Assembly: GCA_945861435.1 (NCBI GenBank)
Contig: CAMAUX010000048.1
Coordinates: 1 to 42,580 of the forward strand
Source: Chthoniobacter flavus
GTDB taxonomy: Bacteria > Verrucomicrobiota > Verrucomicrobiia > Chthoniobacterales > Chthoniobacteraceae
Length of the DNA: 42,580 nucleotides
Reading direction: 5' to 3'
The notes beneath the pieces were generated by a model, which was given only the letters and a program-made list of their open reading frames with translations, made no database searches and was not told the origin of the DNA. Both the position numbers and the translations under genes were made by a program. The stretch's first letter is position 1. Each line of letters starts with the position of its first letter. Shown piece by piece: positions 1 through 42,580 of the stretch.

Positions 1-116
1 ATCGCATAAAGAATCGCCCCCAGCGCATACACATCCGAACGCACATCCAGCTCCGCCACCATCCCCTGCGCCTGTTCCGGCGACATGTACTGCGGCGTCC
101 CCATCACCTCCCCCTC
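1..116. repeat. 116-bp exact terminal direct repeat, left copy
   Basis: Bases 1-116 are identical to 42465-42580 and codon phase is the same in both copies (the ATG of MGTPQYMSPEQ is at 104 and at 42568, minus strand). The repeat covers the kinase activation loop. This is the signature of either a circular contig with overlapping ends or a contig bounded by two identical stretches of paralogous kinase genes. Confidence 0.97.
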
Positions 117-1211
117 CATCGTCGCTCCATAATCCCCCGTATCCCGCAACGGCCCCGTCGCAGCCCCCTCCGACTCCTCCCGTCCCAGCACCTTGGCCAA
201 TCCCCAGTCCATCACCAGCACCTCGCCATACTCCCCCACCATGATGTTCTCCGGCTTCAAATCCCGATGCAGGATCCCCTTCGAATGCGCAAACGCCATC
301 GCATCGCACACCTTCCGAAAGACCGTCAGCAAAGCGCTCCGCGAATACTCGCGCATCACCGCCGCGTCGCCCTTACGAAGCGCGCTGAGCACCGCCTGCA
401 GCGTCCGCCCCTTGATCAACTTCATCGAGTAAAAGGGTCGCCCGACACCATCCGTCCCGATGTTATAAATCGGCACAATGTTCGGATGCGCGAGATGCGC
501 CAGCACCTTCGCCTCCTTAGCGAACCGTGGATCCATCCCACCCTGCGCGATACTACTCACCTTCACCGCCACCTGCCGTTCCAACTGCGGATCTTCCCCA
601 AAATAAATCTGCCCCATCCCGCCCCGCGCAATCTCGCGGACGAGGGTATATTTGCCGGTCAACGGAGCTTCGTTGTCAGCGACCGGAACAGTTCCAGAAG
701 CCACTCCGCGCCGCTCCAATCCACCAGCAGGACCCTGCGCAATGGTCACATCCACGCTCGCGCTTCCCGCATTCAACCGAGCCTGTGGAATGGTCACCTC
801 CGGATCCACGCCACCGCCGCTCACGGTGGGCGGACGTCGGGGGATCGTCACATCAAGATCTGATGCGGTCTCGGAAGCCACCCGCTCCACCACCAGCGTC
901 ACTGCGCCCACCTGCACGGAAGCCGGATAATCCACCTCCACGCGTCCCGAAATCGGATACCCGTTCACCAAAGTCCCCCCGGCGAGATCCTCCACCTGCA
1001 TCCGTTCACCCGCGATCCACACCCATGCATGCCGAGGCGCCACACCATCACCCTCCAAGCGCAGGACATCCCCCGCCTCCTCCGTCCCCAGAACAAACTG
1101 CGCTTCCCCGGATTCAACCCGGTTCAAAACCCCCTCAGGGCCATGCAGAGTGAGCTGCCATTGATGCACAACGCACGATGCTGCCAGAAGAAGAACTCCC
1201 GGCAATATCAT
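1..1211 (-). CDS. FHA domain - Ser/Thr protein kinase, N-terminal part (runs off left edge)
   Basis: Reading the minus strand from an ATG at 1211, an open frame runs without a stop to base 1 (about 403 codons). Residues ~20-105 look like an FHA phosphothreonine-binding domain (PRHAWVWI, then a DLAGGTLVNG turn). After a Pro/Val-rich linker a Hanks-type kinase starts near residue 195: Gly-loop ARGGMGQIYFG, ATP lysine K217 in VAVKV, catalytic HRDLKPEN with H315, and DWG instead of DFG in DWGLAKV, a variant I associate with kinases of the Planctomycetes/Verrucomicrobia group. All catalytic residues seen are intact, so an active kinase is expected. The activation loop (MGTPQYMSPEQAQ) lies in bases 1-116, which are duplicated in the same frame at the right end; the rest of the gene is probably the one at 40932-42580. 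No Shine-Dalgarno is obvious before the start. Confidence 0.9.
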   Translation of the reverse strand, partial: MILPGVLLLAASCVVHQWQLTLHGPEGVLNRVESGEAQFVLGTEEAGDVLRLEGDGVAPRHAWVWIAGERMQVEDLAGGTLVNGYPISGRVEVDYPASVQVGAVTLVVERVASETASDLDVTIPRRPPTVSGGGVDPEVTIPQARLNAGSASVDVTIAQGPAGGLERRGVASGTVPVADNEAPLTGKYTLVREIARGGMGQIYFGEDPQLERQVAVKVSSIAQGGMDPRFAKEAKVLAHLAHPNIVPIYNIGTDGVGRPFYSMKLIKGRTLQAVLSALRKGDAAVMREYSRSALLTVFRKVCDAMAFAHSKGILHRDLKPENIMVGEYGEVLVMDWGLAKVLGREESEGAATGPLRDTGDYGATMEGEVMGTPQYMSPEQAQGMVAELDVRSDVYALGAILYA

Positions 1212-1237
1212 TAGATAAGTGTGCGGCACCCATGCAG

Positions 1238-1423
1238 GAGACTCACCAGTCCATGGAGTCCATGCCGCCTATGTCTTCCCCCGCGCTCCCCCCACCTCTC
1301 GCGCACCCTGCCGGGGCGCGCAGCGTGTTTTCCGAAAACCGGCGGTTCCCTCGTCCGCTTTGCGGACTACGTCCACCGCCGGCTAACCGCTCTCATGCCT
1401 CCGGCATGGCGGCAGACACGCCC
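1238..1423 (-). repeat. Structured dispersed repeat, copy 1 (inverted relative to 40586-40763)
   Basis: Read on the minus strand this ~186-bp block aligns along its length with 40586-40763 read on the plus strand. Shared features in order: gccatgccggaggcatg (hairpin with 6-bp arms), a ccggcgg/ccgccgg outer stem enclosing the perfect hairpin gtccgcaaagcggac, gcgccccggcag, and a conserved end around gactccat.gactgg.gagtctcc. Between copies, loops vary while the hairpin arms persist. It behaves like a REP/BIME-type element; no protein-coding role is likely. Confidence 0.8.
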
Positions 1424-1438
1424 GAAACGCCGGCCACA

Positions 1439-1502
1439 CTCTCAAACCCCGCCCGCACTCTCAACCCGGCGCGCTCTCAACCCGCCACCATCTCAACCCC
1501 GG
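1439..1502. repeat. Imperfect short tandem repeat (ctctcaaccc units)
   Basis: Four imperfect units of about 16-19 bp follow one another, each beginning ctctcaa or tctcaa and continuing with a C-rich variable part. It directly abuts the dispersed repeat and precedes the CheY stop codon. No function can be assigned. Confidence 0.6.
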
Positions 1503-1539
1503 TTGGAGGGCTGGGTGGGCGCTCACACTTACCGCCCCC

Positions 1540-1920
1540 TTAAGCCTTCGCCTGCAGATTCACCAGCGACTTGGTCAACTCAACCAACTGCGCAGGCTTG
1601 AACGGCTTCGAAATATACCCGCTCACCTTGAGCGCATCGGCCGCTCCGAGCCTCTGCGCATCGGACTCCGCAGTCAGCATCACCACGGGAGTCCCGGCGA
1701 TTTCCGGAGTGCCCCGGATCTTCTCGAGGGTCTGAATCCCGTTCAACACGGGCATCGTGATATCCAGAAAAATAAGGTCCGGCTTCTCGCGCAACGCTGC
1801 CTCCACGCCCAGCGCACCGTCTGCCGCGGAAACGATCTGGCAGTCAAACGTCTCAAACGTTTTCGCCACAATCAAATGCACCATCTTGCTGTCGTCGATC
1901 GTCAGAATTTTCGGGCTCAT
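1540..1920 (-). CDS. CheY-like single-domain response regulator
   Basis: 126 aa, a complete receiver domain and nothing else. The acidic pocket is D9 and D10 (ILTIDDS), phosphoacceptor D53 in FLDITMP, the switch threonine T83 (MLTAES) and lysine K105 (ISKPF), so it should accept a phosphoryl group normally. It lacks an output domain and would signal by protein contact, as CheY does. Its ATG lies 12 bp after the stop of the HDOD-CheX gene, so the two are very likely co-transcribed; a CheX-type phosphatase next to a CheY suggests that this protein is its substrate. No histidine kinase is in the window. Similar receivers also serve type IV pilus or other non-flagellar pathways, which cannot be told apart here. 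Confidence 0.92.
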   Translation of the reverse strand: MSPKILTIDDSKMVHLIVAKTFETFDCQIVSAADGALGVEAALREKPDLIFLDITMPVLNGIQTLEKIRGTPEIAGTPVVMLTAESDAQRLGAADALKVSGYISKPFKPAQLVELTKSLVNLQAKA

Positions 1921-1932
1921 AAAATGTCAGTC

Positions 1933-2631
1933 TTAGGCAGAAACAGGCGTGATCACCAAGTCCAAGAAAACGGGCAGGCCATCCGTCAAAAACGCCATCA
2001 ACTGGTGATGCTGATCCTCCCCCACTTCCGGCTTGAATCCCATGCGCCGCACAATCGAAGGAACACTCAGGTCGCAGTTCAGCCCCGCATCGCACAGGTT
2101 GCTCTTAAAATTCCCCGCCACGATGTTCAGCAACTCCCCCACCACGTCGCCCAGCATCTCGGTTGGATCCTCGGGCACCGATTCCTCCCCGAGAAAGCGC
2201 CCGATCATCCACGCACCACACGTCGCCGGCACCCGCAGGAACACCTGCCCGGATGCACGACCGCTGAAACGGATGCTCCCCAGGATCTCCTCCACATGCT
2301 CGAAGAGCTCCTCCCGCTTCTCCAGCGGCGCATTCAGCATCGTCGAAAAAGTCTTCGTGACCGCGTTCATCAGGAGCTCGCTCATCACCACCAGCGTGAT
2401 CGCTGTCACCCCCAGCCGCATCACCGCCTGCTCCACCTCCATCTCCACATTCCGCTTCCGCTGCGCCACCGCAATCACCTGCGCACTCAACGCCGCGTCC
2501 GCCTTGATCAACGCCGCAATCTCGTCCGCATTCTGCGCAAACCCGCCTTGGATCAACTTTCCAAGCCTCTGAACATTTCCGGGCAGCGGTGCGAGTTGGA
2601 ACTTCTGGATCAGTTTGTCAGTGGGATTCAT
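1933..2631 (-). CDS. HDOD-like domain fused to a CheX-type phosphatase domain
   Basis: 232 aa. Residues ~1-100 resemble the first half of an HDOD signalling domain: LPGNVQRLGKL, then ALIKADAALSAQVI and EQAVMRLGVTAITLVVM match the usual order of HDOD helices, but the region is shorter than a full ~200-residue HDOD domain. Residues ~105-232 resemble CheX: GELLNIVAGN carries the E-x-x-N signature (E166, N169) that CheX/CheC phosphatases use to dephosphorylate CheY-P. It precedes a CheY-like receiver by 12 bp on the same strand. The likely role is to read an unknown input through the HDOD part and switch off the neighbouring receiver. Fold assignments are by eye; the CheX motif is the stronger of the two. 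Confidence 0.75.
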   Translation of the reverse strand: MNPTDKLIQKFQLAPLPGNVQRLGKLIQGGFAQNADEIAALIKADAALSAQVIAVAQRKRNVEMEVEQAVMRLGVTAITLVVMSELLMNAVTKTFSTMLNAPLEKREELFEHVEEILGSIRFSGRASGQVFLRVPATCGAWMIGRFLGEESVPEDPTEMLGDVVGELLNIVAGNFKSNLCDAGLNCDLSVPSIVRRMGFKPEVGEDQHHQLMAFLTDGLPVFLDLVITPVSA

Positions 2632-2840
2632 GCGAAAGTTGGGGCGTCTAACTCAGACCACCCAACAGCACGATCCACGGGAATGCCAGCGCGGAGATCA
2701 CCCTTTTTCCCCAGCCGCGCAAACGCCCCACCGCACCCCATCCAGCCTCAATCTGCGGACAGTTCCAAAAGACGACGCATGTCCTTCCAATGGAGAACGG
2801 ATTTCTGAATCGACGCGCCCCCTTGCCCCAACCACCACAG

Positions 2841-3530
2841 TCAGGGCAGCAGCAACACCGTCAACTTCTTCGGCCCGTGCGCCCCCAGCACAAGGATCCG
2901 CTCAATATCCCCAGTCCGGCTCGGACCGCTGATAAACGAAAGAAAACTCGGCAACCCGCCCGGATACCGCTTCTCCACCCGCGCATAGGACTCCGCAAGA
3001 TCCGACACCATCTGCTCACGCCTCGCCACAACCACATGGTGATGCGGCAGCACGCTCAGCGCACGCCCCCCCGAACTCAGTGCGCTCACCATCACCGAAC
3101 CCGTCTGCGCCACCAGAGTCTCGCACTCTGTAATACCCGCATCGCAAGCCTCCAAGGCGTCCGGATCATAACCCGCACCCACCTTCAGCAGCTCAAGCCC
3201 AGGCACGGAGGAGAGGTGCGGCACGACCCCCTCGTTGAGCGCGCCCGCATGCCACGCAAGCCTCTTCCACCCGTTCTCCGCAGCCAGCTTTGCCAAATGC
3301 GCAGCCGCCACCGCCACATCCGCGCATTCCAAAAATTCCGTCTTCAACACCTCCGACTGCCGCGCAAAAAGCACCACCTGTTCCCCGATGGCTTCGCCCA
3401 CGGGCGGCAGCCATGCACGAAACGGCGCACTGCTCGTGGCCTTCACTCCGACAGGCTCGTCATGGTGCGGCGCAGAAAGCACCAACGCCTCCCGAATCCG
3501 CGCCAACACTTTTTCCCGATCACCCTTCAT
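2841..3530 (-). CDS. lutC: LutC/YkgG-type lactate utilisation protein
   Basis: 229 aa from the ATG at 3530, which overlaps the lutB stop (ATGA); an ORF start nine codons earlier would overlap lutB further and is less likely. The protein is a single LUD domain, with the family's late pattern of a GSVM stretch followed by ALSSGGRALSVLPHHHVVV and a Gly-rich end near FISGPSRTGDIE. With LutA and LutB it forms the iron-sulfur L-lactate oxidase of the B. subtilis Lut type that converts lactate to pyruvate in the cytoplasm. It is last in the nagZ-lutA-lutB-lutC run. 209 bp separate it from the HDOD-CheX gene upstream of the next cluster, with nothing recognisable in the gap. Confidence 0.9.
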   Translation of the reverse strand: MKGDREKVLARIREALVLSAPHHDEPVGVKATSSAPFRAWLPPVGEAIGEQVVLFARQSEVLKTEFLECADVAVAAAHLAKLAAENGWKRLAWHAGALNEGVVPHLSSVPGLELLKVGAGYDPDALEACDAGITECETLVAQTGSVMVSALSSGGRALSVLPHHHVVVARREQMVSDLAESYARVEKRYPGGLPSFLSFISGPSRTGDIERILVLGAHGPKKLTVLLLP

Positions 3531-4933
3531 GACTTCTTCGCCTTCCGTTTCTTCCACCAGTCGTGGAACGACTCGCCGGCCACCTCCGGGAACTCACGCG
3601 ACTTCGTCCATGCACGGACGGGATCGAACACGCCACCGAGCACCAGCGGATGCAGCTTCTGCGCAAAGGGCGCAAGCTTCGTAGCGATCCGCAGCAGCCA
3701 CGGACGCGTCATGGTCTGCACATATCCAAACCACACGATCCGCTCCCACCACACGGGCTTCTGCGCCGCCGCATTGCGCCGATTGCGCAGGAGGTGATGG
3801 TGGATGTCGATTTTCACCGGGCACGTCTCCGTGCACGCCCCGCAGAGCGAGGACGCACCGCTCAGATGCTTCCAATCCTGCAGCCCCCGGAAATGCGGCG
3901 TGATCACTGAACCAATCGGCCCCTGGTACGTGGTCCCATACGCATGCCCGCCGATGTTCTTGAAAATCGGGCACACGTTCAGACACGCGCCGCAACGGAT
4001 GCAGTGAAGCGCATCGCGCTGCTCCGGATCCGCCAAAAGCCGCGTGCGATGATTATCCAGCAGCACCACGTGAAACTCCTCCGGCCCGTCGATCTCGCCC
4101 GGCTGCCGCGGCCCGCCGTACATCGAGTTGTAACAGGTCAGATGCTGCCCTGTCCCCGCCGTCGCCAGCATCGGAAGAAACAGCGCAAGGTCCTCCATCC
4201 GCGGCAGGATCTTCTCAATGCCAATAAGCGCCACGTGGATCTTCGGCATCGCAGTGGTCAGCCGCGCGTTGCCCTCGTTCTCCGTGATCGAGATCACCCC
4301 GCGGTCCGCGACAATGAAGTTGCCCCCCGAAATCCCCATGTCCGCCTTCAGGTACTGCCTCCGCAAAAACCGTCGCGCAATCTGCGTGAGCTCCTCCGGC
4401 GAATCGGTCGGCGCCGTGCCCAGCTCCTTCTCGAAAAGCGCACTGATCTCCCCCCGCTTCAAGTGCATGCACGGAAACACGAAGTGATACGGCGGCTCCT
4501 TCTTGAGCTGCTGGATAAACTCCCCAAGGTCGCTCTCCACCACCTCGTACCCCTCCTTCTCCAGCGCTGCATTGAGGTGAATCTCCTCGCTCGTCATCGC
4601 CTTGCTTTTGACGATCGACTTCACCCCGCGATCCCGCGCCAGCCCAAGGATGTACTCCCGCGCCTGCGCCGCATTGCTCGCCCAATACACCTTCCCGCCA
4701 CGCGCCGTGAACTTCTCCTCAAACTCCTGCAGATAACGATCAAGGTGGTTCACCCCCTCGTACTTGATCGCCGACGCCGCGTTGCGCGCCCGCTGCCAGT
4801 CCGTGAACGTCGCCTTCGTCTCGTCCCGCTTCACCTCGTATCCCCGCAGCGCCTTGCGCACAAACGCGCGCCGAGGCACGTCCGCTGTCGTGCGTGCCGT
4901 GTCACTTTGAAACTGATCGAGGATCTGGCTCAT
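3527..4933 (-). CDS. lutB: LutB-type iron-sulfur lactate utilisation protein
   Basis: 468 aa from ATG 4933. I prefer this start over 4969 because it follows the lutA stop by 10 bp instead of overlapping it and begins MSQILDQF. The N-terminal two thirds is a LUD domain (SKAMTSEEIHLN, GISGGNFIVADRG, EGNARL). The C-terminal part has two [4Fe-4S] motifs, CIRCGACLNVCP and CGACTETCP, followed by a short basic tail. This is the expected LutB architecture and length. It should carry electrons within the LutABC complex. The next gene, lutC, overlaps its stop by four bases, a sign of translational coupling. Confidence 0.95.
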   Translation of the reverse strand: MSQILDQFQSDTARTTADVPRRAFVRKALRGYEVKRDETKATFTDWQRARNAASAIKYEGVNHLDRYLQEFEEKFTARGGKVYWASNAAQAREYILGLARDRGVKSIVKSKAMTSEEIHLNAALEKEGYEVVESDLGEFIQQLKKEPPYHFVFPCMHLKRGEISALFEKELGTAPTDSPEELTQIARRFLRRQYLKADMGISGGNFIVADRGVISITENEGNARLTTAMPKIHVALIGIEKILPRMEDLALFLPMLATAGTGQHLTCYNSMYGGPRQPGEIDGPEEFHVVLLDNHRTRLLADPEQRDALHCIRCGACLNVCPIFKNIGGHAYGTTYQGPIGSVITPHFRGLQDWKHLSGASSLCGACTETCPVKIDIHHHLLRNRRNAAAQKPVWWERIVWFGYVQTMTRPWLLRIATKLAPFAQKLHPLVLGGVFDPVRAWTKSREFPEVAGESFHDWWKKRKAKKS

Positions 4934-4943
4934 GAGGTCGTCT

Positions 4944-5663
4944 TCAACGCGAAGCGAGAATCTCCGCAAGGTGCAGGCTCTTGATGGTCCGCGGACTGTT
5001 GCGCCCCAGCCAGCCTTGGATCTGCATGAGGCAGCTCGAGTCGTTGCTCACCACGTACTCCGCTCCGGTCTCCAACACCGACTGGCACTTCACCTCCGCC
5101 ATCGCCGTCGAAATCTCCGGATACTTCACCGCAAACATCCCCCCAAACCCGCAGCAGCTCTGGTTCTCGCTCATCTCCACCAACTCCAACCCGCGCACCG
5201 CTCGCAACAACTCCCGCGGCTCCTGCTCGGTCCCCAATTCCCTCAGCCCGTGACAGCCGTCATGAAAAGTCACCTTCCCCTCAAACCGCGCACCCACGTC
5301 CCGCACACCCAGCTTCTTCACGAGAAACTCCGAAAACTCGAACGTACGCGCCGACAACGACTTCGCATCCTCCAACTCAGGCTGTTCCGCGAACACCTGC
5401 GGGTAAAACACCTTGAACATCGCGCCGCACGAACCCGACGCCGACACCACCACCTCAGCGTCCCGGAAAAACTCCAACTGTCGGCGCGCAACCACCCGCG
5501 CCTCCTCCCAATATCCGGAATTGAAAGGCGGCTGCCCGCAGCACGTCTGCCCCTCGGGATACTCCACCGTGTGCCCCAACCCCTCGATCACCTCCACCAT
5601 CGCCCGCCCCACCTGCGGATAAAGGCTGTCGATAAAACACGGAATAAAAAGTGTGACTCGCAT
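4944..5663 (-). CDS. lutA: LutA-type (Fe-S)-binding lactate utilisation subunit
   Basis: 239 aa with the two CCG cysteine motifs of the glycolate/lactate oxidase Fe-S subunit family: TCCGQPPFNSGYW near residue 41 and SCCGFGGMFAVKYPEIS near residue 170, plus a conserved HDGCHGLRELG between them. The length matches LutA. The ATG at 5663 has a plausible gagg 9-10 bases upstream. It starts 21 bp after the nagZ stop and is followed by lutB after 10 bp, so nagZ and lutABC look like one transcription unit. No lactate permease (LctP/LldP) lies in the window. Confidence 0.94.
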   Translation of the reverse strand: MRVTLFIPCFIDSLYPQVGRAMVEVIEGLGHTVEYPEGQTCCGQPPFNSGYWEEARVVARRQLEFFRDAEVVVSASGSCGAMFKVFYPQVFAEQPELEDAKSLSARTFEFSEFLVKKLGVRDVGARFEGKVTFHDGCHGLRELGTEQEPRELLRAVRGLELVEMSENQSCCGFGGMFAVKYPEISTAMAEVKCQSVLETGAEYVVSNDSSCLMQIQGWLGRNSPRTIKSLHLAEILASR

Positions 5664-5684
5664 GACGAAATTCCTCGCTGCTCT

Positions 5685-6785
5685 CTAGTAAACCTCCACC
5701 GGTGATCGCTTCCCATCCTCCGGACTGCGCCGCGCCGCACCCTCCGCTCCAAGCGTCGCCACCCGCAAATCCCACACCTCCGCATCCCGCCGCCGGAACT
5801 CCTCCTCATCCCACGGATCGGGCGGCGTCACTCGCGCCTTGAAGGCCGCAACGCTCGACAACGCACGATCAAGAGACGGCCGATCCACTTTTTCCAAATA
5901 CCCGAGCGCCTGCTCCACACACTCCACCCGGTGACAGATCATCGCGAGATCGTTCCCCGCCGTGATCGCCAGACGGATCGTCTCCTCCAACCCAAAATGG
6001 TTCAGGATCGCACCCATGTCCAAGTCGTCCGTCATCACCAGACCACGGAACCCCAGCTCCCCGCGGAGCAGGTCCGTGATCACCGCGCGGCTCAGCGAGG
6101 ACGGCGTCTGCGTCTTCTCCAGCACGGGATAAAAGCCGTGGCCGATCATCATCGAATCCACCTTGCCCGCAAAGTGCCGGAACACCGCCAGTTCATGCCG
6201 CTCCAGATCCTCGCGTGAAAGCGCGATCGTCGGCAGCTCGTGATGCGCATCGATCGCCGCTCGCGAGTAACCCGGGAAATGCTTCCCGCAACTCAGGATC
6301 CCCTCCGCCTGCAAACCCTCGTTGAAAAGCCCCGCATTGCGGATCACCTGCGCCACATCGTTCCCGTAACACCGCCCACGCAGCGAGTTGTCCGCCTCGT
6401 CATCGAAGGAGATGTCGAGCACGGGACACAAATCGAGGTTGAACCCGAACATCCGTAGCAGCCGCCCCGTGATCCTGCCGTGCCGCTCAATCAACGCCCC
6501 ATCGCCACGGTCGCGCAACTGGTTCGCATTCGGCGGCTCGTTGCCAATGAGCTTGAGCCGCGACACGCGCCCGCCCTCCTGATCAATCGTGATCACGGGC
6601 TCCACATCGCTCACCGAACGCAGATCGTCGATCAGCCGCCTCAGCTGCACCGCCGACTCGATGTTGCGCCCAAACAAAATGAACCCGCCGGGTTGGATGC
6701 GGCGGAACGTTGCGGCCGTCTCCGAGTCCAGCACCGGCCCGGGCACGCCGGTGAGAAGCAGTTGTCCAAGGGAGGAGGCGGGCAT
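5685..6785 (-). CDS. nagZ: Glycoside hydrolase family 3 beta-N-acetylglucosaminidase (NagZ-like)
   Basis: 366 aa, cytoplasmic (no signal peptide). Family 3 hallmarks are clear: ITIDQEGGRVSRL, the KHFPG stretch (CGKHFPGYS, where H is part of the NagZ active-site loop), MIGHGFYP, and the nucleophile region VMTDDLDMGAI. NagZ removes terminal GlcNAc from muropeptides in cell-wall recycling. It diverges from namZ (start 6909), which makes a complete exo-acting pair for GlcNAc and MurNAc ends. Downstream on the same strand are lutA, lutB and lutC with only 21 bp between. The C-terminal ~30 residues are Arg/Glu/Pro-rich and poorly conserved looking. Confidence 0.92.
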   Translation of the reverse strand: MPASSLGQLLLTGVPGPVLDSETAATFRRIQPGGFILFGRNIESAVQLRRLIDDLRSVSDVEPVITIDQEGGRVSRLKLIGNEPPNANQLRDRGDGALIERHGRITGRLLRMFGFNLDLCPVLDISFDDEADNSLRGRCYGNDVAQVIRNAGLFNEGLQAEGILSCGKHFPGYSRAAIDAHHELPTIALSREDLERHELAVFRHFAGKVDSMMIGHGFYPVLEKTQTPSSLSRAVITDLLRGELGFRGLVMTDDLDMGAILNHFGLEETIRLAITAGNDLAMICHRVECVEQALGYLEKVDRPSLDRALSSVAAFKARVTPPDPWDEEEFRRRDAEVWDLRVATLGAEGAARRSPEDGKRSPVEVY

Positions 6786-6908
6786 GACCCCTCATTGCAA
6801 AGGCCATTCTCCGCGCAGAATCAAGTGCGGACCCGCTCCAGCCCAAAATTCCCTGCGTTCAGACTTTCCACTCTGAAGGAATTTCTGAATGAGTTGTCCC
6901 GCCTCACC

Positions 6909-8120
6909 ATGCGCTCCCACCTCCGCACACTGCTCCTGCTCACGTTCACTCTCCTGCTGCTCGGCGCCTCCCAACCCGCTCCAGCGCTGGAACTCGGGAT
7001 CGACCGCCTCCAAGCCCTCGACTTCGCACCCCTCGCCGGCAAACGCGTCGGCCTCATCACCAACCAAACCGGCGTCGACTCGAGCCTGCGCAAAACGCGC
7101 GTGATTCTGCACAACTCCAAAAAGGTCAACCTCGTCGCCCTCTTCTCTCCCGAACACGGCCTCGACGGCACGGAGCTGGCCGGCAAATACGTCGCCACAC
7201 GCAAGGACTCCGTCACCGGTCTCACGGTCCATTCCCTCTACGGCCCCACGCGCAAACCCTCCCCTCAAATGCTCAAGGGAATCGACGTCCTCGTCTTCGA
7301 CATGCAGGACATCGGCAGCCGCAGCTACACCTACATCTCCACCATGGCGCGCTGCATGGAAGCCGCAGGCGAGACCGGTGTCGAATTCCTCGTCCTCGAC
7401 CGCCCCAACCCCCTCGGCGGCCTCCGCATCGAAGGCCCCCCCGTCGAGCCCCAGTGGATCTCCTTCGTCGGCCAGCTCCCCGTCCCCTATGTCCACGGCA
7501 TGACCGTCGGCGAACTCGCCCTCATGACCAACGCCTCCGGTTGGACCACCGCAAAGTGCAAACTCAACGTCCTCAAAATGCGCGGCTGGCAGCGCTCCAT
7601 GACCTGGCCCGACACCGGCCTCCGATGGGTCCAGACCTCCCCCAACATCCCCCGCGCCATGTCCCCCTTCTACTACGTCGCCACGGGCCTCGCCGGCGAA
7701 CTCGCCGGCCTCGACAACGGCGCCGGTGGCCCCACCCCCTTCGAAATCTTCTCCTCACGCGGAGTCGACGCCGACCAGTTCGCCGCCTATCTCCGCAAAC
7801 AGGGCTTCTCCGGCGTCGAATTCACCCCCTACCGCTCCGCTCCATGGCAGGGCGTGCGCCTCAAAATCGACCCGCACTGCTCGGCAAACCTCACCGCCCT
7901 CGGCATCTTCATGCTCGCCGAAAGCAACCGCCTCTCCCGTCCCAGCCTCTTCGCACGCTCCTCCGGCGAAAAGCTCGACCTCTTCTACAAATGCTACGGA
8001 AGCAAGTCCGCACGCACCCAACTCGAAGCTTCCGTGCCTCCCTCAAAAATCGTCGCGGGATGGAAGGACAACGTCACACGCTTCGAATCCGCCCGGCGGC
8101 CTTACCTCATCTACCCTTGA
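6909..8120 (+). CDS. namZ: Exported exo-beta-N-acetylmuramidase, NamZ/DUF1343 family
   Basis: 403 aa from the ATG at 6909. The frame is open further upstream to 6480, but that part is antisense to nagZ, whereas 6909 begins a signal peptide (RSHLRTLLLLTFTLLLLGAS, then APALELG). DUF1343/NamZ signatures are visible: LITNQTGVD, LFSPEHGLDG with a conserved Glu and His, VFDMQDIGSRSYTY, and FLVLDRPNPLGG. NamZ frees MurNAc from the non-reducing end of peptidoglycan fragments, complementing NagZ, which is encoded divergently 123 bp away; in B. subtilis the two genes are also neighbours. The signal peptide puts the enzyme outside the cytoplasm. nadD follows after 19 bp. Confidence 0.93.
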   Translation: MRSHLRTLLLLTFTLLLLGASQPAPALELGIDRLQALDFAPLAGKRVGLITNQTGVDSSLRKTRVILHNSKKVNLVALFSPEHGLDGTELAGKYVATRKDSVTGLTVHSLYGPTRKPSPQMLKGIDVLVFDMQDIGSRSYTYISTMARCMEAAGETGVEFLVLDRPNPLGGLRIEGPPVEPQWISFVGQLPVPYVHGMTVGELALMTNASGWTTAKCKLNVLKMRGWQRSMTWPDTGLRWVQTSPNIPRAMSPFYYVATGLAGELAGLDNGAGGPTPFEIFSSRGVDADQFAAYLRKQGFSGVEFTPYRSAPWQGVRLKIDPHCSANLTALGIFMLAESNRLSRPSLFARSSGEKLDLFYKCYGSKSARTQLEASVPPSKIVAGWKDNVTRFESARRPYLIYP

Positions 8121-8139
8121 TCCCGGCACCTCCAGCGCC

Positions 8140-8736
8140 ATGAACCCAGCGAGCGAACCGAGCGCGCCACGCCGCATCGCCCTCTTTGGCGGTAGCTTCG
8201 ACCCCGTCCATCACGGACACCTCATCCTCGCAAGGGACGCACTCGAACAACTGCAACTCGACCTCGTCCTCTTCATCCCCGCGGCACACTCGCCCCATAA
8301 ACCCGACACCAACCCGGCCCCGGGCCATCTCCGCGCAGAGATGATCGCCGCCGCGATCGAAGGCGAACAAGGCTTCGCCCTCTGCCCGTTGGAACTCTCC
8401 CGCGAAGGCCCGAGTTACAGCATCGATACCGCGCACGCCCTCCGTGCCCTCCACCCAGACGCCGAACTCTTCTTCCTTCTCGGCGAAGACAATCTTCCCC
8501 TGCTCCACACATGGCGCCGTATCGACGAACTGCGCGCCGCCGTCCGCTTCGTCGTCTACGGTCGCGGCACCACCTCCCACGCCCACGACTTCCCTCGCCT
8601 CCAACGCCGCCTCGACCTCTCCGCCACAGAAATCCGCCAGCGGGTTGCACGCGGCGCCTCGATCCGGTATCTGATTCCGGATGCGGTTCAAAATCTCATC
8701 CACCGCCATCACCTCTACCGGAGCACGCATCATTAA
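8140..8736 (+). CDS. nadD: Nicotinate-nucleotide adenylyltransferase
   Basis: 198 aa from ATG 8140, 19 bp after namZ; the open frame continues upstream, but only as a shadow of namZ. The nucleotidyltransferase motif is FGGSFDPVHHGHL and the late motif is SATEIRQRVARG, both typical of NadD, which adenylates nicotinate mononucleotide to deamido-NAD. The next NAD step, nadE, is also in this window at 18477. The 3' end overlaps rsfS by 56 bases, and the nadD-rsfS order is common in bacteria. Confidence 0.95.
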   Translation: MNPASEPSAPRRIALFGGSFDPVHHGHLILARDALEQLQLDLVLFIPAAHSPHKPDTNPAPGHLRAEMIAAAIEGEQGFALCPLELSREGPSYSIDTAHALRALHPDAELFFLLGEDNLPLLHTWRRIDELRAAVRFVVYGRGTTSHAHDFPRLQRRLDLSATEIRQRVARGASIRYLIPDAVQNLIHRHHLYRSTHH

Positions 8737-9088
8737 CTCAGAACAGCTAGCCCAGACCATCGCACGCATCGCCGACGAGAAGAAGGCGGACGACATCCTT
8801 GTCATCGACCTGCGTGGCATCTCCACCTTCACGGATTTTTTCGTGATCTGCTCCGGCAACTCCGAGCCGCACCTCAAGGCCGTCGCCGCAGAACTCAGCG
8901 ACCGCCTCCGCACGGAACACCAGCTCCGCCCGTTGTCCATCGACGGCGTCCCCGGCAGCCAGTGGGTGGTGGCGGATTACATCGACGTCATCGTCCACAT
9001 CTTCACCTCCGAGAAGCGCAAGCTCTATAGCCTCGAGGACCTCTGGAGCGACGCGCCTCGCTCCACCTTCGTCTCCGCCGGCACCTAG
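8681..9088 (+). CDS. rsfS: Ribosomal silencing factor RsfS
   Basis: 135 aa as read from the ATG at 8681. Conserved core: ILVIDLRGISTFTDFFVIC, then GNSEPHLKAVAAEL, and a late WVVADYIDVIVHIF followed by YSLEDLWSDAP, matching RsfS/YbeB. It binds ribosomal protein uL14 and blocks subunit joining when nutrients are scarce. The 56-bp overlap with nadD is long; the first ~18 residues do not look like the family, so the real start may be a non-ATG codon near 8729-8732 (an ATT is available), but I see no better ATG or GTG. Confidence 0.93.
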   Translation: MRFKISSTAITSTGARIINSEQLAQTIARIADEKKADDILVIDLRGISTFTDFFVICSGNSEPHLKAVAAELSDRLRTEHQLRPLSIDGVPGSQWVVADYIDVIVHIFTSEKRKLYSLEDLWSDAPRSTFVSAGT

Positions 9089-9125
9089 GCTCCCAGCTCC
9101 AAAGGGAGCAAACCACCTCCGCCCC

Positions 9126-9683
9126 TTGCAAAACAACGCCACGGAAAGCGAGACGCCCGCAGAACGCGAGACCCGCGAGCAGGCGACTGCCGCACAGCTG
9201 CGGGAATCGCATCCGCGCAGCATGTTCAAGGCCGTGAGCTGGCGGATCATCGGCACCCTCGATACCATCGGCATCTCCTTCCTCTGGACGGGCCACGCAT
9301 CCAAGGCCCTCGCCATCGGAGGCTCTGAGGTCGTCACAAAGGTCCTCCTCTACTACATCCACGAAAGAGTCTGGGCCAAGGTGCCACTCGGCACCGTCCG
9401 CAAACACAATCCCTTCGCCAGCCCAGATCAGGCTTCCGATCAACCCCTGCGCGATTCCAACCTGCGCAGCTTCCTCAAGGCCATCAGCTGGCGCATCGTC
9501 GGAACCATCGACACCATTCTCGTCTCCTACTTCTGGACCCGAGACACCAACAAGGCTCTGATGATCGGCGCCACAGACGTCCTCACCAAGATCCTCCTCT
9601 ACTACCTCCACGAACGCGCATGGTCCCGGATCCCACTCGGAACCATCCGCAGAATCTTCCGATCCAAGGATACCGCGGCCTGA
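9126..9683 (+). CDS. Membrane protein with two tandem DUF2061 domains
   Basis: 185 aa from a TTG at 9126, the only start before a much later ATG. The protein is an internal duplication: residues ~33-95 (FKAVSWRIIGTLDTI ... YYIHERVWAKVPLG) are repeated at ~115-175 (LKAISWRIVGTIDTI ... YYLHERAWSRIPLG). Each copy fits DUF2061, a short two-helix membrane domain ending in an HER-W motif. Its function is not known; in some genomes DUF2061 genes neighbour sulfur assimilation genes, and none is adjacent here. It starts 37 bp after rsfS. Confidence 0.85.
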   Translation: MQNNATESETPAERETREQATAAQLRESHPRSMFKAVSWRIIGTLDTIGISFLWTGHASKALAIGGSEVVTKVLLYYIHERVWAKVPLGTVRKHNPFASPDQASDQPLRDSNLRSFLKAISWRIVGTIDTILVSYFWTRDTNKALMIGATDVLTKILLYYLHERAWSRIPLGTIRRIFRSKDTAA

Positions 9684-9767
9684 ACCCAAGCCCCCTCTCC
9701 TTCCAGACTCCACAGCCCATGAGCCATGAGCCATGCGGGCACGGGTCGCAATTGAAAGACCTTCCCC

Positions 9768-11615
9768 ATGCCACACCATCACCTCGCCGGCCTCGCTTGC
9801 CTCACCTCCCTGCTCGCGCTCGCGCTCATGCCCCTGCGAGCAGAACCGCCTGCGCTTCCCTCGCTCATCTCCCAATACGAGGCCGACCAGCATCTCCTCG
9901 AACGTCACCTCGCCCTCGCAGGCAACTCCGACTCCGCCCTCGCTCACCAGCGCGAACTCCTCCGCCGATGGGTCGCACGCATCACAGCCCTCCCCTTCGA
10001 TCAACTCCCCCACGACCAGCAGGTCGACGCCGTCCTCCTCCAAAACGAGCTCCAAGCCTCCCTCCTCCAACTCGACATCCGCGCCGAACGCCGCACGGAA
10101 CTCGCCCCGTGGCTCCCCTTTCAATCCCTCGTCGACAGCCTCACCGAGGCCCGCGTGCGCGGCGAACCCCTCGATCCAGAAAAGGCCGCATCCCTCCTCG
10201 CTCCAGCCCCAAAGGCCATCAAGGCCGCACGCGAAGCACTCAAGACCGCCAAGCAGAAGAAGGACGGAAAAACGGACGCGCCTCCACAATCCTCCGCCAC
10301 AACATCCTCGCCCAAGGAACCCGTCCCGGCTCTCGCGCTGCCCACCCCTCATCAGGCACTCCTCGCCTCCGAAGCCACTGAGGCCCTTGCTTCCAACCTC
10401 AAACGCTGGTTCGAAAACTACCAGGGATTCCTCCCCGACTTCGCATGGTGGGTCCGCCAGCCCCACGATGAAGCCGCCAAGGCTCTCGCCGATTACGCCA
10501 AATATCTGCGCGAGGAAATCGCCGGCATCAAAGCCCCATCCAAGGACAAGGAATCGTCCAGCCCAGACGCCGACGACGCAGACAACCCGCTCCTTGGAAA
10601 AGCCATCGGCGCTGACAACCTCCGGCGTCACCTCGCCCTCGAGTTCATCCCCTATTCCCCCTCCGAGCTCATCACCATCGCCGAGCGCGAATTCGCCTGG
10701 TGCGAGGAGCAGATGCGCGCCGCAGCGCAGGAAATGCAGCTCGGCGACGACTGGAAAAAAGCCCTCCAGCAGACCAAGCTCCAGCACGTCAAACCCGGCG
10801 AACAGGAAGCCTTCGTGCGCGACGAAGCACTGCGCGCCACCGCCTTCATCAAGCAACGCCAGCTCGTCACCGTCCCCCCCCAGTGCGAGCAGTGGTGGGG
10901 CACCCGGATGCTCCCACTCGCAGAACAACGCGACATCCCCTACGCCGCCTACTCCGGGCACGACATGCTCGTCGCCTTCGCCAGCGAGTCCATGAAGCAC
11001 GAGGACAAACTCATGTCCATGCGCGGCAACAACCGCCCCTTCACCCGCAACGTCGTCCCCCACGAACTCATCCCCGGTCACCACCTCCAGGGCTACATGG
11101 CCGCTCGCGAACGCCCATACCGCCGCCTCTTCAGCACCCCCTTCTTCGTCGAGGGCTGGTCCCTTTACTGGGAAATGCGCTTCTACGCGCTCCACTACCA
11201 GACCACTCCCGAAGACCGCATCGGCGCCCTCTTCTGGCGCATGCACCGCTGCGCACGCATCATCGTCACCCTCAAATTCCACCTCGGCCAGATGGAGCCC
11301 GAGCAGATGGTCGACTTCCTCATCGAGCGCGTCGGCCATGAACGCTTCGGCGCCACCAGCGAGGTCCGCCGCTTCATCCGTGGCAATTACGCCCCCCTCT
11401 ACCAGTGCGGCTACATGCTCGGCGGACTCCAACTCCTCGCCCTCCAGCGCGAACTCGTCGGCTCCGGCAAACTCAGCGAACAACAGTTCCACGACGCTCT
11501 CCTTAAGCTCGGCCCCATCCCGGTCGAACTCGCACGCGCAAGCCTTCTGCAGCAGCCCCTCTCCCCCGCGTTCAAGACCCAGTGGCGCTTCGACGCCCCC
11601 TCCAACACCCCGTAA
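9768..11615 (+). CDS. Exported DUF885-family putative metallopeptidase
   Basis: 615 aa with an N-terminal signal peptide (LAGLACLTSLLALALMPL, cleavage probably after RA). DUF885 features: the zinc-binding motif HELIPGHHLQ at residues ~432-441 (H-E-x-x-x-G-H-H), followed by FFVEGWSLYWEMRFY with the probable third ligand, and a C-terminal GNYAPLYQCGYMLGGLQ. A Lys/Gln/Ser/Pro-rich stretch around residues 160-190 looks like a disordered insertion. The family is peptidase-like; substrates are generally unknown. It is preceded by DUF2061 and followed by a small cysteine-rich gene; no functional link is obvious. Confidence 0.88.
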   Translation: MPHHHLAGLACLTSLLALALMPLRAEPPALPSLISQYEADQHLLERHLALAGNSDSALAHQRELLRRWVARITALPFDQLPHDQQVDAVLLQNELQASLLQLDIRAERRTELAPWLPFQSLVDSLTEARVRGEPLDPEKAASLLAPAPKAIKAAREALKTAKQKKDGKTDAPPQSSATTSSPKEPVPALALPTPHQALLASEATEALASNLKRWFENYQGFLPDFAWWVRQPHDEAAKALADYAKYLREEIAGIKAPSKDKESSSPDADDADNPLLGKAIGADNLRRHLALEFIPYSPSELITIAEREFAWCEEQMRAAAQEMQLGDDWKKALQQTKLQHVKPGEQEAFVRDEALRATAFIKQRQLVTVPPQCEQWWGTRMLPLAEQRDIPYAAYSGHDMLVAFASESMKHEDKLMSMRGNNRPFTRNVVPHELIPGHHLQGYMAARERPYRRLFSTPFFVEGWSLYWEMRFYALHYQTTPEDRIGALFWRMHRCARIIVTLKFHLGQMEPEQMVDFLIERVGHERFGATSEVRRFIRGNYAPLYQCGYMLGGLQLLALQRELVGSGKLSEQQFHDALLKLGPIPVELARASLLQQPLSPAFKTQWRFDAPSNTP

Positions 11616-11679
11616 CACCCACGCGCAGCCCGCAAAATCCTGCTGCACACCCCGCTCGCATGCGTGCTAGAATCCGGCC

Positions 11680-11859
11680 ATGTTGCAACCCGCCGACGTG
11701 CAGTGCCCTTACTGCGGGGAAAACTTCCCCGTCTGGATCGACACCTCCCAGGGCGACCACGAACTCGTCGAGGATTGCACCGTGTGCTGCCGCCCCATCG
11801 CCCTCGACGTGCGCTGCGAACCCGGCGAAATCATCGACGTCGCAATCAGCCGCGGCTAA
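11680..11859 (+). CDS. Small CPXCG-motif cysteine-rich protein
   Basis: 59 aa starting at ATG 11680 and ending at TAA 11859. Two pairs of cysteines, CPYCG near the start and CTVCCRP in the middle, form a probable zinc ribbon; the middle part is acidic and the end is IIDVAISRG. This matches the CPXCG-motif cysteine-rich family of ~60-aa bacterial proteins, whose function is unknown. It lies 64 bp after the DUF885 gene and 9 bp before the SirB1-like gene, so it is probably co-transcribed with the latter. Confidence 0.88.
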   Translation: MLQPADVQCPYCGENFPVWIDTSQGDHELVEDCTVCCRPIALDVRCEPGEIIDVAISRG

Positions 11860-11868
11860 ACCCACCCC

Positions 11869-12690
11869 ATGATCGAGCACCGTCGCGCCCTGCTCCAACT
11901 TCTCGAGGAAGAAGATCCCGACACCTTCGCCGCCCTGCGCGAACAGCTCCTCGCCCGAGGACCCGGATGCATCGCCGACCTGCGCAGCCTCCTCGAAGAG
12001 GCTGAAGATCCCATGGCCGCCCTCCATATTCAGGAGCTCATCACCGAACTGGAGGCTCGCGAGGTCGACCACTCCTTCGCCTGCTTCTGCTCCGAATTCT
12101 CCGACCACACCCGCCTCGAGGACGCCCTCTGGCGACTCGCCGCCACCTTCTCCCCGGGGGAAGACTTCACCGAGGAAATGGCCCACCTCGACCAATGGGC
12201 CCGCGAAGCCGCACGCAGACTGCAAAAGGCCACCACCCCACTCGACCGCGTGGAGACCCTCGCCGAATACCTCGGCGACGACCTCGGCCTGCGCGGCAAC
12301 GAGGAAGACTACTACGCGCCAGAAAACTCCCTCCTCCAACGCGTCGTCCAGACACGCCTCGGCATCCCCATCTCGCTCTGCATGGTCTACATCCTTGTCG
12401 GCCAGCGCGCAGGCCTCGAGATCTCCGGCGTCAACCTCCCGGGCCACTTCCTCGCACGCCACGAGGACGTCTTCTTCGACCCATTCCACGGCGGCCGCCG
12501 CGTCACCCTCGAGGAGTGCAAGGCCCTCCTCCTGCAGCAGGACCTCGTCCTCCGCCCCGAACACCTCCAGCCCCCGAGCCCCCGCCAGATCCTCATCCGC
12601 ATCCTCACCAACCTCTTCTACGCCTGCTCCAAGGACGATCCCCCGCTCGCCGCCAAGGTCGCGGGTTGGATCGAGGCCCTCCGCCTCTGA
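11869..12690 (+). CDS. SirB1-like protein (transglutaminase-like fold plus C-terminal helices)
   Basis: 273 aa, cytoplasmic. The central region carries the SirB1/transglutaminase-core-2 signature: NSLLQRVVQTRLGIPISLCMVY in two adjoining motifs, then ISGVNLPGHFLARH and VFFDPFHGGR. The N-terminal ~110 residues are acidic and helical. The family's role is unclear; the usual catalytic Cys of true transglutaminases appears at the RLGIPISLC cysteine, so activity is possible but unproven. It converges on the udg-family gene with only 15 bp between stop codons. Confidence 0.85.
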   Translation: MIEHRRALLQLLEEEDPDTFAALREQLLARGPGCIADLRSLLEEAEDPMAALHIQELITELEAREVDHSFACFCSEFSDHTRLEDALWRLAATFSPGEDFTEEMAHLDQWAREAARRLQKATTPLDRVETLAEYLGDDLGLRGNEEDYYAPENSLLQRVVQTRLGIPISLCMVYILVGQRAGLEISGVNLPGHFLARHEDVFFDPFHGGRRVTLEECKALLLQQDLVLRPEHLQPPSPRQILIRILTNLFYACSKDDPPLAAKVAGWIEALRL

Positions 12691-12705
12691 AAAATCCAGC
12701 CCCGC

Positions 12706-13356
12706 TCACCCGCGGACTGATGCGACCGGCGTGCTTCCCAACCCCGCAGGAAAGGGCCACGCAGGGTGCCGCACAATCAACCCAAGCGCCTTTTCCAAGA
12801 GCGACTTCCCTGGCTCCGATCGATGCCATGTGGATGCCCCGGAAGGATGCGGCAACGGCACCACATCCATCCGACGCCCCCCCACCTCAACCGAGAACTG
12901 CCGCCCAATCACTCCGCTCAATTTCTCCACCTCCACAAACTGCCCGATCGCCAACTTGCCAATCGGGATCACCAGTTCGGGACGCAGCAAATCCAGCTCC
13001 CGCTTCAGCCACCGCGAACAGTTCCCGATCTCCACCGCGTCCGGCACACGATCACCGCCCGCCGGATTCTTTCCCGGAAAACAGCGACACACAGCCGCCA
13101 TGTACACACTCGCGCGAAACTGCTCCTCGCGAATGCCGCATGCGCCCTCGAACCACCGAAACAGCGTCTTCCCAGCGGTCCACGCGAAGGGCCTTCCAAT
13201 CACGGGTTCCCGGTCTCCGGGTGCCTGCCCGACCGTCATCACCCGGCTGAAAACCGCCCCGCCGGAAACCGCCGGGCGGTGCATTCGTGGACAAAGCGCA
13301 CACGCCCGCAATTCGCGCACCAGTTCCTCAAGCAGCCCTTGGGGACTCCCGCTCAC
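12706..13356 (-). CDS. Uracil-DNA glycosylase superfamily protein (Fe-S type, family 4/5-like)
   Basis: 216 aa from a GTG at 13356 that overlaps the fmt stop (GTGA). Motif A appears as VGQAPGDREPVIGRPF, and the distal motif as LPHPSGAS. Cysteines C19 and C22 near the N terminus and C90/C92 with C113 later are placed like the [4Fe-4S] ligands of family 4 enzymes. It would excise uracil or related damaged bases from DNA. Which subfamily it belongs to (family 4, 5 or another) needs an alignment. It is third in the adk-fmt-udg run, an arrangement that probably only reflects shared transcription. Confidence 0.87.
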   Translation of the reverse strand: MSGSPQGLLEELVRELRACALCPRMHRPAVSGGAVFSRVMTVGQAPGDREPVIGRPFAWTAGKTLFRWFEGACGIREEQFRASVYMAAVCRCFPGKNPAGGDRVPDAVEIGNCSRWLKRELDLLRPELVIPIGKLAIGQFVEVEKLSGVIGRQFSVEVGGRRMDVVPLPHPSGASTWHRSEPGKSLLEKALGLIVRHPAWPFPAGLGSTPVASVRG

Positions 13357-14300
13357 AATCCGCCGAGCAAAGTCCCCACAGGCACGGGATGCCCGAGCAC
13401 AAAATCGCTCGCAGCCATGCGCTTCTTCCCCTCGAGCTGAACCTCCTCAAGCCGCACCGCACCGACACCAGCCGCCACAAGAATCCCCTCGCGACCCGCC
13501 CCCAACACCGACCCTGCCACCCCACTCTCCGTCGCAACTTCGCGCGCACGGAACACCTTCATTTTTCTGACCCCGTCCCCCACCGGCAGAGAGGTATGGG
13601 CAGCCGGCCATGGATTCATCGCACGGATCTTCCGCACGATCGCCGCAGCGTCGGAACCCCATGCAATCCCGCCATTCTCGCGACTGAGCTTTGCCGCGTA
13701 CGTTGCGCGCGCATCATCCTGCGGAGTGCGGGGCGCGCACCCCTCTGCGAGCAATCCCAGGGCCTCAGCAAGCGCCACCGGTGCGAGCTCCGCGAGCCGG
13801 TCATGCAACTCGCCCGTGATCTCCTCCGCACCGATCGCAATCGTTTTGCTCAGCAGGATATCGCCCGTGTCCAACCCCTCCGCCATGTACATCACCGTCA
13901 TCCCCGTCTCCACATCTCCCGCCTCGATAGCTGCATGGATCGGCGCGGCACCCCGATGCCGGGGCAGCAACGATGCATGCAGATTCAGGCACGCCACCTT
14001 CGGCAGATCGAGCACCGACCTAGGCAGAATCTGACCATACGCGATCACCACCAGCACATCCGCCTCCAACGCCCGAAGCTGCGCCACCATCTCCGGATCC
14101 CGGACCTTTGCAGGTTGAAACACCGGCACCCCCCGGGCAAGTGCGAGCCGCTTCACCGCTGGTGCCTGCAGCTCCTGACTGCGTCCCACGGGCTTGTCCG
14201 GCTGCGTCACACACGCCAGCACCTCATGCGCCGGATCCGCCAGAAGAGCCTCCAGCGTGGGCAGTCCGATGTCTCCGGTCCCGAGAAAAACAATGCGCAT
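13353..14300 (-). CDS. fmt: Methionyl-tRNA formyltransferase
   Basis: 315 aa from ATG 14300, which has aagga eight bases upstream and begins MRIVFLGTGDIG; an upstream ORF start adds only 15 unlike residues. Catalytic features: NLHASLLPRHRGAAPI (Asn, His) and LDTGDIL (Asp), plus the C-terminal OB-like domain with NPWPAAHT. It formylates initiator Met-tRNA using 10-formyl-tetrahydrofolate. No peptide deformylase gene is adjacent, although def often is. It follows adk by 54 bp and overlaps the glycosylase gene by four bases. Confidence 0.95.
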   Translation of the reverse strand: MRIVFLGTGDIGLPTLEALLADPAHEVLACVTQPDKPVGRSQELQAPAVKRLALARGVPVFQPAKVRDPEMVAQLRALEADVLVVIAYGQILPRSVLDLPKVACLNLHASLLPRHRGAAPIHAAIEAGDVETGMTVMYMAEGLDTGDILLSKTIAIGAEEITGELHDRLAELAPVALAEALGLLAEGCAPRTPQDDARATYAAKLSRENGGIAWGSDAAAIVRKIRAMNPWPAAHTSLPVGDGVRKMKVFRAREVATESGVAGSVLGAGREGILVAAGVGAVRLEEVQLEGKKRMAASDFVLGHPVPVGTLLGGL

Positions 14301-14354
14301 GATCGTCATCCTTGCCCGGGAATCCGCGTGCGCGCGGCCCTCCAAGCGCGAGTG

Positions 14355-14939
14355 CTACTTACTCAGAATCTCCCGGAGAATCTCGAAAGCCACCTCCACG
14401 GGCGGCTGCGTCGCATCGATCTCGCGGATCTGCCGCGCCCCGTAATGCTGGAGCACCGGCTTGGACTCGCTGTCGTACGTTACCAACCTCCGGCGGATCA
14501 CCTCGTCATTCGCATCGTCGAAGCGATTCTCCTTCAACGCCCGCTTCTTGAGCCGGTTGATCAACGCCGACCGATCCGGACAGTCCAGATGAAACACCTT
14601 CTTCACATCGATGATCGAATCCATGATACGCGCCTGCCCCACATTGCGCGGTATCCCATCCAGCACCAGCGAGTCGATGTCCGGCTTGAAATGATGCGAA
14701 CGCACCATGTCCGCGATCCGCGCCTGCCAGAGCCTCACCGTCAGGTCGTCCGGCACCAACTCCCCGCGGCTTGAATACTCCATGAACGCCTGCCCCAGCG
14801 GCGTGCGCGTATCCAGCGCTCGAAACACATCCCCACAGGAGAAATGGAAAAAACGAGGGATCGCACCAAGAATTTTACCCTGGGTGCCCTTCCCGCTCCC
14901 GGGCGCTCCAAAGATCAGGTAAGTCGAATACTTCATCAT
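14355..14939 (-). CDS. adk: Adenylate kinase / nucleoside monophosphate kinase
   Basis: 194 aa from the first of two consecutive ATG codons (14939, 14936); a longer open frame upstream has no family similarity. The P-loop is FGAPGSGKGTQ, the AMP-binding region has SCGDVFRA and LDGIPRNVGQA, and RFDDANDEVIRRRL corresponds to the lid-side arginines. The length implies a short or missing LID insertion and there is no Cys4 zinc site. It keeps adenine nucleotide pools balanced. Ile in DGIPR replaces the usual Phe, so it may be a divergent paralogue; whether it is the genome's main adk cannot be told from the window. Confidence 0.88.
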   Translation of the reverse strand: MMKYSTYLIFGAPGSGKGTQGKILGAIPRFFHFSCGDVFRALDTRTPLGQAFMEYSSRGELVPDDLTVRLWQARIADMVRSHHFKPDIDSLVLDGIPRNVGQARIMDSIIDVKKVFHLDCPDRSALINRLKKRALKENRFDDANDEVIRRRLVTYDSESKPVLQHYGARQIREIDATQPPVEVAFEILREILSK

Positions 14940-15100
14940 AAGGCAGTGCCGGCCACTTAAGGCTCCGCCCCATTCACCAGCAAGCCCGGATTGCCCAGCC
15001 CCCGGGCCCGACACCCCGTTCAGGCTCCGCAAGTTCTGAATGACTTCGCCACCCCCGGAGGCTTATGCTCGCCCGCTTTTTACCCCCCTCCTTATCCCAT

Positions 15101-15580
15101 ATGGACCCACTCCTATCCCTGCTGCGCAATAACGCACGCACCCCGCTCGAAGACCTCGCCAAGGAACTCAACTCCAGCGTGGAAGCCGTCCGCACCCGCA
15201 TCGCCGAACTCGAGGCCAATGGGCTCATCCTCGGCTACCAAGCAGTCCTCGACCCCCAGCAGGGCGGTAGCCGCGCTGTCACCGCCTGCATCGAGGTCAA
15301 GATCACCCCGGAACGCGGCGGCGGCTTCGACCGCCTCGCCACACGCATCGCCAAGTTCGACGAGGTCCAAAGCTGCTACCTCATGAGCGGCGGCTACGAT
15401 CTCCTCGTCGTCGTCGAAGGCGACACCCTCCAGCAGGTCGCCAGCTTCATCTCCGAAAAGCTCAGCACCATCAAGGGCGTCATCTCCACCGCCACCCGCT
15501 TCCGCCTCAAGGCCTACAAGGAAAACGGTGTCGCACTCATCCGCGAGGAACGCCCCAACCGCCTCGCCGTCACCCCCTGA
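15101..15580 (+). CDS. Lrp/AsnC-family transcriptional regulator
   Basis: 159 aa from ATG 15101 (MDPLLSLLRNNAR); a start 12 codons earlier is less like the family. The N-terminal winged helix runs ARTPLEDLAKELNSSVEAVRTRIAEL read as two pieces, followed by the ligand-binding RAM/AsnC domain with the Gly-rich turn LMSGGYDLLVVVEG. It is followed after 45 bp by an aminotransferase on the same strand. In B. subtilis an Lrp-type regulator (AlaR) controls the adjacent alanine aminotransferase (AlaT); the same arrangement here suggests regulation of that gene by an amino acid ligand. Confidence 0.92.
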   Translation: MDPLLSLLRNNARTPLEDLAKELNSSVEAVRTRIAELEANGLILGYQAVLDPQQGGSRAVTACIEVKITPERGGGFDRLATRIAKFDEVQSCYLMSGGYDLLVVVEGDTLQQVASFISEKLSTIKGVISTATRFRLKAYKENGVALIREERPNRLAVTP

Positions 15581-15625
15581 GCAAGCCACCCCCAGCCCGA
15601 CCAGCACCCCCCTTTCCCTGCATCC

Positions 15626-16804
15626 ATGAATTTCCAGAAACATATCGCCAACCACGTCCGCGACCTGCCGCGCTCCGGCATCCGCGACTTCTTCGAAATC
15701 GTCCAGTCCATGAAGGAGGTCATCTCTCTGGGCATCGGCGAACCGGACTTCAACACCCCATGGCACATCCGCGAGGCCGCCATCTACGGCCTTGAGCGCG
15801 GCCACACCGGCTACACCTCCAACCTCGGACTCCCCGTCCTGCGCGAACGCATCTCCACCTACGTCGCGCGCCACTTCGGCGTCGCCTACGATCCCAAGTC
15901 GGAGATCATCGTCACCGTCGGCGTCTCCGAGGCCATCGACCTCGCACTGCGCGCCCTCCTCAACCCGGGCGACGAGGTCCTCTACCACGAACCCTGCTAC
16001 GTCTCCTACAGCCCCAGCATCGTCCTCGCACACGGCATCCCGGTCGCCGTACCCACACGTTCCGAGGAAAACTTCACCCTCACCGCCGAGGCGCTCGCAC
16101 GCAAGATCACACCGGCTTCCCGCGTGCTCATGCTCAACTTCCCCTGCAACCCCACAGGCGCCACCCAGAACAAGGCCGAACTCGAAAAGATCGCCCAACT
16201 CTGCATCGCCCACGACCTCATCGTGCTCACCGACGAGATCTACAGCGAACTCACCTACGACAGCGCCACCCACACCTCCATCGCCAGCATCCCGGGTATG
16301 CGCGAACGCACCATCTTCCTCCACGGCTTCTCAAAGGCCTTCGCCATGACTGGCTTCAGGGTCGGCTACGCCTGCGCCCCCGCCCCGCTCACCGAGGCCA
16401 TGATGAAGATCCACCAGTACGCCATCCTCTGCGCCAACACCATGGCCCAGGACGCCGCCATCGAGGCCCTCGAACACGGCGAACGCGATGTCGACCTCAT
16501 GCGCAAAGAATACGAGATGCGCCGCAACTTCATCGTCCGCAGCCTCAACGATCTCGGCCTCGAATGCTTCAAACCCATGGGCGCCTTCTACGTCTTCCCC
16601 AACATCTCCAGCACCGGCCTCTCCAGCCGCGAATTCTCCCTCGGCCTTCTCGAAAAGAAACAGGTCGCCTGCGTCCCCGGCACCGCCTTCGGCCCCAGCG
16701 GCGAAGGCTTCATCCGCTGCAGCTACGCCACCGGCCTGGAACAAATCAAGATCGCCATGGAACGCATGGCCGAGTTCGTCGCCGAATCCTCCCGCAAACA
16801 CTGA
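15626..16804 (+). CDS. PLP-dependent class I/II aminotransferase
   Basis: 392 aa, fold type I. PLP lysine is K237 in HGFSKAFAMTGFRVGY; NPTG with N175, D203 and Y206 in LTDEIYSEL bind the cofactor; the early GIGEPDFNTP motif and a C-terminal arginine in GFIRCSYA are where the family binds substrate carboxylates. Overall features fit the aspartate/alanine aminotransferase group (PatA/AlaT/YugH-like). It sits behind an Lrp-family gene and ahead of a nucleotidyltransferase 4 bp downstream. The amino acid used cannot be fixed from sequence alone; alanine or an aromatic amino acid are the main candidates. Confidence 0.92.
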   Translation: MNFQKHIANHVRDLPRSGIRDFFEIVQSMKEVISLGIGEPDFNTPWHIREAAIYGLERGHTGYTSNLGLPVLRERISTYVARHFGVAYDPKSEIIVTVGVSEAIDLALRALLNPGDEVLYHEPCYVSYSPSIVLAHGIPVAVPTRSEENFTLTAEALARKITPASRVLMLNFPCNPTGATQNKAELEKIAQLCIAHDLIVLTDEIYSELTYDSATHTSIASIPGMRERTIFLHGFSKAFAMTGFRVGYACAPAPLTEAMMKIHQYAILCANTMAQDAAIEALEHGERDVDLMRKEYEMRRNFIVRSLNDLGLECFKPMGAFYVFPNISSTGLSSREFSLGLLEKKQVACVPGTAFGPSGEGFIRCSYATGLEQIKIAMERMAEFVAESSRKH

Positions 16805-16808
16805 ACCC

Positions 16809-17540
16809 ATGGGCACCTCCTCCCCGCTCCAAGTCCGCAAAGCCGTCCTACTCGCAGCAGGCCGCGGCACCCGCATGCGCGAGCTCACGGATGATCTCCC
16901 AAAGCCCATGATCGCCGTCCAGGGCAAGCCCATCCTCCAGCACATCCTCGAAGGCCTGCGCTCCGCCGGCATCACCCACCTCCTCATCGTCGTCGGCTAC
17001 AGGGAGGATGTCATCCGCTCCTTCTTCGGCGACGGCTCCGCCTTCGGCCTCTCCGTCTCCTACATCACCCAGGTCGTCCAGGACGGCACCGGCCGCGTCG
17101 TCGAGCTCGCCCGCGATTTCGCAGGTCAGGACCCCTTCGTCCTCAGCTACGGCGACATCCTCGTCCAGCCCGACAATTACCTCCGCCTCACGCGCCTCGA
17201 CACCGAGGAAGCCCTCATCAGCGTCAAGAAAAACGAGGACGTCTCCAAGGGCGGCGCCGTCTTCGTCAACGACCGCTTCGAACTCACCGATCTCCGCGAA
17301 AAACCCCAGCCCGGCGAGCCCACCAGCCCGTGGTACAACGCCGGCGTCTACACCTTCCGCCCCTCCATCTTCACCTTCACCGCCACGCTCCAAAAATCCC
17401 CGCGCGGCGAATACGAACTCACCGACGCCATCCGCCAGCTCGCCCAAAGCGGTCACCACGTCCAAGCCTTTGAACTCGAGGGCTCATGGGCCGACGTCCG
17501 CGACCCCGAAGTCCTCGCCCAGCTCAACGCGCGGGCTTGA
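16809..17540 (+). CDS. Nucleotidyltransferase (sugar-phosphate NTP transferase family)
   Basis: 243 aa from ATG 16809, 4 bp after the aminotransferase stop; the upstream open frame only shadows that gene. Signature LLAAGRGTRMRELTDDLPKP (nucleotide-binding loop with the conserved Lys), then LSYGDIL as the metal-binding Asp, and WYNAGVY near residue 177. No left-handed beta-helix acyltransferase domain follows, unlike GlmU. It probably activates a sugar-1-phosphate or related alcohol phosphate for surface polymers. ugd further downstream at 20265 fits a sugar-nucleotide theme but is not in the same immediate run. Confidence 0.88.
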   Translation: MGTSSPLQVRKAVLLAAGRGTRMRELTDDLPKPMIAVQGKPILQHILEGLRSAGITHLLIVVGYREDVIRSFFGDGSAFGLSVSYITQVVQDGTGRVVELARDFAGQDPFVLSYGDILVQPDNYLRLTRLDTEEALISVKKNEDVSKGGAVFVNDRFELTDLREKPQPGEPTSPWYNAGVYTFRPSIFTFTATLQKSPRGEYELTDAIRQLAQSGHHVQAFELEGSWADVRDPEVLAQLNARA

Positions 17541-18340
17541 AACGCAAACCCCCAGCCCCTCGCACCTCAAGGCGCACCTCCCGCATCACCCGCGCCACGC
17601 CCGCAGGACGCACGGCAAAGCGCCCCTCACGCACCGCCGCAGCAGAGATCCCCACGCCAACCCCTGCTGCGGCCGGGCTCATCGCGCACATCGCCCCCTT
17701 CGCCGTCTTCTTCGGAATCTGGGCCCTCGGCGAACTCCTCGCCTCGGTTCTAGGGCCCGGCGCTGGCTGGTGGCACTCCCATCCGCAGTACTGGATCTTC
17801 CCCCTTCAGACTCTCGCCGCGGGCTACACCCTCTACCACTTTTGGCCACTCCAACGCTGGCAACCACCCACCCGCCCCGTCTGGTGGCTCGGCGCAGGCA
17901 TCGCCATCTTCCTCCTCTGGATCGCCCCACAGGAAGTCTTCGCCGCCGCACCGCGCCTCGACGGCTTCCGCCCGGACTTCGCGCAGGAAGGCTGGTTGCG
18001 GATCCTCCACATCGCCCTGCGCTGGCTGCGCCTCGTCGTGGTCGTCCCCATGATCGAGGAGATCTTCTGGCGCGGCTTCGTCCCGCGCTACGTCGCGCAA
18101 GCCGATTTCCAGCAGCTCCCGCTCGAAAAATTCCAACCCCTCGGCTTCGGCATCAGCACCCTCTGCTTCGCCCTCTCCCACTGGGGTCCGGACTTCTTCT
18201 GCGCCCTCTGCGCGGGAGCCGTGTACGGCTTCGTCGCATGCAAATCCGGCCGCCTCTCCTCCTGCGTGCTCGCCCATGCGCTCACCAACCTGCTCCTCGG
18301 CATTTACCTCACGCTCTCCGGCCAGTGGGGCTTCTGGTAA
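17537..18340 (+). CDS. CAAX-prenyl-protease-related (CPBP) membrane protein of the PEP-CTERM-associated type
   Basis: 267 aa from a TTG at 17537 that overlaps the preceding stop (TTGA); an ATG at 17486 would overlap further. After a ~45-residue Arg/Pro/Thr-rich N terminus come several hydrophobic helices. Glutamic intramembrane protease motifs: MIEEIFWRGFVPRY (EExxxR), FALSHWGPDF, and VLAHALTNLLLG. The close of the protein, with a SGQWGFW end, fits the subgroup linked to exosortase/PEP-CTERM systems. No exosortase or PEP-CTERM substrate is visible in this window. Function in that pathway is inferred from the family only. Confidence 0.85.
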   Translation: MKRKPPAPRTSRRTSRITRATPAGRTAKRPSRTAAAEIPTPTPAAAGLIAHIAPFAVFFGIWALGELLASVLGPGAGWWHSHPQYWIFPLQTLAAGYTLYHFWPLQRWQPPTRPVWWLGAGIAIFLLWIAPQEVFAAAPRLDGFRPDFAQEGWLRILHIALRWLRLVVVVPMIEEIFWRGFVPRYVAQADFQQLPLEKFQPLGFGISTLCFALSHWGPDFFCALCAGAVYGFVACKSGRLSSCVLAHALTNLLLGIYLTLSGQWGFW

Positions 18341-18476
18341 TGCGGGCAATGCGGGTAATGCTGGCGCCCATCCCACCCTTCACTCACTCTTCCTCCGCTC
18401 AAAACACGGCTGAGGCCTTTCCATCCACACACGCCATGACCGGCAGTTTCCCGCGCAAACTGAACCTCCGCTCCCC

Positions 18477-20102
18477 ATGAAAATCGGCCTCGCCCAAATC
18501 AATCCCGTCGTCGGCGACTTCCAGGCCAACCGCGACATGATTCTCGCCGCCTACCACCACCTCGTGCAGGCCGGCGCAGAACTCGTGATCACCCCCGAAC
18601 TCGCTCTCTGTGGCTATCCGCCTCAGGACCTCGTCTTCAAATCCCGCTTCGTCCCCGAAAACCTCGCAGCACTCGAAGCCCTCCACAACGCCGTCGGCCA
18701 CGTCCCGCTCCTCGTCGGCTTCGTCGACCACAATCACGGACAGGGCCGCCCATTCCGCAACGCCGCCGCTCTCCTCCAAAAAGCGCGCCCCATCCAAAAG
18801 GCCTTCAAGTCCCTCCTCCCCACCTACGACGTCTTCGACGAAGCGCGCTACTTTGAGCCCGCCTCCGAGCCCGCCATCCTTGAAGTCGCTGGCCGAAAAC
18901 TTGGCATCACCATCTGCGAGGACGTCTGGACCCCGCAATACCTCCCGCGCAACCTCTACGGCTGCTCCCCGGTCCGTTCGCTCGTCGAGCACGGCGCAGA
19001 AATCATCCTCAACCTCAGCGCCTCCCCCTTCACCCTCGGCAAACCCGCACGCCGCCGCGAGATGCTTGCCGAAGTCGCGCGCGACGCCCGCTGCCCAATC
19101 GTCTACTGCAACAGCGTCGGCGGCAACGACCAGCTCGTCTTCGACGGCAACTCCCTCGTCCTCGGCTCCGACGGCTCCATCCAGCACCAACTACGCGCCT
19201 TCGAACAACAACTCGCCGTCGTCGAACTCAACGCCCCGTCGCCCACACAGGCTCCTCCTCCCGACGAAGAGCAGCTCCACCAAGCCCTCATCCTTGGCAC
19301 CCGCGACTACCTCCGCAAATGCGGGTTCCGCTCGGCCGTACTGGGCCTGAGCGGCGGCATCGACAGCGCGCTCACCGCCTGCATCGCCGCCGAAGCCCTC
19401 GGCCCTGAGAACGTCCTCGGCGTCACCATGCCCACCCAGTTCTCCTCCCGCGGCAGCGTCGAGGACTCGGAAAAACTCGCCGCCAAACTCGGCATCCGCC
19501 TCCTGAACATCCCCATCCAGAACTCCTTCGAAGCCTTCAAGGCCCAGTTCACCGGGATCTTCGCCGGAAAACCCGAGGACGTCACCGAGGAGAACATGCA
19601 GCCCCGCCTCCGAGGCATGACCCTCATGGCCCTCTCCAACAAATTCGGCCACCTCGTCCTCACCACCGGCAACAAAAGCGAACTCGCTGTCGGCTACTGC
19701 ACCCTCTACGGCGACATGTGCGGCGGCCTCGCCGTCATCAGCGACGTCCCAAAAACCCTCGTCTACAAACTCTCCCGCTGGATCAACCGCCACGGCGAGA
19801 TCATCCCCGAGGACACCATCCAAAAGCCCCCCAGCGCTGAACTCAAACCCAACCAGCGAGACCAAGACACCCTCCCACCTTACGAAGTCCTCGACCCCAT
19901 CCTCCAACTCTACGTCGAGGAAGAACGCTCCGTCGCTGAAATCGTCCAGCACGGCTTCGACGAAGCCACCGTCCGCTGGGTGCAGCGCCGCGTCGACCTC
20001 AACGAGTACAAACGCGCCCAAGCCGTACCCGGCCTCAAAGTGACCAGCCGCGCCTTCGGTCTCGGCCGCCGAATGCCTGTCGCCCAGCGCTTCGTTCAGT
20101 AA
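18477..20102 (+). CDS. nadE: Glutamine-dependent NAD+ synthetase
   Basis: 541 aa in two domains. The N-terminal nitrilase-like amidase has its triad as E41 (ITPELALCGYPP), K111 (KAFKSLLPTYDVFDE) and C147 (GITICEDVW). The synthetase domain has the PP-loop LSGGIDSALT (residues 291-300), then TTGNKSELAVGYCTLYGDMCGG split across its active-site segment. It makes NAD from deamido-NAD with glutamine as the nitrogen donor. The upstream 136-bp gap contains a short repeated atgcggg stretch just after the previous stop (18340-18362) but nothing else recognised. nadD is in the same window. Confidence 0.96.
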   Translation: MKIGLAQINPVVGDFQANRDMILAAYHHLVQAGAELVITPELALCGYPPQDLVFKSRFVPENLAALEALHNAVGHVPLLVGFVDHNHGQGRPFRNAAALLQKARPIQKAFKSLLPTYDVFDEARYFEPASEPAILEVAGRKLGITICEDVWTPQYLPRNLYGCSPVRSLVEHGAEIILNLSASPFTLGKPARRREMLAEVARDARCPIVYCNSVGGNDQLVFDGNSLVLGSDGSIQHQLRAFEQQLAVVELNAPSPTQAPPPDEEQLHQALILGTRDYLRKCGFRSAVLGLSGGIDSALTACIAAEALGPENVLGVTMPTQFSSRGSVEDSEKLAAKLGIRLLNIPIQNSFEAFKAQFTGIFAGKPEDVTEENMQPRLRGMTLMALSNKFGHLVLTTGNKSELAVGYCTLYGDMCGGLAVISDVPKTLVYKLSRWINRHGEIIPEDTIQKPPSAELKPNQRDQDTLPPYEVLDPILQLYVEEERSVAEIVQHGFDEATVRWVQRRVDLNEYKRAQAVPGLKVTSRAFGLGRRMPVAQRFVQ

Positions 20103-20264
20103 AACACCCACACTCCCCACCCCCCGCTCCCCCCCCTCGGGGCCCGCCCAGCCCCACCAATATCCTTGCCCTCCACACCCATTACCGCTTAATCCCCGCG
20201 CTCCGCCCCCTCCAAGATTGAGGCGGCCCCATCTACAATACCAACCTCCTCACCTCCCTTAAAA

Positions 20265-21584
20265 ATGGAACTCTGCATCATCGGCTCAGGCTACGTCGGA
20301 CTGGTCTCAGGAGCCTGCTTCGCCGAAGTCGGTCACCACGTCGTCTGCGTCGACAACGACAAGCGCAAAGTCGAGATGCTCCAAGCCGGCAAGATCCCCA
20401 TCTACGAACCCGGCCTCGAGGACCTCGTCCACCGCAACGTCGCCGCCAAACGCCTCCGCTTCACCAACTCCATCGAGGACGGCGTCGACCATTCCCAAGT
20501 CATCTTCATCGCCGTCCCCACCCCACCTCAGGTCGATGGCAGCGTCGACCTCACCTACATCGAACAGGTCGCCCGCGAAATCGCAGGCGTCCTCAAAAAA
20601 GACGCCTACCGCGTCGTCGTCGACAAGAGCACCGTCCCCGTCAAAACCGGCGAGAAGGTCGAAGCCACCATCAAGCGCTACAACCGCGATGCGGACTTCG
20701 ACGTCGTCTCCAACCCCGAATTCCTCCGCGAAGGCTGCGCAGTGCCCGACCTCATGAACCCGGACCGCATCGTGATCGGTTCCGCCAGCAACAAGGCCAC
20801 AGACCTCATGAAGCGCCTCTACGAGCCCTTCAAAGCCCCCATCCTCGTCACCGACATCAACTCGGCCGAACTCATCAAACACGCCGCCAACTCCTTCCTC
20901 TCCCTCAAAATCTCCTACATCAACGCCGTCGCCTCCATCTGCGAGGCCAGCGGCGCAGACGTCGAGATGGTCGCCGACGGCATCGGCATGGATAAACGCA
21001 TCGGCCGCAACTTCCTCAACTCCGGCATCGGCTACGGCGGCTCCTGCTTCCCAAAGGACGTCAAAGCCTTCATCTCCATCGCCCGCCAACTCGGCACCCC
21101 CTTCGCACTCCTCGAAGAAGTCGAACGCATCAACGCCCACCAACTCAACCGCTTCATCGACAAAATCCGCGACGCCCTCTGGGTCCTCAAGGATAAGAAA
21201 GTCGCCGTCTGGGGCATGACCTTCAAGCCGGACACCGACGACGTCCGCAACTCCGTCGCCATCGACCTCATCAACCGCCTCGTCAGCGACGGCGCACACG
21301 TCACCGCCTACGACCCCAAGGGCGCCGAAAAAGCCGTCGATTGGAAGCTCGTCGACCCCGCCAAGGTCCGCATCACCAAGTCCCCCCTCGAAGCCGTGGA
21401 AGGCGCTGAAGCCCTCATCCTCGCCACCGAATGGAAGGAGTTCGTCAACGTCGACCTCGCTCAGGTGAAGGCCAAAATGCACACCCCGCTCGTCTTCGAC
21501 GGCCGCAACCTCTTCAACCCGGAAACCATGCGCGAACTCGGCTTCACCTACTTCTCCATGGGCAGGCCCACCGTCAAACCCTAG
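20265..21584 (+). CDS. ugd: UDP-glucose 6-dehydrogenase
   Basis: 439 aa. The N-terminal Rossmann domain opens CIIGSGYVGLVSGACFAEVG; EPGLEDLV, the conserved K205 in ELIKHAANSF, and the catalytic C261 in GYGGSCFPKD are all present; the C-terminal domain has GMTFKPDTDDVRNS. It oxidises UDP-glucose to UDP-glucuronate for exopolysaccharide or LPS. It stands alone: 162 bp of C-rich sequence precede it, and a hairpin at 21628-21658 follows. No glycosyltransferases are in the window. Confidence 0.96.
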   Translation: MELCIIGSGYVGLVSGACFAEVGHHVVCVDNDKRKVEMLQAGKIPIYEPGLEDLVHRNVAAKRLRFTNSIEDGVDHSQVIFIAVPTPPQVDGSVDLTYIEQVAREIAGVLKKDAYRVVVDKSTVPVKTGEKVEATIKRYNRDADFDVVSNPEFLREGCAVPDLMNPDRIVIGSASNKATDLMKRLYEPFKAPILVTDINSAELIKHAANSFLSLKISYINAVASICEASGADVEMVADGIGMDKRIGRNFLNSGIGYGGSCFPKDVKAFISIARQLGTPFALLEEVERINAHQLNRFIDKIRDALWVLKDKKVAVWGMTFKPDTDDVRNSVAIDLINRLVSDGAHVTAYDPKGAEKAVDWKLVDPAKVRITKSPLEAVEGAEALILATEWKEFVNVDLAQVKAKMHTPLVFDGRNLFNPETMRELGFTYFSMGRPTVKP

Positions 21585-21627
21585 CCGCCGGCACCAACAG
21601 CCACCAACACCCGCCTGCATCGCCTTC

Positions 21628-21658
21628 CCAGCGCCCTCCCCTCAAAGGAGGGCGTTGG
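21628..21658 (+). terminator. Hairpin downstream of ugd, possible terminator
   Basis: A 12-bp stem with one G-U pair (ccagcgccctcc / ggagggcgttgg) and a 7-base loop starts 43 bp after the ugd stop. No clear T-tract follows (ccttgtctgg), so it may be a Rho-dependent or processing hairpin rather than a classic intrinsic terminator. Confidence 0.5.
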
Positions 21659-21751
21659 CCTTGTCTGGGGACAGCCCCCATCCACGCCACCATCCCTCAG
21701 GAACCTCCTTGGCGATCGCCTAAGACGCCGTAGATTCCCTCACAGGTCCCA

Positions 21752-22990
21752 ATGCAAAACACCGCCCGCCAAGCCTGCGTCTATGCGCTCCTCGAATGGG
21801 AGAAGGGGAAGGTGTTCTCCGACGAGATCCTCCACAACACCATCGCCAGCTCCCGCCTCACCCCGCTGGATCGCGGCTTCCTCATGGAAACCTTCTTCGG
21901 AATCCTGAGAAACCTCACCTCTCTGGATTTCCTCATCGACTGCCTGCGCCAGGGCAGCCTCGACCACCCCACCCGCGCCGTCCTCCGCCTCGGCATCTAC
22001 CAAATCTTCCACCTCCGCACCGCACCCCACGCCGCCGTCAACGAAACCGTCTCCCTCGCCGGACGCGCCCGCGGCCTCGTCAACGCCATCCTCCGCCGCG
22101 CCCTCCGCGAGAAGGAGTCACTCGAACAACGCCTCGCCAAAGCCCCGCAGACCATCCGCAGCTCCCATCCGACATTCCTCCTCGACCGCTGGAACAAAGC
22201 CTTCGGCGAAGCCCCCACGGAGGAACTCTGCCGATGGAACAACTCTCCAGCGGAAGTCCACGTCCGGGCCAACGGCCTGAAAATCAGCGCAGGCGAACTC
22301 CTCCACACCACCCCCGCCGCAGAGCCCTGCCCCGCTCATCCCCGCGCCCTCAAAGTCTCCCAACTCCCCTTCACTTGGATGATGAACGGCCTCTGCTACG
22401 TTCAAGATCCCAGCACCCTCTTCGCCTGCGACCTCCTCAACCCGCAACCCGGCGAAACCGTCCTCGACGCCTGCGCCGCACCCGGTGGCAAGACCACCTA
22501 CATCGCGGAACTCATGCAGAACAAGGGACGCCTCATCGCCTGCGACCTCTACGACTCCCGTGTCGCACGACTCCGCGAAAACTGCACACGCATGGGCGTC
22601 CAGAACGCCACCATCCTTCAACACGATTGCATGCAGGCAGACGGCCCCCTCGCCTCGGAACGCTTCGACCGCATCCTCGTCGACGCTCCCTGCAGCAACA
22701 CCGGCGTCATCCGACGCAGAGTCGACGTTCGCTGGCGCCTCACGGACGAAGACTTCCTGCGCATGCCTGCACAGCAACTCGCCCTCCTTCGCAGACTCAT
22801 CCCCCTCCTCAAACCCGGTGGCAGCCTCGTCTACAGCACCTGCAGCCTCGAACACGAAGAGAACGAGGACGTCGTCTCCGCAGCTCTCCACTCCATCCCA
22901 GGAATCCACCTCGCTGAAAGCCGCCGCATCCTCCCCTTCGTCGACCACATCGACGGCGCTTTCGCCGCGCGCTTCATCCGCGAATCCTGA
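21752..22990 (+). CDS. rsmB: 16S rRNA m5C methyltransferase RsmB
   Basis: 412 aa. An N-terminal NusB-like helical domain (~1-125, RGFLMETFFGILRN and RAVLRLGIYQI) is followed by the RsmB methyltransferase fold: DPSTLFACDLL, CAAPGGKTTYIAEL for AdoMet, and both cysteines of m5C-RNA enzymes, C314 in DAPCSNTGVIRR and C364 in YSTCSLE. The linker between the domains is shorter than in E. coli RsmB, but the combination is diagnostic. It methylates C967 of 16S rRNA (E. coli numbering). fmt and rsmB often adjoin in other bacteria; here they are 7 kb apart. Confidence 0.94.
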   Translation: MQNTARQACVYALLEWEKGKVFSDEILHNTIASSRLTPLDRGFLMETFFGILRNLTSLDFLIDCLRQGSLDHPTRAVLRLGIYQIFHLRTAPHAAVNETVSLAGRARGLVNAILRRALREKESLEQRLAKAPQTIRSSHPTFLLDRWNKAFGEAPTEELCRWNNSPAEVHVRANGLKISAGELLHTTPAAEPCPAHPRALKVSQLPFTWMMNGLCYVQDPSTLFACDLLNPQPGETVLDACAAPGGKTTYIAELMQNKGRLIACDLYDSRVARLRENCTRMGVQNATILQHDCMQADGPLASERFDRILVDAPCSNTGVIRRRVDVRWRLTDEDFLRMPAQQLALLRRLIPLLKPGGSLVYSTCSLEHEENEDVVSAALHSIPGIHLAESRRILPFVDHIDGAFAARFIRES

Positions 22991-23035
22991 CAGCAAATCC
23001 TCACAGCGAATCCTGAACCCAGCCCGCCACCGCCC

Positions 23036-23308
23036 TCACTCGTAGACGGGCACGGCACCACCCGCGTCGCGGATGAACTGCTCGATGGCAGCGATGTCAT
23101 CGTAAGCCAGATGCTTGCGCTGGTACTTGCGCCACAGCACCTCATGCAGCGAAAGCAGATCCTCCAGCAGCGGCGTGTCGTAATACGTCCACATCACCTC
23201 GTCCTTGCACTTGGCCTGCAGCCGCCAGCGCTTCCCAAACTTCTCCGCACGCACCTCCCGCCTGCGGCCGTCCTCTGTCATTGTCTTCCAAACGTGGCAG
23301 TTTCGCAT
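23036..23308 (-). CDS. Small basic protein of unknown function
   Basis: 90 aa from an ATG at 23308 that has gggga six bases upstream; in-frame ATGs at 23326 and 23344 would lengthen it by 6 or 12 residues. I do not recognise a family. The first half is basic (Lys/Arg about one in three between residues 10 and 35); the middle has WTYYDTPLLEDLL and the end LAYDDIAAIEQFI. No signal peptide or membrane helix. It converges on rsmB (45 bp) and diverges from the CPBP gene at 23359. Codon composition and intact length suggest a real gene; the shadow on the opposite strand is shorter and has no starts with support. Confidence 0.6.
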   Translation of the reverse strand: MRNCHVWKTMTEDGRRREVRAEKFGKRWRLQAKCKDEVMWTYYDTPLLEDLLSLHEVLWRKYQRKHLAYDDIAAIEQFIRDAGGAVPVYE

Positions 23309-23358
23309 AATGATCCCCGCGCTCATCTCCCCGACCCGCCCCATCACCACAAGCTTTT

Positions 23359-24297
23359 TTGAAAGATCCCGCCAAAATCTTCGCTTACTTCGTCGGCGTA
23401 GTACTGCTCGGATGCCTTCTGGCTCCACCCTTTTTCTGGGCCGGCGAAGCGCTTTCCCAGCACGGCGTCCTCCCCTCCCTGCAAGGAGTGGGATTCAAAA
23501 AATACTTCCACCGCGCCATGCTCGTCGCCGCTCTCGGCCTGCTCTGGCCCCTGGCGCGCTCCCTGCGACTCCACAGCCTTGAGGGCCTCGGTCTCATCCC
23601 CAACCCACGCTGGGGACGCCACCTGCTCGCCGGTTTCGCCGTCGCAGCCATCGCCGTCGGAATCATGGCCGCGGTCTACATCGCCCTCGGAATCTACCAG
23701 TGGAAAACCGTGCTCCCATGGGGCCGCATTCCCAAACTCGCTCTCAGCGCCGCCGTGGTCGGACTCCTCGAAGAAAGTCTCTTCCGTGGCGTCTTCCTTG
23801 GAGTTTTCCAGCGCAACATGTCCGCCCGCACTTCGCTGCTGTCCGTCACCCTCCTCTTCTCCTCGCTCCACTTCCTCAAGCCAGACAAGGAAACCCTGAC
23901 AGGTCCAGTGAACTGGCTTTCCGGTTTCCAACTCCTTCCCGGCGCATTCCATCAATTTGCGGAACCGGGCCTCTGGCTGGCCAGCTTCAGCACCATCTTC
24001 GTTCTGGGCTGGGTGGCCGGCATGGCACGTCAACTGACCCGCTCCCTCTGGCTGAGCATCGGCTTCCACGCTGGCATCGTCTTTGTGAAAATGGGCTTCA
24101 GTAAACTCACCGAACGCCACCAACAATTCCTCCCCTGGGTGGGCCCCGAGCTCCAGATAGGCTTGGTTCCAGTGGCAATCCTCCTCGCATGTGGTTGGGT
24201 GCTCTGGAGGCAACTGCAGCATGCGCAACACGGGGAGCTCGGAGAAAAAGGACGGGACAACGGCGCCGACAACCCCGCCGGAACCTCAATCCGCTGA
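23359..24297 (+). CDS. CPBP-family intramembrane glutamic protease
   Basis: 312 aa from a TTG at 23359, with about six to eight hydrophobic helices. Motif 1 is LLEESLFRGVFLG (EExxxR), motif 2 is FSSLHFLKPDK, and a later GFHAGIVF gives the final histidine. These are the catalytic positions of CAAX/bacteriocin-processing (Abi/CPBP) enzymes. Substrate unknown. It is followed by comF, which overlaps its 3' end by 77 bp, then accD. It is a different subgroup from the CPBP protein at 17537, lacking that protein's C-terminal signature. Confidence 0.85.
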   Translation: MKDPAKIFAYFVGVVLLGCLLAPPFFWAGEALSQHGVLPSLQGVGFKKYFHRAMLVAALGLLWPLARSLRLHSLEGLGLIPNPRWGRHLLAGFAVAAIAVGIMAAVYIALGIYQWKTVLPWGRIPKLALSAAVVGLLEESLFRGVFLGVFQRNMSARTSLLSVTLLFSSLHFLKPDKETLTGPVNWLSGFQLLPGAFHQFAEPGLWLASFSTIFVLGWVAGMARQLTRSLWLSIGFHAGIVFVKMGFSKLTERHQQFLPWVGPELQIGLVPVAILLACGWVLWRQLQHAQHGELGEKGRDNGADNPAGTSIR

Positions 24298-25039
24298 CCC
24301 CCTTCCTTCGGGACCACTGGCGCTACTCTCAAGCGCCGCCCTCGCCGCGCTCTCGCTCCTCCTTCCACCGCACTGCTCCCACTGCCTCAGCGACACCCTC
24401 CCCGGCGCACACCTCTGCAAGGACTGCCTCGCCGAGGCTCCCAAAATCTGCGCCCCGTTCTGCCAACGCTGCTCGCAACCCTTCGCCGGCCTTATCGAAA
24501 CCCCCTTCCGCTGCCCCAACTGCCGCAGCCGCCGCATCCACTTCACCTGCGCAGTCTCCGCTTACAGGAACCGCGGCCTCGTGCGGGAATGCATCCACCG
24601 CTTCAAGTACATGCGCGCATTCCATCTACGCCATCCCCTCGCCCACTGGCTGCTGGAAGCCTTCGAGGACCCTCGCCTCCAAAACCCGCGGCCCGACTTC
24701 CTGATCCCCGTCCCACTGCATCCGGTCCGCAAACGCGAAAGGCAGTTCAATCAGGCCGAAGAGCTCGCACACCTCGTCGCCCCGGCACTCCAGACGCCCG
24801 TGGCCACAGCGCTTCTGCGTCTCCGCAACACCTCCACCCAAACGCGACTCGACCGCACAGCCCGCATGGAAAACTTGCGCGGTGCCTTCGCCGTGCGTCA
24901 GGATCAACAAGTGCGGCACCAACACCTTGTGCTCATCGACGACGTCCTCACCACCGGCTCCACGGTGGATGAGTGCGCACGAATCCTGCGCCGCGCAGGG
25001 GCCCGCTCCGTGCGCGTGGCCACCGTGGCGCGCGCCTGA
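24221..25039 (+). CDS. ComF-family phosphoribosyltransferase-like protein
   Basis: 272 aa from ATG 24221, which overlaps the CPBP gene by 77 bp; a GTG at 24191 would overlap more and the conserved part starts only near PPHCSHC. The N terminus has a zinc ribbon (CSHC, CKDC, CQRC, CPNC pairs), followed by a type I phosphoribosyltransferase fold with PVPLHPVRKRERQFNQAEEL and the PRPP loop LIDDVLTTGSTVDEC. ComF proteins take part in DNA uptake or recombination in some bacteria; elsewhere the role is unknown. accD begins 18 bp downstream. Confidence 0.9.
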   Translation: MRNTGSSEKKDGTTAPTTPPEPQSADPLPSGPLALLSSAALAALSLLLPPHCSHCLSDTLPGAHLCKDCLAEAPKICAPFCQRCSQPFAGLIETPFRCPNCRSRRIHFTCAVSAYRNRGLVRECIHRFKYMRAFHLRHPLAHWLLEAFEDPRLQNPRPDFLIPVPLHPVRKRERQFNQAEELAHLVAPALQTPVATALLRLRNTSTQTRLDRTARMENLRGAFAVRQDQQVRHQHLVLIDDVLTTGSTVDECARILRRAGARSVRVATVARA

Positions 25040-25057
25040 ACCAACAACACCTTTCCC

Positions 25058-25897
25058 ATGGGCATCTTTTCCAAACCCTCCTTCACCTCAGAAAAGAAAC
25101 GCGATGTCCCCGAGGGCCTGTGGCAGAAGTGCCCGAGTTGCTCCGAGGTCATCCACAATCTCGAACTCATCCAGAACCTGCTCGTCTGCCCCAAATGCCA
25201 GCACCATTTCAACCTCGCAGCCGGTGAGCGCATCCTTCAACTCGCCGACCCAAACTCCTTCACTGAGCACGACGCAGACCTCATCTCCGTCGACACCCTC
25301 AAGTTCACCGGCATGGCCAGCTACATCGACCGGCTCAAAAGCTACCAGAAGAAGACCGGCCTCAAAGACGCCGTCATCACCGGCGAATGCAAGATCCATG
25401 AACACCCAGTGGCCATCGCCGTCATGGACTTCTCCTTCATCGCAGCCACCATGGGCTCCGTTGTCGGCGAAAAAATCGCCCGCATCATCGAACACGCCAC
25501 TCGCCAGCGCATCCCTGTCATCATCCTCTCCGCCTCCGGTGGCGCACGCATGTACGAGGGCGTGCTGAGCCTCATGCAGATGGCCAAAACCTGCGGCGCG
25601 CTCGCACTCCATTCCAAGGCCCGCCTGCCCTACATCTCCATCCTCACCCACCCCACAACCGGCGGCGTCAGCGCCTCCTTCGCCACCGTGGGCGACATCA
25701 TCATCGCAGAACCCAAGGCCATGGTCGGCTTCGCCGGACCTCGCGTCATCCGCGAGACCACCCATCAGGACCTCCCTGCAGGCTTCCAAACCTCCGAGTT
25801 CCTCGAAGAACACGGATTGGTCGACATGATCGTTGCGCGCAAACAGTTGCGCGACACCCTCGGCCAACTCCTCTCCTACATCGCACCCGCAAGGTGA
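25058..25897 (+). CDS. accD: Acetyl-CoA carboxylase carboxyltransferase beta subunit
   Basis: 279 aa. The N-terminal zinc ribbon is CPSC and CPKC; the carboxyltransferase core includes MDFSFIAATMGSVVGEKI, SASGGARMYEGVLSLMQ and the late GFAGPRVIRET. AccD with AccA transfers carboxyl from biotin to acetyl-CoA, committing it to fatty acid synthesis. accA is not in the window. The gene directly precedes folC with a GTGA overlap, a common accD-folC order in bacteria. Confidence 0.96.
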   Translation: MGIFSKPSFTSEKKRDVPEGLWQKCPSCSEVIHNLELIQNLLVCPKCQHHFNLAAGERILQLADPNSFTEHDADLISVDTLKFTGMASYIDRLKSYQKKTGLKDAVITGECKIHEHPVAIAVMDFSFIAATMGSVVGEKIARIIEHATRQRIPVIILSASGGARMYEGVLSLMQMAKTCGALALHSKARLPYISILTHPTTGGVSASFATVGDIIIAEPKAMVGFAGPRVIRETTHQDLPAGFQTSEFLEEHGLVDMIVARKQLRDTLGQLLSYIAPAR

Positions 25898-27120
25898 ACG
25901 CCGCACAATCCCTGGACTGGCTCTACGCCTCCCAGCTCCACGGGATCAGACTCGGCCTCGACACCATCCACCGCCTCCTTTCAGGCCTCGGCGTCGACCT
26001 TCACTCCCCTGCCGCACCTCGCTTCCTCCACGTCGCAGGCACCAACGGCAAAGGCTCCGTCTGCGCGCTCCTCGCCGCCGCCCTCCGCAATTCCGGCCTC
26101 CGAACAGGCCTCTACACATCCCCCCACCTCGTCACCTTCCGCGAACGCATCCAGATCAACGGCGAACTCCTCCCGGAACACGGCCTCGCCAAAGGCCTCA
26201 CCAAAATCCGCGATCTCACCGACTCCTGGGATAGTGCTCCCACGTTCTTCGAGATCGTCACCGCACTCGCACTCGCCCATTTCCAAGAAAACGATGTCCA
26301 CGTCGCCGTCCTCGAGACCGGCTTGGGCGGGCGCCTCGACGCCACCAACGTCGTCACCCCAGCAGTCAGCGTCATCACCCCGATCGACCTCGATCACCAA
26401 GCATGGCTCGGCGACTCCCTCACCTCCATCGCCTCCGAAAAAGCCGGCATCTTCAAACCCGGCATCCCCGCAATCTCGGCTCCTCAACCCGAAGAAGCAG
26501 CACAGGCCCTGCGCCTCGCCGCCCTCCAACGCGGAGCTCCCATCGAGTTCATCACCCATCCTTATTCAGGCCCCGTCGGCCTCCAAGGCAGCCACCAGCC
26601 ATGGAACGCCGCGCTCGCAGCACGCGCCCTCGCCCTCTCGCAATTCCCCACATCCCCAAGCGCCATCGCCGAAGGCTTCCGCACAGTCCAATGGCCGGGC
26701 CGCTTCCACGCCGTCACCCCGCACCTCATCCTCGACGGCGCGCACAACCCGGCGGCCGCACACCGCCTCGCACTCACGTGGCGCGAAACCTTCGGCGATA
26801 CCGGCGCGACACTCATCCTCGCCATGATGCGCGACAAGGATGCCGCGGGCTTCTGCCGCGCCATCGCTCCGATCGCCACACGCATCCTCACCATCGGCGT
26901 CCAAAACGAACGCTCCCTGAGCGCCGAAGCCATGGCCACACTCTGGCGCGAAAACATTCCCCACATCCCCGCCACCCCCATGGATAGCCTTTCAGCCGCC
27001 CTCCAGCGCTCCACCTCCCACCCCGAACGCGCGCTCGTCACCGGAAGCCTCTTCCTCGTCGGCGAATCCCTTGTGGAAACAGGCATTCATGCGGCCTCCG
27101 GGGAACACGGATCCCAGTAG
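25894..27120 (+). CDS. folC: Folylpolyglutamate / dihydrofolate synthase
   Basis: 408 aa from a GTG that overlaps the accD stop (GTGA). The Mur-ligase ATP loop is VAGTNGKGSVCALL; YTSPHLVTFRERIQ, ETGLGGRLDATN and DGAHNPAA follow in order as expected. It adds glutamate to folates and, if bifunctional, to dihydropteroate. Fmt at 14300 uses a folate cofactor but is not linked transcriptionally. rpe converges on it after 83 bp. Confidence 0.95.
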   Translation: MNAAQSLDWLYASQLHGIRLGLDTIHRLLSGLGVDLHSPAAPRFLHVAGTNGKGSVCALLAAALRNSGLRTGLYTSPHLVTFRERIQINGELLPEHGLAKGLTKIRDLTDSWDSAPTFFEIVTALALAHFQENDVHVAVLETGLGGRLDATNVVTPAVSVITPIDLDHQAWLGDSLTSIASEKAGIFKPGIPAISAPQPEEAAQALRLAALQRGAPIEFITHPYSGPVGLQGSHQPWNAALAARALALSQFPTSPSAIAEGFRTVQWPGRFHAVTPHLILDGAHNPAAAHRLALTWRETFGDTGATLILAMMRDKDAAGFCRAIAPIATRILTIGVQNERSLSAEAMATLWRENIPHIPATPMDSLSAALQRSTSHPERALVTGSLFLVGESLVETGIHAASGEHGSQ

Positions 27121-27203
27121 CCCAGCCTCAGCCAGCCGGATCCAATAAGCTGGGGACTCCTTCCAAAGCTCTCCCGCAACAAGAACCCCGCACCCCGCAA
27201 GAC

Positions 27204-27863
27204 TTACAACAAGGCAGTGCGCAACTTGGCGATCACCGCCCCCATGTCGGGTGCGTTGAACGCATGCGTGCCCACCACCAAGGTGTCCGCACCGCTGCGC
27301 ATCGACAGCAAGCCCGTCTCACGGTTGATTCCCCCATCCACCTCGATCCGGTAGGAAAGCCCCAGACGCGCACGCGCCTCCGCCGCAGCCTCCACCTTGG
27401 CCATCATCTCAGTCATGAACGGTTGCCCCCCAAATCCAGGCACCACCGTCATCACCAACAGCAAATCAATCCGATGCAGAAACGGCTCCACCGCCTCAAA
27501 CGGAGTCGCAGGCCGCAGCGAAATCCCGCACCGGCACCCAGCCTTGCGGATCGCCGCCAGCGTCCCGGCCACGTCGTGCTGCGCCTCCACATGCACCGTG
27601 ATGACACTGGCTACCGATGTGAACCGCGGAAAATAGTGATCCGGACGCTCCACCATCAGATGCACGTCCAGCGGGATCGTCGACACCTTCGCCACAGCCT
27701 CCACAAACGCCGGCCCGAAGGAGATGTTATCCACAAAGTGACCGTCCATCACGTCGCAGTGCAGCCAGTCTGAACCGGACTCCTGCGCACGCCGCACCTC
27801 CTCGTGCAACCTTCCAAAGTCACATGCCAAAAGCGACGGAGCGATCACGAGAGGTGGTTTCAT
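27204..27863 (-). CDS. rpe: Ribulose-phosphate 3-epimerase
   Basis: 219 aa from ATG 27863, with aggag 12 bases upstream; an ORF start 14 codons earlier is not like the family. TIM-barrel motifs: IAPSLLACDFGRL, HCDVMDGHFVDNISFGP (metal ligands), DVHLMVE, VVPGFGGQPF and VDGGINRET. It interconverts ribulose-5-P and xylulose-5-P in the pentose phosphate pathway. It is preceded, 46 bp upstream on the same strand, by the MgtE-like gene. Confidence 0.96.
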   Translation of the reverse strand: MKPPLVIAPSLLACDFGRLHEEVRRAQESGSDWLHCDVMDGHFVDNISFGPAFVEAVAKVSTIPLDVHLMVERPDHYFPRFTSVASVITVHVEAQHDVAGTLAAIRKAGCRCGISLRPATPFEAVEPFLHRIDLLLVMTVVPGFGGQPFMTEMMAKVEAAAEARARLGLSYRIEVDGGINRETGLLSMRSGADTLVVGTHAFNAPDMGAVIAKLRTALL

Positions 27864-27909
27864 GAATGATGCCCGTCTCCTACGGCAAACCCCGAAGGGC
27901 TTCAACCCC

Positions 27910-28887
27910 TTAGAGAAGCCAATGCGCCAGCGAAAAGTACAACAGCAGCGTCAGCACATCCGTGCATCCCAGCGTCACAGGCCCCGCCGCAATCTTCGGA
28001 TCCCACTTCAACGCATGCACAACCGCAGGCACCACCAACCCCGACAAACACGCAATCACCACCGCCCCCACCACGCTCAACCCCACCACCCCCGCAGCAG
28101 CTCCCTCCCCCCTCCACATCCACACCACCCCAAAAACCACAGCCCCGCACGCCACCCCGAGCAACAACGCCGCCCCCAACTCCCTCCCCACCGCCAGCCA
28201 AAACCAGCGCAGCGTCGGATTGCTGCTGCGCAGACTCTGCAGCGTCAGCGTCATCGACTGGATACTCACCGATTCCGCAAGCGCCAGCACCAACGCCAGA
28301 AAAACCGACACCACAAGCGCCCGCGCCAGCGTCGCCTCAAATGCCCCCGCCAAAAGCGCGCACACCGTCCCACTCCCAATCGTCGAGAGCAGCCACGGAA
28401 ACCGATACAAAAACGCCCGCCACGGCGATGCACCACGCACCTGCGACACGCGAAAGCCAATGGACTCAAACAACTCATCCCCGCGCTGCGGCTCCTCACT
28501 CTCCATCACCTCCGCTGCGAACACCCCGACGTCCACCACACCCACCACCCGCCGCCCCTCATCCACCACGGGCAACGCGAAAAACCGGTGCAGGACGAAG
28601 ATATCGCACGCATCCAACAACGTCGCACGCTGCGGCACCGCCACCACCCGCCTCATCATCACCTGATCCAGCTCCGTCTCCAGCGCAGATGTCAGCAACC
28701 GCCGCGCAGGCAGCACTCCCACCAGACGCGCCTCCTCATCCACCACGTAAAAATAAATAATCCGATCTCCCACCCCCTTTTCCCGAATCGCCCGGAGCGC
28801 ATCCCCAATGGTCATCCCCGCCCGCAATAGCGGAAAATCCGCGCGGGCAAACTCGATCACGGGACGCTGGAACTGTTCTTTATCCAA
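27910..28887 (-). CDS. MgtE-like divalent cation transporter (CBS pair plus membrane domain, no N domain)
   Basis: About 325 aa from a TTG at 28887; a longer frame to another TTG at 28944 is possible and the start is uncertain. Residues ~10-130 form a CBS-domain pair (two VVDE...VGV units: YVVDEEARLVGVLP and LPVVDEGRRVVGVVDV). Then comes the MgtE/SLC41 membrane domain, starting YRFPWLLSTIGSGTV and ending in a Gly/Val-rich helix set. The MgtE N domain normally in front of the CBS pair is absent, as in some shorter MgtE relatives. Mg2+ or another divalent cation is the likely substrate, by family only. It reads toward rpe. Confidence 0.8.
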   Translation of the reverse strand: MDKEQFQRPVIEFARADFPLLRAGMTIGDALRAIREKGVGDRIIYFYVVDEEARLVGVLPARRLLTSALETELDQVMMRRVVAVPQRATLLDACDIFVLHRFFALPVVDEGRRVVGVVDVGVFAAEVMESEEPQRGDELFESIGFRVSQVRGASPWRAFLYRFPWLLSTIGSGTVCALLAGAFEATLARALVVSVFLALVLALAESVSIQSMTLTLQSLRSSNPTLRWFWLAVGRELGAALLLGVACGAVVFGVVWMWRGEGAAAGVVGLSVVGAVVIACLSGLVVPAVVHALKWDPKIAAGPVTLGCTDVLTLLLYFSLAHWLL

Positions 28888-29048
28888 GGAGGGGGATGGT
28901 GCGGATGCAAAACACCATCCAACAACTCCCAGTTCACACACCAACCAGTCCAGCGGGAATCCTCACACCAGCCCCGAGCGGTACACCCTGCGACCTCCCA
29001 ACATCCTCCGCAAGATTACCCAGATATACCGCAACGAGCCAGACCGAC

Positions 29049-29336
29049 CTATCCACCCACCAGCAGACCAATCCTCTCAGCCAGTTCAAAGTCAGCCTCC
29101 GTCAGCCCTCCCTCGCTGTGCGTCGAAAGCACAAGCCTCACCTTGTTGTACCGAATGTCCATGTCCGGATGATGCTCCTGCTCCTCCGCAATCTCCGCCA
29201 CGCTGTTCACGAAATCGATCGCCCCTTGAAAATCCTCAAACTCGAACAACCGCTCAATCCCCTTCTTATCCAAGTCCCATTCGGGCACCCGCTTCAGCCA
29301 CTCCTTGATATCCTGCGAATCCAAAAGTTGTTTCAT
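29049..29336 (-). CDS. 4a-hydroxytetrahydrobiopterin dehydratase (PCD/DCoH family)
   Basis: 95 aa from ATG 29336, with aaggg eight bases upstream; a longer open frame lies in low-complexity sequence. The family signature is EEQEHHPDMDIRYNKV (the active-site histidines), preceded by WDLDKKGIERLFEF. It dehydrates the carbinolamine made by aromatic amino acid hydroxylases or acts in pterin recycling. No hydroxylase is nearby. Downstream, 161 bp separate it from the MgtE-like gene; the repeat at 29418-29473 lies 81 bp upstream of its start. Confidence 0.93.
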   Translation of the reverse strand: MKQLLDSQDIKEWLKRVPEWDLDKKGIERLFEFEDFQGAIDFVNSVAEIAEEQEHHPDMDIRYNKVRLVLSTHSEGGLTEADFELAERIGLLVGG

Positions 29337-29774
29337 AAGATTTACCCTTCCGATTTCCCCATTCCCTGCCATTCCCCGCCACTTTCTGCAACACCCTGAC
29401 CAACCATAAAAAAGTTTCCACCACCCCACCACCCCACCACGCCATCACGCCACCACGCCATCACGCCATCACCCACCTCCGCTGATGATGGCAGGAAGGA
29501 CAATCACTGGGCGGATGGACGCCATTTCCCCATCCCCACTTTTCCCGACCACACCGCTCCCCGCCCCCCCGATCCACAAATGATCCTCATTTTCCTCAAA
29601 CGAGGAGCAGCGAAGGCAGCTCCCATTCACAGTCCGCTCCTCCAAAAAACAATCGACCTTGCCGCTTCAGGCGGCCGTGTGTAGAGAGTCGAAAAAGCCC
29701 GGCAGCCAGGCCAAACCAACCGCCTGCCCCCAATCGTCAGTCAACCCCCAGCCTCCTCCCCGCCTCTTTTTCTT
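29337..29774. other. Divergent intergenic region between the pterin dehydratase gene and cysK
   Basis: 438 bp without a supported gene. It contains an octamer tandem repeat (29418-29473) and a small hairpin gccgcttcaggcggc at 29661-29675 about 100 bp before cysK; neither matches a riboswitch class I know. Both genes start outward from here, so both promoters must be in it, but no -10/-35 pair could be picked with confidence in this C-rich sequence. Confidence 0.6.
29418..29473. repeat. Seven tandem 8-bp units, cca(c/t)cac(c/g)
   Basis: Seven contiguous 8-mers: two ccaccacc, then ccaccacg, ccatcacg, ccaccacg, ccatcacg, ccatcacc. Only two positions vary, C/T at the fourth and C/G at the eighth. 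No spacers, so it is not a CRISPR. Length is not a codon multiple and it lies outside any gene. Confidence 0.85.
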
Positions 29775-30758
29775 ATGGGTCACATCTACAACAACATCGT
29801 CGAAACAGTGGGCCGCACCCCGCTCGTACGCCTCAACAGGGTCACCGCCGGCCTCGAAGCCACCATCGCCCTCAAGTGCGAATTCTTCAACCCGCTCGGC
29901 AGCGTCAAGGACCGTATCGGCGCGGCCATGATCGAAGACGCCGAGAAGCGCGGCATCCTCAAACCGGACACCGTCATCGTCGAGCCCACCAGCGGCAACA
30001 CGGGCATCGCCCTCGCATTTGTGGCGGCTGCCAAGGGCTACAAACTCATCCTCACCATGCCCGAGACCATGTCGCTCGAGCGCCGCACTCTCCTCGCCAT
30101 GCTTGGCGCCAAGCTCGTCCTCACTCCCGGTGCCGAAGGCATGAAGGGCGCCATCGCACGGGCTGAGGAACTCGTCAAAAACACGCCCAACGCTTGGATG
30201 CCACAGCAGTTCAACAACCCAGCCAACCCCGAAGTCCACCAGCGTACAACCGCTGAGGAAATCTGGGCGGACACCGACGGCAAGGTCGACATCTTTGTCG
30301 CCGCTGTCGGCACCGGCGGCACCATCACAGGCTGCTGCGAGGTCATCAAACCCCGCAGGCCGGGCTTTCAAGCCATCGCCGTGGAGCCAAAGGATTCACC
30401 CGTCATCTCCCAGACCCTCGCCGGTGAACCCGTCAAGCCCGGCCCACACAAGATCCAGGGCACAGGTGCTGGCTTCGTCCCCAACAACCTCCACCTCAAG
30501 AACGAGCAGGGGCAGGCGCAGATCACCGAGTGCGTCCAGGTCAGCAACGACGACGCCTTCGCCATGGCCCGACGCCTCGCCAAGGAAGAGGGCCTTCTCG
30601 TCGGCATCAGCACCGGAGCCAACGTCTGGGCCGCCATCGAAATCGCCAAGCGCCCCGAAAACAAAGGCAAACTCATCGTAACAATCGCCTGCTCCACCGG
30701 CGAACGCTACCTCTCCACCGCACTCGCAGCCGACGCCCGCGCCGAAGTCGGCGCCTGA
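29775..30758 (+). CDS. cysK: Cysteine synthase A (O-acetylserine sulfhydrylase)
   Basis: 327 aa. PLP lysine K45 in [16 protein letters not shown], the phosphate/substrate loop [12 protein letters not shown], and GTGGTITGC are all present, as is the C-terminal STGERYLST. It makes cysteine from O-acetylserine and sulfide. The leader has only a pyrimidine tract (tctttttctt) before ATG and no Shine-Dalgarno. It stands alone, followed by a strong terminator. Serine acetyltransferase is not in the window. Confidence 0.96.
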
Positions 30759-30814
30759 GGCTCTTCGCCTCTCCCGTAGATCGGCTGCCAGAAACACACA
30801 TTCCGCATCTTACT

Positions 30815-30852
30815 GCGGCGCGCTCCACCAACAGCGGGGCGCGCCGCTTTTT
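30815..30852 (+). terminator. Rho-independent terminator after cysK
   Basis: A perfect 9-bp GC stem (gcggcgcgc / gcgcgccgc) followed immediately by tttttatttc, 56 bp after the cysK stop. It is the clearest intrinsic terminator in the window and also separates cysK from the convergent thioredoxin-fold gene. Confidence 0.92.
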
Positions 30853-30868
30853 ATTTCCCCTTCAGGGC

Positions 30869-31909
30869 TCAGAGCTCCCGCAACAACTGCCGCGCCATCT
30901 TCGCGGGCTCGTTAAGCGCCGAGATCGAGCGCAGACGGCCCTTCGGGTCGAGCATCCACGCACTCGGCGCGCTGTTCACACCCAGTGAACGCACAGCACG
31001 CCCCTCCCATCCCATCCCGTCAAAGCCCACGCGCCAGTGCACACCAGCACCTGCCAGCATCGCTTCCACAGGCTCAGGCCTCGCATCCAAACTCACCCCC
31101 ACAACCACCAACTCCGGAACCTCAGCCGCTGCCTTCTTCAACGTTTCCACCGCCTCCGACGTGTAGGGCGCAAACAGTCCGAAGAAAAACAACACCACCA
31201 CCCGTCCTCGCAAATTCTCCACTTGGAACCTCTTCCCATTCAACCCAGTGAGTTCCAGCCCCAGCGGTTTGCCCAGCAAGTCCAGACGCCGGAAATCGTC
31301 CGCAATCCGCGCTCGCATCTCGTCACCCCTCGCCAGTTGCTGCGCCTCTCCCAACAACCCCCTCATGGTCTTGGGTTGCTCAGGATATAGCCCCGCCATC
31401 TCCACCAGCAGCGCCGCAAGCCGCCGATCCTCAGGATGCCTCTTCGCAAACTGCTTCACCGCGCCCAGCAGGGCTTCCCGGCGCTCGGCGTCCCCCGGCC
31501 GGTAAAGCCGCATCTGCATCGCCAACTTCGCAAACTCCACCTCCACTTTCTGCGCTCCCACCGCCTTCCGATCGAGCTCTTCAAAAATCCGCTCCGCCTC
31601 CCCTAACGATCCCGGACTGCCCGTCAAATCCGACTGAATCTGCAGCATGCGCGCAAGACGCATACCAGCCTCAAAAGCACGCTGATCTTCCGGGGCGCTC
31701 TCCAAAAACTTTCGGAGAGCCTGCTCCTGCTTTCTCAAGTGACTCAGGATCGCCTCGGCCGCCTTGCCCTGCTCCTGCAACGCCTCGCCCGGACCGGCAT
31801 CCAAACTCAGGACCTGCCTCCACAACTCCTCTGCCGTCTCTGCCACCGCCATCGGCGCAAGGGCGTAACACAGCACAAGCATCCAAAAGACAATCATCCG
31901 CGAACGCAT
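30869..31909 (-). CDS. Exported thioredoxin-fold protein lacking the CxxC motif
   Basis: 346 aa from ATG 31909, giving a signal peptide (MIVFWMLVLCYALAPM, then AVAETA). The middle ~190 residues are helical and Arg/Glu/Ala-rich, perhaps TPR-like. The C-terminal ~140 residues are TlpA/AhpC-like: LELTGLNGKRFQVENLRGRV read in two parts, then VVLFFFGLFAPYTSEAVETL. At the place where TlpA has WCxxC, this protein has FAPYTSE, so it has no redox cysteines and no disulfide chemistry is expected. It converges on cysK. Function unknown; an adhesive or scaffolding role is a guess. Confidence 0.8.
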   Translation of the reverse strand: MRSRMIVFWMLVLCYALAPMAVAETAEELWRQVLSLDAGPGEALQEQGKAAEAILSHLRKQEQALRKFLESAPEDQRAFEAGMRLARMLQIQSDLTGSPGSLGEAERIFEELDRKAVGAQKVEVEFAKLAMQMRLYRPGDAERREALLGAVKQFAKRHPEDRRLAALLVEMAGLYPEQPKTMRGLLGEAQQLARGDEMRARIADDFRRLDLLGKPLGLELTGLNGKRFQVENLRGRVVVLFFFGLFAPYTSEAVETLKKAAAEVPELVVVGVSLDARPEPVEAMLAGAGVHWRVGFDGMGWEGRAVRSLGVNSAPSAWMLDPKGRLRSISALNEPAKMARQLLREL

Positions 31910-32019
31910 CCACCGACGCTTGTCCAAACGACACCACTTGGCAAGACCCACACCGACACGCCCCCACCAACCCACCTCCACTCAACCTCCACTCAACCTC
32001 CTCCCCCGCCCTTCATCCA

Positions 32020-33015
32020 TCACCCCCGCCGCCTCCCCCTTCCCTGCATCCCCCCTCCGCGGTCCTCAGCAACGATCGTCGCGTACAGCGGCCGATGATC
32101 ACTCCCTCGATTCCAATCCGGCCCCCGATACACCCGCGCCCCTCCACGCACCACCTCCGGCCAAAGCCCACGGCTCACCAAAAGATAATCAATCCGCGAA
32201 TACAAATCCGCCGCCCGCCAGTAGTGCGTCCACCGATCCCCCACCGCATCCTGCGCCCACAAGTCCGACATCCGCCCCGCGCTCCCTCGGACTCCAACGA
32301 TCTCCTGAAACCCAGGCTCGTTCTTGGCCTCATTGAAATCCCCGTAACACAACAGGTTCACCTCCGGATCCGCCTCCAAAATCCCATCCAAATGCACCCG
32401 TAGCAAATGCGCTTCATGCCTCCGGATCAATGCCTCCCCCTCCGATGCCGCAAGCTTCGACTTCAAGTGCGCCCCCACCACCCGCAACCGATACCCACTC
32501 CCCATCTCCACCGTCACATCGAGAAATCCCCTGCGCACTTTCTGCACAGAACCCGCCAGCGTGTAATCCACCTCCCTCGCCGAATCACGGGCCACCACCG
32601 GAAACCGACTCAGCAACGCCAAATGCCGGTCCGGATCCGGCCCATCCACGTACTCCGCGCTCTCGTACTTCAATCCCACCGCCGCAAGTCGCCCCTGAAA
32701 ATCCGCCCACAACTTCGCTGACCCCATTTCACATACTCCAAGAATATCAGGTCTGATCTCCGAAATAATCCGAATCAACACCGCCATCTCCTGCTCAGAC
32801 TTCGGTCGCGCACGCCGCCCACCCTCTGCCACCTGATCCTCCCCCACATAGTTCTCCAAGTTATAATGGCAGAACACCACCGCGGGCGGAACCGCCCCAA
32901 AAACGGCAAAGCCGAAAACCGCACACGCGCAGAGGAGCCCCACCCAGACACGCCAAAACCGCCAAGAACGCCCCAACTCCGTTTTCACAGCATGCCAATG
33001 ACACGAAGGCTTCAT
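32020..33015 (-). CDS. Exported endonuclease/exonuclease/phosphatase (EEP) family protein
   Basis: 331 aa from ATG 33015 with a hydrophobic N-terminal segment (VWVGLLCACAVFGFAVFGAV), either signal peptide or anchor. EEP metal and catalytic positions: CHYNLENY, ILGVCEMG, HLKSKL, CYGDFNEAKNE, RIDYLLVS and a terminal GSDHRPLYA. The family hydrolyses phosphodiesters (DNases, phospholipases, inositol phosphatases); the substrate cannot be told. It lies 110 bp upstream of the thioredoxin-fold gene on the same strand. The last ~14 residues are Gly/Arg-rich. Confidence 0.88.
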   Translation of the reverse strand: MKPSCHWHAVKTELGRSWRFWRVWVGLLCACAVFGFAVFGAVPPAVVFCHYNLENYVGEDQVAEGGRRARPKSEQEMAVLIRIISEIRPDILGVCEMGSAKLWADFQGRLAAVGLKYESAEYVDGPDPDRHLALLSRFPVVARDSAREVDYTLAGSVQKVRRGFLDVTVEMGSGYRLRVVGAHLKSKLAASEGEALIRRHEAHLLRVHLDGILEADPEVNLLCYGDFNEAKNEPGFQEIVGVRGSAGRMSDLWAQDAVGDRWTHYWRAADLYSRIDYLLVSRGLWPEVVRGGARVYRGPDWNRGSDHRPLYATIVAEDRGGGMQGRGRRRG

Positions 33016-33244
33016 GCACAGTCCCCCAACCCCTCCAACCAAACAACTTGATCAATCGACCACGACGCACCCCATGGATCGCCATGGCTACCATGGCAAA
33101 GACCAAATTATTGACCCTGTTGGTGCCCGACCACGCGAAAGACACCCAAAGACTCCCTCCGAAACCCGACAAAACAAACCAACCAAAACCAACGGAGCAA
33201 AACCATCACCCCAGCCACACTGACCTAATGACTTAATTAATGAC

Positions 33245-33622
33245 CTAAGAATGCGCCGTCTTAGTCTCCTCAGGCTTCGCCGCCTGAGTTCCACCCTGAG
33301 GCACGCTCTCCGCAACTCCGTGCCCGGAAGGATGATGCCCATCATGCCCATCATGCCCTGCATGAGCCGAATGACCTGAATGCGAAGGATCTTCCGTCCG
33401 CGTCTCCTGATAACGCGACTGATCCAACCGCGACGCATCACTCACCGGATGCGTCACTTCCCGCTCAAAATCGTCCTTCGCCTTGCTGAACTCTTTCACC
33501 GCCTGCCCAAGCCCACGCGCAAGCTCAGGAAGTTTCTTCGCCCCAAACAACAGCAGGACGATCACCAAAATGATGATCAGATCAGGACCCGCAAGGTTGA
33601 AGAAGGAGGCGAGGGAGTTCAT
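33245..33622 (-). CDS. tatA: TatA/Hcf106-type twin-arginine translocase subunit with a His-rich tail
   Basis: 125 aa. One N-terminal membrane helix ([15 protein letters not shown]) followed by the TatA hinge and amphipathic helix [20 protein letters not shown], which is diagnostic. The tail is unusual: residues 81-101 contain eight histidines, mostly every third residue (H81, H84, H87, H90, H93, H96, H97, H101), then a Gln/Lys/Glu-rich end. A normal TatA tail is acidic and disordered but not His-rich. tatB/tatC are not adjacent. Several proteins encoded nearby carry Sec-type signal peptides; I did not see a twin-arginine substrate. Confidence 0.92.
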
Positions 33623-33794
33623 ACGAATGGTCTTTATCTAACACCGGAAAGGGCAACTTGCAACCGACGTTTACCCCTTATCATCCCCCCACCACACGCT
33701 TCCTTAGCCGTATTCCCTTCAAAAACTTTCCCTCCATCCTCCCTCTCGCACCCACCCATACCCACCACGCATCACTTCAATCAGCACTCCCCTC

Positions 33795-34625
33795 TCACCT
33801 CAACAAGCCCGCCGCCGCCTCCGGCCTAGGCAAACCCCACCCCCGCCACTTCGCTAAATACTCCCCGCGCTCCAGAAGCGCGTAGTGCGGTCGCTTCCCC
33901 GCCCTCAGCCACCGAATCATCCGCACCAAATCCTCCTCCCCCATCACCGTGCATCCCGCACTAGGCCGGTCCACACCGCGCCTCAGATGAAAAAAAATCG
34001 CGCTCCCCGCCCCGGACTTCGGCGGATCCGCATTGTGCCGGATCTCCACCAGCCACCGGTACGCAAAGTCCCCATGCCGCATCCGCTGCTTCTCAAACCA
34101 CGGCGGCGCCTTCGCCAAATCCTCCACACGCACATGCCGGTTGTATTCTGGCAACGCCGGGTCATCCACCCATGCATCCGCCGCCGTAACTGTATGAAAT
34201 GGATAGTCCGCACCCGCAGGAAGCTCCCGGTCATAGGTATAAACCGTGCCTAATGCGAACACGCCCGCGGGCGCTCGCCGATCCTTCTCCACCTTCTGAA
34301 GCCCCGGCTCGCCTTCGCCCCTCACACCGCGCCCCCACGCCAGCCCGTTCTTTCCAAACAAAACCGGCCACGGTTTCCCCACCGCGCGCCAACCCTCCCG
34401 CCCACCTCCATCGCCCCCACCAACCCCGCGCTCAAAGCGTTGCGCAAATCCGCGGCTCGCATCCCAATCCTGCGCAATACCCACCACCAACTGCTGTACC
34501 TCCACGGGAAGCTCCGCACCGCCACCGCGCGCAACACCGACTCCACCCGGCCACCACGAAAAACCCGCGACGCACGTCAGCACTCGCACGAGGCTTTTTA
34601 AAAACACGGATTTCAAACCACGCAT
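33795..34625 (-). CDS. Exported L,D-transpeptidase (YkuD family)
   Basis: 276 aa from ATG 34625 with gagggttgggg upstream; an ORF start at a TTG two codons earlier is less likely. Signal peptide: FLKSLVRVLTCVAGFSWW. The YkuD active site is IFFHLRRGVDRPSAGCTVM, with His and the catalytic Cys in S-x-G-C. Unlike canonical YkuD proteins, the ~200 N-terminal residues lack a LysM or peptidoglycan-binding motif, and a PAGVFALGTVYTYD turn matches the YafK/ErfK-like group. It cross-links or decorates peptidoglycan. Its 3' end lies 172 bp from tatA. Confidence 0.88.
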   Translation of the reverse strand: MRGLKSVFLKSLVRVLTCVAGFSWWPGGVGVARGGGAELPVEVQQLVVGIAQDWDASRGFAQRFERGVGGGDGGGREGWRAVGKPWPVLFGKNGLAWGRGVRGEGEPGLQKVEKDRRAPAGVFALGTVYTYDRELPAGADYPFHTVTAADAWVDDPALPEYNRHVRVEDLAKAPPWFEKQRMRHGDFAYRWLVEIRHNADPPKSGAGSAIFFHLRRGVDRPSAGCTVMGEEDLVRMIRWLRAGKRPHYALLERGEYLAKWRGWGLPRPEAAAGLLR

Positions 34626-34795
34626 CCCCAACCCTCACCCACGACCCACGCCAATTCAACGATCAACTAAATCGCACCACCACCCCTCACAATCACGTCG
34701 CCTTCATTAGCCAATCCTCCACCCTTTCCCCCCTTACTCAGTCACATTCTCCGTCGACGCCACCCCGCCTCCCCGTTTAGTAACCCAACCCACGC

Positions 34796-35608
34796 ATGAC
34801 CCCAAAGCCCCACAGCGCTCTCATCATCGTCGGCCATGGCTCCACGACGAATCCCGACTCCTCCACCCCCTCCTTCGAACACGCCGAATCCCTCGTCCGC
34901 CGCGGCCTCTTCGGCGATGTCCAATGCGTCTTCTGGAAAGAAGAACCCAGCATGCGCCAAGCCCTCCACCTCGTCGACCAAGACGACATCTATATCGTCC
35001 CCAATTTCATTAGCGAAGGCTACTTCACTCGCACCGTCATCCCCCGCGAACTCGAACTCACCGGCCCTCTCACCCAACGCGCCGGACGCACCCTCAAATA
35101 CTGCGAGCCCGTCGGCAACCACGAACGCATGACCGAACTGCTCCTGCGCCGCGCCGCAGAAGTCGCCCCCGGCGTCGATCCCCAAAAAACCAGCCTCCTC
35201 ATCGTCGGCCACGGCACCAACCTCAACGACAACTCCGCTTTCGCCGCCAAACGCGAGGTCGACCGCATCGCCGCCAGCGGCATCTACGCCCAGGTCCTCA
35301 GCACCTTCATGGAAGAGGAACCCCTCATCGCCAAGTGGGACGAACTCACCACCCAACCCAACGTCGTCGTCGTCCCCTTCTTCATCTCCGACGGCCTCCA
35401 CAGCTACCAGGACATCCCCGTCCTCCTCGGCATCGAGCAGGAACCCACCGCCGCCGCCAGCCAGCGCAGCGTCTTCCGCGACAACCCACGCCACATGCGC
35501 GGACGCACCCTCTACTACGCCAGCGCCGTCGGCACCGAACCCCTCTTCGCAGAAGTCATCCTCGACCAAATCACCGCCTTCGACCTCGCACACCCCGCAC
35601 TCCCGTGA
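34796..35608 (+). CDS. CbiX-type sirohydrochlorin chelatase (two-domain)
   Basis: 270 aa with two CbiX-like halves. Each has the chelatase GHG motif: LIIVGHGSTTN near residue 10 and LLIVGHGTNLNDNS near residue 140. VPNFISEGYFT and VPFFISDGLHS are the paired FxS-G loops of the family. It inserts cobalt, iron or nickel into sirohydrochlorin-like tetrapyrroles. The next gene overlaps its stop (GTGA) and encodes a DR2241-like Fe-S protein; in Deinococcus radiodurans DR2241 both parts are one polypeptide, which supports a joint function. No other cobalamin or heme genes are in the window. Confidence 0.9.
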   Translation: MTPKPHSALIIVGHGSTTNPDSSTPSFEHAESLVRRGLFGDVQCVFWKEEPSMRQALHLVDQDDIYIVPNFISEGYFTRTVIPRELELTGPLTQRAGRTLKYCEPVGNHERMTELLLRRAAEVAPGVDPQKTSLLIVGHGTNLNDNSAFAAKREVDRIAASGIYAQVLSTFMEEEPLIAKWDELTTQPNVVVVPFFISDGLHSYQDIPVLLGIEQEPTAAASQRSVFRDNPRHMRGRTLYYASAVGTEPLFAEVILDQITAFDLAHPALP

Positions 35609-36294
35609 AACGCGACCTCACCCAAGCCCTCGCACGCTGGATCTCCCAAGGCCGCCGCCAGATCGGCGAAGTCCTCTTCCTCCCCACCGATCACGGCTTC
35701 CTCGTCCATCATCACCTCGACTCCCCCTCCGCGGACCTCGAGCCCCACACCGATCCAAACGCCGCACGCCGCATCGCCGTCGCCGATGCCTCCGGCGAAT
35801 TCCGCCCCATCAAGACCACCCCCAACCTCCGCCGCGGCTGGCTCCTGAAACTCCCCGACATCACCGCCCTGCGCACCGCTCTCGAAGCCCTCTACCCAGC
35901 CATGCTCGGCTCCTTCCTCAGCTTCGAGCGCGGCGAACTCCCAGGCGTCCACCTGCGCGAAACCGTCGGCCGCCAGAGCGGCATGTACGCCATCACCAAA
36001 AAAGTCACCGACAACCAAGCCCTCGCCGTCATCGCACGCAACTGCAACTCCGAACACGGCTGCCTCAAGGCGCACCTCTGGCAGATCGACCCCACCACCC
36101 CAGTCTCCAGCCTCCCAGCTTCCAAGACCGACCCCTCCATCCCCCAACTCCCCGGCTCCGCACCCTTCCTCCCACTCCTCTGCGCCGAAGCCTGCAACCT
36201 CCTCGTCGCCAAATTCCGCGAGGAAATCAAAAAGACCCCGTACACACCCCCGCCCGCGGATGCGGCTCCCACCGCAGCGCCACCGCACCCATGA
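35605..36294 (+). CDS. DR2241-like protein with a probable 4Fe-4S site
   Basis: 229 aa from a GTG at 35605 that overlaps the cbiX stop. Four cysteines, C147 and C153 (NCNSEHGCLKAHLW) and C193 and C197 (LLCAEACNLL), form a probable iron-sulfur site in a region resembling the stabilising and 4Fe-4S domains of DR2241. The rest (HGFLVHHHLD, LRRGWLLKLP) is of unknown role. The tail is Ala/Pro-rich. Its stop overlaps the next start (ATGA). Together with CbiX it may act as one metal-insertion unit. The resemblance is by domain architecture and recall, so an alignment is needed. Confidence 0.75.
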   Translation: MKRDLTQALARWISQGRRQIGEVLFLPTDHGFLVHHHLDSPSADLEPHTDPNAARRIAVADASGEFRPIKTTPNLRRGWLLKLPDITALRTALEALYPAMLGSFLSFERGELPGVHLRETVGRQSGMYAITKKVTDNQALAVIARNCNSEHGCLKAHLWQIDPTTPVSSLPASKTDPSIPQLPGSAPFLPLLCAEACNLLVAKFREEIKKTPYTPPPADAAPTAAPPHP

Positions 36295-37526
36295 TCGTCC
36301 ACGCAGGTCTGCTCGTCACCATGGACGGGCCGCCCATCGCCGACGCCGCACTCCGCATCGAGGGCAACCGCATCTGCGCGCTCGCCCATCGCGACTCCCT
36401 CCCGCCCGCACCCGGCGAACACGTGGTCGACCTGCGCGACCACATCGTCCTCCCCGGCCTCATCAACGCGCATTGTCACCTCGACTACTCCATGATGCGA
36501 GGCGCCATCTCGCCGCCCAAAAGCTTCACCGCATGGGTCCAGCGCATCAACGCCCTCAAACGCAGCCTCGATGCCGACGACTACCTCGCCGCCATCCAAC
36601 GCGGCATCGCCGAGTTACGACGATGGGGCACCACGAGCGTCGCCAACATCGAGGCCTTCCCCGAACTCATGCCCCGCATCCCACCAGCCCCGCTCCGAAT
36701 CTGGTGGTTCTATGAAATGATCGATGTCCGCCATCGCATCACCACCGAAGACGTCGTCGCAGGCGCCCTCTCCTTCTTCAACCAACAGGCGCCCGGTGGC
36801 GAAACCGGCGGCGGCGGCCTCAGCCCACACGCCCCCTACACCGCCTCCCGCACCCTCTACGGCCTCGCCGCCGAATGCTCCCGCAAACTCTCCATGCCCG
36901 TGTGCACCCACCTCGCAGAATCCCGCGAGGAATTCGCCATGTTCCATGACGGCTCAGGCCCGCTCCACGATTTCCTCCGCGACATCGGCCGCCCCATGGA
37001 AGACTGCGGCCACAAACAAACCCCCTTCGCTCACCTCTGGCACACCGGCTCCATCGATCACTCATGGATCCTCGTCCACATGAACGAACTCACCGAGGAC
37101 GACTTCGCCCTCCTCGAAACCGCCCCCACAGAACGCCGCCCCCACATCGTCCACTGCCCCGGCAGCCACAGCTACTTCAACCACTCCCCCTTCGCCTTCC
37201 GCAGACTCCAATCCCTCGGCATCAACCTCTGCGTCGGCACCGACAGCCTCGCCAGCACCGATTCCCTCAGCCTCCTGCGCGAACTGCGCCGCCTCCAAAC
37301 CACCGAACCCTCCCTCTCCGCAAGGGAACTTCTCGAAACCGTCACCCTCAATCCCGCACGCGCTCTCCAACGCCAGGGCCAGCTCGGAGCACTCACGCTC
37401 GGGGCCTGCGCCGACTTGATCGCTCTCCCCTCCCCACATAAGGTCTCAGAGCTCGCCTACGACTCCGTGCTGGCCTGCACAGAACCCGTCCACTGGATGA
37501 TGATCGATGGAAAAATCGTGGCCTAA
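36291..37526 (+). CDS. Amidohydrolase-superfamily deaminase
   Basis: 411 aa starting at ATG 36291 (ATGA overlap). Metal-dependent amidohydrolase layout: H61 and H63 in INAHCHLDYSMM, the GLSPHAPYTAS histidine, CTHLAESREEF, and D in VGTDSLASTDSL. This pattern fits the TRZ/ATZ-MtaD-aminofutalosine deaminase group; the exact substrate (a purine-, adenosine- or aminofutalosine-type amine) is not readable. It shares a run of overlapping ends with CbiX, the DR2241-like gene and the following carboxypeptidase, so a common transcript is likely, though the products need not be related. Confidence 0.85.
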   Translation: MIVHAGLLVTMDGPPIADAALRIEGNRICALAHRDSLPPAPGEHVVDLRDHIVLPGLINAHCHLDYSMMRGAISPPKSFTAWVQRINALKRSLDADDYLAAIQRGIAELRRWGTTSVANIEAFPELMPRIPPAPLRIWWFYEMIDVRHRITTEDVVAGALSFFNQQAPGGETGGGGLSPHAPYTASRTLYGLAAECSRKLSMPVCTHLAESREEFAMFHDGSGPLHDFLRDIGRPMEDCGHKQTPFAHLWHTGSIDHSWILVHMNELTEDDFALLETAPTERRPHIVHCPGSHSYFNHSPFAFRRLQSLGINLCVGTDSLASTDSLSLLRELRRLQTTEPSLSARELLETVTLNPARALQRQGQLGALTLGACADLIALPSPHKVSELAYDSVLACTEPVHWMMIDGKIVA

Positions 37527-38673
37527 TTCCGCAGCTTCCCGCGCCTGGACCCGCACGGGAACCCAGACAAGGACCCGCGCACTCTTCCGCGCACTCCTCT
37601 GCGCACTCCTCCTCGCCATCGGCCTGGAACCCGCCAACGCCGTCACCCCTTCTTCCAAGAGCAAAACCTCCACCACCAAATCATCCAAATCGTCCAAATC
37701 CACCAAACCCTCGAAACCCTCGAAATCCGCTTCAACCCCCAAGAAGCCCGCCCAACCCAACGCCAAGCCCGCCCCCAAACCCACCACCCAGCCCCCGTCC
37801 TCAGAGCCCGCAACCCTCGGCGAAGACGGTGAACTCCCTCTCCACGCCCGCGGCGCCATCGTCGTCAACGGACTCGACGGCACTCCCCTCTACGAAAAAA
37901 ACGCCGACGCAGCCCAGTTCCCCGCCAGCACCACCAAGATCCTCACCGCCCTCCTCATCATCGAAAGCGGCGACCTCGATCGCGAGGTCGAGATCGATCC
38001 CGAAGACAGCCGCGTCGGCGAAAGCAGCCTCGATATCAAACCCGGCCAGCGCTTCTCCCGCCGCCAGATGCTCTACGGCCTCCTCCTTAAAAGCGCCAAC
38101 GACGTCGCTCACGCCCTCGCCCGCGACAACGCAGGCTCCGTCCCCGCTTTCGCCGAACGCATGACCGCTCGCGCCCGCGAACTCGGCGCACTCTCCAGCC
38201 ATTTCATGAACCCGCACGGCCTGCATCATCCGCAGCACTTCACCACCCCGCGCGACCTCGCCATCATCACACGGGCCGCCATGCAGCAACCCCTCTTCCG
38301 CCAGATCGTCTCCACCCAGAAACACGTCTGGACCGTCGGCCAGACCGATCGCGAACTCTTCAACCACAACCGCCTTCTCACCCGCTTCCAAGGCTGCACC
38401 GGCGTCAAAACCGGCTACACCATCCCCGCCCAACAGGTCCTCGTCAGCGCCGCCCTGCGCGATGGACGCGAGGTGATCTCCGTCGTCATGCACACCAACA
38501 AACCCGGCATCTGGGACGACAGCACCGCCCTCCTCAACCTCGGCCTCACACGCACACCCCCGCCCTCCATCCCCACTTTCGAAGAAGCCTCGGCTCCCGC
38601 TGCATCACCCGCCACGCCGCCCACCCCCGGCACCTCCCTCCTCCGCAGCCCACTCCCCCCGGAACCGCGCTGA
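37507..38673 (+). CDS. D-alanyl-D-alanine carboxypeptidase (PBP, family S11)
   Basis: 388 aa from ATG 37507, overlapping the previous gene by 20 bp. A basic N terminus and hydrophobic segment (LFRALLCALLLAIGL) form a signal peptide, followed by a ~55-residue Ser/Lys/Pro/Thr linker (residues 47-103). The S11 catalytic motifs are SxxK as S141-K144 (PASTTK), SxN as S196-N198 (KSANDV) and KTG in GVKTGYT. It trims D-alanine from peptidoglycan stem peptides. The repetitive linker is a low-complexity region and probably spaces the enzyme from the membrane or wall. Confidence 0.94.
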   Translation: MEKSWPNSAASRAWTRTGTQTRTRALFRALLCALLLAIGLEPANAVTPSSKSKTSTTKSSKSSKSTKPSKPSKSASTPKKPAQPNAKPAPKPTTQPPSSEPATLGEDGELPLHARGAIVVNGLDGTPLYEKNADAAQFPASTTKILTALLIIESGDLDREVEIDPEDSRVGESSLDIKPGQRFSRRQMLYGLLLKSANDVAHALARDNAGSVPAFAERMTARARELGALSSHFMNPHGLHHPQHFTTPRDLAIITRAAMQQPLFRQIVSTQKHVWTVGQTDRELFNHNRLLTRFQGCTGVKTGYTIPAQQVLVSAALRDGREVISVVMHTNKPGIWDDSTALLNLGLTRTPPPSIPTFEEASAPAASPATPPTPGTSLLRSPLPPEPR

Positions 38674-38904
38674 CCCGCAGACGCACCGAGCGCGCGATCG
38701 CCGTCGCTCATCGCCGCCAGACGGCCGTACACCCACCGCGGCCTCCCCATCCACCAGCGCCACTCCCGGACGCCCCCCGCGCCCCCCGTGCGCCGACGAG
38801 CCTCCGGCAAAAACAGCCCGCTCCGCGCCCCACCGCCAAATCCCAAAAACGGGATTGGATAATTCCCAACTCACGGCGGATAGTCCGGCGCATCACCCTG
38901 CCTC

Positions 38905-40416
38905 ATGGCGCGCATCCTCATCATCGACGACGATCCCGCGATGGTCTCGGTCATCTCCGACATCTGCCAGGAGAAAGGCCACCAGACCATCGCCTGCAAT
39001 TCCGGACAAAAGGCCCTCGAGGAACTCGCCACCCACGCCCCTCAACTCGTCATCACCGACCTCAAAATGGACAAGGTCGGCGGCCTCGAAATCCTCCGCC
39101 ACTGCCGCGAGATCCTCCCCCAGACCCCCGTCATCCTCATCACCGCCTACGCCAAGGTCGAAAGCGCCCTCGAGGCCATGAAACTCGGCGCCTACGACTA
39201 CATCACCAAACCCTTCAAAATCGACGCCCTCCTCCTCGCCGTCGAACGCGCCCTCGAAAACCACTCCCTCGTCCGCGAAAACCGGTCCCTCCGTCAGATC
39301 GTCCGCGAAAAGTACCGCTTCGAAAACATCATCGGCACCAGCCCTCGGATGCAGGAAATCTACGGCCTCATCGCCAAGATCGCCGACACCGACTCCACCG
39401 TCCTCATCCAAGGCGAAAGCGGCACCGGCAAGGAACTCGTCGCACGCGCCCTCCACTTCAACAGCCACCGCCAGCACCACCCCTTCGTCGCCATCAACTG
39501 CTCCGCTCTTCCCGAGAACCTCCTCGAAAGCGAACTCTTCGGCCACAAACGCGGCGCATTCACAGGCGCCGTTCAGGACAAAATCGGCCTCTTCGAAGAA
39601 GCCGAGCACGGCACCATCTTCCTGGATGAGGTCAACTCCATGGCCCAACCCCTCCAGACCAAACTCCTGCGCGTCCTCCAAGAACGCCAGATCCGCCGCG
39701 TCGGCGACACCAAGAGCTCCCCCATCAGCGTCCGCGTCCTCGCCGCCACCAACGAAGGCCTCCTCGAAAAAATCAAGGACGGCACTTTCCGCGAAGACCT
39801 CTACTACCGCCTCGCCGTCATCCCCCTCGAAATGCCCCCGCTCCGCGAGCGCACCGACGACATCCCCCTCCTCGTCCAACATTTCCTCCAAAAAAACGCC
39901 GCCCACTCCGCCTCCGAACCCAGAAAAATCGAGCCCTCAGCCGTCGAAGCCCTCCAAAAACACACCTGGCCGGGCAACGTGCGCGAACTCGAAAACGCCA
40001 TCGAACGCGCCTGCGCACTCTGCGACGACCACCTCATCCGCGTCCGCGATCTCCCCCCACAGGTCCTCCGCTCGGCCGAAAATCCCACGCCCCCACCGCG
40101 CCTCGCCGACCTCCCATCGCCAGCCGCTTCCCCCGCGCTGACGCTGACATCGCCCGCATCACCAGTATCGCCAGCAACCACCGCAACGTCCACGCACGGC
40201 ACCGAGCAACAAACCCTCCGGGAATTCCTCGCCACGCAACAACGCACCTTCCTCGAGCAAACCCTCCAGTCCCATCAACAGGACCTCGCCGCTGCAGCCG
40301 AAGCCCTCGGCCTTTCCGCCGCGGAACTCCGTCGCAAACTCGGCCTCGCCTCGCCAAGACGCACACAGGCGTCAAAGCCCGCAAGACCCGCCCGGAAAAA
40401 CGCCGCCGCCATCTGA
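38905..40416 (+). CDS. NtrC-family sigma-54-dependent response regulator
   Basis: 503 aa in three domains. Receiver (1-120): D8-D10 acid pair, phosphoacceptor D52, T80 and K102. AAA+ (about 140-375): Walker A GESGTGKE at 170-177, sigma-54 contact GAFTGA at 217-222, Walker B FLDE at 239-242, and an arginine-rich FREDLYYRL. The Ala/Pro/Thr linker (380-430) leads to a Fis-like end ([18 protein letters not shown]). Residues are all as in active NtrC-type activators. No partner histidine kinase is present in the window, and I found no convincing -24/-12 (TGGC-N8-TTGC) site nearby. Confidence 0.95.
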
Positions 40417-40436
40417 ACGCCGCGCGCACAAAACCT

Positions 40437-40582
40437 CCGCGCTCGCCGCAACTCCAGCCCGCCCGCTCCAGCCCGCCCGCTCCAGCCCCGCTCCAGCCCC
40501 GCTCCAGCCCCGCTCCAGCCCCACCCCGCCCCGTCCCACCTCCGCCCTCCGAGCGGCGCCGGCTCCGCCGTCAACGGCTTTT
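40437..40582 (+). repeat. Direct repeat A, copy 1
   Basis: Begins cgcgctcgc.gcaact.cagcc and ends cctccgccctccgagcggcg then ccggctccgccgtcaacggc. The same start and end are found at 40781-40880 with few changes (gagcggcgc versus gggcggtgc). Copy 1 is longer because it holds the tandem array at 40452-40522. Confidence 0.75.
40452..40522. repeat. Short tandem array (two 14-bp and four 11-bp units)
   Basis: Two ctccagcccgcccg units are followed by four exact gctccagcccc units (40479-40522). They sit inside direct repeat A copy 1 and are absent from copy 2, so the array expanded after the two copies separated or was lost in one of them. Confidence 0.85.
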
Positions 40583-40585
40583 CCC

Positions 40586-40763
40586 GGGCGTCTCTGCCGC
40601 CATGCCGGAGGCATGAAAGCGATTAGCCGGCGGTGAACGCAGTCCGCAAAGCGGACGCAGGAAACCGCCGGTTTCAAAACCACATGCGATGCGCCCCGGC
40701 AGCGGGCGCGAGAGGCGTGGCGAGTGCAGGGGCCGGTTGGACTCCATAGACTGGCGAGTCTCC
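40586..40763 (+). repeat. Structured dispersed repeat, copy 2 (inverted relative to 1238-1423)
   Basis: Aligns with the minus strand of 1238-1423 from gggcgt.tctgccgcc through gagtctcc. Both copies keep the catgccggaggcatg hairpin, the ccggcgg/ccgccgg outer stem and the perfect gtccgcaaagcggac hairpin. If the contig is closed, the two copies lie in inverted orientation on either side of the kinase-FGE gene. Confidence 0.8.
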
Positions 40764-40780
40764 GCCCCACTCACACAACC

Positions 40781-40880
40781 CCCGCGCTCGCTGCAACTGC
40801 AGCCCGCCCGGTCCAGCCCAGCCCACACGCCCAGCCTCCGCCCTCCGGGCGGTGCCGGCTCCGCCGTCATCGGCTGCTCC
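40781..40880 (+). repeat. Direct repeat A, copy 2
   Basis: Shares with copy 1 (40437-40582) the start cccgcgctcgctgcaact, a central cccgcccggtccagccc, and the end cctccgccctccgggcgg. It lacks the tandem array. It lies 200 bp upstream in plus sense of the FGE gene's end. Confidence 0.7.
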
Positions 40881-40931
40881 CTCCTCCCACCACGCGCCCT
40901 TTCGCTCCGCGAAAGCCCGCGGCACAGCCGC

Positions 40932-41720
40932 TCAGGGATCTGAACTCAGAGCCAGCCGGAACCCGTAGGCGATGTAGCTGTAGGTCGGGTAGCTGCTGTA
41001 CCGGAACCCCACCGCGCAGTACTCCGCGAAGCGGTTCCAGCTCCCGCCACGGAACACCCGGTTACCTGTTTTCTCATCCTGTCCATCCCACATCCATTCC
41101 CAGACGTTGCCTCCCAAATCGTAAAAACCCAAAGCATTCGGTTTGAATGAACCCACGGGCGCTGTCCCCAGAATCCCATCCACTCCCACTTTTTGAGGAT
41201 CCTCTTTCCCATCCACCCCCACCGCGTAATTCCCGTCATCCCAGTGCGGCGGGTAATAATCCCCCCACGGATATTTCGTCGGTCCCACCGCAGCCTCCCA
41301 CTCCGCATTCGTCGGCAGACGCCACTGCTTACCAGTCCTCGCGCTCAGCCAGTCGCAGAACTCCTTCGCTCGATTCCAACTCACACTCACCACGGGATGC
41401 TCGTCCGTCTGTGTCCAGTCTTTGGACGGCTGCTGCCAGTCGAGAAACCCTTCCGCCCTCAAATACAGCTTCCATTCTCCCACCGTACATTCCGTCTTAC
41501 TCATGAGCACCTGCGTTCCAGGCACCGGCAGCAGCTTCGCTTCCAAACGTTTCACCAGCTCGCCAATCACGCTCGGATCCTTGCGCGCCTGTCTCCATGC
41601 GAGCTCGACTTCTGCTCCCTCGCTCTTCGCTTTCGACGACAGTTCCGCCCCGTGCCGCTTCCAAAATCCTTCCCCAAGCACCTTCGCATACGCAATGGAC
41701 TCCGCCTGCCTCCCCCCTCC
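40932..41720 (-). CDS. FGE/SUMF1-like (sulfatase-modifying-factor fold) domain, 3' part of the kinase gene
   Basis: In a frame different by one base from the kinase part, this codes about 260 residues: a helical stretch (AYAKVLGEGFWKRHGAEL), then a C-type-lectin-like FGE-sulfatase domain with MSKTECTVGEWKLYL, the WRLPTNAEWEAAV motif, GGNVWEWMWDG and FRGGSWNRFAEYC. The two active-site cysteines of real formylglycine-generating enzymes are not there, since the terminal part reads SSYPTYSYIAYGFRLAL; it is likely a binding domain. The kinase frame at 41567-42580 runs into it at the C6 tract 41712-41717, where inserting one base restores one reading frame. Confidence 0.8.
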   Translation of the reverse strand, partial: GGGRQAESIAYAKVLGEGFWKRHGAELSSKAKSEGAEVELAWRQARKDPSVIGELVKRLEAKLLPVPGTQVLMSKTECTVGEWKLYLRAEGFLDWQQPSKDWTQTDEHPVVSVSWNRAKEFCDWLSARTGKQWRLPTNAEWEAAVGPTKYPWGDYYPPHWDDGNYAVGVDGKEDPQKVGVDGILGTAPVGSFKPNALGFYDLGGNVWEWMWDGQDEKTGNRVFRGGSWNRFAEYCAVGFRYSSYPTYSYIAYGFRLALSSDP

Positions 41721-42580
41721 AGCAGTGCCTCGTAAAGCCTCGCATGGGCTTTCTCCTCCCCCTCCTTCGCCTTCACCGCCAGCAACTCCCCAGTCAGGCG
41801 CAGGCTCGTCTCCACCCCGTCTTCCCCCGCGCATTGCCCGTACTCTTTCAACGCCTCCTCCCAGCGTCCCAGTAACTGCAGCACATTCCCACGGATCCGT
41901 CGGAACCCACCCTCTTCGGGCTGCAAATCCACCGCGTACGTCACCGATTTCAAGGCCTCCACGAATTCCCCGTCCCGAATCAACGCCTCAGCCTTCGACG
42001 CGGCCATCGGCGCCATTTCCCGCAAACTCTTGAGCGCCGCGCTCGCCCTCCTGCCCTCCGTCACCACCTTCACGGTGAACCCACTCACCACCAACACCAG
42101 CACCGCCGCCGACACCGCCAGCACACGGTTGCGACCCACCCACAACCGCGCCCGCGTCCACGCCCCTGCATCCTCCGCACTCGTCGCAAATCCATTCTGG
42201 TACGCCTCGATATCCGCCACCAACCCCTCCACTCCCGCATACCGCTTCTCACGCTGCGTCGCCATCGCCTTCATCGTCACCGATTGCAATGCCGCAGGCA
42301 CTTCCGAGCCCATCGCCGTTCCCTCGCCCACAACCACACCATCGTTTCCGCTCTTCTCCGCCTTCCCTCCGCGCCGCGTGATCATCGGACTAATCTGCCC
42401 GCTCCGCACCTTGCTCAGCACCTCATCCAGCGTCTTCCCATCAATGGGCGCGCGCAGCGTCAGGATCGCATAAAGAATCGCCCCCAGCGCATACACATCC
42501 GAACGCACATCCAGCTCCGCCACCATCCCCTGCGCCTGTTCCGGCGACATGTACTGCGGCGTCCCCATCACCTCCCCCTC
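41567..42580 (-). CDS. Ser/Thr protein kinase, C-terminal part with membrane helix and TPRs (runs off right edge)
   Basis: From the right edge the frame reads MGTPQYMSPEQAQ, then DVRSDVYALGAILYAIL of kinase subdomains VIII-IX, an RYAGVEGLVADIEAYQNG end of the kinase, a single membrane helix (LAVSAAVLVLVVSGFTV) and a TPR-like region (ALKSVTYAVDLQP, LLGRWEEALKEYGQ). It fits the kinase half at 1-1211 with no gap in frame. The frame continues to a stop at 41567 but diverges from any family after 41712-41717; the FGE domain resumes in the next frame. The true product is probably FHA-kinase-TM-TPR-FGE. Confidence 0.87.
   Translation of the reverse strand, partial: EGEVMGTPQYMSPEQAQGMVAELDVRSDVYALGAILYAILTLRAPIDGKTLDEVLSKVRSGQISPMITRRGGKAEKSGNDGVVVGEGTAMGSEVPAALQSVTMKAMATQREKRYAGVEGLVADIEAYQNGFATSAEDAGAWTRARLWVGRNRVLAVSAAVLVLVVSGFTVKVVTEGRRASAALKSLREMAPMAASKAEALIRDGEFVEALKSVTYAVDLQPEEGGFRRIRGNVLQLLGRWEEALKEYGQCAGEDGVETSLRLTGELLAVKAKEGEEKAHARLYEALLEGGGRRSPLRMRRCLGKDFGSGTGRNCRRKRRAREQKSSSHGDRRARIRA
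41712..41717. other. C6 tract at which the kinase-FGE reading frame shifts
   Basis: Minus-strand frames either side join only if one G is added to this run (six to seven). With that base the joined gene is 2745 nt across the contig ends, 915 codons with stop. Candidates are a sequencing or assembly error, a real mutation, or slippage (phase variation or programmed frameshift). Confidence 0.75.
42465..42580. repeat. 116-bp exact terminal direct repeat, right copy
   Basis: Identical to bases 1-116 over the full 116 bp. Base 42464 (g) lies just left of the copy; the left copy has nothing before it. Removing one copy gives a 42,464-bp circle. Confidence 0.97.

Follow-up and report, generated by a model that had tools for sequence, protein, structure and literature searches.

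The window, by which we mean the whole stretch of 42,580 nucleotides analysed here, carries near its start a gene that joins the first half of an HDOD domain to a CheX domain, followed by a gene for a CheY-like receiver and by a truncated protein kinase gene. The features of this region are the following:

1933..2631, reverse strand: HDOD(half)-CheX fusion gene, 232 aa (list of open reading frames and Pfam)
2344..2595, reverse strand: N-terminal HDOD half, aa 13-96 (Pfam, profile positions 1-87 of 196; PDB profile matches; VIA-align list)
2023..2283, reverse strand: CheX domain, aa 117-203 (Pfam)
2134..2136, reverse strand: codon of E166, first residue of the ExxN motif, invariant in 30/30 aligned rows
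2125..2127, reverse strand: codon of N169, second residue of the ExxN motif, in 29/30 aligned rows, T in locus L087
1540..1920, reverse strand: CheY-like stand-alone receiver, 126 aa (Response_reg, 6e-23, above the curated cut-off)
1762..1764, reverse strand: codon of receiver D53, predicted phosphorylation site, invariant in 31 rows
3..1229, reverse strand: Ser/Thr protein kinase, truncated at the contig end, 310 bp past the receiver (Pfam)

Upstream of the fusion lie lactate-utilisation-type genes (2841-5663, reverse strand; two LUD proteins and one CCG protein), the first and last of which are matched, among the fusion loci, in L059 only. Further along, an 881-aa open reading frame (9003-11648, reverse strand) has no Pfam match at E 0.01 and faces long open reading frames on the opposite strand, so that it may not be a gene.

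Domains, active site and predicted fold

A first-pass annotation of this DNA had proposed that an HDOD-like half is joined to a CheX-like domain and that a CheY-like receiver follows 12 bp downstream. Both proposals are borne out. The placement of the two genes is exact (fusion 2631-1933, receiver 1920-1540), and the profile searches suggested as a check are significant for HDOD, CheX and CheC alike: the fusion matches Pfam CheX (PF13690; E = 4.8e-16, 59.1 bits versus a curated cut-off of 27), Pfam HDOD (PF08668; E = 3.2e-6, 27.2 bits versus a cut-off of 22.9) and Pfam CheC (E = 7.1e-6, above the curated cut-off). It scores 26.1 bits with the NCBIfam equivalog CheX_Thtogales (NF041094), below the cut-off of 280, a miss that rules out that equivalog alone, the model being named for Thermotogales CheX. 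The HDOD assignment stands with the qualification that only profile positions 1-87 of 196 are present, which is possibly what was meant by a half; the second half (positions 88-196) is missing, and Pfam recognises no complete domain of ~196 positions. The label of input-type domain is not supported: HDOD stands for HD-related output domain, described in an excerpt of PMC11004494 as of unknown function and as affecting motility in several bacteria, and only its first half is found here.

Furthermore, a profile of 30 homologues compared with solved structures assigns the two parts separately. The C-terminal part matches the CheX-type structures 3iic (3.9e-15), 6vpw (8.1e-15) and 3h2d (1.4e-14), and the N-terminal part matches the HDOD structures 3m1t (4.1e-10), 3i7a (2.9e-9) and 1vqr/Cj0248 (4.8e-8), as well as 3mem, 9qzk (SadB), 3ljx, 3p3q and 3hc1. 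The HDOD chains are matched by the first 100 positions only of the fusion-family profile.

The AlphaFold model of the fusion (30 homologues; pLDDT 85.1, pTM 0.80) contains a single helix (aa 66-98) that links the HDOD lobe with the first CheX helix in one continuous run, leaving no flexible linker, and the CheX fold, as judged by structure, extends over aa ~75-230. Eight CheX or CheC-like entries align to the model with Z scores of 18.4-19.6 over 144-149 residues; for the CheX part, the alignments are Z 19.6 (147 residues, 2.2 A) with 6vpw_B and Z 18.6 (144 residues, 2.3 A) with 3hzh_B, the CheX chain from the B. burgdorferi complex with CheY. The HDOD entries 3mem, 9qzk, 3i7a and 3hc1 give Z scores from 7.3 to 4.5 (VIA-align), with only 3hc1 (model residues 16-89) staying within the N-terminal part and the other ranges partly entering CheX, and no HDOD entry is among the 50 Foldseek matches listed for the model. 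Taken alone, the structural similarity to HDOD is weak, and the lobe is better supported by the sequence profile.

In CheX-type phosphatases, as set out in part of PMC3035606, an Asn serves to orient the water, with an acidic residue forming the bridge to the receiver lysine. The residues previously named for this motif, E166 and N169, are correct, and their loss among homologues is limited to rare exceptions (E166 in 30/30, N169 in 29/30). The alignment excludes five rows, namely L063 (in-frame TGA), L079 (runs off its contig), L088 (degenerate) and L089 and L104 (fragments); L063, L079, L089 and L104 retain both E and N, and L088 carries S for N169. Both halves of the fusion are under purifying selection: in 7 pairs, of which some have high dS, dN/dS lies at 0.05-0.20 in the HDOD half and at 0.08-0.26 in CheX. 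That the N-terminal part resembles HDOD by chance is ruled out by the HDOD structure matches, by this selection and by its presence across the fusion loci.

Paired receiver and distribution of the fusion

All phosphorylation residues are present in the receiver (D9, D10, D53, T83 and K105). Among the paired receivers of the homologous loci, D53, T83 and K105 are found in 31/31 aligned rows and D9/D10 in at least 90%. The pairing, as the first-pass annotation had it, is conserved: the receiver gene lies within 400 bp of the fusion and on the same strand in 28/32 loci. At L079 and L091 an HDOD gene stands between fusion and receiver, and at L086 the locus is cut by the contig start, 42 bp away. 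At L087 (1105-2205, forward strand) we found one open reading frame of 366 aa, with three Pfam matches, that combines receiver, half HDOD and CheX and has T in place of the catalytic N. This is possibly a receiver with a built-in phosphatase that has been weakened or lost; in its AlphaFold model the domains are good (pLDDT 86), and a pTM of 0.61 leaves their relative placement unfixed.

The distribution of the fusion was surveyed in 84,980 species genomes, in a scan confined to stretches with one of two conserved peptide patterns, which returned 64 loci. A profile of the HDOD lobe (window residues 13-82) matches the fusion open reading frame in 31 of these and in the window. It finds no match in any stand-alone CheX partner searched, nor in the CheX-matching open reading frames of L092-L121 other than L120 and L113 (deltaproteobacterial titles). 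All 31 fusion records from this pattern-limited scan are titled as Verrucomicrobiota groups or plain 'bacterium', some record titles being doubtful (for example Akkermansia muciniphila on apparent lake MAGs). In the window's own family, the fusion occurs in 14/40 genomes, and one of these copies has an in-frame TGA. Of 387 genomes drawn from the phylum (completeness at least 85), 51 match the fusion profile; among the matches listed, the window's own genome is the only one matched end to end (1-231), the others covering the CheX or the HDOD part, and genome G370 is matched at 14-161. At L063 (6382-7089, forward strand) the fusion gene is broken by one in-frame TGA, either a real defect or an assembly error, and the downstream receiver is intact.

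A quick tree was built from 78 CheX domains (30 fusion, 33 Verrucomicrobiota stand-alone and 15 deltaproteobacterial stand-alone rows), leaving out L063, L079, L088, L089, L104 and open reading frames outside ~140-300 aa. In this tree, of which 31/75 inner branches are below 80, all 30 fusion rows fall on one branch (SH-aLRT 99), separate from stand-alone CheX. Because the CheX parts form one branch apart from stand-alone CheX, the fusion probably arose once. A recent duplication of stand-alone CheX was rejected, the 30 fusion rows being a branch of their own.

Gene context and chemosensory clusters

Gene context was compared at 32 fusion loci, that is, the window and 31 loci from the genome scan. 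Context labels were assigned by phmmer similarity (E 1e-6) from seeds that had been identified by eye; Pfam confirmed the CheB, CheD, CheR, CheW, CheA and MCP seeds, the weakest MCP label (L066) and the HDOD genes of L041 and L082, the CheA2 seed is a contig-end fragment, and most single gene labels come from phmmer similarity only. We found that other chemosensory genes (cheA/W/B/R/D or MCP) lie on the fetched stretch at 26/32 loci, those without being the window, L060, L063, L065, L086 and L087. Within 2 kb of the fusion, a stand-alone CheX is found at 27/32 loci, and a separate HDOD gene is present in half of the loci (16/32). The gene order is fusion-CheY-CheX in L059-L062 and L064-L067 and CheX-CheY-fusion in most other loci, with L076 and L074 arranged as CheD-HDOD-CheB-CheX-CheY-fusion-CheA. 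HDOD, CheX and CheY genes cluster together even where unfused. This survey of fusions and their neighbours, which the first-pass annotation had called for, places the pair in or beside chemosensory clusters at those 26 loci. Its picture of a lone, kinase-free pair is not what the relatives show, and the window's own genome holds a matching, CheA-bearing cluster on contig C55.

On the window contig itself (C48), which ends 1.5 kb past the receiver gene, there are no chemosensory genes and no histidine kinase near the pair, with 0/28 HATPase_c matches of the genome on this contig. The earlier statement that no kinase is nearby is thus right for histidine kinases; the next open reading frame before the contig ends is the Ser/Thr kinase. 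This Ser/Thr kinase has a weak FHA-like match (Yop-YscD_cpl, below cut-off), and it was set aside as the receiver's kinase, a seed search giving no match in other fusion loci. Ser/Thr kinases are not expected to phosphorylate a receiver aspartate. Near the other contig end, a partial open reading frame (41567-42571, reverse strand) has Ser/Thr-kinase-like and TPR matches, all below cut-off, and at 38905-40416 (forward strand) an NtrC-type sigma-54 response regulator is encoded, although this contig has no HATPase_c match.

Elsewhere in the genome, CheW and MCP matches lie on contigs C1, C17 and C55, and a FliG match is present. The C55 cluster comprises CheA (Hpt, dimerisation, HATPase and two CheW stretches), CheW, a PAS-domain MCP, CheY, CheB, CheR and a second CheX, the identities of CheA, CheB, CheR, CheY, MCP and CheX being confirmed by Pfam. 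Its nearest counterparts are found next to the pair in L059, L061, L062 and L067. Its CheA reaches 72% to L062, its MCP 80% to L062, 75% to L061, 71% to L059 and 82% to a fragment in L067, its CheB 64% to L059 and 61% to L067, and its CheR 69% to both L059 and L067; in the quick tree, the C55 CheX falls together with the partner CheX of L059, L062 and L067. The closest named relative, L059, shares with the window the lut genes upstream of the fusion; its che cluster is found ~2-7 kb downstream of the partner CheX. Because of the similarity of C55 to these fusion-side clusters and of the L059 arrangement, the window pair appears to have been displaced from the C55 pathway.

The assignment to C55 is not exclusive, however: the genome's C1 cluster is nearer to Limisphaerales-type clusters and to that of L068 (CheA 60%), and L068 shares a 10-row tree branch with the window's fusion protein. 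Since the fusion also occurs in such C1-like clusters (L068, Limisphaerales-type), the CheA of C1 is a second candidate kinase, in a comparison that covered C55 and C1.

Proposed role and alternatives

We propose, with moderate confidence, that the fusion is an accessory CheY-P phosphatase of a CheA/CheW/MCP pathway, most likely with C55 as the partner, and that its half HDOD is a non-catalytic docking or regulatory lobe. Setting out from the observed domains, motif, conservation, gene context and C55 similarity, we infer the phosphatase activity, the choice of substrate and kinase, and the role of the lobe. A CheA, most likely that of C55, would phosphorylate the window receiver in trans, and the CheX domain of the fusion would dock on this receiver, encoded beside it. 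E166 would pair with receiver K105 and N169 would position the water for hydrolysis of phospho-D53, such that dephosphorylation of the receiver would switch the CheA signal off. The phosphorylation and dephosphorylation steps are proposed because of gene context and known chemistry; we infer the remaining step, in which the HDOD lobe would dock or regulate without catalysis. Several findings are counterpoints to this proposal, besides the resemblance of the L068 and Limisphaerales-type clusters to C1. N169 is replaced by T in the single-chain receiver-phosphatase of L087, which offers the best test of whether the two proteins are partners, and by S in the degenerate fragment L088. No chemosensory gene shares the window contig with the pair, and the C55 cluster holds another CheX and another CheY, so that the pairing with the substrate could be crossed.

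The presence of a second CheX also bears on the idea that the fusion mainly binds, anchoring or buffering the receiver as a scaffold, with its phosphatase activity minor or lost and catalysis left to the other CheX. This is unlikely in our judgement: it would explain the distinct second CheX within 2 kb at 27/32 loci, the loss of N169 in L087 and the ExxN string in 48/48 stand-alone CheX rows (a string pattern alone, its position in the protein unchecked), but ExxN is retained in 29/30 fusion rows and is complete in the window protein, and purifying selection acts on the CheX part (dN/dS 0.08-0.26 in 7 pairs). Still less probable is that the pair forms an autonomous unit with no cognate kinase, in which the HDOD lobe senses and sets the phosphatase and the receiver takes its phosphate from small phosphodonors or from unrelated kinases. 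The window contig, with 0 of 28 HATPase_c matches and no che gene, speaks for such a unit, but this contig stops 1.5 kb downstream, chemosensory genes are found at 26/32 loci and a matching CheA cluster lies in the same genome. Furthermore, fusion and CheA co-occur in the family, with CheA matches over cut-off in 13/14 genomes with the fusion versus 6/26 without it (Fisher p = 3e-5, relatedness ignored), the only fusion genome that has no CheA match being G438, which is 62% complete. As the main reading, the autonomous pair was set aside, the pairs of relatives lying within chemosensory clusters and the own genome having a match.

As for the N-terminal half, it is highly improbable that it is a functionless HDOD remnant carried by chance. 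Profile positions 88-196 are indeed missing, but the half HDOD is found in 32/32 fusion loci and in no stand-alone CheX open reading frame searched, its dN/dS is 0.05-0.20 in 7 pairs, and in the model its helix is continuous into CheX. A more specific role, which we hold tentatively as a doubtful but reasonable possibility, is that the lobe is a regulatory handle binding a separate full-length HDOD protein of the same locus (16/32), which would recruit or gate the phosphatase; a variant of this has the fusion forming a heterodimer with the second CheX. If true, the handle would give HDOD domains a defined job, namely setting the lifetime of CheY-P.

Returning to the accessory phosphatase that we favour, the fusion resembles the CheX phosphatases of Thermotoga maritima and Borrelia burgdorferi (PF13690) in fold (3hzh_B, Z 18.6; 1xko, Z 18.5), in ExxN and in the adjoining receiver gene; unlike these, it adds a half HDOD running into the first CheX helix and is usually one of two CheX genes per cluster. 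It shares the first domain half with HDOD proteins (Cj0248/1vqr, SadB/9qzk, Maqu_0641/3mem; PF08668), by profile and more weakly by structure, and differs from them in having no second half (88-196) and in being joined to a phosphatase domain. In Leptospirae, according to part of the text of PMC10782961, CheC/CheX domains are fused to CheA; there, as here, such a domain sits inside a larger chemosensory protein, whereas the partner is a kinase in that case and a half HDOD in ours. T. maritima FliY (CheC-FliN, 4hyn; Z 11.2) likewise has a CheC/CheX-type domain fused to another chemotaxis or motility module, the partner being a FliN domain (PDB molecule name), which the fusion does not have. The first-pass annotation had regarded the arrangement as not characterised, and we agree: in the available portions of the open-licence literature on HDOD, CheX/CheC, chemotaxis and Verrucomicrobiota CheX, there is no sign of a half-HDOD-CheX architecture and no paper combining HDOD with CheX, an absence which is not proof. 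An HDOD lobe on a phosphatase of known chemistry and substrate class turns the role of HDOD into a simple in-vitro question, and the survey reveals clusters in which a single receiver is accompanied by two different CheX-type proteins.

Other combinations of these domains were observed in the scanned loci. At L107 (Desulfosarcina widdelii; 7893-9365, forward strand), a protein of 490 aa combines two CheX stretches with a FliN domain at its C-terminus and so has a FliY-like layout made from CheX; by similarity search, open reading frames of L100, L103, L110, L111, L112, L116, L118, L119 and L121 resemble it in length and match, and L095 has a shorter one with two CheX stretches. Receivers adjacent to CheX with a weak C-terminal STAS match occur in L092 (4198-4941), L041 (7551-8678) and L090 (8468-9592), and many deltaproteobacterial loci have an HDOD gene nearby too.
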